From the NCBI GenBank assembly GCA_021162805.1, contig JAGGXZ010000224.1:1-64000 (forward strand): 64,000 nucleotides of DNA. The letters run 5' to 3'. Below, in pieces: positions 1 through 64,000 of the stretch. This stretch comes from Candidatus Poribacteria bacterium. Lineage in GTDB: Bacteria; Poribacteria; WGA-4E; B28-G17. The translations under genes were made by a program, and so were the position numbers. Positions within the stretch are counted from its first letter, which is position 1. Each line of letters opens with the position of its first letter. The notes below the pieces were generated by a model. That model was not told where the DNA came from and ran no database searches. It was given only the letters and a program-made list of their open reading frames with translations.

Positions 1-126
1 CTCCAGATCTTGGGAAATGTCAGTAGCATTTTGGTCTCCTTGTAGGTAGGTAGCATTTTCATCGCCCCCTCCTACAAGGAAACCTTTTTTCTTCTTATTT
101 GTCAAGCCTTCGATGAACCATCTCAT
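1..126 (-). CDS. Unidentified ORF running off the left edge (partial)
   Basis: Reading leftward, an ATG at 126 opens 42 codons that stay open to the window edge (MRWFIEGL, a lysine run, then FLVGGGDEN). Only a weak GGAAG precedes it. The frame is the same as that of the fragment ending at the TGA at 142-144, and the intervening codons (EFPEA) read like protein. It may therefore be the next gene, or the continuation of the broken surface protein past an in-frame TGA. No family is recognised. The base composition is AT-rich like its right-hand neighbour. Confidence 0.4.
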   Translation of the reverse strand, partial: MRWFIEGLTNKKKKGFLVGGGDENATYLQGDQNATDISQDLE

Positions 127-141
127 AGCTTCCGGGAATTC

Positions 142-1343
142 TCAGTAGAAAAACCTTAGCCTCTTCATAAATCTATCTGAAATCCTTCCATCAGGCCCAA
201 ACCTGTCCTCTGGTAAGCCAACATTTGGTGGGTCCTGGTTCGTAATAAGTGTCTGAAACAACTCCTCTGTAGCAAGTTCGTTAAGGAAATGTATCCTATC
301 AGATCCTGGTAAATTTGGTTGATATTCAACATCACCTGCATCAGCAGTTGTATAATCTCCATCCCAATCATAGAATATTCCTCCTAATCCTGAAACTGGC
401 ATCCCTGTGCTGTATATTATAACCCAATTCTCGAGTGGTGTCAGATGAGCATCGTATTTACTTTTTGATATCTTCTTGGTTGGTGGATTCACTCCTACAT
501 GAACTACTGGCTTTATATAACCATTTGTGGCTTTAGGAATATCTTCCTCTATTATCCTCTTAGTTATATCTATCATTGCCTGCGGTATCTTTGCTATCTG
601 GGGTATGCCTAGACCACTCCCGTCTTTTACTATGTAATAGTTTACTATTCTACCTTTTGTGAAAATAGTGTCTCCTGGCTCCCAAAAGCGTTGACTACCT
701 CCTAAAGTCCACCAGCCTGTACCTACTCCTGTCCTGTATAAACCTAAGTACTGTACATCTATATCCTCTTCTGAGGCTAAGGGCATATACCATCTTAGGT
801 CTTCATCTATTAGTATCCATCCTCCATGAGTTATATAGCCATCCTTGGAAAATACATATACATAACTACCACCAAATAAATTTATACTAAACTCCCCTGA
901 GGAATCTGTATGTGCTTTATATGTGTAAAATCTTTCTCCTACTATCCTTTCTGGTGCTCGGTTAAGTAAACTCTTTATACTACCCATCGCATTTTCATTT
1001 AACCGCATTAATTTTACATATACATTATCTAAGGGAATCTCTTTGAACATGTCTTTTACTATCCCTGAAAAGGTGTAGCCTTTTAATACACCCTCTCTTT
1101 CTGCAGTATAACTTAATCCTGTGGGATCTGTTATTACTACCTTTTTATATTATAACGTCCTGGATATTTTATTTTTGGACCTACTGTAAGTATATTAAAT
1201 CTACCAACATAAGTCTTCCAAGAAACATTGTAATATTTATACTCTTTACCATCTATATACACCTTTACTTCTAACTCATCTTTTGAATTATTTGGGTCCA
1301 CAACATTATTAAACCTAAAAGCTATTGGACCTAAAAATTCTAC
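142..1343 (-). pseudogene. Frameshifted C-terminal part of the dockerin/PKD lipoprotein
   Basis: This stretch continues the lipoprotein gene to its right, but in two other frames. Adding one base to the G7 run at 1344-1350 lets the upstream protein read on through VEFLGPIAFRFNNVVDPN and some 60 more residues. Adding one base to the T5 run at 1142-1146 then joins that to a 30-residue lead-in and the 302-codon frame ending at 142. The lead-in plus the first 75 residues of that frame look like a carboxypeptidase-regulatory-like beta-sandwich (YTFSGIVKD, then TDSSGEFSINLFGG, then VFSKDGYITHGG). The rest is unrecognised, with aromatic-rich and DWDGDY stretches. Both lesions lie in homopolymers, so sequencing error is as likely as real decay. 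The segment is clearly more AT-rich than the rest of the window. Confidence 0.6.
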
Positions 1344-2677
1344 GGGGGGGCTATTTCTTTAGGGCCTATGTAAATCCCTAAAACTTGCGGACTGCCATCC
1401 TTTAGCTCTATTTCTTTACTTATCTTACTCTCTAAACCTGAGCTATTACTTACTATTATAGTGGGACTTAATTTACCTGCCTTCCTATACTCATGTTCTA
1501 CTGGCTTTACCTCTTTACTAACTAAATCTATCTTACCATCTCCCTCAAAATCAAATCTCACTTCTTTTATCTTGCCACTACCACTATCTACTACCTTTGG
1601 AACTAGGGTAAGAGTGTATGGTGTATACATCTCTTCCTTTATCCCTTCTATACTTAACTCTATCTTCGGTGCACTACCCTTTAACTCGAACTCCAGGCTC
1701 TTACTGCTTGATAGGCCGTGCGGATCCTTCACCGTGGCGATAACCTTCTGTTTGCCGTATTTATCGAACGCGGCTTCCACCTTAATTCCCGTATAATCCG
1801 CCTTTCCATCTCCGTCTATATCCCATGCTACGTTTAACAGGTTATCGTCGGGATCGCTTACCTGGGCGGATAGTTCGACCTTAACGGGAAGGGTGACGCC
1901 CTCTGCCTTCCAGCTCAGTTTATTTATAACCGGGGTGCCGTCCAGCACCTCAAGCTCCAGTTCCTTGCGATCGGCGAAGCCGTTCTTATCGACCACCTCA
2001 AGCGATATGGTATCCCTGCCGACCTTCGTCAATTTTCTCGTCAGAGTGGGATCATGTGAATCGACAGCTCCGTCGCCGTCCACATCCCATTTGAAATCCA
2101 CGAGATCCCCTTTCGATCCCGATCCGTCGATCAGGATCTCCTCGCCCGTGTAGAGCTTCAGTTTCTGAGGCGTCAGGCCGAGGTCTTCGTCGTAGAGCGT
2201 CTTCTTGCCTCTTCTCAGGACGATCTTCGCTTTGGGATACGTTATCTTCTCCCCGTAATGTCTGCCCACGAGGGCGAGGTCGAAGATATCTATCCTGCCG
2301 TCGCCGTTGACGTCGCAGGATCGGGTTTTATCGGTGATATCCTTCCCGTAGCTCTTGCCCAGCAGCGTCAGGTCGAATATGTTCACCTCGCCGTCGCCGT
2401 TGATGTCCCAGGGATAGGGTTTGGCGGGCCGGGAGTTCGGGGTTGAGGTGGAGAGGTTCAACAGAACGGCTCCGTTCCCCGATCTTCTGGCCATCCTGGA
2501 TCTGATCCTCCCCCTCTCGCGGGAAGGGGCGGTCTGGGAGGCGGTTTGAAGGCGGACAGTCCCTCCTTCGGCCTTCAACTGTACCGTCTCCCTGGTGGGG
2601 GACATGGAGGGTTTATCGCCGCCACATGCGGCGATGAACAGAGCCAGAACGACGACGATAAGGGATATGATCCTCAT
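1340..2677 (-). CDS. Dockerin and PKD-domain lipoprotein
   Basis: Predicted lipid-anchored surface protein. Residues 1-18 are a lipoprotein signal ending in LFIAAC, so Cys18 would be lipidated. A low-complexity linker follows. Residues about 89-142 form a dockerin-like pair of calcium loops (DINGDGEVNIFDL and DVNGDGRIDIFDL). Three PKD-like beta-sandwiches follow at about 147-245, 250-335 and 336-430, with WDVDGDG and WDIDGDG signatures. The frame stops shortly after a run of seven C on this strand; one extra base would extend it by hundreds of residues (see 142-1343). Codon usage turns from GC-rich to AT-rich around position 1700, inside the gene. A role in adhesion or carbohydrate-complex assembly is inferred from the domains only. 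Confidence 0.8.
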   Translation of the reverse strand: MRIISLIVVVLALFIAACGGDKPSMSPTRETVQLKAEGGTVRLQTASQTAPSRERGRIRSRMARRSGNGAVLLNLSTSTPNSRPAKPYPWDINGDGEVNIFDLTLLGKSYGKDITDKTRSCDVNGDGRIDIFDLALVGRHYGEKITYPKAKIVLRRGKKTLYDEDLGLTPQKLKLYTGEEILIDGSGSKGDLVDFKWDVDGDGAVDSHDPTLTRKLTKVGRDTISLEVVDKNGFADRKELELEVLDGTPVINKLSWKAEGVTLPVKVELSAQVSDPDDNLLNVAWDIDGDGKADYTGIKVEAAFDKYGKQKVIATVKDPHGLSSSKSLEFELKGSAPKIELSIEGIKEEMYTPYTLTLVPKVVDSGSGKIKEVRFDFEGDGKIDLVSKEVKPVEHEYRKAGKLSPTIIVSNSSGLESKISKEIELKDGSPQVLGIYIGPKEIAPP

Positions 2678-2739
2678 CTCTTCGCCTCTATCTCATTTCG
2701 GAGTTCCAATTTTCATTTTATCACAAATCGCAAATTAAA

Positions 2740-3426
2740 TCAACCGTCCGCCGAGCTTCCCGGTAGGGGCGAGGCATTCGAGGAATGCCTCGCCCCTACT
2801 AAATGGGTGAGACAGTTAAATGCGATCATCTTCGGTTGGGCGAAGCCATCATGCTCCACCATCCGCAGCCGAGTTAACCCCGTTGGATCGATGGTGCAAT
2901 GAACGAAGGCCAGAGGTAAGGGCCAGTGCAGAAGATAGCTCAGCAAGGTCACGATAACCCCGTGATGGGAGAAAAAGGCTATCGTCTTGTCGCTGGGGTT
3001 CTCGACCCGGTAGAGATGACCCGACTTCACGTAACCGAAGGAGCTCATGACCTCATCGAACCCATTGGAGACGCGATCGAACTGCGCCTTCCCCTCGGGC
3101 ATAGCGCCGTGAGGTTCGAGGCAGTCCTCATAGGTCGGCAGCGACGATCCGCTGAGGAAAAGGGTTCCCGGGGCGTTCCACAGATAGAGATCCCCCCTCA
3201 TGATCCCAACCTCGCGGAGCCACTCCAGGGTCACGGGTTCAATCCCCTTTATCCTGGCCGTATATTGACAGGTATGGCGTGCCCGCCCGTTCGGGCTCTG
3301 AAAGATGGCATCTATGGGCACATCGGCCAGAAACTCGGCCAATCGTTTCGCCTCCTCGTGGCCTTTCGGGGTTAAGGTATCGTTCGCGTAGTCAGGGTCA
3401 CCATGCCGTATGAGGATAATCTCCAC
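2740..3426 (-). CDS. Histidine phosphatase (phosphoglycerate mutase-like) family protein
   Basis: The catalytic RHG motif is at residues 8-10 (IILIRHGDPDY). The basic pocket follows (SPNGRARHTCQ), and the second catalytic His lies in FFSHHGVIV. Family members remove or transfer phosphate on small metabolites through a phosphohistidine, and the substrate cannot be told from sequence. The 228-residue length is normal. The gene follows the D-aminoacylase gene by 25 bases on the same strand and may be co-transcribed. Its last 20 or so codons run through a perfect 15-bp palindrome (2764-2798) that belongs to a dispersed repeat family, so the natural C-terminus may have been replaced by repeat insertion. 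Confidence 0.85.
   Translation of the reverse strand: MEIILIRHGDPDYANDTLTPKGHEEAKRLAEFLADVPIDAIFQSPNGRARHTCQYTARIKGIEPVTLEWLREVGIMRGDLYLWNAPGTLFLSGSSLPTYEDCLEPHGAMPEGKAQFDRVSNGFDEVMSSFGYVKSGHLYRVENPSDKTIAFFSHHGVIVTLLSYLLHWPLPLAFVHCTIDPTGLTRLRMVEHDGFAQPKMIAFNCLTHLVGARHSSNASPLPGSSADG
2764..2798. repeat. Dispersed palindromic repeat (copy 1)
   Basis: Perfect inverted repeat with arms TAGGGGCGAGGCATT and its complement around a 5-base loop. The same arm sequence forms the 16-bp palindrome at 62991-63032. Two copies 60 kb apart indicate a dispersed REP-like family. This copy lies inside the 3' end of the histidine phosphatase frame. Confidence 0.85.
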
Positions 3427-3451
3427 CTTATTCCTCCTTTCTCTATCCCTA

Positions 3452-5041
3452 CTACTTGGATCTCAGCACCTTTCCCGGAAGCGCCCCCGTGAGGACGCCG
3501 TTTAGAATCACGGGCGTCCCGTTCACCAGAACATGATGGATTCCCTCCGGCTTCTGTTGGGGATTTTCGTATGTTCCCCTGTCGATGATGCGATCGGGAT
3601 CGAATATCACGATATCGGCGAAATACCCCGGCCGTATCAATCCTCTTCCCTTCAGACGGAATTTCCTGGCAGGGAGGGAGGTCATCCGTCTGATCGCCTC
3701 CGGCAGATCCATCACACCGCCCTGACGGACATATCTTCCCAGTATGCGAGGGAAGGTTCCGAAACAGCGCGGATGTGGCTTGCCGACCTTGAGCTTCCCC
3801 CTGAACCCCTTCACCGATCCGTCCGTCCCGAACATCGTCATCGGGAACCGCATCACCTCGATCACGTCATCCTCACACATGAGGAAGGTGATCATGGAGG
3901 TTCGAACCTTGTCCCGGCGCAACAGATGTATCAGGGCGTCAAAGGGAGAGGTGTTCAACTCATCGGCCACCTCATCCAATCTTTTGCCTTCAAACCCTTT
4001 AAGCTCCTCGCTGACGACCTCAGAAACCATGACGGTATGCCATTCATCCCGTGTCGGATACAGATCCTCCAGGTATGATCGGATCCTCTCCAGGGCATCG
4101 GGCTCGCCGAGCCGCTGGAGCAGCCGTTCGTCTCCGCCTTCATGAGCCCATTTCGGTATCAGCATCTTGAGTGAGGTGGCCCCGGCAGTATACGGATACT
4201 GATCGCATGAGACATCCAGCCCCTGAGCGTTGGCCTCTTCGATCATGTGAAGCGTCCGTCTCACCTTCCCCCAGTTGCGTTTCCTGGTGGCTTTATGATG
4301 GGAGATCTGAAGGGGGACCTCCGAATCTCGGATCGTTTCGATGGCCTCCTGAACCGATTCGATCAGGTTATCCCCCTCGTCTCGTATATGAGTGGCGTAG
4401 ACCCCGTCGAACCTTTGCAGTATCCGACAGAGCGAGGAGAGCTCATCGATCTCCGAGTAGCTTCCCGGCGGGTAGAAGAGCCCTGACGACATTCCGATGG
4501 CCCCTTGCTCCAGCGCCTCCTCCAGTAGGTATCCCATGCGGTCCAGCTCATCTCCCCTAGGCGATCTCGCCTCATATCCGATGACATCGGCTCGGATCAC
4601 GCCGTGACCGACCATCGTGGCGTAGTTGTATCCTATCCCCTGCGATTCCAGTATATCCAGGAATTCCCCGATCTTCCGCCACCTCACCTCAACCCCGTAT
4701 CTGGAACACCAATCATCCCGTTCACGCCGGAGGGGTTCGATCAGCAGCGGTCCGGGCGAGAAACCGCAGTTGCCGGATATCTCGGTCGTGATACCCTGGG
4801 CGACCTTGCTCTCCGCCGAGGGTTCGACCAGAAGTTCATAGCTCGTGTGCCCGTGTGCGTCGATGAACCCGGGGGCGACGATCAGGCCGGTGGCATCTAT
4901 GACGGTCTGAACCTTATCCGAGATCTCCGAGGGCAACCGACCGATCCTCTCGATCCTCTCTCCCCGTATGAGGAGATCGGCCTTCACGGGTTCTCCTCCA
5001 CTTCCGTCTATCACCTGTCCTCCACGTATCAGAACATCCAT
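3452..5041 (-). CDS. N-acyl-D-amino-acid deacylase (D-aminoacylase family amidohydrolase)
   Basis: Probably hydrolyses N-acyl-D-amino acids (or related N-acyl compounds) to the free amino acid. The amidohydrolase layout is complete: an N-terminal beta segment (MDVLIRGGQVIDGSGG), the metal-binding APGFIDAHGHTS, SGNCGFSPGP with the D-aminoacylase cysteine, further metal or substrate histidines in ATHIRDEG and QISHHK, the aspartate in MFGTDGSV, and the C-terminal RGLIRPGYFADIVIFDP. The 529-residue length is typical. The ATG at 5041 begins directly at the conserved N-terminus. It lies divergently from the FAD oxidoreductase gene and upstream of the histidine phosphatase. Exact substrate not determinable. 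Confidence 0.9.
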   Translation of the reverse strand: MDVLIRGGQVIDGSGGEPVKADLLIRGERIERIGRLPSEISDKVQTVIDATGLIVAPGFIDAHGHTSYELLVEPSAESKVAQGITTEISGNCGFSPGPLLIEPLRRERDDWCSRYGVEVRWRKIGEFLDILESQGIGYNYATMVGHGVIRADVIGYEARSPRGDELDRMGYLLEEALEQGAIGMSSGLFYPPGSYSEIDELSSLCRILQRFDGVYATHIRDEGDNLIESVQEAIETIRDSEVPLQISHHKATRKRNWGKVRRTLHMIEEANAQGLDVSCDQYPYTAGATSLKMLIPKWAHEGGDERLLQRLGEPDALERIRSYLEDLYPTRDEWHTVMVSEVVSEELKGFEGKRLDEVADELNTSPFDALIHLLRRDKVRTSMITFLMCEDDVIEVMRFPMTMFGTDGSVKGFRGKLKVGKPHPRCFGTFPRILGRYVRQGGVMDLPEAIRRMTSLPARKFRLKGRGLIRPGYFADIVIFDPDRIIDRGTYENPQQKPEGIHHVLVNGTPVILNGVLTGALPGKVLRSK

Positions 5042-5154
5042 TTTGAATCTCCTGATCTCAAGCGGGATTTAAACCCTCCCCTGATGGGGGAAGCAGAGGA
5101 ATATAACGTTCAACGCTGGCAGTCGGCTGACGCCGTATGATCGACATTTTACGT

Positions 5155-5184
5155 TTGACATTGTATCCCCAAGTTTGGTATCCT
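5155..5184 (+). promoter_or_regulatory. Sigma-70-type promoter for the FAD oxidoreductase operon
   Basis: TTGACA at 5155-5160, an 18-bp spacer, then TATCCT at 5179-5184. Transcription would begin near 5191, about 30 bases before the proposed GTG start at 5220. Confidence 0.55.
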
Positions 5185-5219
5185 TTTGCGGTGTGTAAAG
5201 CTTGGAGGGTGAGACAACC

Positions 5220-6341
5220 GTGGATGTGATCGTTCAGGATAGGGTTACTCTGCCGATGTTGGATAAATGCGACGTGGTGGTCGTGGGCGGAGGGCTTTCG
5301 GGAGTTGCCGCCGCCGTGGCCACAGCGAGGAAAGGGATGGATACGGTCCTGGTTGCCGAAAGGAGTTACCTCGGTAAGGAGGTGGTCTCATCCCGTTCCT
5401 GTATTCTGGACCAAACCGATAAGGTCCTCTCGCCGGCGATAAAGGAGGAGATAATCGGGATATTACAGGAAGCGGGGGGGTATAAGAGGAATAGGATCGA
5501 TGTCTCTATACTACAGCTTGTTTTGGATAGGCTCCTTCGGGAATCCCTCGTAAGGATCTATTTCCTCTCCAAGGCAAGCGGGGCGGTTGTCGAGGACGGG
5601 GCCGTTAAAGGGGTCATAATCGCCAATAAATCCGGAAGGCAGATCATCTCGTGTGATCTGGTGGTCGATGCCTCAGATGGGGCCGTGGTCGCCCGTTTGG
5701 CGGGTGCTCGCTTTCAGAGGGAGGACGAGTTTATAACGGTCAGGAGCTCATTCGTAGTCAATAACTCCGCTCTGGAAACGCCCGTCGTCGTCAGGGTGCC
5801 CTCTGAGATGGAGCTCGCTGACGATCGAGTCTATATCGATCCGACCCTCTGGAACGGCGAACTGATCGTCACCTTCTACCTTTACGGCAGATACAATCCC
5901 ACAAATCCCAGATCCTTCTCCACGGCCAGCTTCAACTCGATGAGAAAGGTTTTCGAGATCATGAACTATCTGAAGGGAAACGTGCCTGGATTTGAAAACG
6001 CCATGCTCACGGGGATCAGCGATGAACCGCTGTTCCTCAACGGCCCCAGGATCGTCGGCCAGGATATGGTGACCTTTCATGAAGCTATAGCCGAGCATAT
6101 CGTTCCGCCGGGGGTGGGATGTGCTGTGACCTATATGGAGGATATGAACGAGGAGACCGCATTGTTCTATATCCCATATGGATGTCTTAGACCTCGCGGG
6201 CTTAGAGGTATACTGGTCTGCAGCCCTCATATCTCCGTCGATCAGGTGATACAGCCGTTCCTGTATCAATTTTCAAACGCTATCCAGCTTGGGGAAAGCA
6301 CCGGCAGATTTATAACTGGCGTGCTCCGAAGGGGAGGATAA
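5220..6341 (+). CDS. FAD-dependent oxidoreductase (FAD_oxidored family)
   Basis: The Rossmann FAD-binding site is near the N-terminus (VVVVGGGLSGVAAAVATARKG). A second nucleotide-binding element follows in the SCDLVVDASDGAVVARLAG segment, typical of the FAD-dependent dehydrogenases common in Poribacteria-like genomes. I prefer GTG at 5220 because GGAGG sits 11 bases upstream; a TTG at 5202 would put that Shine-Dalgarno inside the gene. Substrate unknown. It is followed 5 bases later by a longer paralogue with the same N-terminal fold, so the pair looks like a tandem duplication. At about 373 residues it lacks the HEAT-like tail of the neighbour. Confidence 0.8.
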   Translation: MDVIVQDRVTLPMLDKCDVVVVGGGLSGVAAAVATARKGMDTVLVAERSYLGKEVVSSRSCILDQTDKVLSPAIKEEIIGILQEAGGYKRNRIDVSILQLVLDRLLRESLVRIYFLSKASGAVVEDGAVKGVIIANKSGRQIISCDLVVDASDGAVVARLAGARFQREDEFITVRSSFVVNNSALETPVVVRVPSEMELADDRVYIDPTLWNGELIVTFYLYGRYNPTNPRSFSTASFNSMRKVFEIMNYLKGNVPGFENAMLTGISDEPLFLNGPRIVGQDMVTFHEAIAEHIVPPGVGCAVTYMEDMNEETALFYIPYGCLRPRGLRGILVCSPHISVDQVIQPFLYQFSNAIQLGESTGRFITGVLRRGG

Positions 6342-6346
6342 CAGGG

Positions 6347-8203
6347 ATGGAGGTTCGAGAGCCGGTATGGATCGGAGATGACTGTCGATCCATCGATCTC
6401 CCCTCAAGGGAGATCGAGATCGTCGATAAAGCCGACGTGCTGGTTGTGGGTGGTGGAACGGCAGGCGTTCCGGCCGCGATCGCCGCCGGGAGGCGAGAGG
6501 CCGATGTGGTGCTTGTGGAAAGTAATCCTTTCCTCGGTGGAACCGCCACAGCCGGCAAGGTACACGTATACTATTACGGCGTAGGAGGCGGACTGCAGGC
6601 TGAGATCGAAAGAAAAACCCTCAAGCTTCAGGAGAGATTCGAGATCAAATCCTTCGGCTTACATCCCGAATGCAAGAAACTCGTGCTACAGGAAATGGCG
6701 CGTCAGGCGAAGGTCAGAACCTATCTGAAGACCTTAGCCGTGGGCGTGATCATGGAGGGAAATACCGTCAGAGGCGTTATAGTCGAAAACATATCAGGAC
6801 GAAAGGCTATAATGGCTGAGGTGATCGTGGATGCCACAGGTGATGGGGATATAGCCGCCATGGCCGGGGCGGAGTTTAGAGTGGGCAGGGAAACGGACGG
6901 GTTCACACAGCCCTACTCGTTGCCGCCGGTGAAGCTGGAGGAGAAAGGATTGAGATATGTTAACTTCGATGCAGGATGGCTTGATCCTTCGGATATAAGG
7001 GATATATCAAAAGCGCTCCTGGAAGCGAGATCACACCTGTGGAAGGATGAAGGATACAGGGAATCCGATAGATATATCGAAATCGCCACCATGCTCGGCG
7101 TCCGCGAGAGCAGATGGGTGATCGGCGATTATGTGCTGACGCTCATGGATCAGATCGAAAATAGGAGGTTCCCCGATGTCATCGCTCGATGCTGGGCGAA
7201 TTACGACAATCACGCCGTCGATTATGAAAACGAGAGCGAACTGGCCCAGATATGGGTGTCGATCCTGGGCTTATGGGGTAAAGAGATAGGATGTGATGTG
7301 CCATACCGATCGCTCCTGCCTAAAGGGATTGAGAACTTGATCGTCGCCTGTAGGGCGATCTCAGCCGATCATGACGCTCAGATGGCGTTGAGGATGCAGA
7401 AAACGATGGAGGTCATCGGTGAGGCGGCAGGGATAGCAGCGGCGCTTTCGGCCAAGCAGGGTATACCTCCGAGACAGCTCGATCCCAAGAAAATACAGGC
7501 CATACTGGTGCAAAGCGGGGTGCTCGAGCCCACCGTCCTGGATAAAGCCCATTATATGGAACAACCCGTCTCGCCAAAACCGGGGCTTAACGAACTGATC
7601 GGGAAACTGGCGGAGGAGGATAACTCCGAAACGATATGGCAGATCACGAGATACGGCGGTGAAGCCGTTCCCAGGCTTCTTGAGCTTCTCTCATCAGACG
7701 ATAAGGAGCTTCGGTTCTCCGCCGCCATCGCCCTCGGAATCTTGAGGCGTGTCGAAGCCGCCCCTGAACTGAGACGGGCTTTAACCGAGGAACACAGAGA
7801 ACTGAGCGATCCGAGGGCCGTTCCCAGGCGTATAGCGGCGGCGATACTTCTGGGGATGATAGGGTATAGTGAAGCCGCGCCCGACCTCGCGAATATCCTT
7901 CGCGAACCGGATATAGATCCGCATTCCGCCACCTTCCTCATAAAGGCCCTTGGCAAGATGGGAGATCCCTCGTGCGTCGACCCGATCAGAGAATACGTCC
8001 AAAGCGAACTTCCCGACATGCCGGTTAAACTCAGCGGAGGCGCCGTGGAAAGCTCCATGCGTTGGAGCGTGGATATCGCCGCCGGTCAGGTTCTGATGAA
8101 GTTCGGCGATCCCATGGGAGAGGAGATCGTCAGAAGATATCTGGACGATCCCAGATCACCCGTCAGGAGATATGCACATAAAGTGCTCGGAGGGAAGGGA
8201 TAA
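6347..8203 (+). CDS. FAD-dependent oxidoreductase fused to HEAT-like repeats
   Basis: Residues about 28-60 form the FAD-binding Rossmann motif (ADVLVVGGGTAGVPAAIAAG), followed by LVESNPFLGGTATAG. The VIVDATGDGDIAAMAGAEFR motif near residue 160 and KGIENLIVACRAISADHDAQ near 325 are typical of FAD_oxidored proteins. From about residue 430 the sequence becomes helical HEAT-like repeats (RYGGEAVPRLLELLSSDD, then RFSAAIALGILRRVEAAPEL, and others) to the end at 618. The repeats probably bind a partner protein. Co-directional with, and 5 bases from, its shorter paralogue. Reaction and partner unknown. Confidence 0.85.
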   Translation: MEVREPVWIGDDCRSIDLPSREIEIVDKADVLVVGGGTAGVPAAIAAGRREADVVLVESNPFLGGTATAGKVHVYYYGVGGGLQAEIERKTLKLQERFEIKSFGLHPECKKLVLQEMARQAKVRTYLKTLAVGVIMEGNTVRGVIVENISGRKAIMAEVIVDATGDGDIAAMAGAEFRVGRETDGFTQPYSLPPVKLEEKGLRYVNFDAGWLDPSDIRDISKALLEARSHLWKDEGYRESDRYIEIATMLGVRESRWVIGDYVLTLMDQIENRRFPDVIARCWANYDNHAVDYENESELAQIWVSILGLWGKEIGCDVPYRSLLPKGIENLIVACRAISADHDAQMALRMQKTMEVIGEAAGIAAALSAKQGIPPRQLDPKKIQAILVQSGVLEPTVLDKAHYMEQPVSPKPGLNELIGKLAEEDNSETIWQITRYGGEAVPRLLELLSSDDKELRFSAAIALGILRRVEAAPELRRALTEEHRELSDPRAVPRRIAAAILLGMIGYSEAAPDLANILREPDIDPHSATFLIKALGKMGDPSCVDPIREYVQSELPDMPVKLSGGAVESSMRWSVDIAAGQVLMKFGDPMGEEIVRRYLDDPRSPVRRYAHKVLGGKG

Positions 8204-8205
8204 AG

Positions 8206-8379
8206 ATGGTTCCGATCGCCACCGTCACACATCCCACCGCCCAGGTGACGCATGAAGCAGCCATAGGAAGCGTCGACAGGAAACAGCTTCTGACCCTGAT
8301 GGCGCGGGGGCTGAGGGAGGATGAGGCAGTGGATGTGATCATAAAGGGCATGTTGGGCAGAGAGAAGGACATCGGATGA
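8206..8379 (+). CDS. Free-standing C-terminal fragment of SufB/SufD (57 aa)
   Basis: This small frame starts two bases after the FAD-oxidoreductase stop, behind the purine-rich GGGAAGGGA. It encodes 57 residues containing THPTAQVTHEAAIGSVDR and LMARGLREDEAVDVIIKGML. These match the conserved end of SufB/SufD iron-sulfur scaffold proteins. No other part of a SufB/D gene is nearby. The frame ends in TGA overlapping the ATG of the next gene (8376), an arrangement usual for translated operon members. It may be a functional micro-gene, perhaps an interaction module, or a remnant kept by chance. Family recognition is firm; function is not. Confidence 0.7.
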   Translation: MVPIATVTHPTAQVTHEAAIGSVDRKQLLTLMARGLREDEAVDVIIKGMLGREKDIG

Positions 8380-9380
8380 TGAGGATGTATGTGGGGCATC
8401 TGAGGCCGCTTTTGATGTTGTTGCTGATAGCCTTCGTCCTTCCGGCTGACGCTAGGGTGAAGGTGGAGAGGTTGACCTATCACGGTTGGCCCGACTCCTG
8501 TCGGATCACCAATGGCATCGTCGAGGTGATAGCGGTGCCGCGGATCGGCCGTATCATGCTGTATCGCTTCCTGGATGGGGAGAACGTGTTATGGGATAAT
8601 CCCGATTGGAGCGGCAAGCTGAGATCGGATGCCCCAAAAGGCGTCTGGGCCAATTTCGGCGGCGATAAGGTCTGGCCCGCGCCTCAAAACGAATGGGCCG
8701 ATGTGATGGGAAGGAGATGGCCTCCAGATGAGGCGTTCGACGGAGGTACCTTCTCGTTCGAGGTCCTGCCGGATGGGATTCGCCTGACCTCACCGGTAAG
8801 CCCTCACTACGGCGCTCAGGTGATACGCGAGCTTCGTCTCTCATCCGATAGCTCCCGATTGCTGATCAGACAGAGGGTGAAGAAACTCAGCCCGCCGGTG
8901 ATGAATATGATCATATGGAGCGTGACTCAGATAAAAACCCCCGATCTGGCGCTTATGCCCTTAAACCCGAAAAGCGAATTCCCCGAAGGTTTCAAGCTGC
9001 TCGGCGGTGGTGAGGTGGAGGAGACATATCGATCTCGACGCGGAGATCTGCTCCTGATACGACGTCATCCTGAAAAGGCGACCAAGGTGGGAGCGGATTC
9101 ACCCGCGGGATGGCTGGCATCCTTCCATGGCGACCTGCTCTTCATACAGCGCTGCAGCTTCTATCCGAAGGCCGAATATCCGGATGGAGGTTGTAACATC
9201 GAGATCTACACCAACCCTGATCCGCTGAAATACGTCGAGCTTGAGCTTTTAAGCCCTATACATCGGCCGAAAAAGGGTGAAAGCTTCGCGTTCGACATAT
9301 CATGGCAGCTATATAAACTGCCACATATTCCTCGAGATGATGAAGAGAGAATCCGAATTGTAAGGAAAATTATGGAATAG
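8376..9380 (+). CDS. Secreted DUF4380-like (mutarotase-fold) protein
   Basis: Residues 1-26 form a signal peptide (LRPLLMLLLIAFVLPADA). The remainder resembles DUF4380 / galactose-mutarotase-like beta-sandwich proteins: ITNGIVEVIAVPRIGRIMLY, ANFGGDKVWPAPQNEW and IELYTNP-like segments. Such proteins are thought to handle carbohydrates outside the cytoplasm, but no reaction is established. The start codon overlaps the stop of the 57-residue SufB/D fragment (ATGA), suggesting translational coupling. The next gene is a GH127 glycosidase, consistent with a sugar-related role. The two are separated by a truncated mobile repeat. Confidence 0.7.
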   Translation: MMRMYVGHLRPLLMLLLIAFVLPADARVKVERLTYHGWPDSCRITNGIVEVIAVPRIGRIMLYRFLDGENVLWDNPDWSGKLRSDAPKGVWANFGGDKVWPAPQNEWADVMGRRWPPDEAFDGGTFSFEVLPDGIRLTSPVSPHYGAQVIRELRLSSDSSRLLIRQRVKKLSPPVMNMIIWSVTQIKTPDLALMPLNPKSEFPEGFKLLGGGEVEETYRSRRGDLLLIRRHPEKATKVGADSPAGWLASFHGDLLFIQRCSFYPKAEYPDGGCNIEIYTNPDPLKYVELELLSPIHRPKKGESFAFDISWQLYKLPHIPRDDEERIRIVRKIME

Positions 9381-9383
9381 AAC

Positions 9384-9494
9384 CGATCTTATTTCCCTTG
9401 AGTGTAGCCTCTACTTAAAACCAATTCGTCCGCCGTCCACCGTCCGCTGTCCGCAGTAAAATATCGGCGGACGGCGGACTGCCGACTGCGGACG
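9384..9494. mobile_element. Truncated TIR element D (MITE remnant)
   Basis: It begins with CGATCTTATT and continues to TTGAGTGTAG (9384-9407). This is the same terminal sequence as the complete elements at 20907, 29093 and 33957. The body is an inverted repeat of GTCCGCCGTCC-type units, matching in opposite orientation the body of the element at 20907-21055. The right terminal repeat is missing, so the copy is truncated. Confidence 0.65.
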
Positions 9495-9511
9495 CTAATG
9501 AGGAGGGAGAG

Positions 9512-11386
9512 GTGGGAGAGCTTAGATCGGTCGTCGTCGATACAACTGAAAGCCCCGCGGCGCAGCTTAAGCCGGTTCCCATAGGCGCCGTGAGGATGAC
9601 AGACGAGTTCTGGGCGGCGAGACTGCGTCAGATGAGGGAGGTAACCCTGCCGTCGCAGTATGAGCTTATGGAGGAGACAGGCAGGATAGATAACTTCAGG
9701 CGCGCCTCAGGCAAGATCAAGGGCGAGTTCAAGGGGATATACTTCAACGATTCAGACGTCTACAAGTGGATCGAAGGATGCGCCTACTCGCTGGCATATG
9801 AGAGAGCCCCGAAGATCGAGGAGATGGCCGATAAAGTGATAGACGAGATCGCCGCTGCACAACGTGAGGACGGATACCTGAACACCTTCTACACCTTTGA
9901 GAAGGGGGAGGAGAGATGGAGCAATCTGCGGGATATGCATGAGCTTTACTGCGCCGGACATCTGTTCCACGCCGCCGTGGCCTATCACAGGGCAACCGGC
10001 AGGAGGAAACTGCTGGATGTCGCCATACGATTCGCGGATCACATCTATGAGACCTTTGGCCCGGATAAACGACCCGGAACGCCCGGCCATCCGCAGATAG
10101 AGATGGCACTGGTAGAGCTCTACAGGGAGACCGGCGATCGGAGATATCTGGAGCTCTCACAGTTCTTCGTCGATCAGCGCGGAAGAGGCGTGATAGGCGG
10201 GAGCCCATATCACATAGACCATAAACCCTTCAGGGAGCTAGACGAGGTGGTGGGCCATGCCGTCAGATCCATCTACCTCAACTGCGGCGCGGCCGATATC
10301 TATATGGAGACGGGCGAAAACGCCCTGATGGAAACCCTCGAGCGCCTGTGGCACAATATGACTCAACGCAGGATGTACGTGACGGGAGGCGTCGGGGCAA
10401 GACATCAGGGCGAGGCGTTCGGCGGCGATTACGAACTGCCCAATGAGCATGCCTACGCCGAGACGTGCGCCGCCGTGGCGAACGCGATGTGGAACTGGAG
10501 AATGTTGCTCGCAAGCGGAGAGGAGAAATTCGCTGATGTGATGGAGCTGACGATCTATAACGGGGCGCTATCGGGCATATCCCTCGACGGGAAATGCTAC
10601 TTCTACGTCAATCCCCTCTCAGATAGAGGGGAACATCGTCGACAGAGATGGTTCGGCTGCGCATGTTGTCCCCCCAACATTATCAGGCTCATCGGCGCCG
10701 TTCCGGGCGAGATCTATTCCACATCTCAGGGAGGGATCTGGGTTCACCTCTACGCCTCCAACACCGCTGAGATATCGCTCGACCGGAATAGGATCAGATT
10801 GACCCAGAGGACAAGGTATCCCTGGGATGGCGAAGTGGAAATCACGATCGAGCCTGAAAGCGAACCCGAATTTTCGCTGATGTTGAGGGTACCGGGCTGG
10901 TGCGACGGCGCGGATATCTCGGTGAACGGTCAGAAGATCGCCTCAGATGTCCAGCCGGGCCGATATTTCGAGCTTAAAAGGTCATGGCGTAAAGGGGACA
11001 AAGTCGAGCTTTCGATCCCGATGAGAGTTCAGATGTTGACCGCTCATCCCAGGGTCGAATCGAGCTGGAACAGGATAGCCTTCAAGCGGGGACCGATCAT
11101 CTTCTGTCTGGAGCATGAGGATAATCCGGGCTTCGACGTCTGGTGTGCCGGGATCAGGGTTAATTCCGAACCCATCGCCGAATTCAGGCCCGATCTATTG
11201 GGCGGCGTGATGACGGTCAAGTGCGACGGGATCGCCTCTGAGATGGGGATATGGGAGGACAAGCTCTATCTGCCGATCGGATCTGTCTCCCAAACCGAAA
11301 GGCCGGTGAGGATAACCGCCATTCCGTACTACGCCTGGGCCAATAGAGATCCGGGCCCCATGACGGTCTGGATGAACAGGGCATAG
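9512..11386 (+). CDS. Glycoside hydrolase family 127 (beta-L-arabinofuranosidase-like)
   Basis: Likely releases L-arabinofuranose or a related sugar from glycans. The alpha/alpha-barrel signatures are present (DNFRRASGK, YFNDSDVYKWIEG, IAAAQREDGYLNT). The catalytic and zinc centre of the HypBA1 type is recognisable: a Glu in GGDYELPNEHAY, the ExC of AETCAA, and the CC pair of WFGCACCPPN, whose first Cys of the pair is the nucleophile in characterised members. There is no signal peptide, so it should act in the cytoplasm. The start is GTG at 9512 behind AGGAGGGAG. The 624-residue length is normal. It follows a DUF4380-like protein and precedes an unrelated cytochrome operon. Confidence 0.88.
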   Translation: MGELRSVVVDTTESPAAQLKPVPIGAVRMTDEFWAARLRQMREVTLPSQYELMEETGRIDNFRRASGKIKGEFKGIYFNDSDVYKWIEGCAYSLAYERAPKIEEMADKVIDEIAAAQREDGYLNTFYTFEKGEERWSNLRDMHELYCAGHLFHAAVAYHRATGRRKLLDVAIRFADHIYETFGPDKRPGTPGHPQIEMALVELYRETGDRRYLELSQFFVDQRGRGVIGGSPYHIDHKPFRELDEVVGHAVRSIYLNCGAADIYMETGENALMETLERLWHNMTQRRMYVTGGVGARHQGEAFGGDYELPNEHAYAETCAAVANAMWNWRMLLASGEEKFADVMELTIYNGALSGISLDGKCYFYVNPLSDRGEHRRQRWFGCACCPPNIIRLIGAVPGEIYSTSQGGIWVHLYASNTAEISLDRNRIRLTQRTRYPWDGEVEITIEPESEPEFSLMLRVPGWCDGADISVNGQKIASDVQPGRYFELKRSWRKGDKVELSIPMRVQMLTAHPRVESSWNRIAFKRGPIIFCLEHEDNPGFDVWCAGIRVNSEPIAEFRPDLLGGVMTVKCDGIASEMGIWEDKLYLPIGSVSQTERPVRITAIPYYAWANRDPGPMTVWMNRA

Positions 11387-11415
11387 GAAACATCATCCAT
11401 GTCTAAGGTGATGCT

Positions 11416-11814
11416 ATGTTCCGCAGAAGGAGGGAAAAACCTCAATCCCCCTTAACCGAGGGGGAAAGACGGGAGTTGATCCGCGAGAACATGGAATACG
11501 CCAGAAAATGCGCCGAGGATGGGAACGTATCGGGCATGGAGATGGCGATCGAGATGGTCATAAACCACAGCCACGCCATAAACGAGATCGTCGATATGAT
11601 GGAGATCAAGCGCATAAAGCTGATGGGATACCAAAGGGGAGTTGAGGTGCTCAATCAGCGGATAGCAACATTGAGGGAGGAGGGGAAAGAGGAGGAGGCC
11701 GAAAGGCTTGGCATCCTGATGCGGTCGTATCGGCGCGAGGCGCTCTCGATAAAGGACGAGATGGAAAGGCGGGAGAGAATGCGCCGGATGAGACGTGAGA
11801 TAAACAAGAGATGA
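11416..11814 (+). CDS. Small charged helical protein of unknown function
   Basis: A 132-residue protein, almost entirely predicted helix, with basic ends (MFRRRREK and RRERMRRMRREINKR) and heptad-like stretches consistent with a coiled coil. No signal peptide, membrane segment or known motif is visible. Its TGA overlaps the ATG of the cytochrome b gene (11811), so it is probably the first gene of the cytochrome operon and may assist assembly of that complex. This is inference from position only. Confidence 0.6.
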   Translation: MFRRRREKPQSPLTEGERRELIRENMEYARKCAEDGNVSGMEMAIEMVINHSHAINEIVDMMEIKRIKLMGYQRGVEVLNQRIATLREEGKEEEAERLGILMRSYRREALSIKDEMERRERMRRMRREINKR

Positions 11815-12737
11815 TCGGTGGGTTCTGCTTCTCCAGGCTTGCCTTCGCCCTCTTTCTAATGCAAGTCATCACCGGAATCCTGCTCGCCTTCTATTACGTC
11901 CCACATGTGGAGGATGCCAACGAATCGGTTAAGGATATAACCTATGTCGTCCGGTTCGGCTGGCTGGTCAGATCACTCCACTATTGGGCCGCTCAACTGA
12001 TGGTCATCTCATCCGCGCTGCATCTTCTCAGGATGGCTATCATCGGCAGGTTCAGGTTGAGCTGTAGCTATAGCTGGGGATTGGGCGTGTTGATCCTGAT
12101 CGCGGTGATGGCCGTGGATTTCACCGGATATCTTTTGAGATGGGATGAAAGCACGTACTGGGCGCTATCGGTGGGCGTGAATCTGATCAAGCATCTGCCG
12201 CTGGTGGGAGGGGAGCTCTACCGGATGGCGGTCGGCGAAGATGATATCGGCCAACCCGCTCTGACAAGGTTTTTCGTCTGGCACTGTTTCGGCATCCCGC
12301 TTCTGATCTTCGCCCTCCTGAATTCGAAATGCTGGCCCTGCACCAGGAGAAGGTTGAGCCTATATCTGAGGTGGATATCCGGAAGGGAGAACGATGAGGA
12401 GGTCTATGGGATGATCGGGCAGGAGCTGATCTACATGACCCTCGCCTTGGTGATACTTCTGGCGCTCTCCTTCCTTCTGATCCCACCCATAGGCGCAAGA
12501 CACGAATACGGAACGCCGACGGAGGAGGCGAACGCCCCGTGGATGTTCCTCTGGATACAGGAGATGCTGTTTCATACCTCATCGCTTGTGGGCGGGGTGA
12601 TTCTGCCGGCGTTAACCTTCGGGCTTCTCCTCCTGGCGCCTAAGCTTTACAGGTTTAACCGTTTTCTGCCTCTGGCCGTAACAGCCCTGATCGGTGCCTT
12701 GGCCATCGGGCTCTCAGCGGTGAGGTTACTGGGATGA
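11811..12737 (+). CDS. Cytochrome b/b6-like membrane subunit
   Basis: Integral membrane electron carrier of the quinol:cytochrome c oxidoreductase type. The b6 core is clear: FLMQVITGILLAFYYVP, a helix-B histidine pair 14 residues apart (His57 and His71 in SLHYWAAQ and ALHLLRM), TGYLLRWDESTYWA, and helix D with His158 (RFFVWHC). The expected second helix-D histidine, 14 residues on, is Ser172, so the b(H) haem ligand seems absent. The PEWY quinol-site motif appears as APWM in a shortened C-terminal part. Start and stop overlap both neighbours (ATGA), and a multihaem cytochrome c follows. No Rieske gene is adjacent. Confidence 0.8.
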   Translation: MIGGFCFSRLAFALFLMQVITGILLAFYYVPHVEDANESVKDITYVVRFGWLVRSLHYWAAQLMVISSALHLLRMAIIGRFRLSCSYSWGLGVLILIAVMAVDFTGYLLRWDESTYWALSVGVNLIKHLPLVGGELYRMAVGEDDIGQPALTRFFVWHCFGIPLLIFALLNSKCWPCTRRRLSLYLRWISGRENDEEVYGMIGQELIYMTLALVILLALSFLLIPPIGARHEYGTPTEEANAPWMFLWIQEMLFHTSSLVGGVILPALTFGLLLLAPKLYRFNRFLPLAVTALIGALAIGLSAVRLLG

Positions 12738-13681
12738 GGGAGAGAATAATCCCCATCGCCCTATCGACATTGATGATCCTCTCGGTAGCGGCTGCCTTGC
12801 TGAAGGAGGAGCTCAAACCCTGGAAGCGATACCAGTCGAGGTATCACCAGATCATGAGAGCTCAGCTTAGAGAAGGGGAAGTTAGGATAAGCCGTCCCGA
12901 AAGATCCCCTCTTGAAAGGAAGATCGAAATGGCGGCCAGGGGTAAGAAGTTGATCATACAGTTCAGGAACGAAAGGGGGGAGAGCGAGAGATGTCTGACA
13001 TGTCATCTCGGCCTGGAGGGGATATCGCCGAATCACCCTGTTGAAAGGACCGGATGTATCGCCTGTCACGGAGGAGACCGGCTCGCCCTTGATGTGAAAG
13101 CAGCCCATAAAGGGCTCGTGAGATCGGATGAGGAAAGCTGCGGCGGGAGCTCGTGTCATAAGGACATAGTCGGTTCGATCAAGCACGAAAAGATCAGAAG
13201 ATGTTTTGAATGTCACTACGATCTGAGCGATTCAGGCAGGTATGAAGGTGGTGATGTGGCCATGAGGGATTCAAAGGATGGGATCGGAAGAAGCCATAGG
13301 ATCACGACGGCCATCCCATCATTCCGCTGCCTGAGATGCCATTCCTCACCGTCGGAGGAGCATCGTCGCTCACCCAGATGCGTGAGGGAGCTAGGCTGCA
13401 TTAACTGTCATCTCGGCGATGAGGTTATGTTCGGGGAGAAACGGGCCGTAACCTGCTCGACCTGCCATACACCGAAGTTCAAACCGATTACTTCGAAGGA
13501 GGACTTCGCCGTCAGATTCTCCAGGCTTAACCCCTTTATCTCAAACGCCGTGGGGGACGTGATGGCGATCGATGCCCTTGGGAGAAAACTGCCCAACGTC
13601 AAGAGGATAGGCGACAAAATCATACTGATCGATAAATCCACAGGTCAGAGATATGAGGTGCCGATCCAAATCGGGAGGTGA
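12734..13681 (+). CDS. Membrane-anchored multihaem cytochrome c (seven haem motifs)
   Basis: An N-terminal hydrophobic segment (residues about 5-22) should export and anchor the protein. Six CXXCH motifs are visible (CLTCH, CIACH, CFECH, CLRCH, CINCH, CSTCH), plus one CGGSSCH, which is CX4CH, giving up to seven c-haems. It is translationally coupled to the cytochrome b gene (ATGA overlap) and probably takes electrons from it on the outer face of the membrane. The last 60 residues (GDVMAIDALGRKLPNVKR onward) lack haem motifs and form a small beta-rich tail. Physiological acceptor unknown. Confidence 0.85.
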   Translation: MRERIIPIALSTLMILSVAAALLKEELKPWKRYQSRYHQIMRAQLREGEVRISRPERSPLERKIEMAARGKKLIIQFRNERGESERCLTCHLGLEGISPNHPVERTGCIACHGGDRLALDVKAAHKGLVRSDEESCGGSSCHKDIVGSIKHEKIRRCFECHYDLSDSGRYEGGDVAMRDSKDGIGRSHRITTAIPSFRCLRCHSSPSEEHRRSPRCVRELGCINCHLGDEVMFGEKRAVTCSTCHTPKFKPITSKEDFAVRFSRLNPFISNAVGDVMAIDALGRKLPNVKRIGDKIILIDKSTGQRYEVPIQIGR

Positions 13682-13795
13682 ACGCATATGGGTTAAAAGG
13701 TTCATCGATACGGAATGGTGATCGGGCTTAAGCCCGAAAAAGTGGACGAATACAACCGGAAAACATCGTCGCCATGTTTGAGGCGGTGAGGGAGT

Positions 13796-14479
13796 TCAAC
13801 GGCGACTAAGCGGTAGGGCGATCTTCACCCTTGTCCCCAATCCCACTCTGCTCTCCACCTCTATGCGGCCCCCATGCTTAAGCACGATCCCTCTCGCCAC
13901 GTTGAGTCCTAATCCCAGATGTCCTTCACCTTTCGTTGAGAAAAAGGGCTTGAAGGATTGGGCCATCGTCTCCTCCTCCATACCTGAGCCCGTATCGATG
14001 AACTCCACAATCGCCTCATCGCCACAACGGTTGATCCTCACCTCGATCATACCGTTTTCGTCTATGGCTTCCAGGCCGTTTCTGATTATCTCCTCGAAGG
14101 CCATGCAAAGTTCTCTCCCATTTCCCCTCACGATTAAGCGTTCCAGCGGTCCGGTGTTGAGGACGACCTCGGCGTCGATCAGATCGGGATAGCGTAGCTG
14201 GGAGATCAACTTTCTCAGGACACCTATGAGATCTATCTCTTTAAACTCGTTTTCCTGGGGCTCATCCGGTATGATCTTCCTCAGCTTTGAGGCGAATTCG
14301 ATCCCGTTCCGGGCTATTTCCTCTATGATCTTCAAACCCCTCTCCAGCTTATCTTCGGATCTTTCCCGCTGAAGGAATCGAACGACCGAGAGGATAGCGC
14401 CGAGCGTATCGTTTATCTCGTGCACGATTTTCCTTACGGCTTTTTCCAATTCCTCCGGGAGATCGGGTTCCATCTTCAC
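13796..14479 (-). CDS. Soluble histidine kinase without a sensor domain
   Basis: Complete kinase core. The H-box has His20 (KIVHEINDTLGAIL), the N-box has Asn134 (EEIIRNGLEAI), the G1 box is FIDTGSGM, the F box is FKPFFSTK, and the G2 box is HLGLGLNVARG. At 227 residues there is no room for a sensor or membrane segment, so the input must come from another protein. It lies divergently from the pstSCAB-phoU operon, which suggests a link to phosphate control (PhoR-like), but no response regulator gene is nearby. The start ATG at 14479 is unremarkable. Confidence 0.82.
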   Translation of the reverse strand: MKMEPDLPEELEKAVRKIVHEINDTLGAILSVVRFLQRERSEDKLERGLKIIEEIARNGIEFASKLRKIIPDEPQENEFKEIDLIGVLRKLISQLRYPDLIDAEVVLNTGPLERLIVRGNGRELCMAFEEIIRNGLEAIDENGMIEVRINRCGDEAIVEFIDTGSGMEEETMAQSFKPFFSTKGEGHLGLGLNVARGIVLKHGGRIEVESRVGLGTRVKIALPLSRR

Positions 14480-14616
14480 CTCCCTAACTTGTTCCAGAGG
14501 CCAATCAGGACGGTGGACCGCATCCCTCGTTACGGCTTTGGAAGGTTATACCATATCTTTCCTTCCGAGACAAGGTTCCCCTCCGGATGGGAAATCCGCC
14601 GACGGATCAAGCGACA

Positions 14617-14680
14617 TTACCGTATCTTAACTGAGAAATAACCCGGTCTTTACCGATTCTTAACCTTAGGTTTGTATAAT
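14617..14680 (+). promoter_or_regulatory. Probable Pho-type operator and promoter of pstS
   Basis: Two near-identical 15-mers, TTACCGTATCTTAAC (14617-14631) and TTACCGATTCTTAAC (14650-14664), lie exactly 33 bp apart, about three helical turns. The second sits where a -35 box would be, ahead of TATAAT at 14675-14680. No good -35 hexamer is present. This is the layout of a promoter driven by a PhoB/PhoP-like activator bound to tandem sites. Confidence 0.6.
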
Positions 14681-14714
14681 ATCGAGGAGATCAACCGTTT
14701 TGGAGGTTGTTGCG

Positions 14715-15620
14715 ATGAAAGGTTTCGTGTTTTCGCTGCTTGTGATCGGGTTCGCCTTATCCGTCGCATCGGCGGATGAGATCCTGATTAAAGGCTCAGA
14801 CACGCTTCTGAACCTGGTTCAACAGCTCGCTGAAAGATATATGGAGAGCCATCCTGACGCGGAGATATCCGTCGTCGGCGGTGGATCGGGCGTCGGAATC
14901 GCCGCTCTGATCGACAACAAGGTCGATATAGCTAACTCCTCCAGGAAGATCAAACCCGGGGAGATTAAAAGGGCCGAAGAACGCGGAATTAACCCCGTCG
15001 AGTTCATCATAGCCATGGACGGACTTTCCATCATAGTTAATCCCGAAAATCCCGTCGATAAACTCACGATGGAGCAGTTGGGAGCGATATATCGGGGTGA
15101 GATCAGGAACTGGAAGGATGTAGGCGGGCCGAAGATGAGGATCAACCTCTACGGCAGGCAGCCCTCTTCCGGGACGTTCATCTTCTTCAGAGAGCACGTC
15201 CTGAGGGGGGATTACTCCCCTAGAATGCGACAGATGGCCGGAAATGCTCAGATCGTAGAAGCCGTCAAGCATGACAGATCCGGTATAGGATACGTCGGGC
15301 TGGGATACGTTAAAGGAGCGGAAGGGATCAAGGTGTTGAAGATCGGAAAACGGGAAAAGGGCAGGCCGTTAAGATACCTCTCCCCGCTTCTCTTCCTGAC
15401 CCCATCTAAACCCGGCGTGAGGAAACCCGATCCGAAGGATTATCCGCTCATAAGGCCGCTACAGCAGTATACGAACGGAGTCCCAAAAGGCATGGTCAGG
15501 GATTTCATCCTGTTCGAGATCGGCGATGAGGGACAAAAAGTGGTTGAGAAGGTCGGGTTTTTGAGGATAGCCGAGAAGCAAAAGGCGAAGGAGCTCAGGG
15601 TTTTAGAGGGGAATCGATGA
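14715..15620 (+). CDS. pstS: Phosphate-binding protein PstS
   Basis: Extracytoplasmic receptor of the high-affinity phosphate ABC transporter. Residues 1-20 are a signal peptide ending VASA. The phosphate-pocket segments are present: IKGSDTLLNLVQ, VVGGGSGVGIAAL, MDGLSIIVNPENPVD, the YRGEIRNWKDVGG loop, RQPSSGTFIFFRE and SGIGYVGLGYV. ATG at 14715 is chosen over an upstream TTG because GGAGG lies 8 bases before it. First gene of pstSCAB-phoU; its TGA overlaps the pstC start. The operator-like repeats upstream suggest induction by phosphate limitation. Confidence 0.93.
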   Translation: MKGFVFSLLVIGFALSVASADEILIKGSDTLLNLVQQLAERYMESHPDAEISVVGGGSGVGIAALIDNKVDIANSSRKIKPGEIKRAEERGINPVEFIIAMDGLSIIVNPENPVDKLTMEQLGAIYRGEIRNWKDVGGPKMRINLYGRQPSSGTFIFFREHVLRGDYSPRMRQMAGNAQIVEAVKHDRSGIGYVGLGYVKGAEGIKVLKIGKREKGRPLRYLSPLLFLTPSKPGVRKPDPKDYPLIRPLQQYTNGVPKGMVRDFILFEIGDEGQKVVEKVGFLRIAEKQKAKELRVLEGNR

Positions 15621-16513
15621 AAGGATTGAGGACGAGGCTGGTCAAGGAAAGGCTGGTCAGCTTCTCTCTCTTCGGTTCCGCTCTCCTGGCAGCATCGGTT
15701 CTGATCGGCATCCTCGGTCTGCTTCTCTTTTACGGTGGTCGGGCTTTCAAGGAGATCAGCCCCTTGAAGTTCTTTCTTGGGACGGTCTGGAATCCGGAGG
15801 CCTATGGAGAGCCGAAATATGGGATAGTTCCGCTGGCGGTCGGATCGCTTTTCACCACGGCCATCGCCCTCACGATAGCCGCTCCGACCGGCATAGCGAG
15901 TGCTCTCTTTATATCGGAGAGGCTCAAAGGGAGGGTAAGGATGTTTGTCAGGACTTTGATCGAGATCCTCGCCGGATTCCCGTCAGTGGTGATAGGTTTC
16001 TTCGGGTTGACGGTTATCTCGCCTTTGATAGCGAAGATATTCAAGGTCTACTCCGGTTTGAATCTGCTCAACGGAGGGATACTCTTGGGGGTGATGGCCC
16101 TTCCAACGATAATCTCTATCTCCGAGGATGCCCTCAGGGCGGTTCCCATGAGCTATAGGGAGGCGGCCCTCGCTCTCGGCACCAACAACTGGCAGGCTTC
16201 AATGAAGGTTATACTGCCGGCCGCTAAACCCGGTATAATCGCTGCTCTGATGCTAGGCTTCGGAAGAGCGATCGGCGAGACGATGGCCGTATTGATGGTC
16301 GCCGGCAACGCTCCAATCATACCTCTCTCCCCATTCGATCCCGTCCGAACTATAACCTCGACGATAGCAATAGAACTGGGTGAGGTGCCGTTCGGGACGA
16401 CCCACTTCTATGCCCTGTTCGCCCTGGGCCTGCTGCTATTCATCGTGGCCCTTATGACCAACCTGATAGCCGAATCGATGCTTAAAAGGGAGCGAGCGAG
16501 GTTTCAGATATGA
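15617..16513 (+). CDS. pstC: Phosphate ABC transporter permease PstC
   Basis: Inner-membrane channel subunit of the phosphate importer. Six hydrophobic segments and the permease EAA-type loop (YREAALALGTNNWQASMKVILPAA) identify it. The IEILAGFPSVVIGFFGL and FGRAIGETMAVLMVAGN segments are typical of PstC. The 298-residue length is normal. The start overlaps the pstS stop (ATGA) and the stop overlaps the pstA start, so translation is probably coupled along the operon. Confidence 0.93.
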   Translation: MKGLRTRLVKERLVSFSLFGSALLAASVLIGILGLLLFYGGRAFKEISPLKFFLGTVWNPEAYGEPKYGIVPLAVGSLFTTAIALTIAAPTGIASALFISERLKGRVRMFVRTLIEILAGFPSVVIGFFGLTVISPLIAKIFKVYSGLNLLNGGILLGVMALPTIISISEDALRAVPMSYREAALALGTNNWQASMKVILPAAKPGIIAALMLGFGRAIGETMAVLMVAGNAPIIPLSPFDPVRTITSTIAIELGEVPFGTTHFYALFALGLLLFIVALMTNLIAESMLKRERARFQI

Positions 16514-17358
16514 CGGAGAGAGGTGAAAGAATCGGATTCGCCATATTAAGCCTTCCGCTTATCCTCACGATCGGGTTCACCCTGTTCCTAGGTTTCTATC
16601 TCGTGAGCCACGGAATAGGGGTTTTGAGCTGGCAATTCCTCACCCGGCCTCCCAGAGAGGGGATGAAAGAGGGAGGGATATTCCCCTGCATCATCGGAAC
16701 GCTCTATCTGGCCCTGATTTCCCTTCTGTTCTCCGCCCCTGTCGGGGTGGGTGCGGGAATATACCTCTCAGAGTATGCCGCGGATAACCTCCTCACCAGA
16801 TTGATTCGCAGTTCCATAAGGAGCCTCGCGGGGATACCCTCTGTGGTCTACGGTCTCTTCGGCGTAGCAGTCTTCGTGGAACTCTTCAACTTCGGCCCAT
16901 CTGTCCTCGCATCGGGTTTGACTTTGGGATTGATGAACCTTCCCTGGATAATCACGGCCAGCGAGGAGGCGATAAGATCGGTTCCCTCATCTTTCAGGGA
17001 GGGGGCGTTGGCTTTAGGGGCGACGAGGTGGGAGGCGATATGGCATAACGTCCTTCCCTATTCGCTCACGGGGATAGTCACAGGGGTTCTGCTGGCGATG
17101 GCCAGGGCCATAGGCGAGGTAGCCCCGATACTCTTCACCGGGGTCACCTTCTATCTGAGACATCTGCCCAGATCGCCACTTGAAAAATTTATGGCTTTGC
17201 CATATCATCTCTTCGTGCTATCGACCCAGCATGAGGACATAGAGGCCGTAAGGCCCATAGCCTTCGGGACGGCTCTTGTGCTTTTGCTGATGGTGCTTTC
17301 GCTCGATATGATGGCCTTTTACCTGAGGGCGAGGTATGTAAAGATTAAGAGGTGGTGA
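16510..17358 (+). CDS. pstA: Phosphate ABC transporter permease PstA
   Basis: Second channel subunit, pairing with PstC. It has an N-terminal membrane segment, the [20 protein letters not shown] stretch, and the EAA loop ([22 protein letters not shown]) that contacts the PstB ATPase. [15 protein letters not shown] is a PstA hallmark. The 282-residue length is usual. It overlaps pstC upstream; its TGA lies two bases before the pstB ATG. Confidence 0.93.
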
Positions 17359-17360
17359 GA

Positions 17361-18116
17361 ATGGCTCCTAAGATCGTCATCGAGGGTCTGAACCTCTGGT
17401 ATGCCCAGGAACATGTGCTTAAGGATATCGATCTCGTCGTGGAGGAAAATCAGGTGACCGCCATAATCGGGCCATCCGGCTGCGGGAAATCCTCTCTGTT
17501 GAGATGCCTGAATAGGATGAACGACCTGATCCCGAACGCCAGAGTCAAGGGCAGGGTGCTGCTGGATGGACGGGATATCTATTCGGACGATACGAACGTA
17601 TATGAGCTGCGCAAAAGGGTCGGAATGGTATTTCAGAAACCCAATCCGTTTCCCAAATCCATCTTTGAAAACGTGGCTTTCGGGTTGAAGATCCACGGGG
17701 TAAAGGATCGAAAGGTGATCGCCGATAAGGTCGAAAAGGCCCTCAGAAGCGCCAATCTGTGGGATGAGGTGAAAGACAAGCTCAACGCATCGGCGTTTGA
17801 TCTTTCGGGAGGGCAGCAGCAGAGGCTCTGTATCGCCAGGGCGATAGCGATCGAGCCGGAGGTGCTTCTGATGGATGAGCCGGCGTCGGCGCTTGACCCT
17901 ATCTCCACCGCAAAGCTCGAGGAGCTTATAGAGGAGCTTAAGAGGAACTACACGATCGTCATCGTCACACATAACATCCAGCAGGCGGCCCGAGTGGCCG
18001 ATTACACGGCCTTCCTGATGCTGGGAGAGCTGGTGGAGTTCGATAAAACCGAAAAGCTGTTTACCGCCCCGAAGGACGAAAGAACCGAAAATTACCTGAG
18101 AGGGAAATTCGGATGA
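17361..18116 (+). CDS. pstB: Phosphate ABC transporter ATP-binding protein PstB
   Basis: Drives phosphate import by ATP hydrolysis. Walker A is [10 protein letters not shown], the Q-loop is [13 protein letters not shown] (the FPKS form is typical of PstB), the signature is LSGGQQQR, Walker B is [13 protein letters not shown], and the switch His lies in [11 protein letters not shown] at 17361 is preferred, with GGTGG a suitable distance upstream; GTG codons at 17352 and 17355 are alternatives. The 251-residue length is typical. Confidence 0.94.
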
Positions 18117-18129
18117 GGAGGAGCTTGAC

Positions 18130-18804
18130 ATGCTTGAGGTGAAGGTGTCTCAGCTCAAGGAGAAGCTTCTTTTCATGGGATCAATCGTCGAGAGGATGAT
18201 CGGGGAGAGCATCAGGGCACTCGTCGAAAGGGATGAGGATCTGGCTCGCAGCGTCGTGGAGAAGCAGGAGCCGAAGGTGAACGAGCTCGAGATAGAGATA
18301 GACGAGATGTGTATCAACGCACTGGCCCTGTATCAGCCTAAGGCATCCGACCTAAGGACGGTCACGATGGTGATGAAGATCAACAACGACCTTGAGAGGG
18401 TGGGAGATCACGCGGTGAACATAGCCGAAAGGGCGATCTTCCTCATATCAAAACCGCCCGTCAAACCGCTTATAGATATCCCGAGAATGGCTCAGGAATC
18501 GGCCGGCATGCTCAGGGATAGCCTCAACTCCTTCACAAACAGGGATCCCAAACTTGCCGTGGATGTCTGCTCCAGAGATGATACAGTCGATAACCTGAGG
18601 GATCAGATAACGAGGGAGCTTATAACCTACATGATAAGCGATCCCTCGACGATAGAGAGGGGGTTGAACCTGATATTAATTGCTAGGGATCTGGAGAGGG
18701 TGGCAGATCTAGCAACCAACATTGCGGAGGATGTCGTTTTTATGGTGAGGGGGGAGACGATCAAGCACATGGGCCATCCTGGGACGGATTACCTGCTGAG
18801 ATAG
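18130..18804 (+). CDS. phoU: Phosphate transport regulator PhoU
   Basis: Two homologous three-helix bundles are visible. Each carries the metal-binding pattern (EVEIDEMCINALA-like in the first half, with VMKINNDLERVGDHAVNIAERA; LILIARDLERVADLATNIAEDVVF in the second). PhoU damps PstSCAB activity and signalling to the PhoR-type kinase when phosphate is plentiful. AGGAGG precedes the ATG by about 8 bases. Last gene of the operon; the following gene has its own promoter. Confidence 0.93.
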   Translation: MLEVKVSQLKEKLLFMGSIVERMIGESIRALVERDEDLARSVVEKQEPKVNELEIEIDEMCINALALYQPKASDLRTVTMVMKINNDLERVGDHAVNIAERAIFLISKPPVKPLIDIPRMAQESAGMLRDSLNSFTNRDPKLAVDVCSRDDTVDNLRDQITRELITYMISDPSTIERGLNLILIARDLERVADLATNIAEDVVFMVRGETIKHMGHPGTDYLLR

Positions 18805-18821
18805 TGAGGATATATCGCTTA

Positions 18822-18850
18822 TTGACACCGTGGGGGACAAATGGTATGAT
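18822..18850 (+). promoter_or_regulatory. Consensus-like promoter upstream of the CDP-alcohol phosphatidyltransferase gene
   Basis: TTGACA at 18822-18827, a 17-bp spacer, TATGAT at 18845-18850. Transcription should start near 18857, separating the following genes from the pst operon. Confidence 0.7.
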
Positions 18851-18904
18851 TTTGTCGCTTTTCAATTCCGTAGCCGTAACCTTTAGCTTGCATGCATTAT
18901 TAAG

Positions 18905-19501
18905 GTGCGGCCGCACCTCAGGTGTGAAGGAGTGAGGGGGAAAAAAGGAGGAGGTAGCGCAGCCAAAATAACGGTTAATCTGGTAACTGCTTCTAGGATA
19001 CCGATCGCCGTGGCGATATACAACGGTATAACGAATGGAAGGTTTTTCCTAGCGCTGATTTTACTCGTTATAGGTGAGACGGCCGATTGGATAGACGGAA
19101 CGATGGCGCGCAGGCTCAACGCCAAGACAAGGTTCGGGGCAGCTTTCGAGCACGTGGCAGATGGGTTCATGATGGGAATGGTATGGCTGGGGTTCGTTCG
19201 TACGGGATTGCTGCCTCTCTGGCTCTTCATACTCGGATTGTCTTACTGTCTGATCACGTGGTTTCTGCCGCTGAGGTTCACCAACAGATACCTGGGGATG
19301 GCGGCTGGGCTCAGGACGATGATCTACGGCGTGACGCTGGCCGCTGTGCCGCTTATCCTTATCTTCAATATCTCCAACCTCAAACTCAGATACTCCATCC
19401 TCGCCCTTCTGGTCGGGTACTCCATTCCAGTTCTGATATGGAAACGGGATAGGATAGCGATCTATTGGAGGTACCTGCGGACGGGGGAGGAGAAGGAGTA
19501 A
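18905..19501 (+). CDS. CDP-alcohol phosphatidyltransferase family protein
   Basis: Membrane enzyme that joins a CDP-linked lipid to an alcohol head group. The family motif D-x2-DG-x2-AR-x8-G-x3-D-x3-D is present as DWIDGTMARRLNAKTRFG followed by AAFEHVAD, so the third aspartate is Glu. Five or six hydrophobic segments follow the motif. Start uncertain: GTG at 18905 is the longest choice, while GTG at 18932 also fits (AGGTG upstream) and removes a basic, poorly conserved leader. Which phospholipid it makes cannot be read from the sequence. Fourteen bases upstream of the next gene. Confidence 0.78.
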   Translation: MRPHLRCEGVRGKKGGGSAAKITVNLVTASRIPIAVAIYNGITNGRFFLALILLVIGETADWIDGTMARRLNAKTRFGAAFEHVADGFMMGMVWLGFVRTGLLPLWLFILGLSYCLITWFLPLRFTNRYLGMAAGLRTMIYGVTLAAVPLILIFNISNLKLRYSILALLVGYSIPVLIWKRDRIAIYWRYLRTGEEKE

Positions 19502-19514
19502 TAAGGAGGAAATC

Positions 19515-20765
19515 ATGGGGAGGATATCAAGGCTTTTTGTATGTCTCTTATCACTTGTCATATTGGTGGGGATAAGCTGGGCTCAGCTCATCCCTGATGA
19601 GTTCATATCATACCCGAAGGGGAGAATCTCGGGGTTAACAGGGCTAACTATGATCAAGGATGAAAACGGCGAGCTGAAACCATTCTACAGATTTCAGCTT
19701 CAGCCCGAGCTCAACCTGGATAAGATAGGCATCGGCTTCGACGTCGTCCTCCTCTACAATCCCGACGAGGGCATAAGGGGGGAGGACGGCGAGAAATGGG
19801 ACGATCCGGGCGATTACCTGAGGATGGTGAGATATCTCAGATATGGATACAGGCGTGAGAGGATCTATTTCGTCTACGGCGCTCTGGATAACGTCTTCAT
19901 CGGCCACGGACTGATAATGGGCGGATATTCCAATTACGATAGACGAGGACTGAGGTTAGATCTGAACTCAAAGATCGCCGGTGTGGAAACGGTGTTGAAT
20001 AACGTCTCCGAACCCTCACTTTTCGGCGGAAGGGCCTACGTCAGGCCGCTTGTTGGTATGGATCTACCTCTCATCGATAGATTAACCATAGGCGGGACAT
20101 ACATCACGGATGTGGACCCGAACCCCAACAGGGAGGATGAGGAGCCTTTTACGGTTTACGGATTCGACGTAAGCCTGCCCCTTTTGAGAAACGAACTGAC
20201 CGAGGTGACGCTTTACGATGAAGCCGCCTTTATAAACGGGCACGGTAGGGGAAACGCGACGGGATTGGGATTTGAACTGCCCATGGGAGCAAGGCTGAAG
20301 GTGGAATACAGAATGTTCGGTGAAGATTTCACCCCCACACCGTTTAACTATCTTTACGAACGGATCAAGACGACGGATGGCGTCGAGTTGATCCTCCAGG
20401 AGGAGGGTAAGAAAGGGATCTACTCCCTGTTTGCCTGGGGTCTACCTCGGAAGGTATTCACATGGGCGAGCTTCGAGGATTACGTCGGAGACATCCCAAA
20501 GGTACAGGCCGAGATCATCGAAACAGGGCTTATAGAGAGGGTTTCCATTCGAGGCAGGTATACCAAGCTTGGGATAGAAAACTTCAAAGATACATTCGAT
20601 CTGGACGAAAAATCCGCCTTCACGCTTAAGATAGGATTTGAGGTCTTCCCGCCCTTAGAACTGGTTTTAGTGCACGAATATAGGTTCCGTCAGCGCGAGG
20701 ACGGCGAGGGATATGAGACCATACACAAGACCTCGTTTGAGCTGGGAATCTCCATGAATTACTGA
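19515..20765 (+). CDS. Predicted outer-membrane beta-barrel protein
   Basis: A signal peptide spans residues 1-23 (LFVCLLSLVILVGISWA). The rest alternates polar and hydrophobic residues in strand-length runs with many Tyr, Phe and Arg (VRYLRYGYRRERIYFVYG and similar). It ends in SFELGISMNY, a terminal aromatic residue as in many outer-membrane barrels. No named family is recognised. AGGAGG lies ahead of the ATG. It is co-directional with the phosphatidyltransferase gene; a functional link is not evident. Confidence 0.6.
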   Translation: MGRISRLFVCLLSLVILVGISWAQLIPDEFISYPKGRISGLTGLTMIKDENGELKPFYRFQLQPELNLDKIGIGFDVVLLYNPDEGIRGEDGEKWDDPGDYLRMVRYLRYGYRRERIYFVYGALDNVFIGHGLIMGGYSNYDRRGLRLDLNSKIAGVETVLNNVSEPSLFGGRAYVRPLVGMDLPLIDRLTIGGTYITDVDPNPNREDEEPFTVYGFDVSLPLLRNELTEVTLYDEAAFINGHGRGNATGLGFELPMGARLKVEYRMFGEDFTPTPFNYLYERIKTTDGVELILQEEGKKGIYSLFAWGLPRKVFTWASFEDYVGDIPKVQAEIIETGLIERVSIRGRYTKLGIENFKDTFDLDEKSAFTLKIGFEVFPPLELVLVHEYRFRQREDGEGYETIHKTSFELGISMNY

Positions 20766-20800
20766 TCCGGATAACCGAAGGTAGGATAGGGATAAAGGAT

Positions 20801-21022
20801 ATGCTCGATCGTAACGCTCAACTTATCAAGATCTCCTCGTCAGAGGATAAGAAGAACCTGGAGGTATTATATCGGAAATACTGGAAGCTGACCTACAAAA
20901 TAGCCTCGCTCATATTATCGCTGAGTGTAGCGGAGATTTTTAAAGCTACCGTCCGCAGTCGGCAGTCCGCCGTCCGCCGTTATTCCGCTGCGGACCGCGG
21001 ACGGTGGACGGCGGACAATTAG
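20801..21022 (+). pseudogene. Small ORF cut by insertion of TIR element A
   Basis: An ATG at 20801 with GGGATAAAGG upstream starts a frame whose first 36 codons look like ordinary helical protein (SSSEDKKNLEVLYRKYWKL). At 20907 the frame enters the terminal repeat of a mobile element, and its last half is only element sequence. The original 3' part is not recognisable beyond the element. Probably a broken gene; the original function is unknown. Confidence 0.4.
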
Positions 21023-21055
21023 CCATAGATACTACACTCAAGGGAAATAAGAGCG
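20907..21055. mobile_element. TIR element A (MITE-like, 149 bp)
   Basis: Left end CGCTCATATT through TGAGTGTAG; right end CTACACTCAA through AATAAGAGCG. The ends are imperfect inverted repeats of about 24 bp. The interior is a long inverted repeat of CCGTCCGC-type units shared with the truncated copy at 9384. No coding capacity. I see no convincing target duplication for this copy. Confidence 0.75.
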
Positions 21056-21134
21056 CTCGCAATTTTATCTGTTTCATATTCAAACTAGAGGGTGGATCGG
21101 GTGGTCTTGAAGCTTGACGAAAAGGGGGGATGAT

Positions 21135-21392
21135 ATGATACACTCTAGGAAGAAATACCATCCCACCTCAGAGGTGAATCAGATGATAGAAACCATCGGA
21201 AACGCCGCGGGCGAGATCTGGAGATTCCTCGATAAACAGACCGCTCCGGTAACGCTTTCAACCCTCAGGAAAAATCTATCCCTCTCATCCACGCTCCTGA
21301 TGATGGGGCTTGGATGGTTGGCGAGAGAGGACAAGCTGAACATCGAGATATCTAACGATTCATATTCCTACAGGATCTCGCTTAAGCGCTAG
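21135..21392 (+). CDS. DUF2582-like winged-helix protein
   Basis: A short protein of about 85 residues with a single winged helix-turn-helix: AAGEIWRFLDKQTAPVTLS, then TLRKNLSLSSTLLMMGLGWL and AREDKLNIEIS. This pattern fits the small winged-helix family PF10771 (DUF2582). ATG at 21135 is chosen because a GGGGGG Shine-Dalgarno-like run lies 5-6 bases upstream; the frame is open further to a TTG at 21114. Role unknown, possibly a small DNA-binding regulator. Its last 33 bases overlap the 3' end of the opposite-strand lepB gene. Confidence 0.7.
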   Translation: MIHSRKKYHPTSEVNQMIETIGNAAGEIWRFLDKQTAPVTLSTLRKNLSLSSTLLMMGLGWLAREDKLNIEISNDSYSYRISLKR

Positions 21393-22079
21393 ATCCTCAC
21401 CCACCGAGAACTGAGAGTGGAGGATTTTCCCTATCCTCCTCCACCTGATTTTATTTAACTGCCAGAGCTTTCCGCCCTGAGACCAATATATGATGAAGGC
21501 TTTTCCTTTGATGTTATTAAGCGGGACCGGCCCCCAAAACCTGCTGTCGTTGCTTCGGTCCCTGTTATCCCCCATGGCGAACACATACCCCTTTGGAACC
21601 CGATATGGGCCGAAATCGGGCAGCGGCCTCGGCTCATGTCTGGTGTAGGATTCGTCGTGGATAAGCTTGCCGTTGACATAGAGATGTCTGCCGCGCGTTT
21701 CGATCACATCCCCCCCTACGCCGACGATCCTTTTGACGAAATTCCGATTTGGCTCATGGGGGGGAATGAAGACGAAGATGTCGCCCCGCTGTGGTTTGTG
21801 GTAATCGAAGACCCTCCAGTCGGTGAACGGGATCTTGATCCCGTATATGAACTTACACACCAGTATTCTATCTCCTTCCAGAAGCGTATCGCGCATCGAG
21901 CCGGTGGGGATCTCATATGCCTCTATGATAAAGGGTCTCAGGAAACCGAAAACCACGGCGAAGGCCACGAATATAACCTGAACGTATTCGTAAGCTGACG
22001 AACCCTTAAAACGGCTTATCCTTTCATCCCACTTCGATTTACTTTCCTTTCTTTCCTCCTGTTTTTTCATTTTCTTCAC
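21360..22079 (-). CDS. lepB: Signal peptidase I
   Basis: Cleaves signal peptides of exported proteins at the outer face of the inner membrane. One membrane segment (residues about 33-52) precedes the catalytic Ser61 in EIPTGSMRDTLLEGD. The general-base Lys116 is in NFVKRIVGVGGD. GDNRDRSNDSRFWG is the conserved box E. The 239-residue length is normal. It is the last gene of the Gld-type ABC cluster, and its start overlaps the end of the DUF4340 gene by up to 41 bases. The extreme C-terminus is read through to 21360 and overlaps the convergent winged-helix gene. Confidence 0.93.
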   Translation of the reverse strand: MKKMKKQEERKESKSKWDERISRFKGSSAYEYVQVIFVAFAVVFGFLRPFIIEAYEIPTGSMRDTLLEGDRILVCKFIYGIKIPFTDWRVFDYHKPQRGDIFVFIPPHEPNRNFVKRIVGVGGDVIETRGRHLYVNGKLIHDESYTRHEPRPLPDFGPYRVPKGYVFAMGDNRDRSNDSRFWGPVPLNNIKGKAFIIYWSQGGKLWQLNKIRWRRIGKILHSQFSVGEDLALKRDPVGI

Positions 22080-23001
22080 CCTCTTTTTTCGCCTTTAGAT
22101 CCTCCGGTTTCTTGAAGATCTTACTTACCCTATATTTGTAGACCACGAATATCTGGTCCTTGCCATCGACCTTAAGATATCTCCTGCTGTTCTGCTCCTT
22201 ACCGAAGCGCAGGATCTTCTCCGTTCCGTCCTTCAGCTTGATCATCACTTTGGATGAAGGGACATCAAGTCCGCATTCGCTCTCGCTCTTCTTTATCTCC
22301 ACATCGTCGGCCTTGAAATTGGAAAGCGTCCTGAGGATTCCCTCGACAGCATCCTTATCCGCCTCAGCTTTCTCCGGTTTGGTCATCTCCCATCCTTTAT
22401 CCGTCTTTTTAAGGGAGATCGAACTACCTGAATCCTCGATCTCAACCTCTGAGACGTCATCGACGTTGAAGGAAAGCACCTCTTTATCGCACCATCCCGT
22501 TTTACCCTTGCCGAAGACGGGCCTGAGCGTTCTAGGGATGAGATATACCTTTTTCGAATCGGCCCTGCGAACATATGTGCTTATGAAATCCGGACCCATC
22601 TTACCCACAAAGAAATGGGCCAGCGTTTTATCGTTTTTACCCAGCATCTTCACCTCTATCCCGTCCTCGTTCACCTTGAACTTCGGGTGTTTGTCGGGAT
22701 TTTCGGATATGAGCTCCTTCGTGGTCATCTCATCCATCTCGTCGAACATCTTATCGACGGCTGTTTCATCCGCCGGATATCCCTTCGCCGTGGGGACGAT
22801 CCATTCGTCCCCTTCCCTCTTCAGCTCGACCGTCTCGCCGTTTTCCGTTATCTCGACCTTCTCCACCTGTGCTCTGTCGAACCTTGGGAACAGGGCTTCC
22901 TCCTTTTTCTTCTCCCCCTTGCCGAAAGGCCTTTCCATTACAAGGGCGATTATAACGAGGAAGGCGAGGATGATCAAAAGCACGTAAAGGTTTCTCCTCA
23001 T
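22039..23001 (-). CDS. DUF4340 domain protein
   Basis: An N-terminal membrane anchor (residues 5-22, LYVLLIILAFLVIIALVM) is followed by a repeated beta-rich module: FDRAQVEKVEITENGETVELKREGD and, later, NVDDVSEVEIEDSGSSISLKK-type units (quoted in part). This duplication is characteristic of DUF4340. The lysine- and glutamate-rich tail is low complexity. DUF4340 proteins are regularly encoded next to GldG-like ABC auxiliary proteins, as here, and probably form part of the same envelope complex. Biochemical role unknown. Confidence 0.8.
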   Translation of the reverse strand: MRRNLYVLLIILAFLVIIALVMERPFGKGEKKKEEALFPRFDRAQVEKVEITENGETVELKREGDEWIVPTAKGYPADETAVDKMFDEMDEMTTKELISENPDKHPKFKVNEDGIEVKMLGKNDKTLAHFFVGKMGPDFISTYVRRADSKKVYLIPRTLRPVFGKGKTGWCDKEVLSFNVDDVSEVEIEDSGSSISLKKTDKGWEMTKPEKAEADKDAVEGILRTLSNFKADDVEIKKSESECGLDVPSSKVMIKLKDGTEKILRFGKEQNSRRYLKVDGKDQIFVVYKYRVSKIFKKPEDLKAKKEGEENEKTGGKKGK

Positions 23002-24617
23002 GCCACACCTCCAGCTTTAACGCGAGCTCTTCTCCACCAGAACCTGAGCACTCCCCCCACCGCCACGAGGGCGGCCATGCCGAAGGTGGAAAGCCATTTG
23101 ACGGCATTCCTGCCCTCCGGGGAGAGCTCCTTAAGGGGCCTATCGGTGACGGAGTGAGATCGGATGCCGATGAGCTTGTTGCCCAGCGTCATCCAATCCA
23201 CGGCGTTGAGCAAGAAGACGAGGTTCTCGTGGAATTGGGAGACGAAGCTGTTGGCGGCGAAATGAGAGCTACCCACCACCAGGATCTGCGTTTCCTTCTG
23301 TGATTCCTTTATCGTCTCCCGCTTTTTCTCCTCTTTTTTCTTGTTCTTGCCGGTCTCCTTTTCGCCTTCGACCTTTGGGATCGGCTTGTCAGCGTAGAAA
23401 CTTTTAAACTTACCGCTTAACGCTACCACAAGGGGATAGGATTTCCTCTCCTTGATCCTGGAGGCGAAGTTTTGATTGGGACTCAGGTTATACGGGCTCC
23501 TGATCGTCCAGGAATACCTGGAGGAACTTGCTAGGACTTCGACTTTAACGCTCGGGTTCCCCTCCTTGGGCTCAAGCGAGCTGGTCCACGGCAGAACGAT
23601 GTCCTCAAGCTCACTCGTCACGACATGGTTTTTATTCAATCCCGATTTTATCACCTTCACCCAGAACGGATATGGCAGCGAATAGGTCACGAATCCGGAT
23701 CTAAAGGAGGCGTTCTCGTTGAACCTGTCCAAGGTCAGGTTTTTTCCCAATTTCACGCCATAATGCTCCAACATGTCATTCAATCCCGTCTCAAGCGGCT
23801 GGGCGTAAAGGCCGTATTCCATCTTGATCGGATCGATCAGGAATATAACTCTGCCGCCCCGCATGATGAATTGGTCTATCTCGTATTTATCCCTCTCGGA
23901 CAGCTTCTCCGGTCCTGCCACTATGAGCGTATCCACATCATCGGGGATCTTGTCCCCCCTGGACGTGTCCACCTTTCTCACCCTGTACTGTTTCTCCAAT
24001 TCCTGACGTAGGATACTACAGCCGTTGGCCTCCTCGTCATATGGATCCCTCTCATTATGTCCTGAGAGGAAGGCCACGGTTTTCTCCTCGTTGCTGGAGA
24101 CCTTCAATATGGCCGATGTCAGATCATACTCCAGATTTTCCGTGCCCCTTACCACCGGTATAACCTCTTTTTTATCGCCATACAGCACGGCTATACCGAG
24201 GTAGGCGTTCATCACCTGAGCCTGATCCTTCTCGATCACCTGAAGTTGAACTTGAGGGATGCCGAGAAATCTCGCTCTTTCCTCCTCCTTGGGATCGCCC
24301 TTGGGATCGATAAATCTGACCTTTAACTTGCCGTGTGAATAGGCCTTGTATTCGTCCAGTATATCCTTAACCTGTCTGCGCAGTCCGATGAGATGCGGTG
24401 GGAGTCTCTTGGAGAAATACACCTTCACGTCCACCACATCATCGAGTGATCCCAGGATCTGTTTTGTGGAGTCAGACACGGTGAAATCCTTCGTCTCCGT
24501 CAGATCCGCGCGCAGGAAGTGGCGGGAGGAGATGAAGTTCAAGACGGCTATTATGCATAACACCACCAACACAAAGGCCGTCGAATAGCCCCCGTATCTT
24601 ATTCTCTTCGAAGCCAT
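22998..24617 (-). CDS. GldG-like ABC transporter auxiliary protein
   Basis: Two membrane segments, at about residues 11-29 and near the C-terminus (about 513-530), flank a large extracytoplasmic region. That region carries ABC_transp_aux signatures: RHFLRADLTETKDFTVSDST, VKVYFSKRLPP, VRFIDPKGDP and FLSGHNERDP. Family members work with a permease and ATPase, as in gliding or envelope transport complexes. Start and stop overlap or abut the permease and DUF4340 genes. Exported cargo unknown. Confidence 0.85.
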   Translation of the reverse strand: MASKRIRYGGYSTAFVLVVLCIIAVLNFISSRHFLRADLTETKDFTVSDSTKQILGSLDDVVDVKVYFSKRLPPHLIGLRRQVKDILDEYKAYSHGKLKVRFIDPKGDPKEEERARFLGIPQVQLQVIEKDQAQVMNAYLGIAVLYGDKKEVIPVVRGTENLEYDLTSAILKVSSNEEKTVAFLSGHNERDPYDEEANGCSILRQELEKQYRVRKVDTSRGDKIPDDVDTLIVAGPEKLSERDKYEIDQFIMRGGRVIFLIDPIKMEYGLYAQPLETGLNDMLEHYGVKLGKNLTLDRFNENASFRSGFVTYSLPYPFWVKVIKSGLNKNHVVTSELEDIVLPWTSSLEPKEGNPSVKVEVLASSSRYSWTIRSPYNLSPNQNFASRIKERKSYPLVVALSGKFKSFYADKPIPKVEGEKETGKNKKKEEKKRETIKESQKETQILVVGSSHFAANSFVSQFHENLVFLLNAVDWMTLGNKLIGIRSHSVTDRPLKELSPEGRNAVKWLSTFGMAALVAVGGVLRFWWRRARVKAGGVA

Positions 24618-24620
24618 ACC

Positions 24621-25337
24621 TCACCTCCACCTCCGGCTTTGCACCACGTGGACGCTTAGATAAAGAAAAAAGGAGATAACCGAGAGATAGTAGATGATAT
24701 CCCTGGAATCGATAACGCCTCTGCCGATGCTGGAGAAGTGCACGGCGAGACCGATGTATCTGAATATGGGGGTTAGAAAGCTGGGAACCGAAAAGAGCAC
24801 TATCTCCTCACCGACGATCAACATGATAAAGCAGAACACAACGCCTATGATGAAGGCGATTATCTGGTTCTCGGTCAGCGTGGAGGCGAACAGTCCAATC
24901 GCGAGGTAAGCCGCTCCCAGCAACAGAGTTCCAACATATCCCCCTACTATCGGCCCTGGGTCGGGATTACCCAGATAGGACACAGTTATCGGAATTGAAA
25001 TCGAAAGCAGCAGGGCGATACCGATCAGGGTCAATCCGGCCAGGAACTTGCCTAACACAGTTTCCCAATCCTTAAGAGGCAAAGTCATGAGGATCTCGAC
25101 CGTTCCCAATTTTCTTTCCTCAGCCCACAACCTCATCGATACGGCGGGCACAAAGAATAGAAAGATCCAGGGCATAAGCGAGAAGAAGGGGCGCATATCG
25201 GCCTGGCCTATCAGGAAGAATCCCCTGAAGAAAAGCCAGCTCGATAGCGTCAGGAAAACGATGATGAATATATAGGCTATCGGCGAGTTGAAATATCCCT
25301 TGAGCTCCTTCCTTATAACGGCCATAACGTTGCTCAT
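24621..25337 (-). CDS. ABC-2 type permease (GldF-like)
   Basis: Six hydrophobic segments with an N-terminal KELKGYFNSPIAYIFIIVF, typical of the ABC-2/NosY-like permeases that pair with GldG. RLWAEERKLGTVEILMTLPL is the cytoplasmic coupling region. The 238-residue length is usual. It sits between its ATPase (4-base overlap) and its auxiliary protein. Confidence 0.88.
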   Translation of the reverse strand: MSNVMAVIRKELKGYFNSPIAYIFIIVFLTLSSWLFFRGFFLIGQADMRPFFSLMPWIFLFFVPAVSMRLWAEERKLGTVEILMTLPLKDWETVLGKFLAGLTLIGIALLLSISIPITVSYLGNPDPGPIVGGYVGTLLLGAAYLAIGLFASTLTENQIIAFIIGVVFCFIMLIVGEEIVLFSVPSFLTPIFRYIGLAVHFSSIGRGVIDSRDIIYYLSVISFFLYLSVHVVQSRRWR

Positions 25338-26281
25338 GCTGCCACCTCATCCCGTGTGGTGAGTTGTCTGAAGACGTCCTCCAGGGTGGCCTTCTCCCTG
25401 TAAAGCTCGGTTATAATCCATCCGTTTTGAACGGCGAGCTTGAAAAGCTCCTCAGTTCTTCCATCGCCATCCGACGGGGTTATCTTATATCTTAGGGCTC
25501 CCTCTTCAGTTGACGACGCCTCGATGAAGCTCTCGATCCAAGGCAGTTCGGATAGTTTAGCTTCGACATCCTCCTTCTGAGCCTTGAGGCTCACGAAGAT
25601 GGAGAGCTTCCCCTTTGCCATATCCGACAGCTCATCAGGCGAGCCATCGGCCACGATCTTGCCTCGGTTGATGATGATCACCCTGTTGCAGGTGGCCGAG
25701 ACCTCGGGGAGAATATGGGTGCTGATGATGACCGTCTTCTCTCTGCCGAGCTCCTTTATCAGCTCCCGTATACCGACGATCTGGTTCGGGTCAAGGCCTG
25801 AGGTCGGCTCGTCGAGTATCAGTATATCCGGGTCGTGGATCATGCACTGCGCAAGTCCTACCCTCTGTCGATACCCTTTGGATAGCTCCTCGATATCCCT
25901 GTAGATCACGCTCTCGAGCCCGCAGATCTGGATCACCTCATCTATGCGTTTCCTACGCTCGGACTTCGGTATATCGCGCACCTGGGCGATGAATTCGAGG
26001 TAATCCCACACGCTCATGTCGGTGTAGAGAGGGTTGTTCTCCGGGAGGTATCCTATGTGTTTTCGGACTTCGATGGGTGATTCGAAGATATCGTATCCGG
26101 CGACCTTTGCGGTGCCGGTGTCAGGGAAGATATATCCGGTGAGGATCCTCATCGTGGTGGTTTTCCCCGCTCCGTTCGGCCCCAAGAAACCCAATATCTC
26201 ACCCCTGCTTATGTTGAACGAAACATCGTCAACGGCTACAATGGGACCGAACCGTTTGCTTATCCCGTTGACTTCGATCAT
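25334..26281 (-). CDS. ABC transporter ATP-binding protein (GldA-like)
   Basis: Energises the ABC-2 permease encoded next. Walker A is GPNGAGKTT, the signature is LSKGYRQR, Walker B is DILILDEPTSGLD, and the switch His lies in IISTHILPE. A C-terminal domain of about 90 residues (KLSIFVSLKAQKEDVEAKL onward) is common in GldA/DrrA-type ATPases. First gene of a five-gene leftward cluster ending in lepB. Confidence 0.9.
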   Translation of the reverse strand: MIEVNGISKRFGPIVAVDDVSFNISRGEILGFLGPNGAGKTTTMRILTGYIFPDTGTAKVAGYDIFESPIEVRKHIGYLPENNPLYTDMSVWDYLEFIAQVRDIPKSERRKRIDEVIQICGLESVIYRDIEELSKGYRQRVGLAQCMIHDPDILILDEPTSGLDPNQIVGIRELIKELGREKTVIISTHILPEVSATCNRVIIINRGKIVADGSPDELSDMAKGKLSIFVSLKAQKEDVEAKLSELPWIESFIEASSTEEGALRYKITPSDGDGRTEELFKLAVQNGWIITELYREKATLEDVFRQLTTRDEVAA

Positions 26282-26340
26282 CTCTCACCCCTCGCTTCAC
26301 ATCTCCGTGGGCTTGGAAACGGATCATCGCTTTCGACGGT

Positions 26341-27219
26341 TTACGCCTCCAGAGCCATCCTGATCGCCTCCCTTTGAATCTGTGAAGCGGGAGGCATCGG
26401 CGATCGGGGCCTTCCGCCCGATCTGTTTTGAAGCTGCATGACGTATTTGACACATGCGGGGAGGTTATCGCCGCTCATGGCGTTCCAGAGCCGCAATAGC
26501 CTCTTATGTATCTGAAGCGCCTTGGGGTGATCTCCCTCCTGCACGGCGTCCCACAGTTCCAGACACCACTGGGGCACAGCCGTCAGTATGGCGGCTATCG
26601 CGCCGTGTGCCCCTAAGATGAAACTCGGATATAACAGCGCGTCAACGGCGCTCATCACGGTCGCCTCGCCCTCATCTAGCATCAGCAGTAGATCGGCCAG
26701 CGCCTTCATATCGCTGGCGCTCTGTTTGACCCCCACCACCAGATCGACCTCACGAATTATTCTCACCAGAAGCTGTGACGAGCAGTAGCTCCATGGCACG
26801 ACGTTATAGATCAGTATCGGAACCCCCACAGCCTCGGCTATGGAAGCGAAATGCCGAAGCATCGAGTCGTCGTCGGGTTTGAAGAGATAATGAACCGGTG
26901 TGATCTGCAGGGCCAAAATCCCAAGGTCCGCCACTGCTCTAGATCGCTCTATGGCCTCTTTGGTCGAATCGGCGATAACCCCGGCGATGATCGGCACCCT
27001 GCCCTTCGCCTCCTCGACCGCTATGGCCACCAACCTTCTCAGCTCATCCGTGCTGAGGGTATGCCCTTCACCTGTGCTCCCGCCGACGGCAAGGCCGTGG
27101 ACACCAACCTTAATCAGATATCTAACCTCTTCCTTGAATGCCTCTTCGTCGATCTCCTCGTCTTCCCCAAACGGTGTCACCATAGGGGGAACAATACCGT
27201 AAATCCTTTTCCTTTCCAT
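26341..27219 (-). CDS. DapA/NanA-family aldolase
   Basis: Class I aldolase of the dihydrodipicolinate synthase family. The carboxylate-binding GGSTGEGHTL is at residues 46-55, the catalytic Tyr138 is in ILIYNVVPW, and the Schiff-base Lys165 is in VVGVKQSASD. Length 292 residues. The residues that would separate DapA, NanA, KDG aldolase and others are not decisive, and it is not in a lysine cluster, so it is left at family level. It has its own promoter (27259-27287) and reads away from the lolB-like gene. Confidence 0.82.
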   Translation of the reverse strand: MERKRIYGIVPPMVTPFGEDEEIDEEAFKEEVRYLIKVGVHGLAVGGSTGEGHTLSTDELRRLVAIAVEEAKGRVPIIAGVIADSTKEAIERSRAVADLGILALQITPVHYLFKPDDDSMLRHFASIAEAVGVPILIYNVVPWSYCSSQLLVRIIREVDLVVGVKQSASDMKALADLLLMLDEGEATVMSAVDALLYPSFILGAHGAIAAILTAVPQWCLELWDAVQEGDHPKALQIHKRLLRLWNAMSGDNLPACVKYVMQLQNRSGGRPRSPMPPASQIQREAIRMALEA

Positions 27220-27258
27220 CCTAGCAGCCCTCGGATTAGGTTTTAGAAACTTGTAAAT

Positions 27259-27287
27259 AGAATATCATCATCACATCGATCAGTCAA
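27259..27287 (-). promoter_or_regulatory. Promoter of the DapA-family gene
   Basis: On the - strand TTGACT (27287-27282), a 17-bp spacer, and TATTCT (27264-27259). Start of transcription near 27252, about 33 bases before the ATG at 27219. Confidence 0.55.
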
Positions 27288-27309
27288 CGTACGTCGGGTT
27301 CGAAGAGGC

Positions 27310-27339
27310 TTGACCCTTTGACAGGAGCGGTGTTATAAT
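27310..27339 (+). promoter_or_regulatory. Promoter of the lolB-like gene, giving a leaderless mRNA
   Basis: TTGACC at 27310-27315, an 18-bp spacer, TATAAT at 27334-27339. The expected start point (27346-27347) coincides with the ATG at 27347, and no Shine-Dalgarno can fit, so the mRNA should be leaderless. Confidence 0.6.
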
Positions 27340-27346
27340 TCGAGAT

Positions 27347-28141
27347 ATGAGAAGGTCGATATATGTGATTCTCCTTTCCATCGCCATCCTGTCCGGATGT
27401 GGCAGCTCGAATCTGAGATTGGAGGAGCTTCGCCCCGTCGATGCCTCCCTTGCGGATGAGATCATTTCATCCCTTAACTCCACCACACTGCTCATGGGAA
27501 GTTTCAGGACGACTTTGACCCTCTCAGTGGATTCCCCCGGATCGCATCAGGAGCTAAGAGGATATCTGCGATATAAATATCCCGATAAGTTCAGGCTTGA
27601 TCTGCTCGGAGCGTTAAATGAGCTTCGGGCGGTGATCATCGCCAACGGCGACGATTTCCTGATGCTCCTCACCCAGGAGAGGGAGGCGATATCCGATAAA
27701 CTCTCGGATAAACTGCTGGAGGAGATCTTCGGGATCGGGATACGGATCTCCGACGTGCGTGGGGCCGTATTGGCCAATCCCATTTTCGGAAAGAACAGGG
27801 GAAAGCTGAGGGTCGGCGCTCGCATCGATGGCGGATATGCCATCAGATATAACTCCGATCAGACTCTGGAGGAGACCAGAGTGAGAAAGTTTAAAGGAGG
27901 ATACGTGGTTTCAAGATGGGTCATCTACGATAAGAGCGGGAAGCTGATCCAGGATGTCTCCTTCTCCTCCTATTCCATTGTCGACGGCCTTCCTAGACCT
28001 CTCAAGGTTGAGGTTTTGAGGAGGAGAGAAAGGACGAAGGTGATCTTCTCGGCGTCAAATCCACAGGTGAATGCCGACATACCGGATTCCATCTTCTCAG
28101 TTGAGATACCTCCGGGTGTCACGGTTCGAAGTGTGCGATGA
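27347..28141 (+). CDS. LolB-like outer-membrane lipoprotein
   Basis: Lipoprotein signal with Cys18 (AILSGCGSS), followed by a LolA/LolB-like incomplete barrel: HQELRGYLRYKYPDKFRLDL, ANGDDFLMLLTQ and DVSFSSYSIVDGLPRPLKV, the last resembling the strand that LolB/DUF4292 proteins use to hold lipids. It lies directly before ispE with an ATGA overlap, the same neighbour lolB has in E. coli. It probably receives or inserts lipoproteins at the outer membrane. Low sequence conservation in this family keeps this a likely rather than certain call. The transcript is probably leaderless. Confidence 0.65.
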   Translation: MRRSIYVILLSIAILSGCGSSNLRLEELRPVDASLADEIISSLNSTTLLMGSFRTTLTLSVDSPGSHQELRGYLRYKYPDKFRLDLLGALNELRAVIIANGDDFLMLLTQEREAISDKLSDKLLEEIFGIGIRISDVRGAVLANPIFGKNRGKLRVGARIDGGYAIRYNSDQTLEETRVRKFKGGYVVSRWVIYDKSGKLIQDVSFSSYSIVDGLPRPLKVEVLRRRERTKVIFSASNPQVNADIPDSIFSVEIPPGVTVRSVR

Positions 28142-28998
28142 GGTTTGCTGCACATGCTAAGGTGAATCTCTATCTGGATGTTTTGAGGAAGCGGGAAGAC
28201 GGATATCACGACATACTGACGATCTTTCAATCCATAAGCCTTGCCGATGAGCTTGTGATCGAGAGATCTGAAGGTATATGGGTGGAGTGCGATGTTCCGG
28301 GATTGCCCTCGGGCGAGATGAACCTGGCATACAGGGCGGCGAAGTTGCTCAAAGAGACGGCGGGTCTTAAAGCCGGAGTTAGGATTGAGATACACAAACG
28401 GATCCCGATCGGCGCCGGGCTTGGGGGAGGGAGCGCGGACGCAGCCGCAGTCCTAGTCGGAATGAACGAGCTTTTCAACCTCAACCTTCCCCGTGGAACT
28501 TTGATGGAACTCGGTTCTGAGATAGGCGCCGATGTGCCGTTCTGTATCCTGGGAGGCACCGCCCTCGGAGAGGGAATCGGCGACAAACTGACGAGGATCC
28601 CCTTCATCGGCGAGATCTGGTTTCTATTGCTCAACCCAGCGATCCATATCTCCACAGGGTGGGCATACAGGAACTTACGGTTGACTAAACCGAGAGGAAA
28701 TGCTAATATTTTAATTCAGCGGTTTAAAGGGATTAATTCCCCCGAATCGGTCTCCTCGCTGTTGTATAACCTCTTCGAGACCGTTGTTTTCCCTGAATAT
28801 CCCGAGGTGGCCAGGTTAAAGGTGAGGCTTCAGGAATCGGGGGCGCTGGGAGCTCTGATGAGCGGAAGCGGTTCCACGGTTTTCGGGATCTTCAGGTCGA
28901 GGGAGGAGGCCGAGACGGCGTGTGAACTTCTGCGAGGTGAGGTTCCCTTTTGCTTCGTCGTGTGCGCCGTGAATGAGGGAGTTGTAAAGATTTCCTGA
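28138..28998 (+). CDS. ispE: 4-diphosphocytidyl-2-C-methyl-D-erythritol kinase
   Basis: GHMP kinase of the MEP isoprenoid pathway that phosphorylates CDP-ME. The N-terminal AKVNLYLDVLRKREDGYHD carries Lys8. The GHMP ATP loop PIGAGLGGGSADAA is at about residues 90-103, with Asp101 as the expected base. The C-terminal ALMSGSGSTVFGIF closes the site. The 286-residue length is normal. Start overlaps the lolB-like stop. tRNA-Gln follows at once. Confidence 0.95.
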   Translation: MRFAAHAKVNLYLDVLRKREDGYHDILTIFQSISLADELVIERSEGIWVECDVPGLPSGEMNLAYRAAKLLKETAGLKAGVRIEIHKRIPIGAGLGGGSADAAAVLVGMNELFNLNLPRGTLMELGSEIGADVPFCILGGTALGEGIGDKLTRIPFIGEIWFLLLNPAIHISTGWAYRNLRLTKPRGNANILIQRFKGINSPESVSSLLYNLFETVVFPEYPEVARLKVRLQESGALGALMSGSGSTVFGIFRSREEAETACELLRGEVPFCFVVCAVNEGVVKIS

Positions 28999-29005
28999 AT
29001 CGGGT

Positions 29006-29081
29006 TGGGCGGTCGCCAAGCTGGTAAGGCACGGGACTTTGGATCCCGCATTCGCAGGTTCGAATCCTGCCCGCCCAGCCA
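29006..29081 (+). tRNA. tRNA-Gln (anticodon TTG)
   Basis: A 76-base cloverleaf: acceptor stem TGGGCGG with CCGCCCA, anticodon loop CTTTGGA giving TTG, T-arm GCAGGTTCGAATCCTGC, discriminator G and an encoded CCA. Seven bases after ispE, and 11 bases before TIR element B. Confidence 0.95.
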
Positions 29082-29092
29082 TTACAGATAGT

Positions 29093-29249
29093 CGCTTATA
29101 TTATCGCTAAGTGTAGCAGAGATCTGAGAGGAAGGAACGAGAAACCAGGATGGAAAACGTTACAACGTTAAACGTTGAACGTGCAACGGATTTCTCTTCT
29201 CCTCGTTCCTCCTCATGGATAACCGCTACACTCAAGGGGAATATGAGCG
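29093..29249. mobile_element. TIR element B (MITE-like, 157 bp)
   Basis: Ends CGCTTATATT and AATATGAGCG, with TGTAG/CTACACT inner ends, match elements A and C. The 8 flanking bases on each side agree at six positions (CAGATAGT and TAGATAAT), a decayed target duplication. The interior has GAGGAAGGAACGAG foldback arms around a cluster of AACGTT units, unlike the interiors of A and C. Confidence 0.75.
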
Positions 29250-29274
29250 TAGATAATTCATGTAGAGGAGAGAG

Positions 29275-29928
29275 ATGTTACAGGAGAGGATAGAGGTTCA
29301 ACCCAGAGAGGGACTGGGAAAAGGCGCCGCTAGAGCTCTTAGGAGACAGGGATTGATCCCTGGCGTCGTCTACGGCCATAACTTCGGTCCCATACCCGTG
29401 CAGGTCGAACTCGAGGAGCTCAAACGACTTTTACACCACGAATCCATCGAAAGCATGCTTATAAGGATGAAGCTCAACGGCAGGGAAGAGACCGTTATGA
29501 TCAAGGAGATCCAGCGACATCCGGTTACCTATGATATCCTGCATGTCGATTTCCATAGGGTCTCCCTGACCGAGGAGGTCACAACACGAGTTCCCGTTGA
29601 ACTCGTCGGAGAATCGATCGGCGTTAAGGAGGGTGGTATCCTCGAGTTCCTGCTCCGAGAGCTTGAGATAAGATGTCTGCCCACAGAAATACCCGAACAT
29701 ATCGCCATAGATATATCACAGATGAGGATAGGGGATTCCCTCAGAGTTGGTGATCTGAAGCTGAAAGAGGGCATAACCGTTCTGGACGATCCGGATACCG
29801 TCATAGTTCTGATCGCTGCTCCCGTCGTGCGAGAGGAGATCGAGGAGGTCGAAGAGGCGGCAGAGGAAGCTGAAGAGGAAGAACCGGAACTCGTCGGGGA
29901 GAAAAAAGAAGAAGAGGAGGAGAGCTGA
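29275..29928 (+). CDS. rplY: 50S ribosomal protein L25/CTC
   Basis: Binds 5S rRNA. The L25 domain occupies residues 1-90 (QPREGLGKGAARALRRQG, IPGVVYGHN, IQRHPVTYDILHVDFHRV). The CTC-type beta domain follows to about residue 185, with a very acidic tail (EEVEEAAEEAEEEEPELVG). The long CTC form is usual in diderm phyla outside the gammaproteobacteria. Upstream of pth, a common neighbour; here an amidase and a GerMN gene lie between. Confidence 0.93.
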   Translation: MLQERIEVQPREGLGKGAARALRRQGLIPGVVYGHNFGPIPVQVELEELKRLLHHESIESMLIRMKLNGREETVMIKEIQRHPVTYDILHVDFHRVSLTEEVTTRVPVELVGESIGVKEGGILEFLLRELEIRCLPTEIPEHIAIDISQMRIGDSLRVGDLKLKEGITVLDDPDTVIVLIAAPVVREEIEEVEEAAEEAEEEEPELVGEKKEEEEES

Positions 29929-29960
29929 AGCTGTTGCTCCAATCGATACGACTAACACCG

Positions 29961-31040
29961 ATGATTCACAGCAAAACCGCCATTTTAACGGCGGTTTTGT
30001 TATTATCGGCCCAGATATCAGGGGGCTCTGATACGCTCAGAGTCCTGGACGAGGTAGGGGGGGAAATCGCATCCCTTCGACTTTACCGCATCGGCGGAAG
30101 AGGGTATGTGCTGTCGGATGATCTGTGTTCGGCCTTTAACGCCAAACAGCGTTACATCCCGATAACCCATAAACTTCAGATCCTTGTCGGCAAACACAGG
30201 GTCGATCTCCATATCGGCGAGAGATCCTTCTTGGTGGACGATAGAGCGTGGAGCAAACCTCTACCCTATCCCGTTCAGCTTATCTCGGATAGACCGGCCC
30301 TTCCCGTTGAATTCGTCTCGACCGTTTTGCCCGATCTCCTGGGTCTCAAGGGGGAGTTCGACTCAAAAGGAATGGTGCTCAGATTGCTCTCCTCTATCCC
30401 CACACCACCTCCGACAACATCCGAAGGCAAGTTCACGGTCGTAATCGACCCCGGACACGGGGGTTCCGATTCGGGATTGGTGATGGGAAACCTCCGTGAG
30501 AAGGACGTTAACCTGAGGATCGCCGAGGTGATCGCCTCAAAGTTAAGGGGAAAGGGAGTTGAGGTCAGGTTGACCAGAGGTAAGGACATCCCGTTATCCC
30601 TTGATAGGAGAATCCGTTTCGCCAACTCCCTTCACTGCGATCTCTACTTCTCCATCCACTGTGACGGTTCAGCGATACGGCAAAAACGAGGTTATAGGAT
30701 CCTGGTCGATAGGATCTGGAGAGAGAGGCGAGAAGGGATGATCGTGGCTGCCAGCCCTCCACTTAGCGCTGAGAGGCTTCAGACGGCCTATGAGCTGGCC
30801 ACCAAGATAGCGAGTGGATTCGAGGGGATCGGGCTGGCCGGAAGGGTTTATAGATTGCCGATACATCGATTCTCCGAATTAACCATGCCAGCTCTGATCC
30901 TGGAGCCGGGTTTTCTCTCCAACGATGCCGATAGAGTTCTGCTGACGGATGAAGATTTCCTTAACTCCATCGGCGATGTGGTGGCCGAAGTGATATCGGA
31001 GATGAAAGGCGATGTGTCGGGAAGAGGGGAAAGCCAATAG
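29961..31040 (+). CDS. N-acetylmuramoyl-L-alanine amidase (Amidase_3)
   Basis: Periplasmic zinc amidase that cuts the peptide from muramic acid in peptidoglycan. A signal peptide (TAILTAVLLLSAQISGG) precedes a region of about 130 residues resembling a copper-amine-oxidase-like or AMIN-type domain (LRLYRIGGRGYVLSDDLC). The catalytic domain has zinc ligands in VIDPGHGGSDSG, REKDVN and FSIHCDGS, and the catalytic Glu in LILEPGFLSN. ATG at 29961 is preferred to TTG at 29934. The first codons coincide with a terminator-like hairpin (29973-29998). The 3' end overlaps the GerMN gene by 29 bases. Confidence 0.88.
   Translation: MIHSKTAILTAVLLLSAQISGGSDTLRVLDEVGGEIASLRLYRIGGRGYVLSDDLCSAFNAKQRYIPITHKLQILVGKHRVDLHIGERSFLVDDRAWSKPLPYPVQLISDRPALPVEFVSTVLPDLLGLKGEFDSKGMVLRLLSSIPTPPPTTSEGKFTVVIDPGHGGSDSGLVMGNLREKDVNLRIAEVIASKLRGKGVEVRLTRGKDIPLSLDRRIRFANSLHCDLYFSIHCDGSAIRQKRGYRILVDRIWRERREGMIVAASPPLSAERLQTAYELATKIASGFEGIGLAGRVYRLPIHRFSELTMPALILEPGFLSNDADRVLLTDEDFLNSIGDVVAEVISEMKGDVSGRGESQ
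29973..29998 (+). terminator. Terminator-like hairpin inside the amidase signal-peptide codons
   Basis: Perfect 9-bp stem AAAACCGCC / GGCGGTTTT with an 8-base loop, the T run in the right arm continuing as GTTATTAT. It lies 45 bases after the rplY stop, where a terminator would be expected, and also within codons 5-13 of the amidase. Confidence 0.6.
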
Positions 31041-31608
31041 GCTGATAATAACGATATTCGTCCTGGTGGCGGCCCTTTCAACGGTGATGGCCTTTCTGAT
31101 CTCCAGAGGGCTTGAGCGATCTGAGTTTACATATCAACCTCAGACCGATCTCCCCCCTGAAAATCCGCCATCTGAAGGAAAGAAGGTGAAGGTGAGACTA
31201 TATTTCCTCTCGCCATCCACGGGAAACCTGGAGATGGAGGAGCGCCTGATTCCGGCTCAGCAAAATCCGGCCGAAACGGCAAGAACGATTATCTCAGAGC
31301 TCTCCGCCGGATCGAAGAAGGGGCTTATCAGTCCCGTCCCCCCTGAACTTACCCTAAGAGCCATCTTTATAGATAGAGCCAATAGAATATATCTGGATTT
31401 CCCCTCCGCTGCTATGCTCAAGATTCCAAGATCCCCTGAATCGGAGATCGAGTTCCTCTCCGCGATCCTCAGCTCCATCAAGGTGAATTTGCCTCACATA
31501 AAAGAGGTGCAGATATTGGTGGACGGGCATAACGCTCAGACGCTGACGGGATATCTGGACGTATCGCTTCCCATACCGATAGATGACTTCCTGAAGGAGG
31601 TGTTGTGA
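31012..31608 (+). CDS. GerMN-domain membrane-anchored protein
   Basis: One N-terminal membrane segment (residues about 9-31), a proline-rich linker, then a GerMN domain: VKVRLYFLSPSTGNLEMEER, NPAETARTIISEL, IYLDFPSA and the terminal VQILVDGHNAQTLTGYLDVS. In spore formers GerM acts in the envelope, and in other phyla the domain occurs in proteins next to amidases, as here. An envelope role is likely; the precise function is unknown. It overlaps the amidase gene at its start and pth at its end. Confidence 0.8.
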   Translation: MCREEGKANRLIITIFVLVAALSTVMAFLISRGLERSEFTYQPQTDLPPENPPSEGKKVKVRLYFLSPSTGNLEMEERLIPAQQNPAETARTIISELSAGSKKGLISPVPPELTLRAIFIDRANRIYLDFPSAAMLKIPRSPESEIEFLSAILSSIKVNLPHIKEVQILVDGHNAQTLTGYLDVSLPIPIDDFLKEVL

Positions 31609-32183
31609 TGGATCTCCGGATGGTCGTCGGATTGGGAAATCCGGGTGAAAGATATGCCATGACCAGACATAATCTGGGTTTTAGGGTGATCGATGAGCTC
31701 GTCGGCAGGCTCGATCCTCCTTCCCCTATCCTTCAGGATGAGGCTTTAGTTTATAAGGTTGAAGCCGCGGATAAGCCCCTTTTACTCATTAAGCCGATGA
31801 CCTACATGAACGCCAGCGGCAGAGCGGTTAAAGCCCTCATGGACAGATACGACCTTTCCCCTCAACAGATGCTGGTCATATTCGACGACGTCAACCTTGA
31901 TCCCGGAGTTTTGAGGATCAGAGCGAAGGGAAGCGATGGCGGTCATAACGGCGTAAGATCTGTAATCGAGTCGATTGGGACTCGGGATTTCCCCAGGTTG
32001 AGGATAGGAATCGGCAGGCCGGATGATATGGATCTCATAGACTATGTGCTGGGGGAGATCACCTCCCAGGAGGCGGAGATCCTCACGACGGCGGTCAAAA
32101 GGGCGGCGGACGCCGTCCTTTTCATGCTGACCGATGGGGTAGAACGGGCTATGAGCAGGTTTAACGGGCCGGTGATGGTATGA
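31608..32183 (+). CDS. pth: Peptidyl-tRNA hydrolase
   Basis: Recycles peptidyl-tRNA released from stalled ribosomes. Conserved residues are present: Asn11 in VVGLGNPGERY, catalytic His21 in TRHNLGFRV, KPMTYMNASGRAV, and the Asp of VIFDDVNLDPG. GSDGGHNGVRSV is the RNA-binding loop. ATG at 31608 has GGAGG seven bases upstream; GTG at 31605 is also possible. Its stop overlaps the DUF951 start. Confidence 0.95.
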   Translation: MDLRMVVGLGNPGERYAMTRHNLGFRVIDELVGRLDPPSPILQDEALVYKVEAADKPLLLIKPMTYMNASGRAVKALMDRYDLSPQQMLVIFDDVNLDPGVLRIRAKGSDGGHNGVRSVIESIGTRDFPRLRIGIGRPDDMDLIDYVLGEITSQEAEILTTAVKRAADAVLFMLTDGVERAMSRFNGPVMV

Positions 32184-32443
32184 GATCACCTCTTCCATCG
32201 AGGACGTTTAAGCTTAGGATAGGTGATATCCTCTATATGAAAAAGGAGCACCCGTGTGGAAGCAGGAAATGGCGTGTATGGAAGCTGGGTCTGGACGTGG
32301 GGATTGAATGTCTCGGTTGCGGCAGAAGGGTAAAGATAAGACGTGAGAAGCTGGAGAGGAAGATAAAGCGGGTGATCAGCCCGCCCGATGTGAATAGGAC
32401 TCCTTTATCCACCTCTCCAGCGTCCCATCCGGATCTTCTATGA
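32180..32443 (+). CDS. DUF951 small protein
   Basis: The DUF951 core is clear: FKLRIGDILYMKKEHPCGS, then KWRVWKLGLDVGIECLGCGR and RVKIRREKLERKIKRV. A Cys plus a CxxC-like pair (HPCG and CLGCG) could bind a metal. The family is known mainly from Firmicutes and is uncharacterised, with a possible nucleic-acid role. The last 20 or so codons are non-conserved and overlap the opposite-strand ClpX-like gene by 68 bases. Coupled to pth by an ATGA overlap. Confidence 0.8.
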   Translation: MRSPLPSRTFKLRIGDILYMKKEHPCGSRKWRVWKLGLDVGIECLGCGRRVKIRREKLERKIKRVISPPDVNRTPLSTSPASHPDLL

Positions 32444-33926
32444 CCTCCCCCGTTATGGTGAACTCAGTCCTGCCGGAGTTCTTTTTGATGAGGTTCAAGC
32501 CGTATTCGTAATCTCTGAGGATATCCCTACACACATCGTTCGGATCGGCCTTCCTCTCGGATGAGATCTTAGCGATCCTCCTCACGGCCTCATCGTCAAA
32601 CGAGATCGTGATGCCGTATTTATCGAAGAACTCCGTCGAATAGCTCTTGAGGAGTTCCCTTACCACCATCTCCTCGTTGTATTCCGGATCGGATAGGATC
32701 TTACTGAGTTCCCCTTGAGGATCGCGCACGACCTTATCGGTCACCACGAACTTTTTGATATCGGTTGACGGAAGCTCGAACTTGAAATCCCTCATCACCC
32801 TCTCACACACGGTCATCAATCCCCTCGCGCCCGTTCCCTCCTTATATGCTTCTCTGGCTATCTCCCTGAGCGCTTCGTCCGAGAAGATGGCCTCGATGCC
32901 GTATGCCTTGAAGGACCGCCGGTATTGTTTTATTATCGAACCCTCGGAGGTTTTAAGGATCTGATACAGATCCTCCTCGTTGAGTCCCTCGCACACCACG
33001 TGGACGGGAAGCCTTCCGATGAACTCCGGTTCGAAGCCGAACTCTATGAAATCCTGGGAGGTCACCTGTCTGAGGTATCGATAGTCATCCTCCTCATCCC
33101 TCGACTTTATATCCGCCCCGAAACCGATGTTCCTTTTATTCAGCCTTCGCTTGATTATCTCCTTGAGGTTTGTGAAGGCGCCGCTGACGATGAAAAGGAT
33201 ATGCTTGGTGTTGATCACCCGTCTTTCGACTTTGCCCTTGCGTTGGAATTCGGCGATCGCCCTGAGCTGCGATCCCACGTCATAGAAGGCGTTAAGGTCC
33301 ACCTCCGTCTCCTCCATGAGCTTGAGCAGGTTCATCTGCACACCTCTGCCGCTGACGTCACGGCCTATGATGTTGGGCGCCGTTGCGATCTTATCTATCT
33401 CATCCAGATAGATGATCCCATATTGGGCCAGTTTGATGTTCCCGTCGGCCTGTATGACCAGATCCCGAACAAGATCCTCCACGTTACCGCCTACATATCC
33501 CGTCTCGCTGAACTTCGTGGCATCGGCTTTGACGAAGGGGACGCCGATCAACTTGGCTATGAGCCTGACCATATAGGTCTTGCCCACACCGGTTGGCCCG
33601 ATGATGATTATATTTTGCTTTGAATACTCCTCGTCCCTCAAACTGGGATCGCGTTCACACTCCATGATATGGTTGTAGTGGTCACATATGGCGATCGCCA
33701 ACGCCTTTTTCGCCTCATCCTGTTTGATGACGTATCTATCGAGATATTCCTTTATGTCCTTAGGCTTGAAGTTGAAGTTCAGCTGTATCGGTTTCTCCTC
33801 CTGTTTCTCCTTTTCACCGGTCTCGGCGGCTCCGGGGGGATAGAAGCCGAAGTGAACGGTACCGCCGTATTTTTCACGCAGCCGTTCCAGATCCTTTTGG
33901 AGCTCCTCAAATGTCGGATTTCTCAT
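32376..33926 (-). CDS. ClpX-like AAA+ unfoldase without the zinc domain
   Basis: Hexameric ATP-driven protein unfoldase of the ClpX clade. Walker A GPTGVGKT (residues 110-117), pore loop GYVG (143-146), Walker B IIYLDEIDKI (171-180), a ClpP-docking IGF loop (267-269) and sensor region FEPEFIGRLP are present. The N-terminal zinc domain that loads adaptors in normal ClpX is absent; residues 1-50 are a charged helix and linker. A C-terminal extension of about 100 residues makes it 516 long instead of about 420. Probably a second ClpX-type unfoldase with its own substrates; ClpP is not in the window. Confidence 0.82.
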   Translation of the reverse strand: MRNPTFEELQKDLERLREKYGGTVHFGFYPPGAAETGEKEKQEEKPIQLNFNFKPKDIKEYLDRYVIKQDEAKKALAIAICDHYNHIMECERDPSLRDEEYSKQNIIIIGPTGVGKTYMVRLIAKLIGVPFVKADATKFSETGYVGGNVEDLVRDLVIQADGNIKLAQYGIIYLDEIDKIATAPNIIGRDVSGRGVQMNLLKLMEETEVDLNAFYDVGSQLRAIAEFQRKGKVERRVINTKHILFIVSGAFTNLKEIIKRRLNKRNIGFGADIKSRDEEDDYRYLRQVTSQDFIEFGFEPEFIGRLPVHVVCEGLNEEDLYQILKTSEGSIIKQYRRSFKAYGIEAIFSDEALREIAREAYKEGTGARGLMTVCERVMRDFKFELPSTDIKKFVVTDKVVRDPQGELSKILSDPEYNEEMVVRELLKSYSTEFFDKYGITISFDDEAVRRIAKISSERKADPNDVCRDILRDYEYGLNLIKKNSGRTEFTITGEVIEDPDGTLERWIKESYSHRAG

Positions 33927-33956
33927 CTTCCATCACCAGCCTCGCCCTTTTCGACT

Positions 33957-34167
33957 CGCTCTTATTTCCCTTGAGTGTAGTTAGGTAGCAATCAACGTCC
34001 TATCCCTTTCACGATCAGAGGTTAAGGCTGAGGTTAAGGTCGAGAGACGAGAGTCTAGAGTCCTTTTTTGTCTCTCGACTCTTGACCCTCGACCCTTGAC
34101 CATCTTAACCTCAACCTAAACCTTAACCTGTTTTTGCATCCCACTACACTCAGCGATAATATGAGCG
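33957..34167. mobile_element. TIR element C with perfect 8-bp target duplication (211 bp)
   Basis: Ends CGCTCTTATT through TTGAGTGTAG and CTACACTCAG through ATATGAGCG are the same terminal repeats as elements A and B, in reverse order. TTTCGACT flanks both sides exactly (33949-33956 and 34168-34175), showing transposition with an 8-bp duplication. The interior is a long imperfect foldback of AGGTTAAGG and CGAGAG units. Noncoding. It fills the 320-base gap between the ClpX-like and dppF-type genes. Confidence 0.85.
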
Positions 34168-34246
34168 TTTCGACTTGATCTTCCCGATAGGGAAGTTTAC
34201 AAAAACCGTGTCCGTTAGTCAACTTCCCCCTTCAGGGGAGACACCC

Positions 34247-35227
34247 TCAGCCCGCGACCACATGCAGATGACATCTAACCCTATGTCCGGGGGATATCTC
34301 CACATCGGGCGGCGGGACTGTCTTACAGATATCCATCGCTTCAGGGCATCTGGGGTGGAACCGGCATCCTTCAGGCGGATTCACCGGGGATGGGGGGTCT
34401 CCTTGAAGGAGTATCCTCCTCCTTCCGGTGTTGGGTTCCAGCATCGGTATGGCGCTCATAAGCGCAAGGGTGTAGGGATGTTTCGGCTCAGCATAGAGCT
34501 CGTCCGCCCTTGCCGATTCCACAATCTCTCCCAGATACATCACCATAACCCTATCCGACATGTGTTTGACAACGGAGAGGTCATGTGAGATGAAAAGGTA
34601 GGATAGGTTCATCTCCTCCTTGAGTTCCATGAGTAGATTGAGTATCTGGGACTGTATCGAGACGTCCAGCGCCGAAACCGGCTCATCGCAGACGATGAAG
34701 CTTGGATTCAAGGCTATCGCCCTCGCTATGGCGATCCTCTGTCTCTGTCCTCCGCTCAGCTCGTGCGGATATCTATCGATATATGAGGAGGGGATGCCGA
34801 CCCTATCGAGCAGATCCCTCACCTTTTTGTTTCTCTCCTCTCCCGACATGAGGCCATGAATCTTTAACCCCTCCTCCACCAGATCTCCCAGGGTCATCCG
34901 AGGGTTTAATGAGCTGTAGGGGTCCTGGAAGATCATCTGCATGTGTCTTCTCATCCCACGCATCTCTTTTCCTTTCAGTTTAAGGATGGATTTCCCCTTG
35001 AAGAGGATATCACCGGAGGTCGGCTCTATCAGGCGGAGCACAGTTCTGCCGAGCGTGGTTTTGCCGCAGCCGCTTTCCCCGACCAATCCCACAACCTCAC
35101 CCTCCCTGACGGTAAAGGTAACGCCGTCCACCGCTTTCACGAATCCCTTCACCCTGGAGAAAAGCCCTCTTCTTAAGGGGAAATACTTTCTGAGTCCGAT
35201 GACATCCAGCAGCGATCTATCCATCAT
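34247..35227 (-). CDS. Oligopeptide/dipeptide ABC transporter ATP-binding protein (OppF/DppF type)
   Basis: Second ATPase of the Opp/Dpp-type importer. Walker [11 protein letters not shown]-loop [15 protein letters not shown], signature LSGGQRQR, Walker [13 protein letters not shown], and the C-terminal oligopeptide-ATPase tail with the cysteine cluster ([16 protein letters not shown]) that binds Fe-S in some members. The ATG at 35227 has GGAG upstream and begins at the conserved N-terminus; the longer frame to 35503 is only a shadow of the neighbouring gene. Last gene of the leftward operon. Confidence 0.9.
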
Positions 35228-36206
35228 GATATCTCCAGCATGCCACCATATGTCCTTCCTCAATCTCTTTGAGCTCAGGCTCGTCTGCCTTACACCTCTC
35301 CGCCGCGTAAGGGCAGCGGGGATGGAATTTACATCCCGGCGGATAATCCAGGGGATCGGGCACAATTCCGGGGATCGTGTACAACCTCTCACCACCGGGG
35401 TAATCCAGCCTAGGCCGCGATTTAAGCAGGCCGATGGTATATGGATGCTTTGGATCACGGAAGAGATCGCCTTTGGGAGCGCACTCCACCATCTTCGAGG
35501 CATACATCACTCCGACATGATCCGCTATCTCGGCCACCACACCCAGGTCATGTGAGATGAAAAGGATCGACATGCCGTATTCCTCCTGCAGCTCACACAT
35601 CAGATCCAGTATCTGCGCCTGAGTTGTCACGTCGAGAGCGGTTGTGGGCTCATCAGCTATCAGGAGCTTGGGATCACAGGAGAGGCCCATAGCTATCATA
35701 ACCCTCTGTCGCATTCCGCCGGACATCTGATATGGATATTCGCCGAGCCTTATGTGCGGGTCGGGTATGTTCACCCTAGCTAGCATCTCCAAGGCCATCT
35801 CCCTGGCCTCATGTTTCGAGACCTCCTTGTGCAGTCTGATCATCTCCACCATCTGATCGCCGATCGTAAGGACGGGGTTCAACGAGGTCATGGGGTCTTG
35901 AAAGATCATTGCTATCTCGTTCCCCCTGATCCCTCTCATCTCCTTAGGGCTCAGTTTCAGCAGGTCTCGGCCGTCGAAGTTTATCTCACCGCCAACGACT
36001 CTGCCCGGAGGGGGGAGGAGCCTCATTATGGAAAGGGCAGTTGCGGTTTTCCCGCATCCGCTTTCACCTACAAGCGCCATTGTCTCGCCTCTGTTGAGGA
36101 TGAAGGAGAGACCATCCACCGCCTTTACAACCCCCTCCTCGATGAAGAAGCAGGTCCTTAGATCTTTCACCTCAAGCAGAGTTTTATCGTCCTTCCAGGT
36201 AGACAT
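35217..36206 (-). CDS. Oligopeptide/dipeptide ABC transporter ATP-binding protein (OppD/DppD type)
   Basis: First ATPase of the importer. Walker [11 protein letters not shown]-loop [15 protein letters not shown], signature MSGGMRQR, Walker [13 protein letters not shown], and the tail [17 protein letters not shown] at 36206 matches the conserved start ([17 protein letters not shown]); the in-frame extension to 36314 overlaps the binding-protein gene and is not conserved. It overlaps the binding protein upstream by 23 bases and the second ATPase downstream. Confidence 0.9.
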
Positions 36207-37722
36207 CGTGCATATCCATCCTTCCGTCCGGCGTCGGGGTCCAGTTTTTGACCGATCGTCTAACTCCGTATATCTCCTTGGGGCTGTAGAGGGGAACGAC
36301 CGGCAGATCGTCATATATCAGCTTTTGCACCTCGCGGAAGTAGGATCTTCTCCTCTCCATGTCCATTCCCGTTTCAGCTTTCCCGAGGAGTTCATCCACC
36401 TTCGGATTGGAGTATCCCATATAGTTACCCCTTCCGCCCGTTTTGAACACCGGTATCAGTATGCCGACCGGATCGAGGCTGGCGTTACCCCAACTGAAGA
36501 GGAAGAGATCCCTTTCATGTTTTTGCAGTTGGGGTTTTAACACGCCCCATTCCCATACCCTCACCTTTGCTCTGATGTCTATTTTCGCCAGATCCGATGC
36601 TATCGCCTCGGCTATCTCCTTGAGATCGCTGTCGGTATCAAGCTCCACCTCGAATCCGTCCCTATATCCCGCCTCCTCCAAAAGCCTCCTTGCCAGATCG
36701 GGGTCATACCGGTATGGCTTCAGCCGGTCGTTATATCCGAAGGCGACGGAGACGAGCGGTCCGGAGAGCCTGACGGCCATACCTTCGAGGATAGAGCTGA
36801 TGATGAGATCGACGTTTACGGCGTGGCTCACCGCCTGACGCACTTTAAGGCTGTTAAAAGGCGACCTTGTGCAGTTCATGCCGAGGAGGAAGGATCGGGT
36901 TCCCTCGCACGATAAGACCTTCGTTCCGGGATCGGACTCGATCTGAGATACCATATGTGGAGGCAGATTCTGGATTATGTGGCATTCTCCCGCCTTCAAA
37001 GCGGCTATTCTACTCGCGGATTCAGGTATGGGTTTGAATATCAGGGTATCCAATTTTGCCGGACCTACAGGGGGTCTTTGCGGCGATCCGCCGTAATAAC
37101 CCTTGAACCTCCTCATCACGAGCCTCTCCCCCTTCACCCATTCGACGAATCTGAACGGGCCCGTTCCAACAGGATGCTCGGCGAAGTAATCGTCCCCTTT
37201 CTCCCTGATATATTTTTCAGGCACGATCTCGATAAAGGTGAGCATAACCGGCAAGATCGGCCATGGTTTGGAGGTCTTTATGAGAACGGTATGATCGTCC
37301 TCTACCACAGCCTCACTTACGGGCGCGATCAATCCCTTACGTGGCGATGATCTACCCCCTATCATGTTGGGCTTTATCACACGCTCGATGGAGAACTTCA
37401 CGTCCTCAGCGGTGAAGGGATCGCCGTTGTGGAATTTCACCCCTCTCCTGAGCTTAAACCTCCATGTCAGGTCGTCGACTTTTTCCCATGACTCGGCCAG
37501 TTGGGGAACGAGGTTCATCTTCGAATCCCTCGCCACGAGGCAGTCGAACATGTTCCTGAGGACCGACTCGACGGTCCTATCCCTATGCATGGCCGGATCG
37601 AGCGTGGGGAGCGTCTGGGATATTCCGACAACCAATCTCTGTTCCTCTACCTTCTCGCCAGCGCAACCGACGAAGAGGAGGAGGGATGATAGAATCATCA
37701 GAGCGGCGATACGCTTAGGCAT
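36184..37722 (-). CDS. Solute-binding lipoprotein, oligopeptide family (SBP_bac_5)
   Basis: Captures the ligand outside the membrane. Lipoprotein signal with Cys20 ([10 protein letters not shown]). Family signatures: [60 protein letters not shown], and a C-terminal [20 protein letters not shown]. The 512-residue length is typical. SBP_bac_5 proteins bind peptides, nickel and metallophore complexes, among others. Its operon also carries an opine-dehydrogenase-like enzyme, so the ligand may be the product of that pathway. Confidence 0.9.
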
Positions 37723-37746
37723 CCTTAGAACACCTCCTTATTGAAT

Positions 37747-38601
37747 TTATCTTTTACGCAATCTCGGCTCAAAGGCTTCCCTTAGTCCCTGGCCGAACAG
37801 GTTCAAGGTTAAAACGAGGATAACGATGGCCACTCCGGGGAAGGTGGAAATCCACCATCCCGTCATTATGTGAGCCCTGCCCTCGTTGACCATTAATCCC
37901 CATGCAGGAGTCGGGGGTTGAACGCCCAATCCGAGAAAACTCAATGAGGCCTCTGAGAGAATAACGTTTGCCACGTCCAGCGTGCCCAAAACCACCACCG
38001 GCGTCAGCACGTTCGGAAGGATATGTCTGAATATGATGTAGAGATCATCGGCGCCTATTGATCTGGCCGACTCGACATACTCCATCTTCCTGGCGGCCAG
38101 GACCTCCCCTCGCACGAGCCTATAAAACGGAACCCACTCCTTATAGACGAGGGCGAGGATCAGATTTCTTATCCCCGGACCGGTAGCCGCCATCAGGGCT
38201 ATGGAGAAGATCAGAAGCGGGAAGGCCAGGAGGATATCGACGATCATCGAGAGTATCGTATCTATCCATCCCCCGTAATATCCACCGATCAGTCCCAATA
38301 CCGTCCCAACGGCAGCGGCGATCATAACCACCGTTACGCCTATGAATATGCTGATCCTGGAGCCGTAGATGATCCTGGAGAGTATATCCCTCCCCATTTG
38401 ATCGCACCCAAGCGGATATCTCCAGCTTCCTCCCTCCATCCAGGCCGGTGGTTTGAGCCTTCGTGTGAGATCGCCGTCCTTGGGATCATGGGGCGCTATC
38501 AGAGGGGCAGCGATGGCCATAAGGATGAAGGATAGGACTATGATCCCACTTGCCAGACAGACCTTATCCCTTTTAAGCCTTCTCCAGTGATACCCCTTCA
38601 T
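37747..38601 (-). CDS. ABC transporter permease (DppC type)
   Basis: Six membrane segments, an N-terminal OppC-like segment (DKVCLASGIIVLSFILMAIA), and the permease loop EYVESARSIGADDLYIIFRH with ILPNVLTPVVVLGTLDVA. ATG at 38601 overlaps the stop of the partner permease (ATGA) with GAGGTGAC before it, and is preferred to the start at 38628. The 284-residue length is normal. LGVQPPTPAWGLMVNEGR is a DppC hallmark. Confidence 0.9.
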   Translation of the reverse strand: MKGYHWRRLKRDKVCLASGIIVLSFILMAIAAPLIAPHDPKDGDLTRRLKPPAWMEGGSWRYPLGCDQMGRDILSRIIYGSRISIFIGVTVVMIAAAVGTVLGLIGGYYGGWIDTILSMIVDILLAFPLLIFSIALMAATGPGIRNLILALVYKEWVPFYRLVRGEVLAARKMEYVESARSIGADDLYIIFRHILPNVLTPVVVLGTLDVANVILSEASLSFLGLGVQPPTPAWGLMVNEGRAHIMTGWWISTFPGVAIVILVLTLNLFGQGLREAFEPRLRKR

Positions 38602-39617
38602 GTCACCTCGACCCTCGGATTGAGCCATATGTAAAGTATGTCCACCGCAAGGTTGACAAGCACATAGGTCGCAGCGTAGACCATGACTATCCCCTGGACG
38701 AGTGGATAATCGCGGGCATAGATGCCGTTAACCGCCAGTGATCCGAGCCCCGGCCAACTGAAAACCGTCTCGACGATCATGTTGCCGCTTAAGAGCACCC
38801 CTATCTGCAGGCCCAGCACGCTCACCGTGGGGATCAGAGCGTTTTTAAGGGCGTGTTTCATAACCACCTTCCACTCCGGAAGGCCTTTGGCTCTGGCCGT
38901 TCGGATGTAATCCTGCTCCAAAACCTCCAGCATGTTCGCCCTTATCATCCTGACCGTGACGGCCACGGCTATTCCCCCAAGCGTGATGGCCGGGAGGATC
39001 AGATGGCGGATCGAGCTTAGAAGGGCCCTTACATCAAGCGTGATAAGGCTGTCAAGCAGATAGAGGCCGGTGATCCTGTGTGGTTCGGCGCCGAAGGTGC
39101 TCCTGCCTGAAATCGGCAATACCTCCAAGCCCACGCCGAATATCAGTATCAAGATAAGCCCCAGATAAAAGCTGGGGAAGGATATCCCACCCAACGAAAG
39201 AAACGTGACGATCCTATCGAAAATGGAGTCGCGATACACGGCGGAGAGAACCCCCAGAGGGATGGAGATGACCACAGCTATCAGAAAGGAAGCAAGGCTT
39301 AACTCCACCGTCGCCGGTAGCCTGCTTTTTATGAGAGATATAACGGGCTGTTGCTCGGAGAAGGATCGGCCGAAATCGCCTCTCAGAGCGTTGAGGAGAA
39401 AGGCGGCGAACTGCTCGTGCAGAGGCTTATCAAGTCCGTATTCTCTCCTGAGCGCCTCTATCTCCTCCTTCGTGACGTGTCCCGCCTCGCCTATCATCAG
39501 CTCTATGGGATCCCCAGGGGCGAGATGCATCAGCATGAACACGATGAAGGCCACGCCGAACATCGTGGGGATCAGTCTGATAAGACGTCTGGCGATTATA
39601 ACCCAGATGCCCTTCAT
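38598..39617 (-). CDS. ABC transporter permease (DppB type)
   Basis: Six membrane segments. The N-terminus RLIRLIPTMFGVAFIVFMLM and MHLAPGDPIELMIGE, and the coupling loop DYIRTARAKGLPEWKVVMKHALKN (quoted in part by the family), identify DppB/OppB. Length 339 residues. Its ATG overlaps the end of the ATP-grasp gene by four bases, so biosynthetic and transport genes are translationally linked. Confidence 0.9.
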   Translation of the reverse strand: MKGIWVIIARRLIRLIPTMFGVAFIVFMLMHLAPGDPIELMIGEAGHVTKEEIEALRREYGLDKPLHEQFAAFLLNALRGDFGRSFSEQQPVISLIKSRLPATVELSLASFLIAVVISIPLGVLSAVYRDSIFDRIVTFLSLGGISFPSFYLGLILILIFGVGLEVLPISGRSTFGAEPHRITGLYLLDSLITLDVRALLSSIRHLILPAITLGGIAVAVTVRMIRANMLEVLEQDYIRTARAKGLPEWKVVMKHALKNALIPTVSVLGLQIGVLLSGNMIVETVFSWPGLGSLAVNGIYARDYPLVQGIVMVYAATYVLVNLAVDILYIWLNPRVEVT

Positions 39618-40642
39618 CCCCTCGAAAGCCTCCTCAGAATCTCAGGTGGGAGTATTTCCTTCAGGGAAGACGGCACGGGCAGATCCATACCTTCAGATCG
39701 CCATCTACGGATCGAGGCATATATAACGCCCGCCACCACAGCTTCATAATCCATGCCGAGTCCCTTGAAACCGGTCAGATAGTAGCTTTCGAAAACCGGC
39801 TGGCCGTTGATCTCGATGGCGTATAATCTGCCTTCATCGTCCATTATGACATCGGCCCTGCCATAATCCCTCAGCGAACAGGCGTCGTACATCCGCTCGG
39901 CGAACTCCGCCAGCCTGTCCCTCAACGGCTTATCATGAAGGGGTTCGGGCTCAATCGGTCTGGTGCCAGGAGCTCCCTCTTTCATGCGATGCGTTATAAC
40001 GATCGGCTTGGACCCCCTCCGAGGAACGAGCTCCGAGGGTGCTATGATCTTCCCCTTTCCGTTCCCCATTATCGATATGGTGAACTCCCTGCCGTGGATG
40101 TATCGTTCAGCAAACAGGCCCGATTTCGATTGTGAGATGAGCTCTTCGAGCCTCCTTTTGAGCTGCTCCCCGGTATAGAACACGTTATCCTCCGTTATGC
40201 CCCTACTGCCTCCTCCTATAATCGGCTTGAGGATCAAAGGATAGCTCTCCAGAGGGATATCATCTATATCTGAGACGGATTCGAGTCTAAAGATCCGAGG
40301 CGTTCTGATTCCATATCTAGCCCATATCTCCTTAGCTTTGACCTTCGAAAGGGCGTTGTTCAGGCCATCGGGATTTGACCCCACATATGCGATCCTCATC
40401 TTTTCCAGTAAGGGGCTTATCCTCTGTCTTCCGTCCTCATCGGTGGTATGATCTATGGCGGCGAAGACCAGATCGGGTTTGTATTCCTCTATATCCCGGA
40501 TCAGACGATCCAGGGTTGTGACAAATCTATGGATAGGTTCGATATCCATCCTTTCCAGCGCCCTTGCCATTCTCTTATACTCCTTTGGCCTGCTGCCGCC
40601 GTAGAGTTCGGGGAATTGAGAGCTGAAGATGATCATCCTCAT
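39614..40642 (-). CDS. ATP-grasp ligase, D-Ala-D-Ala ligase-like
   Basis: ATP-grasp fold: central YPLILKPIIGGGSRGI (ATP loop), FAERYIHGREFTISIMGNG, GRADVIMDDEGRLYAIEINGQP with the metal-binding acid and Asn, in the order seen in D-Ala-D-Ala ligases. Such enzymes join a carboxylate to an amine through an acyl phosphate. The substrate is open. It is not in a cell-wall cluster but between a methyltransferase and a peptide-type transporter, so it may build a small peptide or amino-acid conjugate. It is 342 residues long, and its stop overlaps the DppB-type start. Confidence 0.8.
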   Translation of the reverse strand: MRMIIFSSQFPELYGGSRPKEYKRMARALERMDIEPIHRFVTTLDRLIRDIEEYKPDLVFAAIDHTTDEDGRQRISPLLEKMRIAYVGSNPDGLNNALSKVKAKEIWARYGIRTPRIFRLESVSDIDDIPLESYPLILKPIIGGGSRGITEDNVFYTGEQLKRRLEELISQSKSGLFAERYIHGREFTISIMGNGKGKIIAPSELVPRRGSKPIVITHRMKEGAPGTRPIEPEPLHDKPLRDRLAEFAERMYDACSLRDYGRADVIMDDEGRLYAIEINGQPVFESYYLTGFKGLGMDYEAVVAGVIYASIRRWRSEGMDLPVPSSLKEILPPEILRRLSRG

Positions 40643-40645
40643 ATT

Positions 40646-41428
40646 TCATCCCTCCCTCGGTTTAAGAGCGACGGTTATGAGCCTGTCCGCTTTATCCGCG
40701 GCGATCTCCCTATCCCTGAAATTTCCGAAGCATTTCACATCCTTAAATCCTGTCCCTTCGAGCAGGTATCGTATCTCCGGATACGTCAGCAATCTTATAT
40801 GATGAACCTCTCTGTTCTCCAGCGTTTCCGATCCGATCTTTATAGTGGCATGTTCAGTTTGAATCCATATGGCGTTGACCTCATCTATACGGTATTTCAA
40901 TCTACGTTCGACGCTGATGCCATCTCCTTTTCCTCTATGCACCTCTTCGCTTTGAAATCCCACCCTGAAGAACTTGAAAGGGCTTATCAGATCGAGGATC
41001 AAAATCCCGCCCGGCCTGAGGGATCTATGGAAACCCTTCAGGGCGGCGACTATCTCATCGTTTTCGTTGAGGTGATTGAGCGAGCTGAACATGCAGAACA
41101 TGGCATCGAAGGTTCCTGATTTGAAGGGCAGATACCGCATATCACCTCGGACCACCGGGAGATCTCCGCCCTCCTGAAGACAGCAGGAGAGCATGGCGGA
41201 GCTGAAATCGACACCGATCACATCATATCCGAGCCGCCTGAGAGGTATGGCAAGCCTCCCTGTGCCGCAGGCAATATCTAGGACGAGATTCACCTCCCTG
41301 TGAGCGAGACTTCGGAACGCCCAGTCCAGGAAATCGACCTCAGCCTGTCTGTCCCTTATCCTATCGTATATTATCCGACAGTATATCGCGAAGAGCTCAT
41401 TATATCTTCTATCTTTATCTCTTTCCAT
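40646..41428 (-). CDS. SAM-dependent class I methyltransferase
   Basis: Motif I is VLDIACGTGRLAIPLRRLG, motif II is GYDVIGVDFSSAML, and PVVRGDMRYLPF and FDAMFCMFSSLNHL follow, with a post-core LRPGGILILDLISPF. Length 260 residues. The C-terminal half (VERRLKYRIDEVNAIWIQTE) is a substrate-binding insert. Which compound is methylated is unknown; position between a cobalamin protein and an ATP-grasp ligase suggests the pathway intermediate. Its 5' end overlaps the cobalamin-protein gene by 58 bases. Confidence 0.82.
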   Translation of the reverse strand: MERDKDRRYNELFAIYCRIIYDRIRDRQAEVDFLDWAFRSLAHREVNLVLDIACGTGRLAIPLRRLGYDVIGVDFSSAMLSCCLQEGGDLPVVRGDMRYLPFKSGTFDAMFCMFSSLNHLNENDEIVAALKGFHRSLRPGGILILDLISPFKFFRVGFQSEEVHRGKGDGISVERRLKYRIDEVNAIWIQTEHATIKIGSETLENREVHHIRLLTYPEIRYLLEGTGFKDVKCFGNFRDREIAADKADRLITVALKPREG

Positions 41429-43056
41429 ATTATTCCCACCCTTTCCTTCTCAGAGAGGATGTTCCCGTTCTCATCCACGGCATAGCATGCACCGTCTATG
41501 ATTTTAGTCAGGACACTTCCCCTGGTATCCTTTGATGGCAGAATCTGCGGCGCGTCCAGAATACCTGTTCTCACGGCATCGGCGAGGTTCTTCGGATCCG
41601 TGAACGGGTCATCGCATCGTTCTTCGCCGAGCCTTTTTATAGCGCCCAATATCACCTTTGCCTCGGCTTTCAGCTCCTCCTTTCTTCGCTGCACGTCGGG
41701 ATCAAGGGTCATCTCAGGCATGCCGTTAATGGCGTTTTCCACCACCTTATGGGCGATTCGGCAGCTTTCGATGACCTCCTCTGCTTTTGCAGCGTGGTCG
41801 CCCTCACAATATCCGACCACATGCAGTATCTCAGGTCTAAGGGACATCTGAAGCATAACTGAGGAGGCGAGCTGCCCCTTCGCCATATCCAGATCCGACG
41901 GGAAGCTCATCAATCCCGCCCTCGTCTCACGATGCACCGTGAAATCATCCTCCTCGAGCGCCTCCACCATCTCCACGGCGGCCAGCATCTTCGCCAGATC
42001 CATCTTAAAGGAGAGGCCGGGTGGGGTGTTAAACATCAACTGCATGACATAATCCCTGACGCCTAACCTTTTAGCTATGTAGGCGCTGAGGAATGAATCG
42101 GCCACATATACAGCATCATGTGCACCTCTGAGCGTCCAATGGTGTGGATCATTCACTTCGACCGGAATCCCCCTTTCAGCATGCCATCTTATCGCCTCCA
42201 TATGTGCCCTTATGGACTCCTCCAGTTCCATCGGCCCTCTGCGATCGATTCTGTTGAACCAGAATATGGGTATGGCGGCGAAGCAGTTGTTTATGGTATC
42301 GAGGAATATACGGGCCATCTCCACAAGATCGCTCGTTCCGGCGTAGATCCTCAAAAGGGGATAATTTCCGCATCTGGAGGCCTCATAGAGCATCCTGAGC
42401 TGCTCTACATTCCTTATCGGCACACCTCCCGCTCCTCTACGCGATGGATCCTGTCGTTCGGGATGTAGGAAGTTCTCCTGAGCATCCTGATCGGGCGCTA
42501 TCGAGATGATATCCAGAACCTCCGACTCAGCAATGCGTTTGATTCCCTCAAGTGTCTCCTGGAAGGACGGAAGGCCGAAATGATGTCTGATAAGGGGATA
42601 TGGATACCTCTGGGCGATCCTGCCCAAGAGGGTGGAGGCATGGTACCTCCTTACCATACGGCTCCTTTCACCTCGGAGAAAGGAGAGAACATCCTCCAGG
42701 TTCGTATTTCCCCCGAAGACGACGTCGAAGAAATGCATGTTTCTGGCTATTTGGGCCACAGGCTCAGTCCCACCGAAGACATATATCCTGTTCTCCCTTA
42801 ACCTCTTCCCCTCGATAATCTGGGCTAATCTCCTCAGCCAGATCTCTCCCGTTTCGGGACTGAGTCTGTAGCTTATGGCCACAATAGCGGGGTTGGTATC
42901 CTCTATCTTCTCCGCCACCCTTTCAGGTTTTACGGCGGCGCCTATGAAGATAGTCCGATATCCCTCCTCTCTTGCCAGCTGGAGGAAAGAGAGGATTCCC
43001 GCCACGTGCACACACTCCCCTAAGCACGCTCCCAGTATAAGTCTCCCTTCGGGCAT
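41371..43056 (-). CDS. Cobalamin-binding, methylaspartate-mutase-like protein
   Basis: Residues about 5-130 form a B12-binding Rossmann domain (LILGACLGECVHVAGILSF, YRTIFIGAAV, VFGGTEPV). The D-x-H-x2-G motif appears as C15-x-H17-x2-G20, so the cobalt-ligating His is kept but the Asp is replaced. Residues about 160-480 resemble the TIM-barrel subunit of glutamate (methylaspartate) mutase (LRIYAGTSDLVEMARIFLDT, IRAHMEAIRWHAERGIPVEV, FNTPPGLSFKMDLAKMLAA). This suggests a fused carbon-skeleton mutase acting on an amino-acid-like acid. The C-terminal 80 residues are unrecognised. Substrate not known. Confidence 0.7.
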   Translation of the reverse strand: MPEGRLILGACLGECVHVAGILSFLQLAREEGYRTIFIGAAVKPERVAEKIEDTNPAIVAISYRLSPETGEIWLRRLAQIIEGKRLRENRIYVFGGTEPVAQIARNMHFFDVVFGGNTNLEDVLSFLRGERSRMVRRYHASTLLGRIAQRYPYPLIRHHFGLPSFQETLEGIKRIAESEVLDIISIAPDQDAQENFLHPERQDPSRRGAGGVPIRNVEQLRMLYEASRCGNYPLLRIYAGTSDLVEMARIFLDTINNCFAAIPIFWFNRIDRRGPMELEESIRAHMEAIRWHAERGIPVEVNDPHHWTLRGAHDAVYVADSFLSAYIAKRLGVRDYVMQLMFNTPPGLSFKMDLAKMLAAVEMVEALEEDDFTVHRETRAGLMSFPSDLDMAKGQLASSVMLQMSLRPEILHVVGYCEGDHAAKAEEVIESCRIAHKVVENAINGMPEMTLDPDVQRRKEELKAEAKVILGAIKRLGEERCDDPFTDPKNLADAVRTGILDAPQILPSKDTRGSVLTKIIDGACYAVDENGNILSEKERVGIIWKEIKIEDIMSSSRYTVG

Positions 43057-43091
43057 AGTATCCCCCCTTTCATATCAGGATTTGTCGAGGG

Positions 43092-44246
43092 CTAGGCAGT
43101 AGCCGTGACGTAAGGCTTTTCGCCTTGAGGGAGCACGAGTTTGAAAGAGGTTACGGCATCAGGCCCTTCCAGGGCGAGGCGTCTTATCTCCCGGATGGAA
43201 AGTCCCTTCAGGCCGAGGGTCTCGGCCGTCCTACCCATCTCCCAATAATTCACGCCATGCACGATACAAGCGAGATGAACGATGGAGCGGATGGTAGGGG
43301 TTGGAACCTGCAACATCTCCCCTATCGAGGCCAGGGGGACAAGGCTTGTGGGGACATCCTCGGTGATGTATCTGTGGTTCAGGGTATCCGGTGCAGATAT
43401 CCCCTCGTAGGCCGAATTTTTTCGCAGCGCGTCGTAAAGCGTTCTACCCGCTACGTCATACGCCAGATAAAGCCACTCCCTGGCCGTGTAGGTTCTCACA
43501 CCCAGCGCTGCGGCCACTGCGACTCGTTCTCTGTCTATCTCCTCAAGCACACGAGCTACAGATGGTGTTACCCCCTCGGTGTAGTAGTCGAATTTCTCCC
43601 TGAGCTCGACCCTTGGCGTGTTAAGGAGCAGAAGAGCCGGGTGGAAAACGGCGCCTATGTTGTTGAAGCTGGTGTTGAGCACCGTATCGGCGGGGACGAA
43701 CTGCGGGAAAGCTTTTCTGACAACCCTTAAGACTTGAGGAGTTAGATAAGCCGGCAAAGCGGCCAGCGGAACGCTATTTTTTATCCTTCTTATCATCACC
43801 CTATAGGGGTTTACGGTCCGGGAAGCGTAGAGGAAAGTTTGGGCCTCCGCTATTATAACACCCTCGGATGCCTCAAACCTCTCCAGGATGTTGACGAACT
43901 CCAGCGCTCCGCCAGTTCTACCAGGGTTGAGGATGACGATTTGATTCGGATTTAGATAGGGCGCCGATATCCTGGCTATGTAGCCGTGACCTGTGGCGGG
44001 GATCGCCACCATTACGACGTCCGATTCCGACAACGCCTCTTCTACATCGGCTGTGGCGGTCCTGATTCTACCGAAACCCTCAATCGCTCCCATGACCTCG
44101 ATTCCACCTCGTTTCCTCACCCCTTCTAATCTCTCCTCGCTTCGGTTCCAAAGGATGACGTCGAATCCCATAATCGCCAGATGGCCGGCCATCGCCAGGC
44201 CGCCGTTTCCCGCTCCCATAACGCAAAACCTCGGCGACCGCCTCAA
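43092..44246 (-). CDS. Octopine/nopaline dehydrogenase family protein
   Basis: NAD(P)-binding Rossmann motif at the N-terminus (FCVMGAGNGGLAMAGHLAIMG) and the octopine-dehydrogenase C-terminal domain (NTSFNNIGAVFHPALLLLN, DYYTEGVTPSVARVLEEID, REWLYLAYDVAGRTL). The family reductively condenses an amino acid with a 2-oxo acid (opine formation) or does the reverse. The TTG start at 44246 has GGGAGG eight bases upstream. It is the first gene of a nine-gene leftward operon with a strong promoter (44348-44376) and may catalyse the entry or last step of the pathway encoded after it. Confidence 0.85.
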   Translation of the reverse strand: MRRSPRFCVMGAGNGGLAMAGHLAIMGFDVILWNRSEERLEGVRKRGGIEVMGAIEGFGRIRTATADVEEALSESDVVMVAIPATGHGYIARISAPYLNPNQIVILNPGRTGGALEFVNILERFEASEGVIIAEAQTFLYASRTVNPYRVMIRRIKNSVPLAALPAYLTPQVLRVVRKAFPQFVPADTVLNTSFNNIGAVFHPALLLLNTPRVELREKFDYYTEGVTPSVARVLEEIDRERVAVAAALGVRTYTAREWLYLAYDVAGRTLYDALRKNSAYEGISAPDTLNHRYITEDVPTSLVPLASIGEMLQVPTPTIRSIVHLACIVHGVNYWEMGRTAETLGLKGLSIREIRRLALEGPDAVTSFKLVLPQGEKPYVTATA

Positions 44247-44347
44247 ACGGCATCACCTCCCTGTATTATGTTTTATCTCCTAAACCCTAGCGGCAGGAAG
44301 AAACATAGCTGAGAATTACGATAACCGAACTTCGGCTGGTCTCTTTT

Positions 44348-44376
44348 ATTTTAACGACAAAATGAGCTTATGTCAA
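44348..44376 (-). promoter_or_regulatory. Promoter of the opine-dehydrogenase/Dpp operon
   Basis: On the - strand TTGACA (44376-44371), a 17-bp spacer, TAAAAT (44353-44348). The leader to the TTG at 44246 would be about 95 bases. Confidence 0.7.
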
Positions 44377-44407
44377 GTATCCCCCACATTCCTTTGTGCA
44401 AATGCCC

Positions 44408-44437
44408 TTGACGTATACACCGACATAATCGTATACT
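44408..44437 (+). promoter_or_regulatory. Promoter of the CBM9 protein gene
   Basis: TTGACG at 44408-44413, an 18-bp spacer, TATACT at 44432-44437. It lies back to back with the leftward operon promoter; the leader to the ATG at 44541 would be about 95 bases. Confidence 0.5.
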
Positions 44438-44540
44438 ACTGACGTGCATCGAGGCACGGTAAATGTAAAGCTCAGCAGGAGCAGGATGTTCGTTGATCCG
44501 GATACCCTGTTCCTGCGAAATCAACCAAGGGGGGAGAATC

Positions 44541-45290
44541 ATGAGGAAGATCAACATTCTTATCATCCTGGCGGTATTTACGATATGTGCCCTCGCATCG
44601 GCGCACGAACCGGGTTATGTCTATGAGGCGATGAGGACGAAAAGCCCTCCTAAGATCGATGGCAAGCTGGACGATATCGTCTGGAAGCTCGCACCGAGTG
44701 TGAGGCTGGAGAACATAAACACAGGGGGGAAGGTGAAGGAGGAGTATGTCAGCCTAGCATGGGCGGTATACGACGACACCTACATCTACGTCGCCTTCAA
44801 GAACGGAGAGCCGAATCCGAAGAAGATCACGACCGCTTCTCCGGGACACGATAAGAACGTTTGGAAGGACGATGAGAACGAACTCTTCATCGAGCCAAAC
44901 CATGCCGGATCAAAACCTTATTTCCACATCATGATAAACGCAGCCAACGTGACGCAGGACGATGAAAACGGTGGAGCGGAAAGCGCATGGGAGCCGAAGA
45001 GCTTGGAGAGCGCCACCTCCATAGGGGATACCTACTGGGTGCTGGAGCTGAAGATAGCCTTCACAGACCTCAAGGTGAATGAGACACCGGTTGGCAAGAC
45101 ATGGGGATGGAATTTCAACAGACATATCGTCTCCGGGGTGGATATCTGGACGGGATGGAGCGAGACAGGTCCCTCTTTCCACACGCCATCAAGGTTCGGC
45201 GATCTGATCTTCAGCGAAAAGGCGCTGAGCGTTTCCTCAAAGGATAAACTCGCCACATTATGGGGTGAGATAAAGATTAATCGCCGATAA
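44541..45290 (+). CDS. Secreted CBM9-like carbohydrate-binding domain protein
   Basis: A signal peptide spans residues 1-21 (INILIILAVFTICALASA). One CBM9-like beta-sandwich fills the rest: KIDGKLDDIVWKLAPSV, LAWAVYDDTYIYVAFKN, DDENELFIEPNH, VLELKIAFTDL and GWNFNRHIV. Such domains bind sugars but also occur alone in envelope proteins. ATG at 44541 follows GGGGGGAG and is chosen over GTG/ATG codons upstream in the same frame. Monocistronic by position: hairpins follow it and tmk has its own promoter. Confidence 0.8.
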   Translation: MRKINILIILAVFTICALASAHEPGYVYEAMRTKSPPKIDGKLDDIVWKLAPSVRLENINTGGKVKEEYVSLAWAVYDDTYIYVAFKNGEPNPKKITTASPGHDKNVWKDDENELFIEPNHAGSKPYFHIMINAANVTQDDENGGAESAWEPKSLESATSIGDTYWVLELKIAFTDLKVNETPVGKTWGWNFNRHIVSGVDIWTGWSETGPSFHTPSRFGDLIFSEKALSVSSKDKLATLWGEIKINRR

Positions 45291-45310
45291 TCAATGAGAG
45301 ACACAATCAG

Positions 45311-45332
45311 GGGGCGCGAACCACAGCGCCCC
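45311..45332 (+). terminator. GC-rich hairpin after the CBM9 gene
   Basis: GGGGCGC, an 8-base loop, GCGCCCC, then TTG. A stem without a good T run, so only a possible terminator. It lies 20 bases after the stop codon. Confidence 0.35.
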
Positions 45333-45392
45333 TTGAAGGGTGATCTCGCTGGAAGATCTTCTCCTACCCTGTGACCCCCTCCCACCTCTAAT

Positions 45393-45436
45393 ATTGCGTT
45401 ACTTGCGTGCTCTTTCTTTCACGCAACGAACGCAAT
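45393..45436. repeat. Imperfect inverted repeat of GCGTT/AACGC units
   Basis: Left arm ATTGCGTTACTTGCGTG pairs with the right arm 45420-45436 at 15 of 17 positions, and further AACGC units follow to 45458. It occupies the 338-base gap before tmk and looks like another dispersed foldback repeat. Confidence 0.6.
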
Positions 45437-45562
45437 AACGCATAACGCGGGAACGCAAGATGGTGTACACAGACTGCCTTTCATCCCACCCTTAAAAGGA
45501 TGGGCTTTCCCGGCGGCTCTCGTAAATCTACATAGGGAATTTCTGTATGTTCCAGGGCAAAA

Positions 45563-45592
45563 TTGCAATTTCCTCGCCCTTTATGATATAAT
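45563..45592 (+). promoter_or_regulatory. Promoter of the tmk-holB-ricT-metG-tatD cluster
   Basis: TTGCAA at 45563-45568, an 18-bp spacer, TATAAT at 45587-45592, about 30 bases before the tmk ATG. Confidence 0.55.
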
Positions 45593-45628
45593 GAAGCCGT
45601 AGAAACCAAGAGATTTAAAGGCAAACGC

Positions 45629-46243
45629 ATGTTCATCACCTTCGAGGGAATAGAAGGTTCAGGTAAATCCACACAGGCCAAGTTACTGGTCGAATATCTC
45701 AGGGGAAAGGGATTAAACGTAATCCTGACTCGCGAGCCAGGGGGGGTGGAGCTTTCGGAGAGGATACGATCCATACTGATAGAGACGGGCCTGGATATAT
45801 CCCCCCGAGCGGAGCTATTGCTGTTTTTGGCCTCACGGGCACAGCACACTGACGAGCTGATCCGCCCTTCCCTACAGAAGGGACATATAGTGGTGTGTGA
45901 TAGGTATATCGATGCATCGGTGGCATATCAAGGCTACGGGAGGGGATTATCTATCGAGATGATAAAAAGGCTCAACGACTGGGCCACGGGCGGAATTCGG
46001 CCGAACCTGACGGTTCTCCTAGACCTGTCTCCCGAAGAGGGATTGAAAAGGGTGAGGACATCGAAAAAAACGGACAGAATTGAGGGAGAGAATTTGGAGT
46101 TTCACAGGCGGGTCAGAGAAGGATATCTGGAGATAGCCCGATCCGATCCCGATAGGTTTCTCGTTCTGGATGCTACCAGGAGCATGGAGGAAATCCAACG
46201 CTTCATAAGGGAGGCGGTCGAGGCGTGTTTAAAGACGTCATAG
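45629..46243 (+). CDS. tmk: Thymidylate kinase
   Basis: Phosphorylates dTMP to dTDP for DNA synthesis. P-loop FEGIEGSGKSTQAK at the N-terminus, the dTMP-binding REPGGVELSERIR, the DRYIDASVAYQGYGRG motif, and a LID region (LKRVRTSKKTDRIEGE). Length 204 residues. It overlaps holB by 19 bases. Confidence 0.95.
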   Translation: MFITFEGIEGSGKSTQAKLLVEYLRGKGLNVILTREPGGVELSERIRSILIETGLDISPRAELLLFLASRAQHTDELIRPSLQKGHIVVCDRYIDASVAYQGYGRGLSIEMIKRLNDWATGGIRPNLTVLLDLSPEEGLKRVRTSKKTDRIEGENLEFHRRVREGYLEIARSDPDRFLVLDATRSMEEIQRFIREAVEACLKTS

Positions 46244-47187
46244 GACATGGAAGAATAATAGAGATGTTAAGGTCACAGATCAGGGCGGGGAAGGTGGCAG
46301 GCGCCTATCTCTTCGCCGGTCCGGAGGGAGTCGGCAAACGCCTCGTAGCCGTGACCTTCGCCAAGGCCCTGAACTGCCTCCAGCTTCCCGATGATTCGTG
46401 CGATTCCTGTATCTCCTGCAGGAAGGTAGATGATGGCAACCATCCTGACGTCCAGGTGATAAAGCCGTCCGGCAACTGGCTGAAGATAGATCAGATAAGG
46501 GCGATGCAGAGGCGAGCCTCCTTCAGGGCGATGGAGGGGAGGTATAAGGTCTTTATTCTGTTAAAGGCTGATAGGATGACCGATGAGGCGGCGAACAGCA
46601 TGCTCAAAACCCTTGAGGAGCCCCCCTCGGATACGGTCTTCATATTGGTGGCGACGGACATGAGCATGATCCTGCCCACCATTCTCTCCAGATGCCAACT
46701 GTTCAGATTCCACCGTATACCTCGCGAGACGATCAGTAAGGCCCTTCAGGAGAGGTTTCTGATCGGCGAGGCGACGGCCTCCAGGATAGCGCTTCTATGT
46801 GGGGGTAGGATCGAGAAAGCTCTAAAAATGGCTGAAAATCCCGGTTCGATCGAGGATGAGGAGATCCCCAAGGTGCTCAGGGGAATGGAGATTTTAGAGA
46901 TCTTTAAGATGGCCGATGAGCTGAGCTCCAACCCCGAAAAGCTGGACTGGTTGCTTACGTGGTACAGGGATCTGATGCTCGTCAAAGAGGGGGTCACGTC
47001 TGATAAGCTCACCCACCCGGAAAGCTGGGAGGAGCTGAAGGAGATCTCCAAGAAGATCCCCAGAGGACGCATATTGGAAGCGATGCGAGAGATTATGCTC
47101 ACCCGCGACATGATCCAACATAACATCAACGCCATGCTCGCCATGGAGGTCCTATGTCTCAGGCTGAGGGGGATAGGGGATGTTTAA
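46225..47187 (+). CDS. holB: DNA polymerase III subunit delta'
   Basis: Clamp-loader subunit. MFKDVIGHGRIIEMLRSQ, the degenerate Walker A GPEGVGKR, four zinc-binding cysteines in LNCLQ, then DDSCDSCISCRK, the sensor and Walker B region ILLKADRMTDEAANSMLKTLE, and ILSRCQLFRF. GTG start at 46225 inside the end of tmk. The tmk-holB-ricT order is conserved in many bacteria, which supports the call. Confidence 0.92.
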   Translation: MFKDVIGHGRIIEMLRSQIRAGKVAGAYLFAGPEGVGKRLVAVTFAKALNCLQLPDDSCDSCISCRKVDDGNHPDVQVIKPSGNWLKIDQIRAMQRRASFRAMEGRYKVFILLKADRMTDEAANSMLKTLEEPPSDTVFILVATDMSMILPTILSRCQLFRFHRIPRETISKALQERFLIGEATASRIALLCGGRIEKALKMAENPGSIEDEEIPKVLRGMEILEIFKMADELSSNPEKLDWLLTWYRDLMLVKEGVTSDKLTHPESWEELKEISKKIPRGRILEAMREIMLTRDMIQHNINAMLAMEVLCLRLRGIGDV

Positions 47188-48025
47188 AAGGAATGAGGGG
47201 ATAAAGATAGCCAAGATAAGGGTGCCTGAGGAATACTCGACCTATTTCGAAATCGGTGAGTGTGAAGTGCACGTGGGAAACTGGTATGTCGTTGAAAGCC
47301 CCTATGGGGGAGATGTCGGGGAGGCGCTCTGGAAGTTGACGATACCCAGGTCCTCCGTCCGCGGCAGGGCGCTTAAAGTGCTCAGGGAAGCGACGGACGA
47401 GGATCTGATAATGGCTCACGAAAACAGGGTGAGCGAGAAAAGGGCATTTAAGATCTGCCTTCAGAAGATCAAAGAGCACAACCTGCCGATGAAGCTATCG
47501 AGGGTGAAATACACGTTTGACGGCGATAAAATCCTCTTCTTCTTTACGGCGGATGGGAGGGTGGATTTCAGGGAACTGGTCAGGGACCTGGCCAGAACCT
47601 TTAGGAAACGAATAGAGCTTATACAGATCGGGGTAAGGGACGAGGCCAAGCTCTTGGGTGGATGCGGCGTTTGCGGGAGACCCCTTTGCTGCTCCTTATT
47701 CATGGATCAGTTCAAGGCGGTTAACATCAAAATGGCGAAAAATCAGGATCTCAGCCTCATACCGTCCAAGATATCGGGGCTGTGCGGCAGATTGTTCTGC
47801 TGCCTTAGATTCGAGGACAACTGGTACTGTGATGTCAAAAGATCCCTCCCTCGACAGGGCGAAGTGGTCAAAACGCCCTACGGCGTCGGGGAGGTACTGG
47901 AGGTTGACATCTTCAGGGAGACCCTTAAGATCAGGCTTGAGGACGAAACCGAGGTCAAAATAGAGGCCTCGGAAGCGATCAGGGGAAAATGGAGATATAA
48001 TCCGAGGAGATTGGAAGATGAATAG
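47180..48025 (+). CDS. ricT: PSP1-domain protein RicT/YaaT family
   Basis: The PSP1 domain with its cysteine motifs is intact: LLGGCGVCGRPLCCSLFM, then ISGLCGRLFCCLRFED; in B. subtilis RicT such cysteines hold Fe-S clusters in the RicAFT complex that influences RNA maturation. VKYTFDGDKILFFFTADGR is the conserved core strand. Here a short C-terminal KOW-like segment follows (GEVVKTPYGVGEVLEVD). No RicA or RicF gene is seen in the window. Placed between holB and metG, overlapping both by 8 bases. Confidence 0.88.
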   Translation: MFKRNEGIKIAKIRVPEEYSTYFEIGECEVHVGNWYVVESPYGGDVGEALWKLTIPRSSVRGRALKVLREATDEDLIMAHENRVSEKRAFKICLQKIKEHNLPMKLSRVKYTFDGDKILFFFTADGRVDFRELVRDLARTFRKRIELIQIGVRDEAKLLGGCGVCGRPLCCSLFMDQFKAVNIKMAKNQDLSLIPSKISGLCGRLFCCLRFEDNWYCDVKRSLPRQGEVVKTPYGVGEVLEVDIFRETLKIRLEDETEVKIEASEAIRGKWRYNPRRLEDE

Positions 48026-49904
48026 AGGAAAGTTCTACATCACAACGCCTATCTACTACGTCAACGCTCGACCGCACATAGGGCATGCATATACCACAAT
48101 GGCGGCCGATATCGTCGCGAGACATCATAGATTAAAAGGCGATGACGTGTTCTTCCTCACAGGGACGGACGAACATGGACAGAATATCCAGCGCACGGCC
48201 GAGGAACACGGCATGCCCGAAAAGCAGTACTGCGACATGATCGCCGAGGAGTTCAAAAGGCTCTGGAAGAAGTTGAGCATTTCCAACGATTATTTCGTCA
48301 GAACCACGGACGAAAGACATATCAAGGCCGCGCAGAAGTTCTTTGAGGCGGTCTATAAATCCGGGGATATCTACAAGGGACATTATGAGGGGTGGTACTG
48401 CTCCAGGTGTGAGAGGTTTTATCTGGAAAAGGAGCTACAGGACGGAAAATGCCCCATACACGATATGCCGGTCGAATGGATCAAGGAGGAGAACTACTTC
48501 TTCGCCTTGTCGAAGTATAGGAATAAGCTGCTCAGACACATCGAGGAGAATCCCGATTTCATCCAGCCCGAATCCAGGCGTAACGAGGTTTTAAGCGTCC
48601 TGAGGGAGGGGCTGGAGGACATCAGCATATCACGTTCCACCGTTCGATGGGGCATACCGCTCCCCGTAGATCCCTCACAGACCATGTATGTCTGGATGGA
48701 CGCGCTTTGTAACTATATCTCCGCCATCGGATACGGCGATGACCCTGAGACCTTCCGCAAGTACTGGCCCGCCGATCTGCATCTGATAGGCAAGGAGATA
48801 ATAAGGTTCCACGTGATCATCTGGCCCGCACTGTTGATGTCGGCAGGGCTCCCTCTACCTGAAAGGATCTTCGCCCACGGGTGGCTGACCAAGGACGGGA
48901 AGAAGCTCAGCAAAAGCACCGGAAACGTTATAGATATAGACGAGCTGGTGGACAGGTTCGGCGTCGACCCTGTCAGATACTTCTTCATGAGGGAGTTCAG
49001 CTTCGGCAAGGACGGCGATTACACCGATAGCGCCTTTATAACCCGCTATAACGCGGACCTTGCAAACGACCTGGGCAACCTGGTTAATCGAACGGTGAAT
49101 CTCGCCCGCAGGTTCTTCCAATCCGTTCCCCCTAACGATCACCCCGGGGAACATGATGAAGAGATAATCGGAATGGCGATCGAGGCGCATCGTCGATCCT
49201 CAAAGCAACTGGACGATCTGGCCTTCGATGAGGCCCTGGAGACGATCTGGCAGTTCATACGAAGGCTGAACAAATACGTCCAGCAGACCGAGGCGTGGCG
49301 GCTGGCTCAGAATGAAGATACAAAGGGGCGAGCAGGGACGATCATATATAACTGTCTCGAAGGACTGAGGTTCATATCGGTGATGATATACCCCTTCATG
49401 CCCGAATCGGCCCTGAGGATAAGGGAGCAGATCGGATTAAAGGGGCTGGACGAGGATTACAGCTCGCTCGAATCCTGGGGAGCTCTTAAACCGGGCACGC
49501 CCCTCGGGAAACCGGAGCCGATTTTCCCGAGGATCAAGGCTGAAAAGGCGAAAAAGGCAAAAGGGCAGCCTAAAAAGGAGGAGCTCATAACGATAGACGA
49601 CTTCCGTAAGCTCGATCTGAGGGTGGCCGAGGTTTTGGAGGCCGAAAAGGTCGAAGGGACAGATAAGCTCCTGAGGCTCGTCGTCAACATCGGCCATGAG
49701 AAAAGGCAGATCGTGGCCGGAATCGCCGAGTATTATTCGCCCCAGGAGCTCATAGGGATGAAGATCATCATGGTGGCGAACCTGAAGCCGGCCACCATCC
49801 GTGGGATCGAATCGCAGGGGATGATCCTAGCAGCCGTAGGCAAGAGGGGATGTGCGGTGGCCACCGTCGATAGAGAGGTGCCCACAGGCACCAGGGTGAG
49901 GTGA
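48018..49904 (+). CDS. metG: Methionyl-tRNA synthetase with C-terminal tRNA-binding domain
   Basis: Charges tRNA with methionine. HIGH-type motif PHIGHAYTT (residues 20-23 HIGH) and KMSKS-type motif KKLSKSTGN near 296. The connective peptide has CSRCERFYLEKELQDGKCP as a reduced zinc site. Residues about 525-628 form the EMAP/Trbp111-like tRNA-binding domain (FRKLDLRVAEVLEAEKVEG, ANLKPATIRGIESQGMILAA) after a lysine-rich linker. Length 628 residues. It overlaps ricT by 8 bases. Confidence 0.95.
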   Translation: MNRGKFYITTPIYYVNARPHIGHAYTTMAADIVARHHRLKGDDVFFLTGTDEHGQNIQRTAEEHGMPEKQYCDMIAEEFKRLWKKLSISNDYFVRTTDERHIKAAQKFFEAVYKSGDIYKGHYEGWYCSRCERFYLEKELQDGKCPIHDMPVEWIKEENYFFALSKYRNKLLRHIEENPDFIQPESRRNEVLSVLREGLEDISISRSTVRWGIPLPVDPSQTMYVWMDALCNYISAIGYGDDPETFRKYWPADLHLIGKEIIRFHVIIWPALLMSAGLPLPERIFAHGWLTKDGKKLSKSTGNVIDIDELVDRFGVDPVRYFFMREFSFGKDGDYTDSAFITRYNADLANDLGNLVNRTVNLARRFFQSVPPNDHPGEHDEEIIGMAIEAHRRSSKQLDDLAFDEALETIWQFIRRLNKYVQQTEAWRLAQNEDTKGRAGTIIYNCLEGLRFISVMIYPFMPESALRIREQIGLKGLDEDYSSLESWGALKPGTPLGKPEPIFPRIKAEKAKKAKGQPKKEELITIDDFRKLDLRVAEVLEAEKVEGTDKLLRLVVNIGHEKRQIVAGIAEYYSPQELIGMKIIMVANLKPATIRGIESQGMILAAVGKRGCAVATVDREVPTGTRVR

Positions 49905-49907
49905 TCT

Positions 49908-50696
49908 ATGAGCGGCGCCCTCGTGGATACACACTGCCATCTACAACTCGATGATTATAGAGACGATCTCCATGAGGTGCTCAAACGGGCAAGGGAGGCC
50001 AATGTGGTGAGGATGATAGCGGTCGGATTCAACCTCCAAACAAGCCGTCTTGCCGTGGAGCTGGCCTCCCGATTCGAACAGATCTACGCCACGGTCGGCG
50101 TTCATCCCCATGACGCCAAAGAATTCAACGAGAGGACGATCGACGAGCTCAGGAAATTGGCTCGAAGGGAGAAGGTGGTGGCGATCGGTGAGATAGGGCT
50201 CGACTACTACAGGAACCTCTCGCCGAGGGAAAAACAGAGATATGCCTTTGAAAGACAGCTGGAGCTCGCGGGAGAGCTGGGGCTGCCGGTGGTGATCCAC
50301 GATAGGGACGCTCATGAGGATGTGGCGATAACGCTCGAACGGTATATAAACGTGTTCAAGGTGAACATCTCGGGGGTGATGCACTGCTTTTCGGGCGATT
50401 GGAAATTGGCCAAAAGATGTCTGGACGTTGGATTTTACATATCGATAGCGGGGCCGGTGACCTATCCGAACTCGGCCGATCTGAGACAAGTCGCCTCCAA
50501 GGTGCCGATCGATAGGGTTCTCGTGGAGACCGATTCCCCTTGGCTCGCACCACAACACAGGAGGGGTAGACGGAATGAGCCGGCCTATGTGAAATTCGTC
50601 GCCAGGAAGGTGGCCGAGCTGAGGAGAATGCCGTTCGGAAAACTCGCCGATATCACCACGCAAAACGCCGTTAAGCTTTTCGGAATCCAGATCTGA
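49908..50696 (+). CDS. tatD: TatD-family metal-dependent DNase
   Basis: TIM-barrel hydrolase. Metal ligands are seen in VDTHCHLQLDDY, IGEIGLDYYRN, VVIHDRDAHED, VMHCFSGDW and LVETDSPWLAP, with GVHPHDAKEF. Length 262 residues. Three bases after metG, the same neighbour as in B. subtilis (metS-yabD). Probably acts in DNA repair or turnover. Confidence 0.93.
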   Translation: MSGALVDTHCHLQLDDYRDDLHEVLKRAREANVVRMIAVGFNLQTSRLAVELASRFEQIYATVGVHPHDAKEFNERTIDELRKLARREKVVAIGEIGLDYYRNLSPREKQRYAFERQLELAGELGLPVVIHDRDAHEDVAITLERYINVFKVNISGVMHCFSGDWKLAKRCLDVGFYISIAGPVTYPNSADLRQVASKVPIDRVLVETDSPWLAPQHRRGRRNEPAYVKFVARKVAELRRMPFGKLADITTQNAVKLFGIQI

Positions 50697-50710
50697 AACG
50701 AGGTGAGGTT

Positions 50711-51661
50711 ATGTCGAAGATCTTCCCCTTGATCCTTATCGTTTTCGCCCTCATGTTTGTCTCGACTTCGGAGGGCGCTTTTCAGGATGTGGATTTTGAT
50801 GCCAGAAGCGCGGGCATGGGCGGGGCGCCTGGGCTTGTGGACGGGGGGCTTACGGCCGCCTCGAACAACGTCGCCGCCTTGGGCTTCGCCGATGATATCC
50901 AGATCGGGCTGACCCACTCCTCCATTTTCGCCGATCTGGTTCGGGCGGAGTTCATCGGGATATCCCTGCCGTTTGGGAAGCTCGCCTCCCTTGGACTATG
51001 GGGTTCGATCTTGGGAGATGCCAAGGGGGTATATTCGGAGAGGATGATCTCGGTCGGATACGCCGTTAAACCCGCCTCCAATCTTGCCCTTGGACTGGCG
51101 GTGAAGTTTCTGAGGACGGGTTATGATCTCGAGGACGAGGCTATCAAGGCCAACCCCTATTTCTCAAAGACATCCGCCTCCGCTTTCACGGGTGATATCG
51201 GTGTGGCGGTCAATCCGTCTGAAGGGCTTTTCATCGGCATCTCGCTGCAGAACGTGATCCCGACCGACGTTTCGGTCTCCTCCTCGGGTGAGGATCAGGT
51301 GCCCGTCATCGCCCGCGCCTCGATCTCTTATAAGTTCTCCTCCATAGCCTCGGGGGTGCAGCAGGAGTTCATAGGGAAGCTGCTCTCCAGAAGCCAGGGG
51401 AACTTTGAGCTTTCGCAGCGATCCAACGATACAACGATAAGGCTGGGTGTGGAGTCATGGCCGAGCGATATGCTGGCCGTCAGGTTCGGATACGCCTACT
51501 GCGGGGGCAAACTGCAGGGGGGAACTATCTTCTCCTTGGGAGGAGGATTGAATTTGAAACTGGGAGGTGTGAGGTTGACCCTGGATTACGCCTATCAGAC
51601 AGTTATCGGGGACCTGGTGGACAACACCTCCCACAGGATATCATCAACTTTCATCTTCTAA
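50711..51661 (+). CDS. PorV/PorQ-like outer-membrane protein
   Basis: A signal peptide (residues 1-22) is followed by FDARSAGMGGAPGLVDGGLT and ASNNVAALGFADDIQIGLTH, the plug-like start of PorV/PorQ and FadL-like barrels. Many strand-length alternations follow, ending in HRISSTFIF with a terminal Phe. In type IX secretion, PorV carries cargo to the sortase. The next gene encodes a protein with a sorting-type C-terminal domain, so the two may be a shuttle and its cargo. Length 316 residues. Confidence 0.75.
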   Translation: MSKIFPLILIVFALMFVSTSEGAFQDVDFDARSAGMGGAPGLVDGGLTAASNNVAALGFADDIQIGLTHSSIFADLVRAEFIGISLPFGKLASLGLWGSILGDAKGVYSERMISVGYAVKPASNLALGLAVKFLRTGYDLEDEAIKANPYFSKTSASAFTGDIGVAVNPSEGLFIGISLQNVIPTDVSVSSSGEDQVPVIARASISYKFSSIASGVQQEFIGKLLSRSQGNFELSQRSNDTTIRLGVESWPSDMLAVRFGYAYCGGKLQGGTIFSLGGGLNLKLGGVRLTLDYAYQTVIGDLVDNTSHRISSTFIF

Positions 51662-51673
51662 CGGAGGGGAAGG

Positions 51674-53059
51674 GTGAAAGGGCTGATATTTGCAATTCCG
51701 ATCTTTCTGGCGATATCGTCCCTCTCTCTTGGCGCCGTCAGCTCAACCGGTGAGATAAACGTAGAGGGGAACGATGAGGGGGTGGTATTCGCCAGCTCAA
51801 GTGCCGTTATGACGGTCGCTCTCATCATAGACAGATCTCAGGCTGAACCGGGCGAGGAGATCAAGACGATTCAGATCTTTATCCCGGCGGGGTTCACCGT
51901 CAAGTCTGATTACCTAAAATCGGTCAAACTCAACGGCAAGGAGATCAAAGGCGTTAAGGCCATCGCGGACGATATCTCGTTGAGGGTGATTCTGCCGGAG
52001 CTGATAACGGACGTCAACACATATGCCGAGATCTCATTTAAGGTCGAGACCCCGCCGCATGAGCTTCCGCAGAGGGTTGTGTTTGATGTGTTATTGTTGA
52101 ATTTCGAGGATAAACCCATAGGGGAGTTCGTCAAACCCGGCAATGCCGACGGCAGGGATAACAACGACAGCTTCGCCGTCGCCGTTAAACCCAACATCCC
52201 TCCGCCGCCGCCCGCCGATTTCAACGCTCAGCTCGATCTCAGGGGTGAGAACGATGTCCTGCTTACCTGGAGACGATCCGATGACCCGGATGTCCGCGGA
52301 TATTACGTCTATCGGGACGGCGAGAAGATAGCTCAGGTGCCGAACCCGAAAAGCGAGAAGGTTGAGTGGAAGGAGATTAACGTTCCCCCCGGGAGACATA
52401 TATACCATGTCGAAGCGTTCAAGACGGAGCTGATACGCTCTCAGCCTTCCAACAAGGTCGAGCTGATCGTCAAGGAGGATACCTCCCCGCCATATCCACC
52501 CGCTGACTTCAAGATAAAGGAGTCAAGGGATGGGTTCGAGATATACTGGTCCGCCAGTCGATCGGAGGACGTGGTCAGATATAACCTCTACTTTGGAACC
52601 TCCAGATCAGACCTGCAGATCATAACCTCCCTTGAAAGATCCCAGATCGGCGATGAGGAGGGATACAAGTATTTCCACACCCCACCACGTCATGTTAAAT
52701 CCTTCGTCTTCGCTGTCGAGGCTGTCGACGAGGTGGGGCTGAGGTCGCAGAGGCTGTTCCAGGAGAGACACGCTCTGCTCGAGCCGTATCCCAACCCGTT
52801 CACGCCTCTTTCATCCGATCCGGCCTTCAATAAGGTGATCTTCTCGGCAGCGGCCATCGAAGGGGCTGAGGGGGAGTTCTCGGTGAAGATCTTTGACCTC
52901 AGGGGCAGATTGATCGTCGAGCTTAAGGATGAAACGGGCGAGGGGAGAGTCTCATGGGACGGCAAGGTGAACGGACAGGTGGTTGAAAGCGGCATATACA
53001 TCTATCAAATCAGAGTCGGCGATCAGTACAAGGTCGGGACGATAATTTTGGCCAAGTGA
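51674..53059 (+). CDS. Secreted FN3 protein with type IX-like C-terminal sorting domain
   Basis: A signal peptide (residues 1-20) precedes a beta domain of about 130 residues (cohesin-like, ALIIDRSQAEPGEEIKTIQI) and a PPPPPADF linker. Two fibronectin III domains follow at about 178-268 and 273-368 (DVLLTWRRSDDPDVRGYYVY; FEIYWSASRSEDVVRYNLYF). The C-terminal 90 residues are a FlgD/T9SS type A-like domain: LEPYPNPFTP, KIFDLRGRLI, WDGKVNGQVVESGIYIYQI. GTG start at 51674 behind GGAGGGG. Probably exported across the outer membrane. Confidence 0.8.
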   Translation: MKGLIFAIPIFLAISSLSLGAVSSTGEINVEGNDEGVVFASSSAVMTVALIIDRSQAEPGEEIKTIQIFIPAGFTVKSDYLKSVKLNGKEIKGVKAIADDISLRVILPELITDVNTYAEISFKVETPPHELPQRVVFDVLLLNFEDKPIGEFVKPGNADGRDNNDSFAVAVKPNIPPPPPADFNAQLDLRGENDVLLTWRRSDDPDVRGYYVYRDGEKIAQVPNPKSEKVEWKEINVPPGRHIYHVEAFKTELIRSQPSNKVELIVKEDTSPPYPPADFKIKESRDGFEIYWSASRSEDVVRYNLYFGTSRSDLQIITSLERSQIGDEEGYKYFHTPPRHVKSFVFAVEAVDEVGLRSQRLFQERHALLEPYPNPFTPLSSDPAFNKVIFSAAAIEGAEGEFSVKIFDLRGRLIVELKDETGEGRVSWDGKVNGQVVESGIYIYQIRVGDQYKVGTIILAK

Positions 53060-53081
53060 AAGGAGCAGAGGAGATGATACG

Positions 53082-53312
53082 ATGTTCTTCAGGAGACGGG
53101 GTGAGAATCAGGGGGAGGGGTGGAAGGCCTTCGGGGAGATGAGCACCATAGGGATGGTGCTCGTCGTCTCCACGGTCATAGGGTTTCTGATAGGCAGATA
53201 CATCGGCGTTAAGCTCGGCGAGGAGACCCTGGGGGCTGTGATCGGAACGATCCTGGGGGCAGGAGCGGGATTCCTCGAGATGTTCAGGATGGCGAATAAA
53301 TACCTGAGATGA
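53082..53312 (+). CDS. AtpZ/AtpI-like small membrane protein
   Basis: 76 residues with two membrane helices separated by a short charged loop (MVLVVSTVIGFLIGRYIG, then GAVIGTILGAGAGFLEMF), the AtpZ/AtpI pattern. Such proteins assist F-type ATP synthase assembly or magnesium handling and normally sit at the head of the atp operon. No ATP synthase gene is nearby, so this copy is an orphan or the operon lies elsewhere. Confidence 0.75.
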   Translation: MFFRRRGENQGEGWKAFGEMSTIGMVLVVSTVIGFLIGRYIGVKLGEETLGAVIGTILGAGAGFLEMFRMANKYLR

Positions 53313-53400
53313 AACGATGTCCGCCGTCTCTTCACCGCTGACGGCGATCCTCAGTATGCTGATGGCTCATGGGTAAGCTTTTTTGACCCTTTTTCAGGGT

Positions 53401-54408
53401 CTAACATATCCTCGGCAACTGCTCGCCCACCAACATGTCGATCATCCTTTTGCTTCCTATCTCTGTCTTGAGGTGCACCTGTCCGGGGTGATCGGCGGTT
53501 ATCTCCCCGATGATGGCGCTTCCAGCTCCCAACGGATGCTCTCTCATGATCTGCAATGCTTTTGGGGCCGATTCGGGCTCGATCACCAGAACCACCTTCC
53601 CCTCGTTAGCCACGAACATCGGGTCCAGTCCCAATATCTCACAGGCGGCTCTGACGGCCTCATTTATAGGTATGGCCGTTTCATCCGCCTCCACGCCCAA
53701 TCCCGTTCCCTCGGCTATCTCCTTCAGCGTCGTGGCAAGTCCTCCTCTGGTCGGGTCGCGCATGAACCGTATCACATCTCCCACCTCTGAGATAAGTCGA
53801 GTGATCAGTCCGTTCAAGGGGGCACAGTCGCTTATGATTTCCGTCTCGAACTGCATCCCCTCTCTCATGGAGAGCACGGCTATCCCGTGGTCGCCTATGG
53901 GGCCGTTTATAAGTATGAGGTCTCCGGCCCGGATCTCCTCCATACCCAGCCTTATCCCTTCCGGGATGAATCCCACTCCTGAGGTGTTGATAAAGATCCC
54001 GTCAGCCTTGCCCCGTTCGACCACTTTGGTATCGCCCGTCACGACCTCCACCCCCGCTTCAGCCGCGACCTTCGCCATCGAATCCAGTATCCCTTCCAGA
54101 TCCCCTATACTGAACCCCTCCTCCAGGATCAGACCGCAGGAGATGTATCTCGGCACGGCACCGCTTACGGCGAGGTCGTTTATCGTGCCACAGACCGCCA
54201 GCTTCCCGATATCTCCGCCGGGGAAGAAGATGGGTTTGACCACATATGAGTCGGTGGTAAAAGCCAATCTTATGCCGTTGAAGCTGAATATGGCTGAATC
54301 CTCAAGCCTCTGCAGGATGGGGTTTTGGAGTTTTTTAAGTATCAGATCGCCTATAAGCTCGTGTGTGAGCCTTCCTCCGCTTCCATGTCCTAGAAGCACG
54401 CTTTTCAT
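53401..54408 (-). CDS. hypE: Hydrogenase maturation protein HypE
   Basis: Dehydrates the thiocarboxamide on its own C-terminal cysteine to give the cyanide ligands of NiFe hydrogenase. The C-terminus is LPRIC, with the essential Cys last. The N-terminal LLGHGSGGRLTHELI, TTDSYVVKPIFFPGGDIG and VVTGDTKVVERGKADG are ATP-binding AIR-synthase-type motifs. ATG at 54408 overlaps the hypD stop and starts at the conserved sequence; the longer frame to 54465 is non-conserved. HypC, HypF, HypA/B and the hydrogenase are not in the window. Confidence 0.94.
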   Translation of the reverse strand: MKSVLLGHGSGGRLTHELIGDLILKKLQNPILQRLEDSAIFSFNGIRLAFTTDSYVVKPIFFPGGDIGKLAVCGTINDLAVSGAVPRYISCGLILEEGFSIGDLEGILDSMAKVAAEAGVEVVTGDTKVVERGKADGIFINTSGVGFIPEGIRLGMEEIRAGDLILINGPIGDHGIAVLSMREGMQFETEIISDCAPLNGLITRLISEVGDVIRFMRDPTRGGLATTLKEIAEGTGLGVEADETAIPINEAVRAACEILGLDPMFVANEGKVVLVIEPESAPKALQIMREHPLGAGSAIIGEITADHPGQVHLKTEIGSKRMIDMLVGEQLPRIC

Positions 54409-55511
54409 CGGATCACCCCATATTTGTAATATGCCGCGCAGGTTCCCTCGGATGAGACCATACATGCCCCCACAGGCGAGCGGGGAGTGCAGGCTTTGCC
54501 GAAGAGAGGGCAGTCCGTCGGCTCCTTAACGCCTCGTAGGATCTGGCCACAGATACAGCCGGGGTGTTCCTTAGTCGGTTCGACCTCGACCTCAAACGCC
54601 AGATCGGCGTCCAGCTCGGAGAACTTCCCCCCTATCCTGAGTCCACTCGAAGGGATCACCCCTATACCCCGCCAGTTGGAATCACACACCTCAAATACCT
54701 CCTCCATAAGCCTCAATGCCTTCGGATTCCCCTCCGGCCTGACGACCCTATCATACTGGATCTCCACCTCGGCTCTGCCCTCAACTATCTGCCGTAGAAG
54801 CATCTCCACCGAGTGCATCACATCTGTCGGCTCAAATCCCGATATCACGCACGGTATGTGGTATCTATGGGCGATCGGTTTATAGGGATTCGATCCGATG
54901 ATAGTGCTCACATGGCCGGGACAGATAAAGCCGCTGAGCTCCAGATCTTCAGTTTGGACGAGCGCCTCCATAGCCGGGGGGATGATCTTATGGGCGCAGA
55001 GAACGTAGAAGTTGCTCAGTCCCTCCTGGTAGGCGATCTTTATGGCTGCGGCGATCGTCGGCGCCGTCGTCTCAAACCCGACTCCCAGAAAGATGACCTT
55101 GCGCGACGGGTTGTCTCTGGCCACCTTTAAGGCGTCCAATGTGGAATAAACCACCCTGATGTCGGCTCCCAAGGCCTTTTCCCGCTCAAGCGAGGAGCTT
55201 GATCCCGGAACCCTCATCATATCGCCGAACGTCGTTATCGTCACATCGGGAAGCCTGCTCAACGCTATGGCCCTGTCGAGATATTCGTTCGGCGTCACAC
55301 ACACCGGACACCCCGGCCCTGAGATCAACCTGACCTCCTCCGGCATGAGGGATCTGATCCCAAACCGGGCGATCGTCATCGTGTGTGTGCCGCAGACTTC
55401 CATCAACGTGGTTCTCTCCCTCAGCGATGAGGAGAGGTCATGTATGATCTCTGAAAGCCTCTTAACGACTTGGGCACTGCGAAATTCCCTCAGATATTCC
55501 AGCTTCCTCAT
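54405..55511 (-). CDS. hypD: Hydrogenase maturation protein HypD
   Basis: Fe-S scaffold on which Fe(CN)2CO is assembled with HypC. Conserved segments: MEVCGTHTMTIARFG, ISGPGCPVCVTPNEYLDRA, TFGDMMRVPGS, VGFETTAPTIA, FICPGHVSTIIG, CVISGFEP, and the 4Fe-4S cysteines CICGQILRG, DCPLFGKACTP and GACMVSSEGTCAAY. ATG at 55511 is used (a TTG at 55523 is in frame). It overlaps the CapA-like gene upstream by about 50 bases and hypE downstream by four. Confidence 0.95.
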   Translation of the reverse strand: MRKLEYLREFRSAQVVKRLSEIIHDLSSSLRERTTLMEVCGTHTMTIARFGIRSLMPEEVRLISGPGCPVCVTPNEYLDRAIALSRLPDVTITTFGDMMRVPGSSSSLEREKALGADIRVVYSTLDALKVARDNPSRKVIFLGVGFETTAPTIAAAIKIAYQEGLSNFYVLCAHKIIPPAMEALVQTEDLELSGFICPGHVSTIIGSNPYKPIAHRYHIPCVISGFEPTDVMHSVEMLLRQIVEGRAEVEIQYDRVVRPEGNPKALRLMEEVFEVCDSNWRGIGVIPSSGLRIGGKFSELDADLAFEVEVEPTKEHPGCICGQILRGVKEPTDCPLFGKACTPRSPVGACMVSSEGTCAAYYKYGVIR

Positions 55512-56514
55512 CTCCTTTCTCAATCGGAATTAGACCTTTATCCCTGCAGATTATAACCTCTGTCCCCATCTTTCCAGAGAGCCTCTTGATCCTGCTGAGA
55601 ATGGAGAAAGCCCTGAGACCTATGGCCGGATATGGGCGGTGTTCCTTGGGATCTATTTCGATAGGGATGAGCTCAGCCCTTTCCAGTCTTCGATCTTGGA
55701 AGGAACATCTGAGGATAATCCCCTCCCTGGTCCTTGGGGAGCGTTGATCGAAGATGAAATTTCCAAGGCTGTAGCAGATAAGCCCTCCTCTGTATCGCTC
55801 GACCCCTTGAACGACATGTGGATGATGGCCGACGACCAGATCCGCCCCCAGATCGATAGCAAGTCGAGCCAGTTTCCTATCCCTCTGCGTAGGTCTATCG
55901 ACGTACTCCCATCCCCAATGGGCGGAGACCACGATCAGATCGGCCCATCTCCTCGCCATCAGCAGATCTTTCCTGAGTTTCTCCTCGGCTAATACGGTTA
56001 CCCCGGGTTTATCCTCCCCCGCCTTAACCGTCAGGAAGAAATCCCATGAGTATGCGAGGAAAGCCACCTTGTAGCCTTTAACCGACAGATACGCCGGTCT
56101 GGATGCGGAGAGATCATCGAACCCAGCTCCGACATAGGCTATACCTGAATGGGCGAGTATATCCATCGTTTCGAACAACGCCTTTCGACCGTAATCGAAG
56201 GAGTGATTGTTGGCCAGCGATACGACATCTATCCCAGCCTCCATCAGCCCCTCAACCGCTTCAGGCACGGCTCGAAATCTGATCTCCTTCTCGGGCATGG
56301 GATCGCCGTTTGAGCTTATGACACATTCCAAGTTTGCGAATGTGATATCGGCTGAGCTCAAAAGGATTCTGAGTCTCTCAAACGGGTACGTGGGGCCGAA
56401 CGATTCGATCTTATCGCCTACTCCACGTGATAGCATAATATCTCCGACGCAGACGAGGGTAAGCGGATCGGACGCTGAAAGGGGAGATATAGGATAAAGG
56501 AGGAGAAAAAAAAT
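55462..56514 (-). CDS. CapA-like metallophosphoesterase, start codon unclear
   Basis: CapA/PgsA-type calcineurin-like phosphoesterase: VCVGDIMLSRGVGDK, ITFANLECVISSNGDP, VVSLANNHSFDYGRKAL, VVSAHWGWEYVDRPT and DLVVGHHPHVVQGVERY hold the metal ligands. A signal peptide (FFLLLYPISPLSA) lies directly before the domain. No ATG, GTG or TTG occurs between the signal peptide and the 3' end of tRNA-Leu; the frame runs on into the tRNA, where TTG codons occur at 56595 and 56586. The usable start may therefore be an ATT at 56514, a TTG inside the tRNA, or have been lost. The T8 run at the junction could also hide a frameshift. Confidence 0.75.
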   Translation of the reverse strand: MFFLLLYPISPLSASDPLTLVCVGDIMLSRGVGDKIESFGPTYPFERLRILLSSADITFANLECVISSNGDPMPEKEIRFRAVPEAVEGLMEAGIDVVSLANNHSFDYGRKALFETMDILAHSGIAYVGAGFDDLSASRPAYLSVKGYKVAFLAYSWDFFLTVKAGEDKPGVTVLAEEKLRKDLLMARRWADLIVVSAHWGWEYVDRPTQRDRKLARLAIDLGADLVVGHHPHVVQGVERYRGGLICYSLGNFIFDQRSPRTREGIILRCSFQDRRLERAELIPIEIDPKEHRPYPAIGLRAFSILSRIKRLSGKMGTEVIICRDKGLIPIEKGDEEAGISEGISQCPSR

Positions 56515-56601
56515 GGTGCCGAGGAGGGGACTCGAACCCCTACGGGCGAAATGCCCCCCAGATCCTGAATCTGGTTTGTCTACCAATTCCAACACCTCGG
56601 C
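56514..56601 (-). tRNA. tRNA-Leu (anticodon CAG)
   Basis: On the - strand, an 88-base class II tRNA: acceptor GCCGAGG with CCTCGGC, anticodon stem-loop CCAGATTCAGGATCTGG giving CAG, a variable arm, T-arm GGGGTTCGAGTCCCC and an encoded CCA. The CapA-like signal peptide begins at its 3' end. The CRISPR array lies 80 bases upstream. Confidence 0.94.
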
Positions 56602-56619
56602 ACCCTGTAAGCGATATTA

Positions 56620-56649
56620 AGTTTATCCTAAAAACCCCTCCGATGTCAA
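56620..56649 (-). promoter_or_regulatory. Promoter of tRNA-Leu
   Basis: On the - strand TTGACA (56649-56644), an 18-bp spacer, TAAACT (56625-56620), about 19 bases before the tRNA 5' end. Confidence 0.6.
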
Positions 56650-56703
56650 GCGGATACATCTCTCTTCTTCGACCATGCCCGCCGCAATCCCCTATGAAGC
56701 GGG

Positions 56704-56752
56704 ATAGGAAAACACGTTGAACGTTCAAACGTTGAACGTTTTAACGTTTATC
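56704..56752. mobile_element. 49-bp palindromic insert in CRISPR repeat 1
   Basis: Inserted inside the repeat, flanked by AGCGGG on both sides (56698-56703 and 56753-56758), a 6-bp duplication of repeat sequence. It starts ATAGGAAAAC, contains CGTTGAACGTT twice, and ends ACGTTTATC. The repeat grows from 37 to 92 bp. Confidence 0.85.
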
Positions 56753-56831
56753 AGCGGGTCTTGGTTTGTCACGCGGAAGCCCATCCACAAGCGCGTAGAG
56801 GCCGTGGTGTCGCAATCCCCTATGAAGCGGG

Positions 56832-56880
56832 ATAGGAAAACACGTTGAACGTTCAAACGTTGAACGTTTTAACGTTTATC
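56832..56880. mobile_element. 49-bp palindromic insert in CRISPR repeat 2
   Basis: Identical in sequence, site and flanking AGCGGG duplication to the insert in repeat 1, 128 bp away. Confidence 0.85.
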
Positions 56881-57328
56881 AGCGGGTCTTGGTTTGTCAC
56901 CTAACGCTACTGTTGCCTTACAGCGATATGTCATTTCGTCGCAATCCCCTATGAAGCGGGTCTTGGTTTGTCACTGAGTGATTCAGAGTGGCTAGTGGAA
57001 AGCGAAACATGTCGCAATCCCCTATGAAGCGGGTCTTGGTTTGTCACTTAGAATTTTTAGTGGAGGTGCAGTAATGGACGAGGGTCGCAATCCCCTATGA
57101 AGCGGGTCTTGGTTTGTCACATAAGCGAGGAGGAGCAAGGACACCTCAGAATCAGAGTCGCAATCCCCTATGAAGCGGGTCTTGGTTTGTCACGGCAACC
57201 CGCCAAACGCGAGACTTAACGGCAGGTAACTGTCGCAATCCCCTATGAAGCGGGTCTTGGTTTGTCACATCGAAAGAGACGGCGAACTAGTCAAGGCTGA
57301 GGATGGTCGCAATCCCCTATGAAGCGGG

Positions 57329-57377
57329 ATAGGAAAACACGTTGAACGTTCAAACGTTGAACGTTTTAACGTTTATC
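57329..57377. mobile_element. 49-bp palindromic insert in CRISPR repeat 8
   Basis: Identical to the inserts in repeats 1 and 2, but separated from them by five uninterrupted repeats (3-7). Confidence 0.85.
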
Positions 57378-57457
57378 AGCGGGTCTTGGTTTGTCACAGA
57401 GGAGGAGAGAGAATGAGAGGAACTGAGATAATGAGTCGCAATCCCCTATGAAGCGGG

Positions 57458-57506
57458 ATAGGAAAACACGTTGAACGTTCAAACGTTGAACGTTTTAACG
57501 TTTATC
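57458..57506. mobile_element. 49-bp palindromic insert in CRISPR repeat 9
   Basis: Identical to the other three inserts, adjacent to the copy in repeat 8. All repeats from 57565 rightward are uninterrupted. Confidence 0.85.
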
Positions 57507-60500
57507 AGCGGGTCTTGGTTTGTCACCCAGGATCTAGGCTTATCTGAGGCGCAAGTCTTGCAGAGTCGCAATCCCCTATGAAGCGGGTCTTGGTTTGTCA
57601 CTCAAAGGACAGAAAAACTAGGTGCACCCATGCAGGGTCGCAATCCCCTATGAAGCGGGTCTTGGTTTGTCACTAAATGATGCCTGGGCCCACAAGCTGC
57701 TGAAGGCAAGTCGCAATCCCCTATGAAGCGGGTCTTGGTTTGTCACAATTGCCCAGGGTGCGATATCCCTGGGGGGTATGTGGGTCGCAATCCCCTATGA
57801 AGCGGGTCTTGGTTTGTCACCTTCACGGTGGCCCGTGACGGCCGGGTCCTGGCAGTTGTCGCAATCCCCTATGAAGCGGGTCTTGGTTTGTCACCAAGAG
57901 CATCGAGACGGTACAACTGCACGGCAACATGTCGCAATCCCCTATGAAGCGGGTCTTGGTTTGTCACGGGGATACGTCCCCCTTGACCCCAACGACACTG
58001 AGGTGTCGCAATCCCCTATGAAGCGGGTCTTGGTTTGTCACATAAGGGGGTCTTCACCCTCATGGATGTTGTTGCCGTGTCGCAATCCCCTATGAAGCGG
58101 GTCTTGGTTTGTCACAATGCTATCCTTCGATTTACTCGCCCACGGTGGGGTGTCGCAATCCCCTATGAAGCGGGTCTTGGTTTGTCACTAGGCCAGGACC
58201 CGAGTACTCTAAATGAAGATGCTCGTCGCAATCCCCTATGAAGCGGGTCTTGGTTTGTCACATGGTTGAGATAGGTATAACACCTCCAGTTGGTGTAAGT
58301 CGCAATCCCCTATGAAGCGGGTCTTGGTTTGTCACCCCCAGCTCCCAAAAACAAAGAGGAGGTACTACTACCAGTCGCAATCCCCTATGAAGCGGGTCTT
58401 GGTTTGTCACGCTCCTGCCTTAATGGCAGGAGGATCTTTGAAAATTGTCGCAATCCCCTATGAAGCGGGTCTTGGTTTGTCACTGGATCAACTTCCTTCC
58501 AAAGGTAGACCTTCTCCTTGTCGCAATCCCCTATGAAGCGGGTCTTGGTTTGTCACCTTGAGGAGGGCAAGGGGCTGATATCGTGGAATAGCTGTCGCAA
58601 TCCCCTATGAAGCGGGTCTTGGTTTGTCACAGAGGAGGTTTTGAGATGATCAAACTAAACGAGGGCGTCGCAATCCCCTATGAAGCGGGTCTTGGTTTGT
58701 CACCCAGAGGCTCCAGAAGGCTGGGTTTAAGGCAGTCAGTGTCGCAATCCCCTATGAAGCGGGTCTTGGTTTGTCACGAGGCAACGATTAACAACAACGT
58801 GCTCGTTGTCACTGTCGCAATCCCCTATGAAGCGGGTCTTGGTTTGTCACAGAAGAAGGGAAGGAGGGGACGATTTCGTTCATCATGTCGCAATCCCCTA
58901 TGAAGCGGGTCTTGGTTTGTCACTGAGGGGCGATTGATTGAGACCACAGATATAATCCAGTCGCAATCCCCTATGAAGCGGGTCTTGGTTTGTCACAAGT
59001 AGCCGAGAAGGCTGAGGGTTGGGAGTATAACTTGTCGCAATCCCCTATGAAGCGGGTCTTGGTTTGTCACCCAAAAACAAAGAACCGAAATAAGGAGGTT
59101 TTGAGAGTCGCAATCCCCTATGAAGCGGGTCTTGGTTTGTCACCAGTTAAGAAACTGCGCTAGCCAGGTGCTCCGGTTGTCGCAATCCCCTATGAAGCGG
59201 GTCTTGGTTTGTCACCCTAGAAGAGGGGGAGGGGATGATATCCTTTATTTCGTCGCAATCCCCTATGAAGCGGGTCTTGGTTTGTCACCGTGCTCGTTGT
59301 CACTTTCAAACCCGTTAGGCAGTGTCGCAATCCCCTATGAAGCGGGTCTTGGTTTGTCACGTTAAAGAGATAGTAGATATCTGGTTATTTTATAAGGGTC
59401 GCAATCCCCTATGAAGCGGGTCTTGGTTTGTCACGAAATAGACGTTAAAGAGATAGTAGATATCTGGTTGTCGCAATCCCCTATGAAGCGGGTCTTGGTT
59501 TGTCACAGGTGAGAGAATGATGGTCACGGTAGAGATTGAAGGTGTCGCAATCCCCTATGAAGCGGGTCTTGGTTTGTCACTACGGTCCGGCTCAACGTCA
59601 AATCAGATGCCGAGTCGGTCGCAATCCCCTATGAAGCGGGTCTTGGTTTGTCACTATAGAGGAGCATCCAGATCGCACCGACCCAGAATGTCGCAATCCC
59701 CTATGAAGCGGGTCTTGGTTTGTCACGTAAAGCGAGGGCCTTCAATAGATGATCTGTGCAACGTCGCAATCCCCTATGAAGCGGGTCTTGGTTTGTCACG
59801 CTGAGAAGCTTAAGGAATATCGAAAGTGGCTCTAGAGTCGCAATCCCCTATGAAGCGGGTCTTGGTTTGTCACATCGAGTTCGTACTCAGGTACGGAAGA
59901 GGTGCATCTAGTCGCAATCCCCTATGAAGCGGGTCTTGGTTTGTCACCAACAGGAGGAGTCGGTTCTCGAAGTTGAGGATTTTGGTCGCAATCCCCTATG
60001 AAGCGGGTCTTGGTTTGTCACGAAATAGACGTTAAAGAGATAGTAGATATCTGGTTGTCGCAATCCCCTATGAAGCGGGTCTTGGTTTGTCACAACGTAC
60101 TCGTTGTCACTTTCAAACCTGCCAGGCAGGTCGCAATCCCCTATGAAGCGGGTCTTGGTTTGTCACGTGATGGCTCCTACCTTAATGGTAGGAGAGATCT
60201 TTGTCGCAATCCCCTATGAAGCGGGTCTTGGTTTGTCACTAGCGGAAGATCCTGTTAGGTTGAATGTAGATGGTGTCGCAATCCCCTATGAAGCGGGTCT
60301 TGGTTTGTCACAGGGCTCCGTTATGAGGATCTCGTCCTCCCCCGAAGGTCGCAATCCCCTATGAAGCGGGTCTTGGTTTGTCACAACCGAAATAAGGAGG
60401 TAGAGCAATGATCAAACTAAAGTCGCAATCCCCTATGAAGCGGGTCTTGGTTTGTCACTAAGGAACGCGCGACGCATCCACAACAACTACGCCGTGTCGC

Positions 60501-62670
60501 AATCCCCTATGAAGCGGGTCTTGGTTTGTCACGAAGGAGCTCGTAGACAACCCGAAGGATCCTGTAGAGTCGCAATCCCCTATGAAGCGGGTCTTGGTTT
60601 GTCACTCACCCTCCTCAAAGAGGATGAAAACGGCCCCGTAAGTCGCAATCCCCTATGAAGCGGGTCTTGGTTTGTCACCGAAGGGGAGGCAATCGATTTC
60701 GAAGGAGGTGTTTCGTCGCAATCCCCTATGAAGCGGGTCTTGGTTTGTCACAGAGCCGGATCCGCAAGGACCGGCTCGGGCAAGAACCGTCGCAATCCCC
60801 TATGAAGCGGGTCTTGGTTTGTCACCTCCTGGAGGGCCTGAAATATGGCGGATGTCGCCTTGTCGCAATCCCCTATGAAGCGGGTCTTGGTTTGTCACCA
60901 GAAACCTCTCTCCGCACAAACTTGTCGTTCTCGTTGTCGCAATCCCCTATGAAGCGGGTCTTGGTTTGTCACCGAGGCGGCGAAAAGCCAAGGCCGTACA
61001 ACGAGGTGTCGCAATCCCCTATGAAGCGGGTCTTGGTTTGTCACAGAACCTCCACCCAGTTAACAAAAGAAGAAAGAGAGGGTCGCAATCCCCTATGAAG
61101 CGGGTCTTGGTTTGTCACTTTCAAACCCGCTAGGCAGTACTCAGCTGAATGTCTGTCGCAATCCCCTATGAAGCGGGTCTTGGTTTGTCACTGACTACGG
61201 TGATCTGGTCCCCCTCCCGACCGGTTAGTCGCAATCCCCTATGAAGCGGGTCTTGGTTTGTCACGTTGATAAACGGGGTGAGACTCTTTATTCGCGATAA
61301 CGTCGCAATCCCCTATGAAGCGGGTCTTGGTTTGTCACCAAGCATAAGTTTGCGGGGTTTAGGCGATAAGGAGGTGTCGCAATCCCCTATGAAGCGGGTC
61401 TTGGTTTGTCACCGGAGGATTCCACCGCTTGGTGAAGACGCCGGTAGAGTCGCAATCCCCTATGAAGCGGGTCTTGGTTTGTCACATTCCAAATGCTTCT
61501 CAGAAGGCTCTCTAAAGAAGTGTCGCAATCCCCTATGAAGCGGGTCTTGGTTTGTCACACTCGCGGATGAAGCCGGGAAAAAGATAGTAGACCTGTCGCA
61601 ATCCCCTATGAAGCGGGTCTTGGTTTGTCACTAAATCTATAAAAAGGGGATGATGAAAATGTATAATGTCGCAATCCCCTATGAAGCGGGTCTTGGTTTG
61701 TCACAGCCCATATCAGGAGGGCTTATCGTCAGACGGGACGAAAGTCGCAATCCCCTATGAAGCGGGTCTTGGTTTGTCACTTGGTTACTTGTTCAGGAAC
61801 CGTTGGAAGATTATCCTTAGTTAGTCGCAATCCCCTATGAAGCGGGTCTTGGTTTGTCACTGGGAGGAGTATGTAAAGCGAGGGCCTTCAATAGATGGTC
61901 GCAATCCCCTATGAAGCGGGTCTTGGTTTGTCACGAGGAGGTGTGAGGATGGAAGCCAAAACCCTCATTGTCGCAATCCCCTATGAAGCGGGTCTTGGTT
62001 TGTCACAATCACCGTGAAACCGTAAGGAGGTTGGTTTCCCCAAGTCGCAATCCCCTATGAAGCGGGTCTTGGTTTGTCACCTGGGGGTGGCCGCCCAGGG
62101 CCTGATGAGCTAGGCCGTGTCGCAATCCCCTATGAAGCGGGTCTTGGTTTGTCACCCGGAACCGGGGAAGTGGTTCCGGCTCTATAAGGACCTGTCGCAA
62201 TCCCCTATGAAGCGGGTCTTGGTTTGTCACGATTCAAACGGTCTGGATAGAAGTGTTTCCCCAGTGTCGCAATCCCCTATGAAGCGGGTCTTGGTTTGTC
62301 ACGAAAACCTCAAGTTGATTTTCCCCCTTCCATTAGATTATCGCAATCCCCTATGAAGCGGGTCTTGGTTTGTCACGTAAGGGCTTCAAAGCCCTTGCAA
62401 AGAGCCGGGTCCGTCGCAATCCCCTATGAAGCGGGTCTTGGTTTGTCACTCTTCGGAGCAAAACTTTACGATGAACAGCTGCAAAGTCGCAATCCCCTAT
62501 GAAGCGGGTCTTGGTTTGTCACAGAGTTAGCTGAGAAGCTTAAGGAATATCGAAAGTGGTCGCAATCCCCTATGAAGCGGGTCTTGGTTTGTCACGTTTC
62601 CTGTTTATGAACCATCCCAGAGGTTATATCTCTGTCGCAATCCCCTATGAAGCGGGTCTTGGTTTGTCAC

Positions 62671-62920
62671 GCCCCCCTCTCCAGCCCTTATGAATACTGG
62701 GCTGAAAGGGCCGTTTCCGCTAACCTCCTCCAGAGCAACCGGAAAACCCCCTTTTTTGAGGAGGGAATATTCGATTGTCAAAGAGCGAAAACCCAGATGC
62801 CGTAAGAGCTCATGCCCGTTTTCGACCCTTCCGCTAACCTACCCCCCTTTTTCGGGGGTTTCGGAGGTTAGCGGAGGATCTGCCGACAGGGTTAAAGGCG
62901 GAGGCATCATTACCTCCGCC
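62671..62920 (-). promoter_or_regulatory. CRISPR leader region with two hairpins
   Basis: A 250-base noncoding stretch between the last good repeat and a degenerate one. It holds an inverted repeat with arms TCCGCTAACCT (62830-62840) and AGGTTAGCGGA (62865-62875) around C and G runs, and an 8-bp hairpin GGCGGAGG / CCTCCGCC (62897-62920). Read leftward, that hairpin is followed by TTTAA and could attenuate transcription from the promoter to its right. No cas2-like frame is present. Confidence 0.55.
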
Positions 62921-62956
62921 GTCGCAATCCCTATGAAGCGGATCTTGGTTTGTCGA
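62921..62956 (-). repeat. Degenerate CRISPR repeat next to the promoter
   Basis: A 36-base version of the repeat: one C lost from the C4 run, GGGTC changed to GGATC, and TCGA instead of TCAC at the end. It is 250 bases from the main array and lies at the predicted transcription start. Confidence 0.85.
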
Positions 62957-62962
62957 TATTCG

Positions 62963-62991
62963 ATTATAATCGATCTTTAATATGTTGTCAA
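62963..62991 (-). promoter_or_regulatory. Perfect consensus promoter reading into the CRISPR array
   Basis: On the - strand TTGACA (62991-62986), exactly 17 bp, TATAAT (62968-62963). Transcription would start near 62956, in the degenerate repeat, and run leftward through the leader into the array. Confidence 0.8.
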
Positions 62992-63032
62992 GTAGGGGCG
63001 AGGCATCGTGGGAAAAATGCCTCGCCCCTACT
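62991..63032. repeat. Dispersed palindromic repeat (copy 2)
   Basis: Perfect 16-bp arms AGTAGGGGCGAGGCAT and complement around a 10-base loop; same family as 2764-2798. It sits between the cas1 stop and the array promoter, abutting the -35 box, and could also end cas1 transcripts. Confidence 0.85.
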
Positions 63033-63090
63033 TCCCCTCAGGGGAAGAGCCCTCTTAATAGGAGAAGGTGATTCGGCGGAGGATAAAGCC

Positions 63091-63113
63091 CCCCTCCCCG
63101 TTTCGGGGAGGGG
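63091..63113. repeat. GC-rich palindrome after cas1
   Basis: CCCCTCCCCG, a TTT loop, CGGGGAGGGG: a perfect 10-bp stem, 28 bases after the cas1 stop codon in the direction of cas1 transcription. REP-like, or part of a terminator. Confidence 0.6.
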
Positions 63114-63140
63114 ATGGGGGGAGAGGTTAAGAATATAAGC

Positions 63141-64000
63141 TCAAAGCTGAATCGTGAAGGGTCTGTAGGTGTCGTTATCCATTATCGCCCGTTCCAGCTC
63201 CAGAACCTGGTCGTCGAAGAGCTTTCTGAAGCTCATCTTCCTCCCCTTCACCGATATCCCCTCTTCGATATATTCCTCATATCGGTCGAAAAATCGTCTC
63301 AGGCCATCCTCTGTCAGATAGATCCCCCCATCGGAGTGTCTCCGGAAGTCCTCCTCCTTGAATATCCTCAGGTTGATCGTTCTCAACACGAATCTATCCA
63401 CCACCGGCTGACGGAACTCCTCGACGAGGTCCAGGGCGAGCGACTTTCGTCCATATCTGACGGAATGGAGGAATCCGAAGAGGGGGTCGAATGAATGCGC
63501 CTCCAGCAGCGAGGCGATCTCGTTGGTCAGCATCGTATATCCCAGGCTCAACAGGCTGTTTATGGGATCTGGGGCAGGACGGCGCTGTCGGGTTTCAAAG
63601 CCCATCTCGGCCCTGAGCATCCTGCCGAACCCGCCGAAATAAGCCCCGCTGGCCTTCCCCTCTATACCCATCAAACTCCCTATAGCCGATCGTGCCTCTC
63701 CCCTCTCATCGATCTCCTCGATCTGTCTCAACGCCCTGCCAACCTCATCCATCGCCTGGGATAGATCGAGCTCCGGATGGTTTCTGGCATATCGTTGCAG
63801 AAGCTGTCTCTGGTTGAAGATTTTAGCCTTCAGGATCGCCTTTGCGGTTCTGATCCTGAAAGCCGGATCGCGCCATCTGTCATGCTGGGCCATCCTCAGA
63901 AAGACGTTCTTCGAGCTGAGAGAGCTGAGCATCCCGCGCAGCCTTCCCCTCATGGAGAGGAAGGCCACGTCGACGCCGGTCTCCATCAAGGCGGCCACCG
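63141..64000 (-). CDS. cas1: CRISPR integrase Cas1, N-terminus cut by the window edge
   Basis: Catalyses spacer insertion as a complex with Cas2. The visible part begins in the N-terminal beta domain (GVDVAFLSMRGRLRG). The helical catalytic domain follows, with the metal ligand Glu in LMGIEGKASGAYFGGF, the His in GFLHSVRYGRKSLALD, and the acidic cluster in LDLVEEFRQPVVDRFV. About 45-60 residues of a standard Cas1 are missing, and any fused domain (Cas4 or reverse transcriptase) would lie outside the window. The frame is open to the edge, so the GTG at 63998 is not taken as the start. No cas2 lies between it and the array. It reads leftward, toward the array. Confidence 0.93.
   Translation of the reverse strand, partial: VAALMETGVDVAFLSMRGRLRGMLSSLSSKNVFLRMAQHDRWRDPAFRIRTAKAILKAKIFNQRQLLQRYARNHPELDLSQAMDEVGRALRQIEEIDERGEARSAIGSLMGIEGKASGAYFGGFGRMLRAEMGFETRQRRPAPDPINSLLSLGYTMLTNEIASLLEAHSFDPLFGFLHSVRYGRKSLALDLVEEFRQPVVDRFVLRTINLRIFKEEDFRRHSDGGIYLTEDGLRRFFDRYEEYIEEGISVKGRKMSFRKLFDDQVLELERAIMDNDTYRPFTIQL

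What the first reader, a model, noticed from the sequence alone, without database searches (positions are those of the whole stretch)
56773..62633. Spacers are mRNA-sense on the + strand and sample translation starts, so crRNAs would be antisense to transcripts
Seven spacers carry a Shine-Dalgarno motif followed by ATG in + orientation (57048-57083, 57398-57434, 58631-58666, 59507-59543, 60385-60421, 61632-61667, 61935-61969). At least three more carry a stop codon followed by a Shine-Dalgarno motif (59071-59106, 61339-61375, 62007-62043). I found none with the same layout on the other strand. Nearly all others have an open, protein-like + frame (for example VLVVTFKPARQ, LEEGEGMISFI). The array is transcribed from the - strand, so crRNAs would pair with mRNA. 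Such a one-sided library is known for RNA-targeting type III systems and for reverse-transcriptase-Cas1 acquisition from RNA. The excess of gene starts hints at sampling of mRNA 5' regions rather than DNA.
Basis: partly seen in the sequence, partly recalled or inferred. Interest (0 to 1): 0.9.

Follow-up and report, generated by a model that had tools for sequence, protein, structure and literature searches.

The report
mRNA-directed CRISPR spacers beside reverse transcriptase
A bacterium's long CRISPR memory bank stores viral fragments almost all in the orientation that lets its guide RNAs pair with viral messenger RNA. This is what an RNA-targeting (type III) defence needs, and here it sits beside a reverse transcriptase–primase, but related arrays without a reverse transcriptase show the same pattern, so it does not prove that the memories were copied from RNA.

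Summary
The array (56681-62670, 79 repeats, 78 spacers) has a strongly one-sided library. A codon model spacers sense on +, against 77.7% correct for true sense fragments; this implies about 94% sense (bootstrap 75-100%). All overlapping or homologous spacer pairs share orientation, none oppose. Shine-Dalgarno–ATG motifs: 10 on +, 0 on -, about 2-4 times uniform sampling of coding strands. The open-frame argument fails: + carries more stops (143) than - (101).

Beyond the window lies a complete type III-D locus: cas1, a 953-aa reverse transcriptase–primase fusion (CART-CAPP type), cas2, Csx1, Csx21, Csm/Cas7s, Csx10, Cas10 and Cas6. The RT is not fused to Cas1.

The proposed cause is not supported. 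Type III arrays in genomes with no reverse transcriptase hit show the same strand bias (60/82) and start excess (10 vs 0). Type I-like arrays show neither (130/248; 3 vs 7). Several start-spacers carry an upstream stop codon: internal gene junctions, not mRNA 5' ends. Hairpin spacers are also over-represented (6 with ≥7-bp stems; 0.7 expected). No protospacer was found. I rate this a well-equipped new member of a known kind, with an under-described acquisition preference.

The parts
56681..62670 (-). CRISPR array, 79 repeats of 37 nt (crRNA sense GTGACAAACCAAGACCCGCTTCATAGGGGATTGCGAC), 78 spacers of mostly 35-38 nt; leader side is the right end
   Evidence: repeat ends in ATTGCGAC on the - strand; cas genes to the right on the - strand
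57048..57083 (+). spacer 4: stop, SD, ATG (TTAGAATTTTTAGTGGAGGTGCAGTAATGGACGAGG)
57398..57434 (+). spacer 8: SD-ATG
58631..58666 (+). spacer 24: SD-ATG (MIKLNEG), same junction family as spacers 30 and 48
59071..59106 (+). spacer 30: end of upstream gene (KNKEPK-stop) then SD: internal gene junction
59507..59543 (+). spacer 36: weak SD-ATG
60385..60421 (+). spacer 48: stop, SD, ATG (PK-stop ... MIKL)
61339..61375 (+). spacer 61: stop then SD
61632..61667 (+). spacer 65: SD-like GGGGA then ATG
   Evidence: SD5 rule with GGGGA
61935..61969 (+). spacer 69: SD-ATG
62007..62043 (+). spacer 70: stop then SD
58411..58446 (.). spacer 21: perfect 8-bp hairpin, homologous to spacer 45 (60167-60202) with a compensating base-pair change; the only spacers with a weak viral-contig homologue (L174)
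62920..62954 (.). degenerate repeat 249 bp beyond the array, followed by leader-like TCGATATTCGATTATAATCGATC, a sequence also present after a repeat copy beyond cas6 (contig 77967)
63141..64000 (-). cas1 (337 aa; runs past the window to 64154). Beyond the window, in window coordinates on the same contig: RT-primase fusion 64156-67017, cas2 67023-67304, Csx1 67320-68585, Csx21 68601-68912, Csm3-like 68950-69963, Csx19 69968-70564, Csm3-like 70516-71418 and 71393-72223, Csm2 72220-72630, Csx10 72657-73850, Csm3-like 73762-74463, Cas10 74518-76608, Cas6 76511-77542

Best explanation
This is the array of a complete type III-D CRISPR-Cas locus with a CART-CAPP (reverse transcriptase fused to primase-polymerase) adaptation module. 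The array is transcribed leftward. About nine in ten spacers are stored so that the crRNA is complementary to viral mRNA, where the Csm/Cas7-Cas10 complex would bind transcripts and signal to Csx1 (inferred from gene families). The one-sided orientation is most likely kept mainly because only crRNAs that pair with transcripts protect, as in type III systems generally. The excess of translation-initiation junctions and of hairpins is a second layer. Selection does not readily explain it, and it most likely reflects which viral nucleic acid is captured: exposed or structured stretches of transcribed regions, as RNA or as displaced single-stranded DNA. Shown: gene content, strand bias, start and hairpin excess, and that none of these is confined to RT-bearing loci. 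Inferred: selection as the main source of strand bias, and the capture preference. Not shown: that any spacer here came from RNA.
For: Locus content. RT-primase relatives, including solved CAPP (7nqd, 7nqf, 7p9j), Cas6-RT-Cas1 (7kft) and CaCART (8bgj) chains. Strand bias. Start excess against phage and host nulls. Same bias in other RT or RT-primase loci (24/30, 39/56, 12/16 and others; pooled 177/260, SD-ATG 23 vs 2), in a primase-only locus (58/76), and in RT-free type III loci (60/82, SD-ATG 10 vs 0); absent from 30-nt-repeat type I-like arrays (130/248, 3 vs 7). No RVT_1 match in the RT-free control genomes. The two largest control loci are type III-A with cas1 and Csx1-like effectors. Hairpin excess 6 vs 0.7 shuffled, p = 4e-4 against a 1.2% genomic rate; also in other type III arrays. 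Literature: 65% coding strand on average in type III and 88% in Moraxella III-B (PMC8482600); selection creates the bias in Thermus (PMC7515739); start-codon and attenuator-hairpin enrichment on the coding strand in RT-free S. thermophilus III-A (PMC9048733).
Against: No protospacer was found, so strand is inferred statistically. Newer spacers are not clearly less biased than older ones (27/39 vs 31/39; 16 of the newest 20), whereas a selection-only account might predict weaker bias in the newest. Control arrays are few, and one (L147) supplies most RT-free start hits, some from duplicated spacers (7/72 after removing overlaps). The classifier is weak in some GC-rich loci (accuracy 0.5-0.65).
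Confidence: 0.72

Rival explanations
1. Acquisition from mRNA: the RT-primase copies viral mRNA, preferentially near translation starts or 5' regions, and Cas1-Cas2 integrates the product in a fixed orientation. The library is therefore one-sided at birth.
For: RT with an intact YADD motif fused to a primase domain, next to cas1 and cas2. CART-CAPP enzymes prime DNA synthesis on RNA in vitro (PMC10415136). Bias is about as strong in the newest spacers as in the oldest. Start excess 10 vs 0.
Against: RT-free type III loci show the same bias and start excess. RT-linked systems tested experimentally show no strand bias at acquisition except at rRNA genes (PMC9048733). Several start-spacers span a stop codon and so are internal junctions, not 5' ends.
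Confidence: 0.2
2. Selection only: spacers come from both strands of DNA at random and only transcript-complementary ones persist. Start and hairpin excesses are sampling noise or reflect compact viral genomes.
For: Thermus type III work (PMC7515739). Bias present with and without RT. Start excess is modest against the host null after removing overlaps (p = 0.05).
Against: Hairpin excess recurs in several type III arrays (11/67, 10/76 and 4/35 against about 2, 1.2 and 0.5 shuffled) and selection for accessible targets would not favour hairpins. No clear loss of bias in the newest spacers.
Confidence: 0.25
3. Composition artefact: the viruses are purine-rich on one genome strand for reasons other than transcription, and the + strand only looks like mRNA.
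For: Purines 57% on +; shuffles alone give 6.2 vs 1.2 SD-ATG.
Against: Same-orientation overlapping pairs, a shared peptide in diverged spacers 23/27/32, gene-end/gene-start junctions, and no bias in type I-like arrays analysed the same way.
Confidence: 0.04

Closest known systems
CART-CAPP (RT fused to CRISPR-associated primase-polymerase), e.g. Caloramator australicus CCJ33120 (PMC8211822, PMC10415136)
   Same: N-terminal group-II-intron-like RT plus AEP primase domain in one protein, next to cas1 and cas2
   Different: 953 aa here against 713 aa; a long middle region and a C-terminal Mu_Gam/Gp157-TOTE-like domain; linked here to a complete type III-D operon and a 78-spacer one-sided array
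Streptococcus thermophilus type III-A acquisition pattern (described in review PMC9048733)
   Same: enrichment near start codons and at hairpins on the coding strand
   Different: that system has no RT and the spacers were newly acquired; here they are resident spacers of unknown source
Moraxella type III-B arrays (PMC8482600)
   Same: strong coding-strand bias (88%)
   Different: measured there with protospacers; here inferred at about 94% without them
RT-Cas1 systems (Marinomonas mediterranea III-B, Vibrio vulnificus III-D, Arthrospira)
   Same: type III with RT in the adaptation module; spacers with no known source
   Different: RT here is not fused to Cas1; those tested in assays acquire in either orientation (PMC5576922, PMC9048733)

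Membership tests
Type III-D CRISPR-Cas | Cas10 large subunit with GGDD palm | tested here: met
   PDLC00919/PDLC01529 E = 1e-39/2e-38; ALGGDDLSL in the sequence
Type III-D CRISPR-Cas | Csx10 (Cas5 of III-D), Csx19 and several Csm3/Cas7 proteins | tested here: met
   Cas5_IIId 2e-50, Csm3 up to 3e-52, Csx19 7e-22, Csm2 2e-25
CART-CAPP adaptation protein | RT domain and AEP primase domain in one protein | tested here: met
   RVT_1 2e-34 and AEP-TOTE 7e-40; PADLOC RT 3e-91 and PrimPol 6e-72; YADD and DVD motifs in the sequence
CART-CAPP adaptation protein | next to cas1 and cas2 | tested here: met
   cas1 ends 1 bp away, cas2 93 aa on the other side
RT-Cas1 fusion family | RT and Cas1 in one polypeptide | tested here: not met
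   cas1 is a separate 337-aa ORF
Transcript-directed (RNA-targeting) spacer library | crRNAs antisense to transcripts well above 50% | tested here: met
   statistical, not by protospacers
Spacer acquisition from RNA | RT-dependent spacers from RNA (e.g. across spliced introns) | not testable with these tools
   no protospacers found

The most novel reading that the evidence does not exclude
Type III adaptation modules, with or without an RT, preferentially capture translation-initiation junctions and hairpins of transcribed viral regions, and the RT-primase of this locus turns such structured transcripts into spacers. If so, the sense orientation would be set at acquisition.
Probability: 0.22. 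Interest if true: 0.68.

Novelty: new member of a known kind. Interest (0 to 1): 0.42.

Why it matters
How type III systems obtain spacers that match transcripts, and what the CRISPR reverse transcriptases and primases do, are open questions. This locus joins an RT-primase to a large one-sided library in which start junctions and hairpins are over-represented, and the comparison with RT-free relatives says that the sequence pattern alone cannot be read as RNA capture. It also shows that spacer orientation can be scored without protospacers, through a codon model, overlapping spacers and initiation motifs. That is useful for RT-linked arrays, whose protospacers are rarely found (PMC5513706).

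Tried and rejected
Protospacer searches: all spacers against phage records (one chance-level hit) and against the genome and 97 relatives (only the array itself plus two hits at E = 0.02-0.07); a selection of spacers against plasmids; peptide EATINNNVLVVTFKPVRQYSAECL against phages; exact or back-translated patterns for a few spacer groups against IMG/VR. Two contigs matched short cores. L173 matches the 17-mer AACCGAAATAAGGAGGT in the same stop-SD-ATG layout and is likely chance. L174 matches the hairpin of spacers 21/45 (28/36) inside a gene on the opposite strand; this is ambiguous because the stem is palindromic and both frames stay open. Only that contig was found again with its protein. 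A genome-contig search with the RT-primase found nothing. The open-frame argument was rejected. Snap-back cDNA as the source of hairpins was considered because several stems abut the sense 5' end here; rejected as general because stems in other arrays abut either end.
Full report
Setting. The window is bases 1-64000 of a 100,945-bp contig of a 4.35-Mb draft genome in 232 contigs. The array was parsed as 79 copies of a 37-nt repeat with 78 spacers. The repeat ends in ATTGCGAC on the - strand, and the cas genes follow on the right on the - strand, so the leader is taken to be on the right and crRNAs are the reverse complement of the + strand spacer text.

What lies to the right. The contig was extended to 82,499. 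In order from the array, all on the - strand, are: cas1, a 953-aa protein with an N-terminal reverse transcriptase and an AEP primase domain, cas2, a CARF-HEPN Csx1, Csx21, a Csm3-like protein, Csx19, two more Csm3-like proteins, Csm2, Csx10 (the Cas5 of type III-D), another Csm3-like protein, Cas10 and Cas6 (cas2 named from its sequence and position). This is a complete type III-D locus. The RT-primase matches solved structures of CAPP primase domains, the Cas6-RT-Cas1 protein and the Caloramator CART-CAPP RT. It belongs to the CART-CAPP architecture described in PMC8211822 and PMC10415136. The RT is not fused to Cas1.

Is the library one-sided? Three tests that need no protospacer agree. First, a codon model trained on 96.5 kb of host genes.7% of held-out 36-nt sense fragments correctly and of 78 spacers + (p = 2e-5). 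The implied sense fraction is 0.94, with a bootstrap interval from 0.75 to above 1. The result survives removal of overlapping spacers (51/71) and of all start-like spacers (47/65); among confident calls it is 28/32. Second, spacers that overlap or are homologous to each other ({34,35,43}, {40,77}, {39,68}, {26,33,44,58}, {24,30,48}, {21,45}) are all in the same orientation, and no opposite-strand pair rises above noise. Third, spacers 23, 27 and 32 share a peptide in one + frame although their DNA has diverged.

Is there an excess of starts? The looser SD-ATG rule finds 12 on + and 0 on -, but shuffles that keep dinucleotides already give 6.2 and 1.2. The stricter rule gives 10 and 0. Uniform sampling of coding strands would give 2.4-2.6 (phages P23-45 and E2) or 3.7-4.4 (host operons). 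After removing overlaps it is 8/72, p = 0.002-0.05. I take this as a real but modest excess of two- to four-fold. Several of the initiation-site spacers include the stop codon of an upstream gene (for example 30, 48, 61, 70), so they are internal junctions of operons and not mRNA 5' ends. The claim that other spacers have open + frames is not evidence, because - has fewer stop codons.

Is it due to the reverse transcriptase? I fetched RT and RT-primase loci from other genomes and Cas10 loci without RT, and scored their arrays with locus-trained codon models. RT-linked arrays: 177/260 called sense, SD-ATG 23 vs 2. A primase-only locus: 58/76. RT-free type III loci (L147, L148, L151, L154): 60/82, SD-ATG 10 vs 0. 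Arrays with 30-nt type I-like repeats: 130/248, SD-ATG 3 vs 7. RT-free and RT-linked type III arrays do not differ in start rate (p = 0.54), while all type III arrays differ from type I-like ones (p = 2e-6). The RT-free genomes have no match to the RT family, and the two largest RT-free loci are ordinary III-A operons with cas1. The pattern therefore goes with type III, not with the RT.

Hairpins. Spacers with a perfect stem of 7 bp or more number 6 of 78, against 0.7 in shuffles and a genomic rate of 1.1-2.3% (p = 4e-4 at 1.2%). The same excess is seen in other type III arrays (11/67, 10/76, 4/35) and less in type I-like ones (6/240 vs 2.5). Selection for effective targeting would hardly favour hairpins, so this speaks for a preference at capture. 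A review (PMC9048733) reports such preferences, for attenuator hairpins and positions just after start codons on the coding strand, in the RT-free III-A system of S. thermophilus, and attributes them to single-stranded DNA structures.

Literature on strand. Type III spacers match the coding strand in 65% of cases on average and 88% in Moraxella III-B (PMC8482600). In Thermus, without RT, the bias arises by selection and is absent from unselected spacers (PMC7515739). Marinomonas RT-Cas1 acquires in either orientation (PMC5576922).

Conclusion. The step from one-sided library to 'sampled from mRNA 5' regions' is not supported: the same signature occurs without a reverse transcriptase. Acquisition from RNA here remains possible and untested.

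Noticed in passing
56703-56752, 56831-56880, 57328-57377, 57457-57506: Four of the array's repeats at the old (left) end are interrupted by an identical insert (GATAGGAAAACACGTTGAACGTTCAAACGTTGAACGTTTTAACGTTTATC plus a repeated AGCGG). It occurs nowhere else in the genome within 3 mismatches, but a shorter variant sits in the orphan repeat beyond cas6.
   Followed up: partly
62671-62990 and contig C224:77967-78080 (L004 15468-15580): A repeat copy followed by the same leader-like sequence TCGATAT(T/C)CGATTATAATCGATC lies on both sides of the cas operon; the array-side copy is degenerate and separated from the array by 249 bp with a 13-nt inverted repeat.
   Followed up: partly
L087 4405-4440 and 6757-6793 (contig C185): Two lone near-copies of this CRISPR repeat in opposite orientation, 2.3 kb apart, flank other genes on another contig.
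   Followed up: partly
59435-59469 and 60022-60056: Spacers 35 and 43 are identical and spacer 34 overlaps them by 26 nt: repeated capture of, or duplication from, one viral site.
   Followed up: no
58411-58446 and 60167-60202: Hairpin spacers 21 and 45 are homologous and differ by a compensating base-pair change in the stem; a viral contig (L174, 7127-7147) carries the same hairpin inside a gene.
   Followed up: partly
L091, L158 (G243) and L112 (G333): Arrays of an RT-primase locus and a primase-only locus have very many hairpin spacers (11/67 and 10/76 with stems of 7-13 bp), more than the window array.
   Followed up: partly
contig C183:19-580 (L086) and C151:78897-79286 (L133): The genome holds a second small array with 30-nt repeats next to another cas1, and a second Cas10 on another contig.
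   Followed up: no
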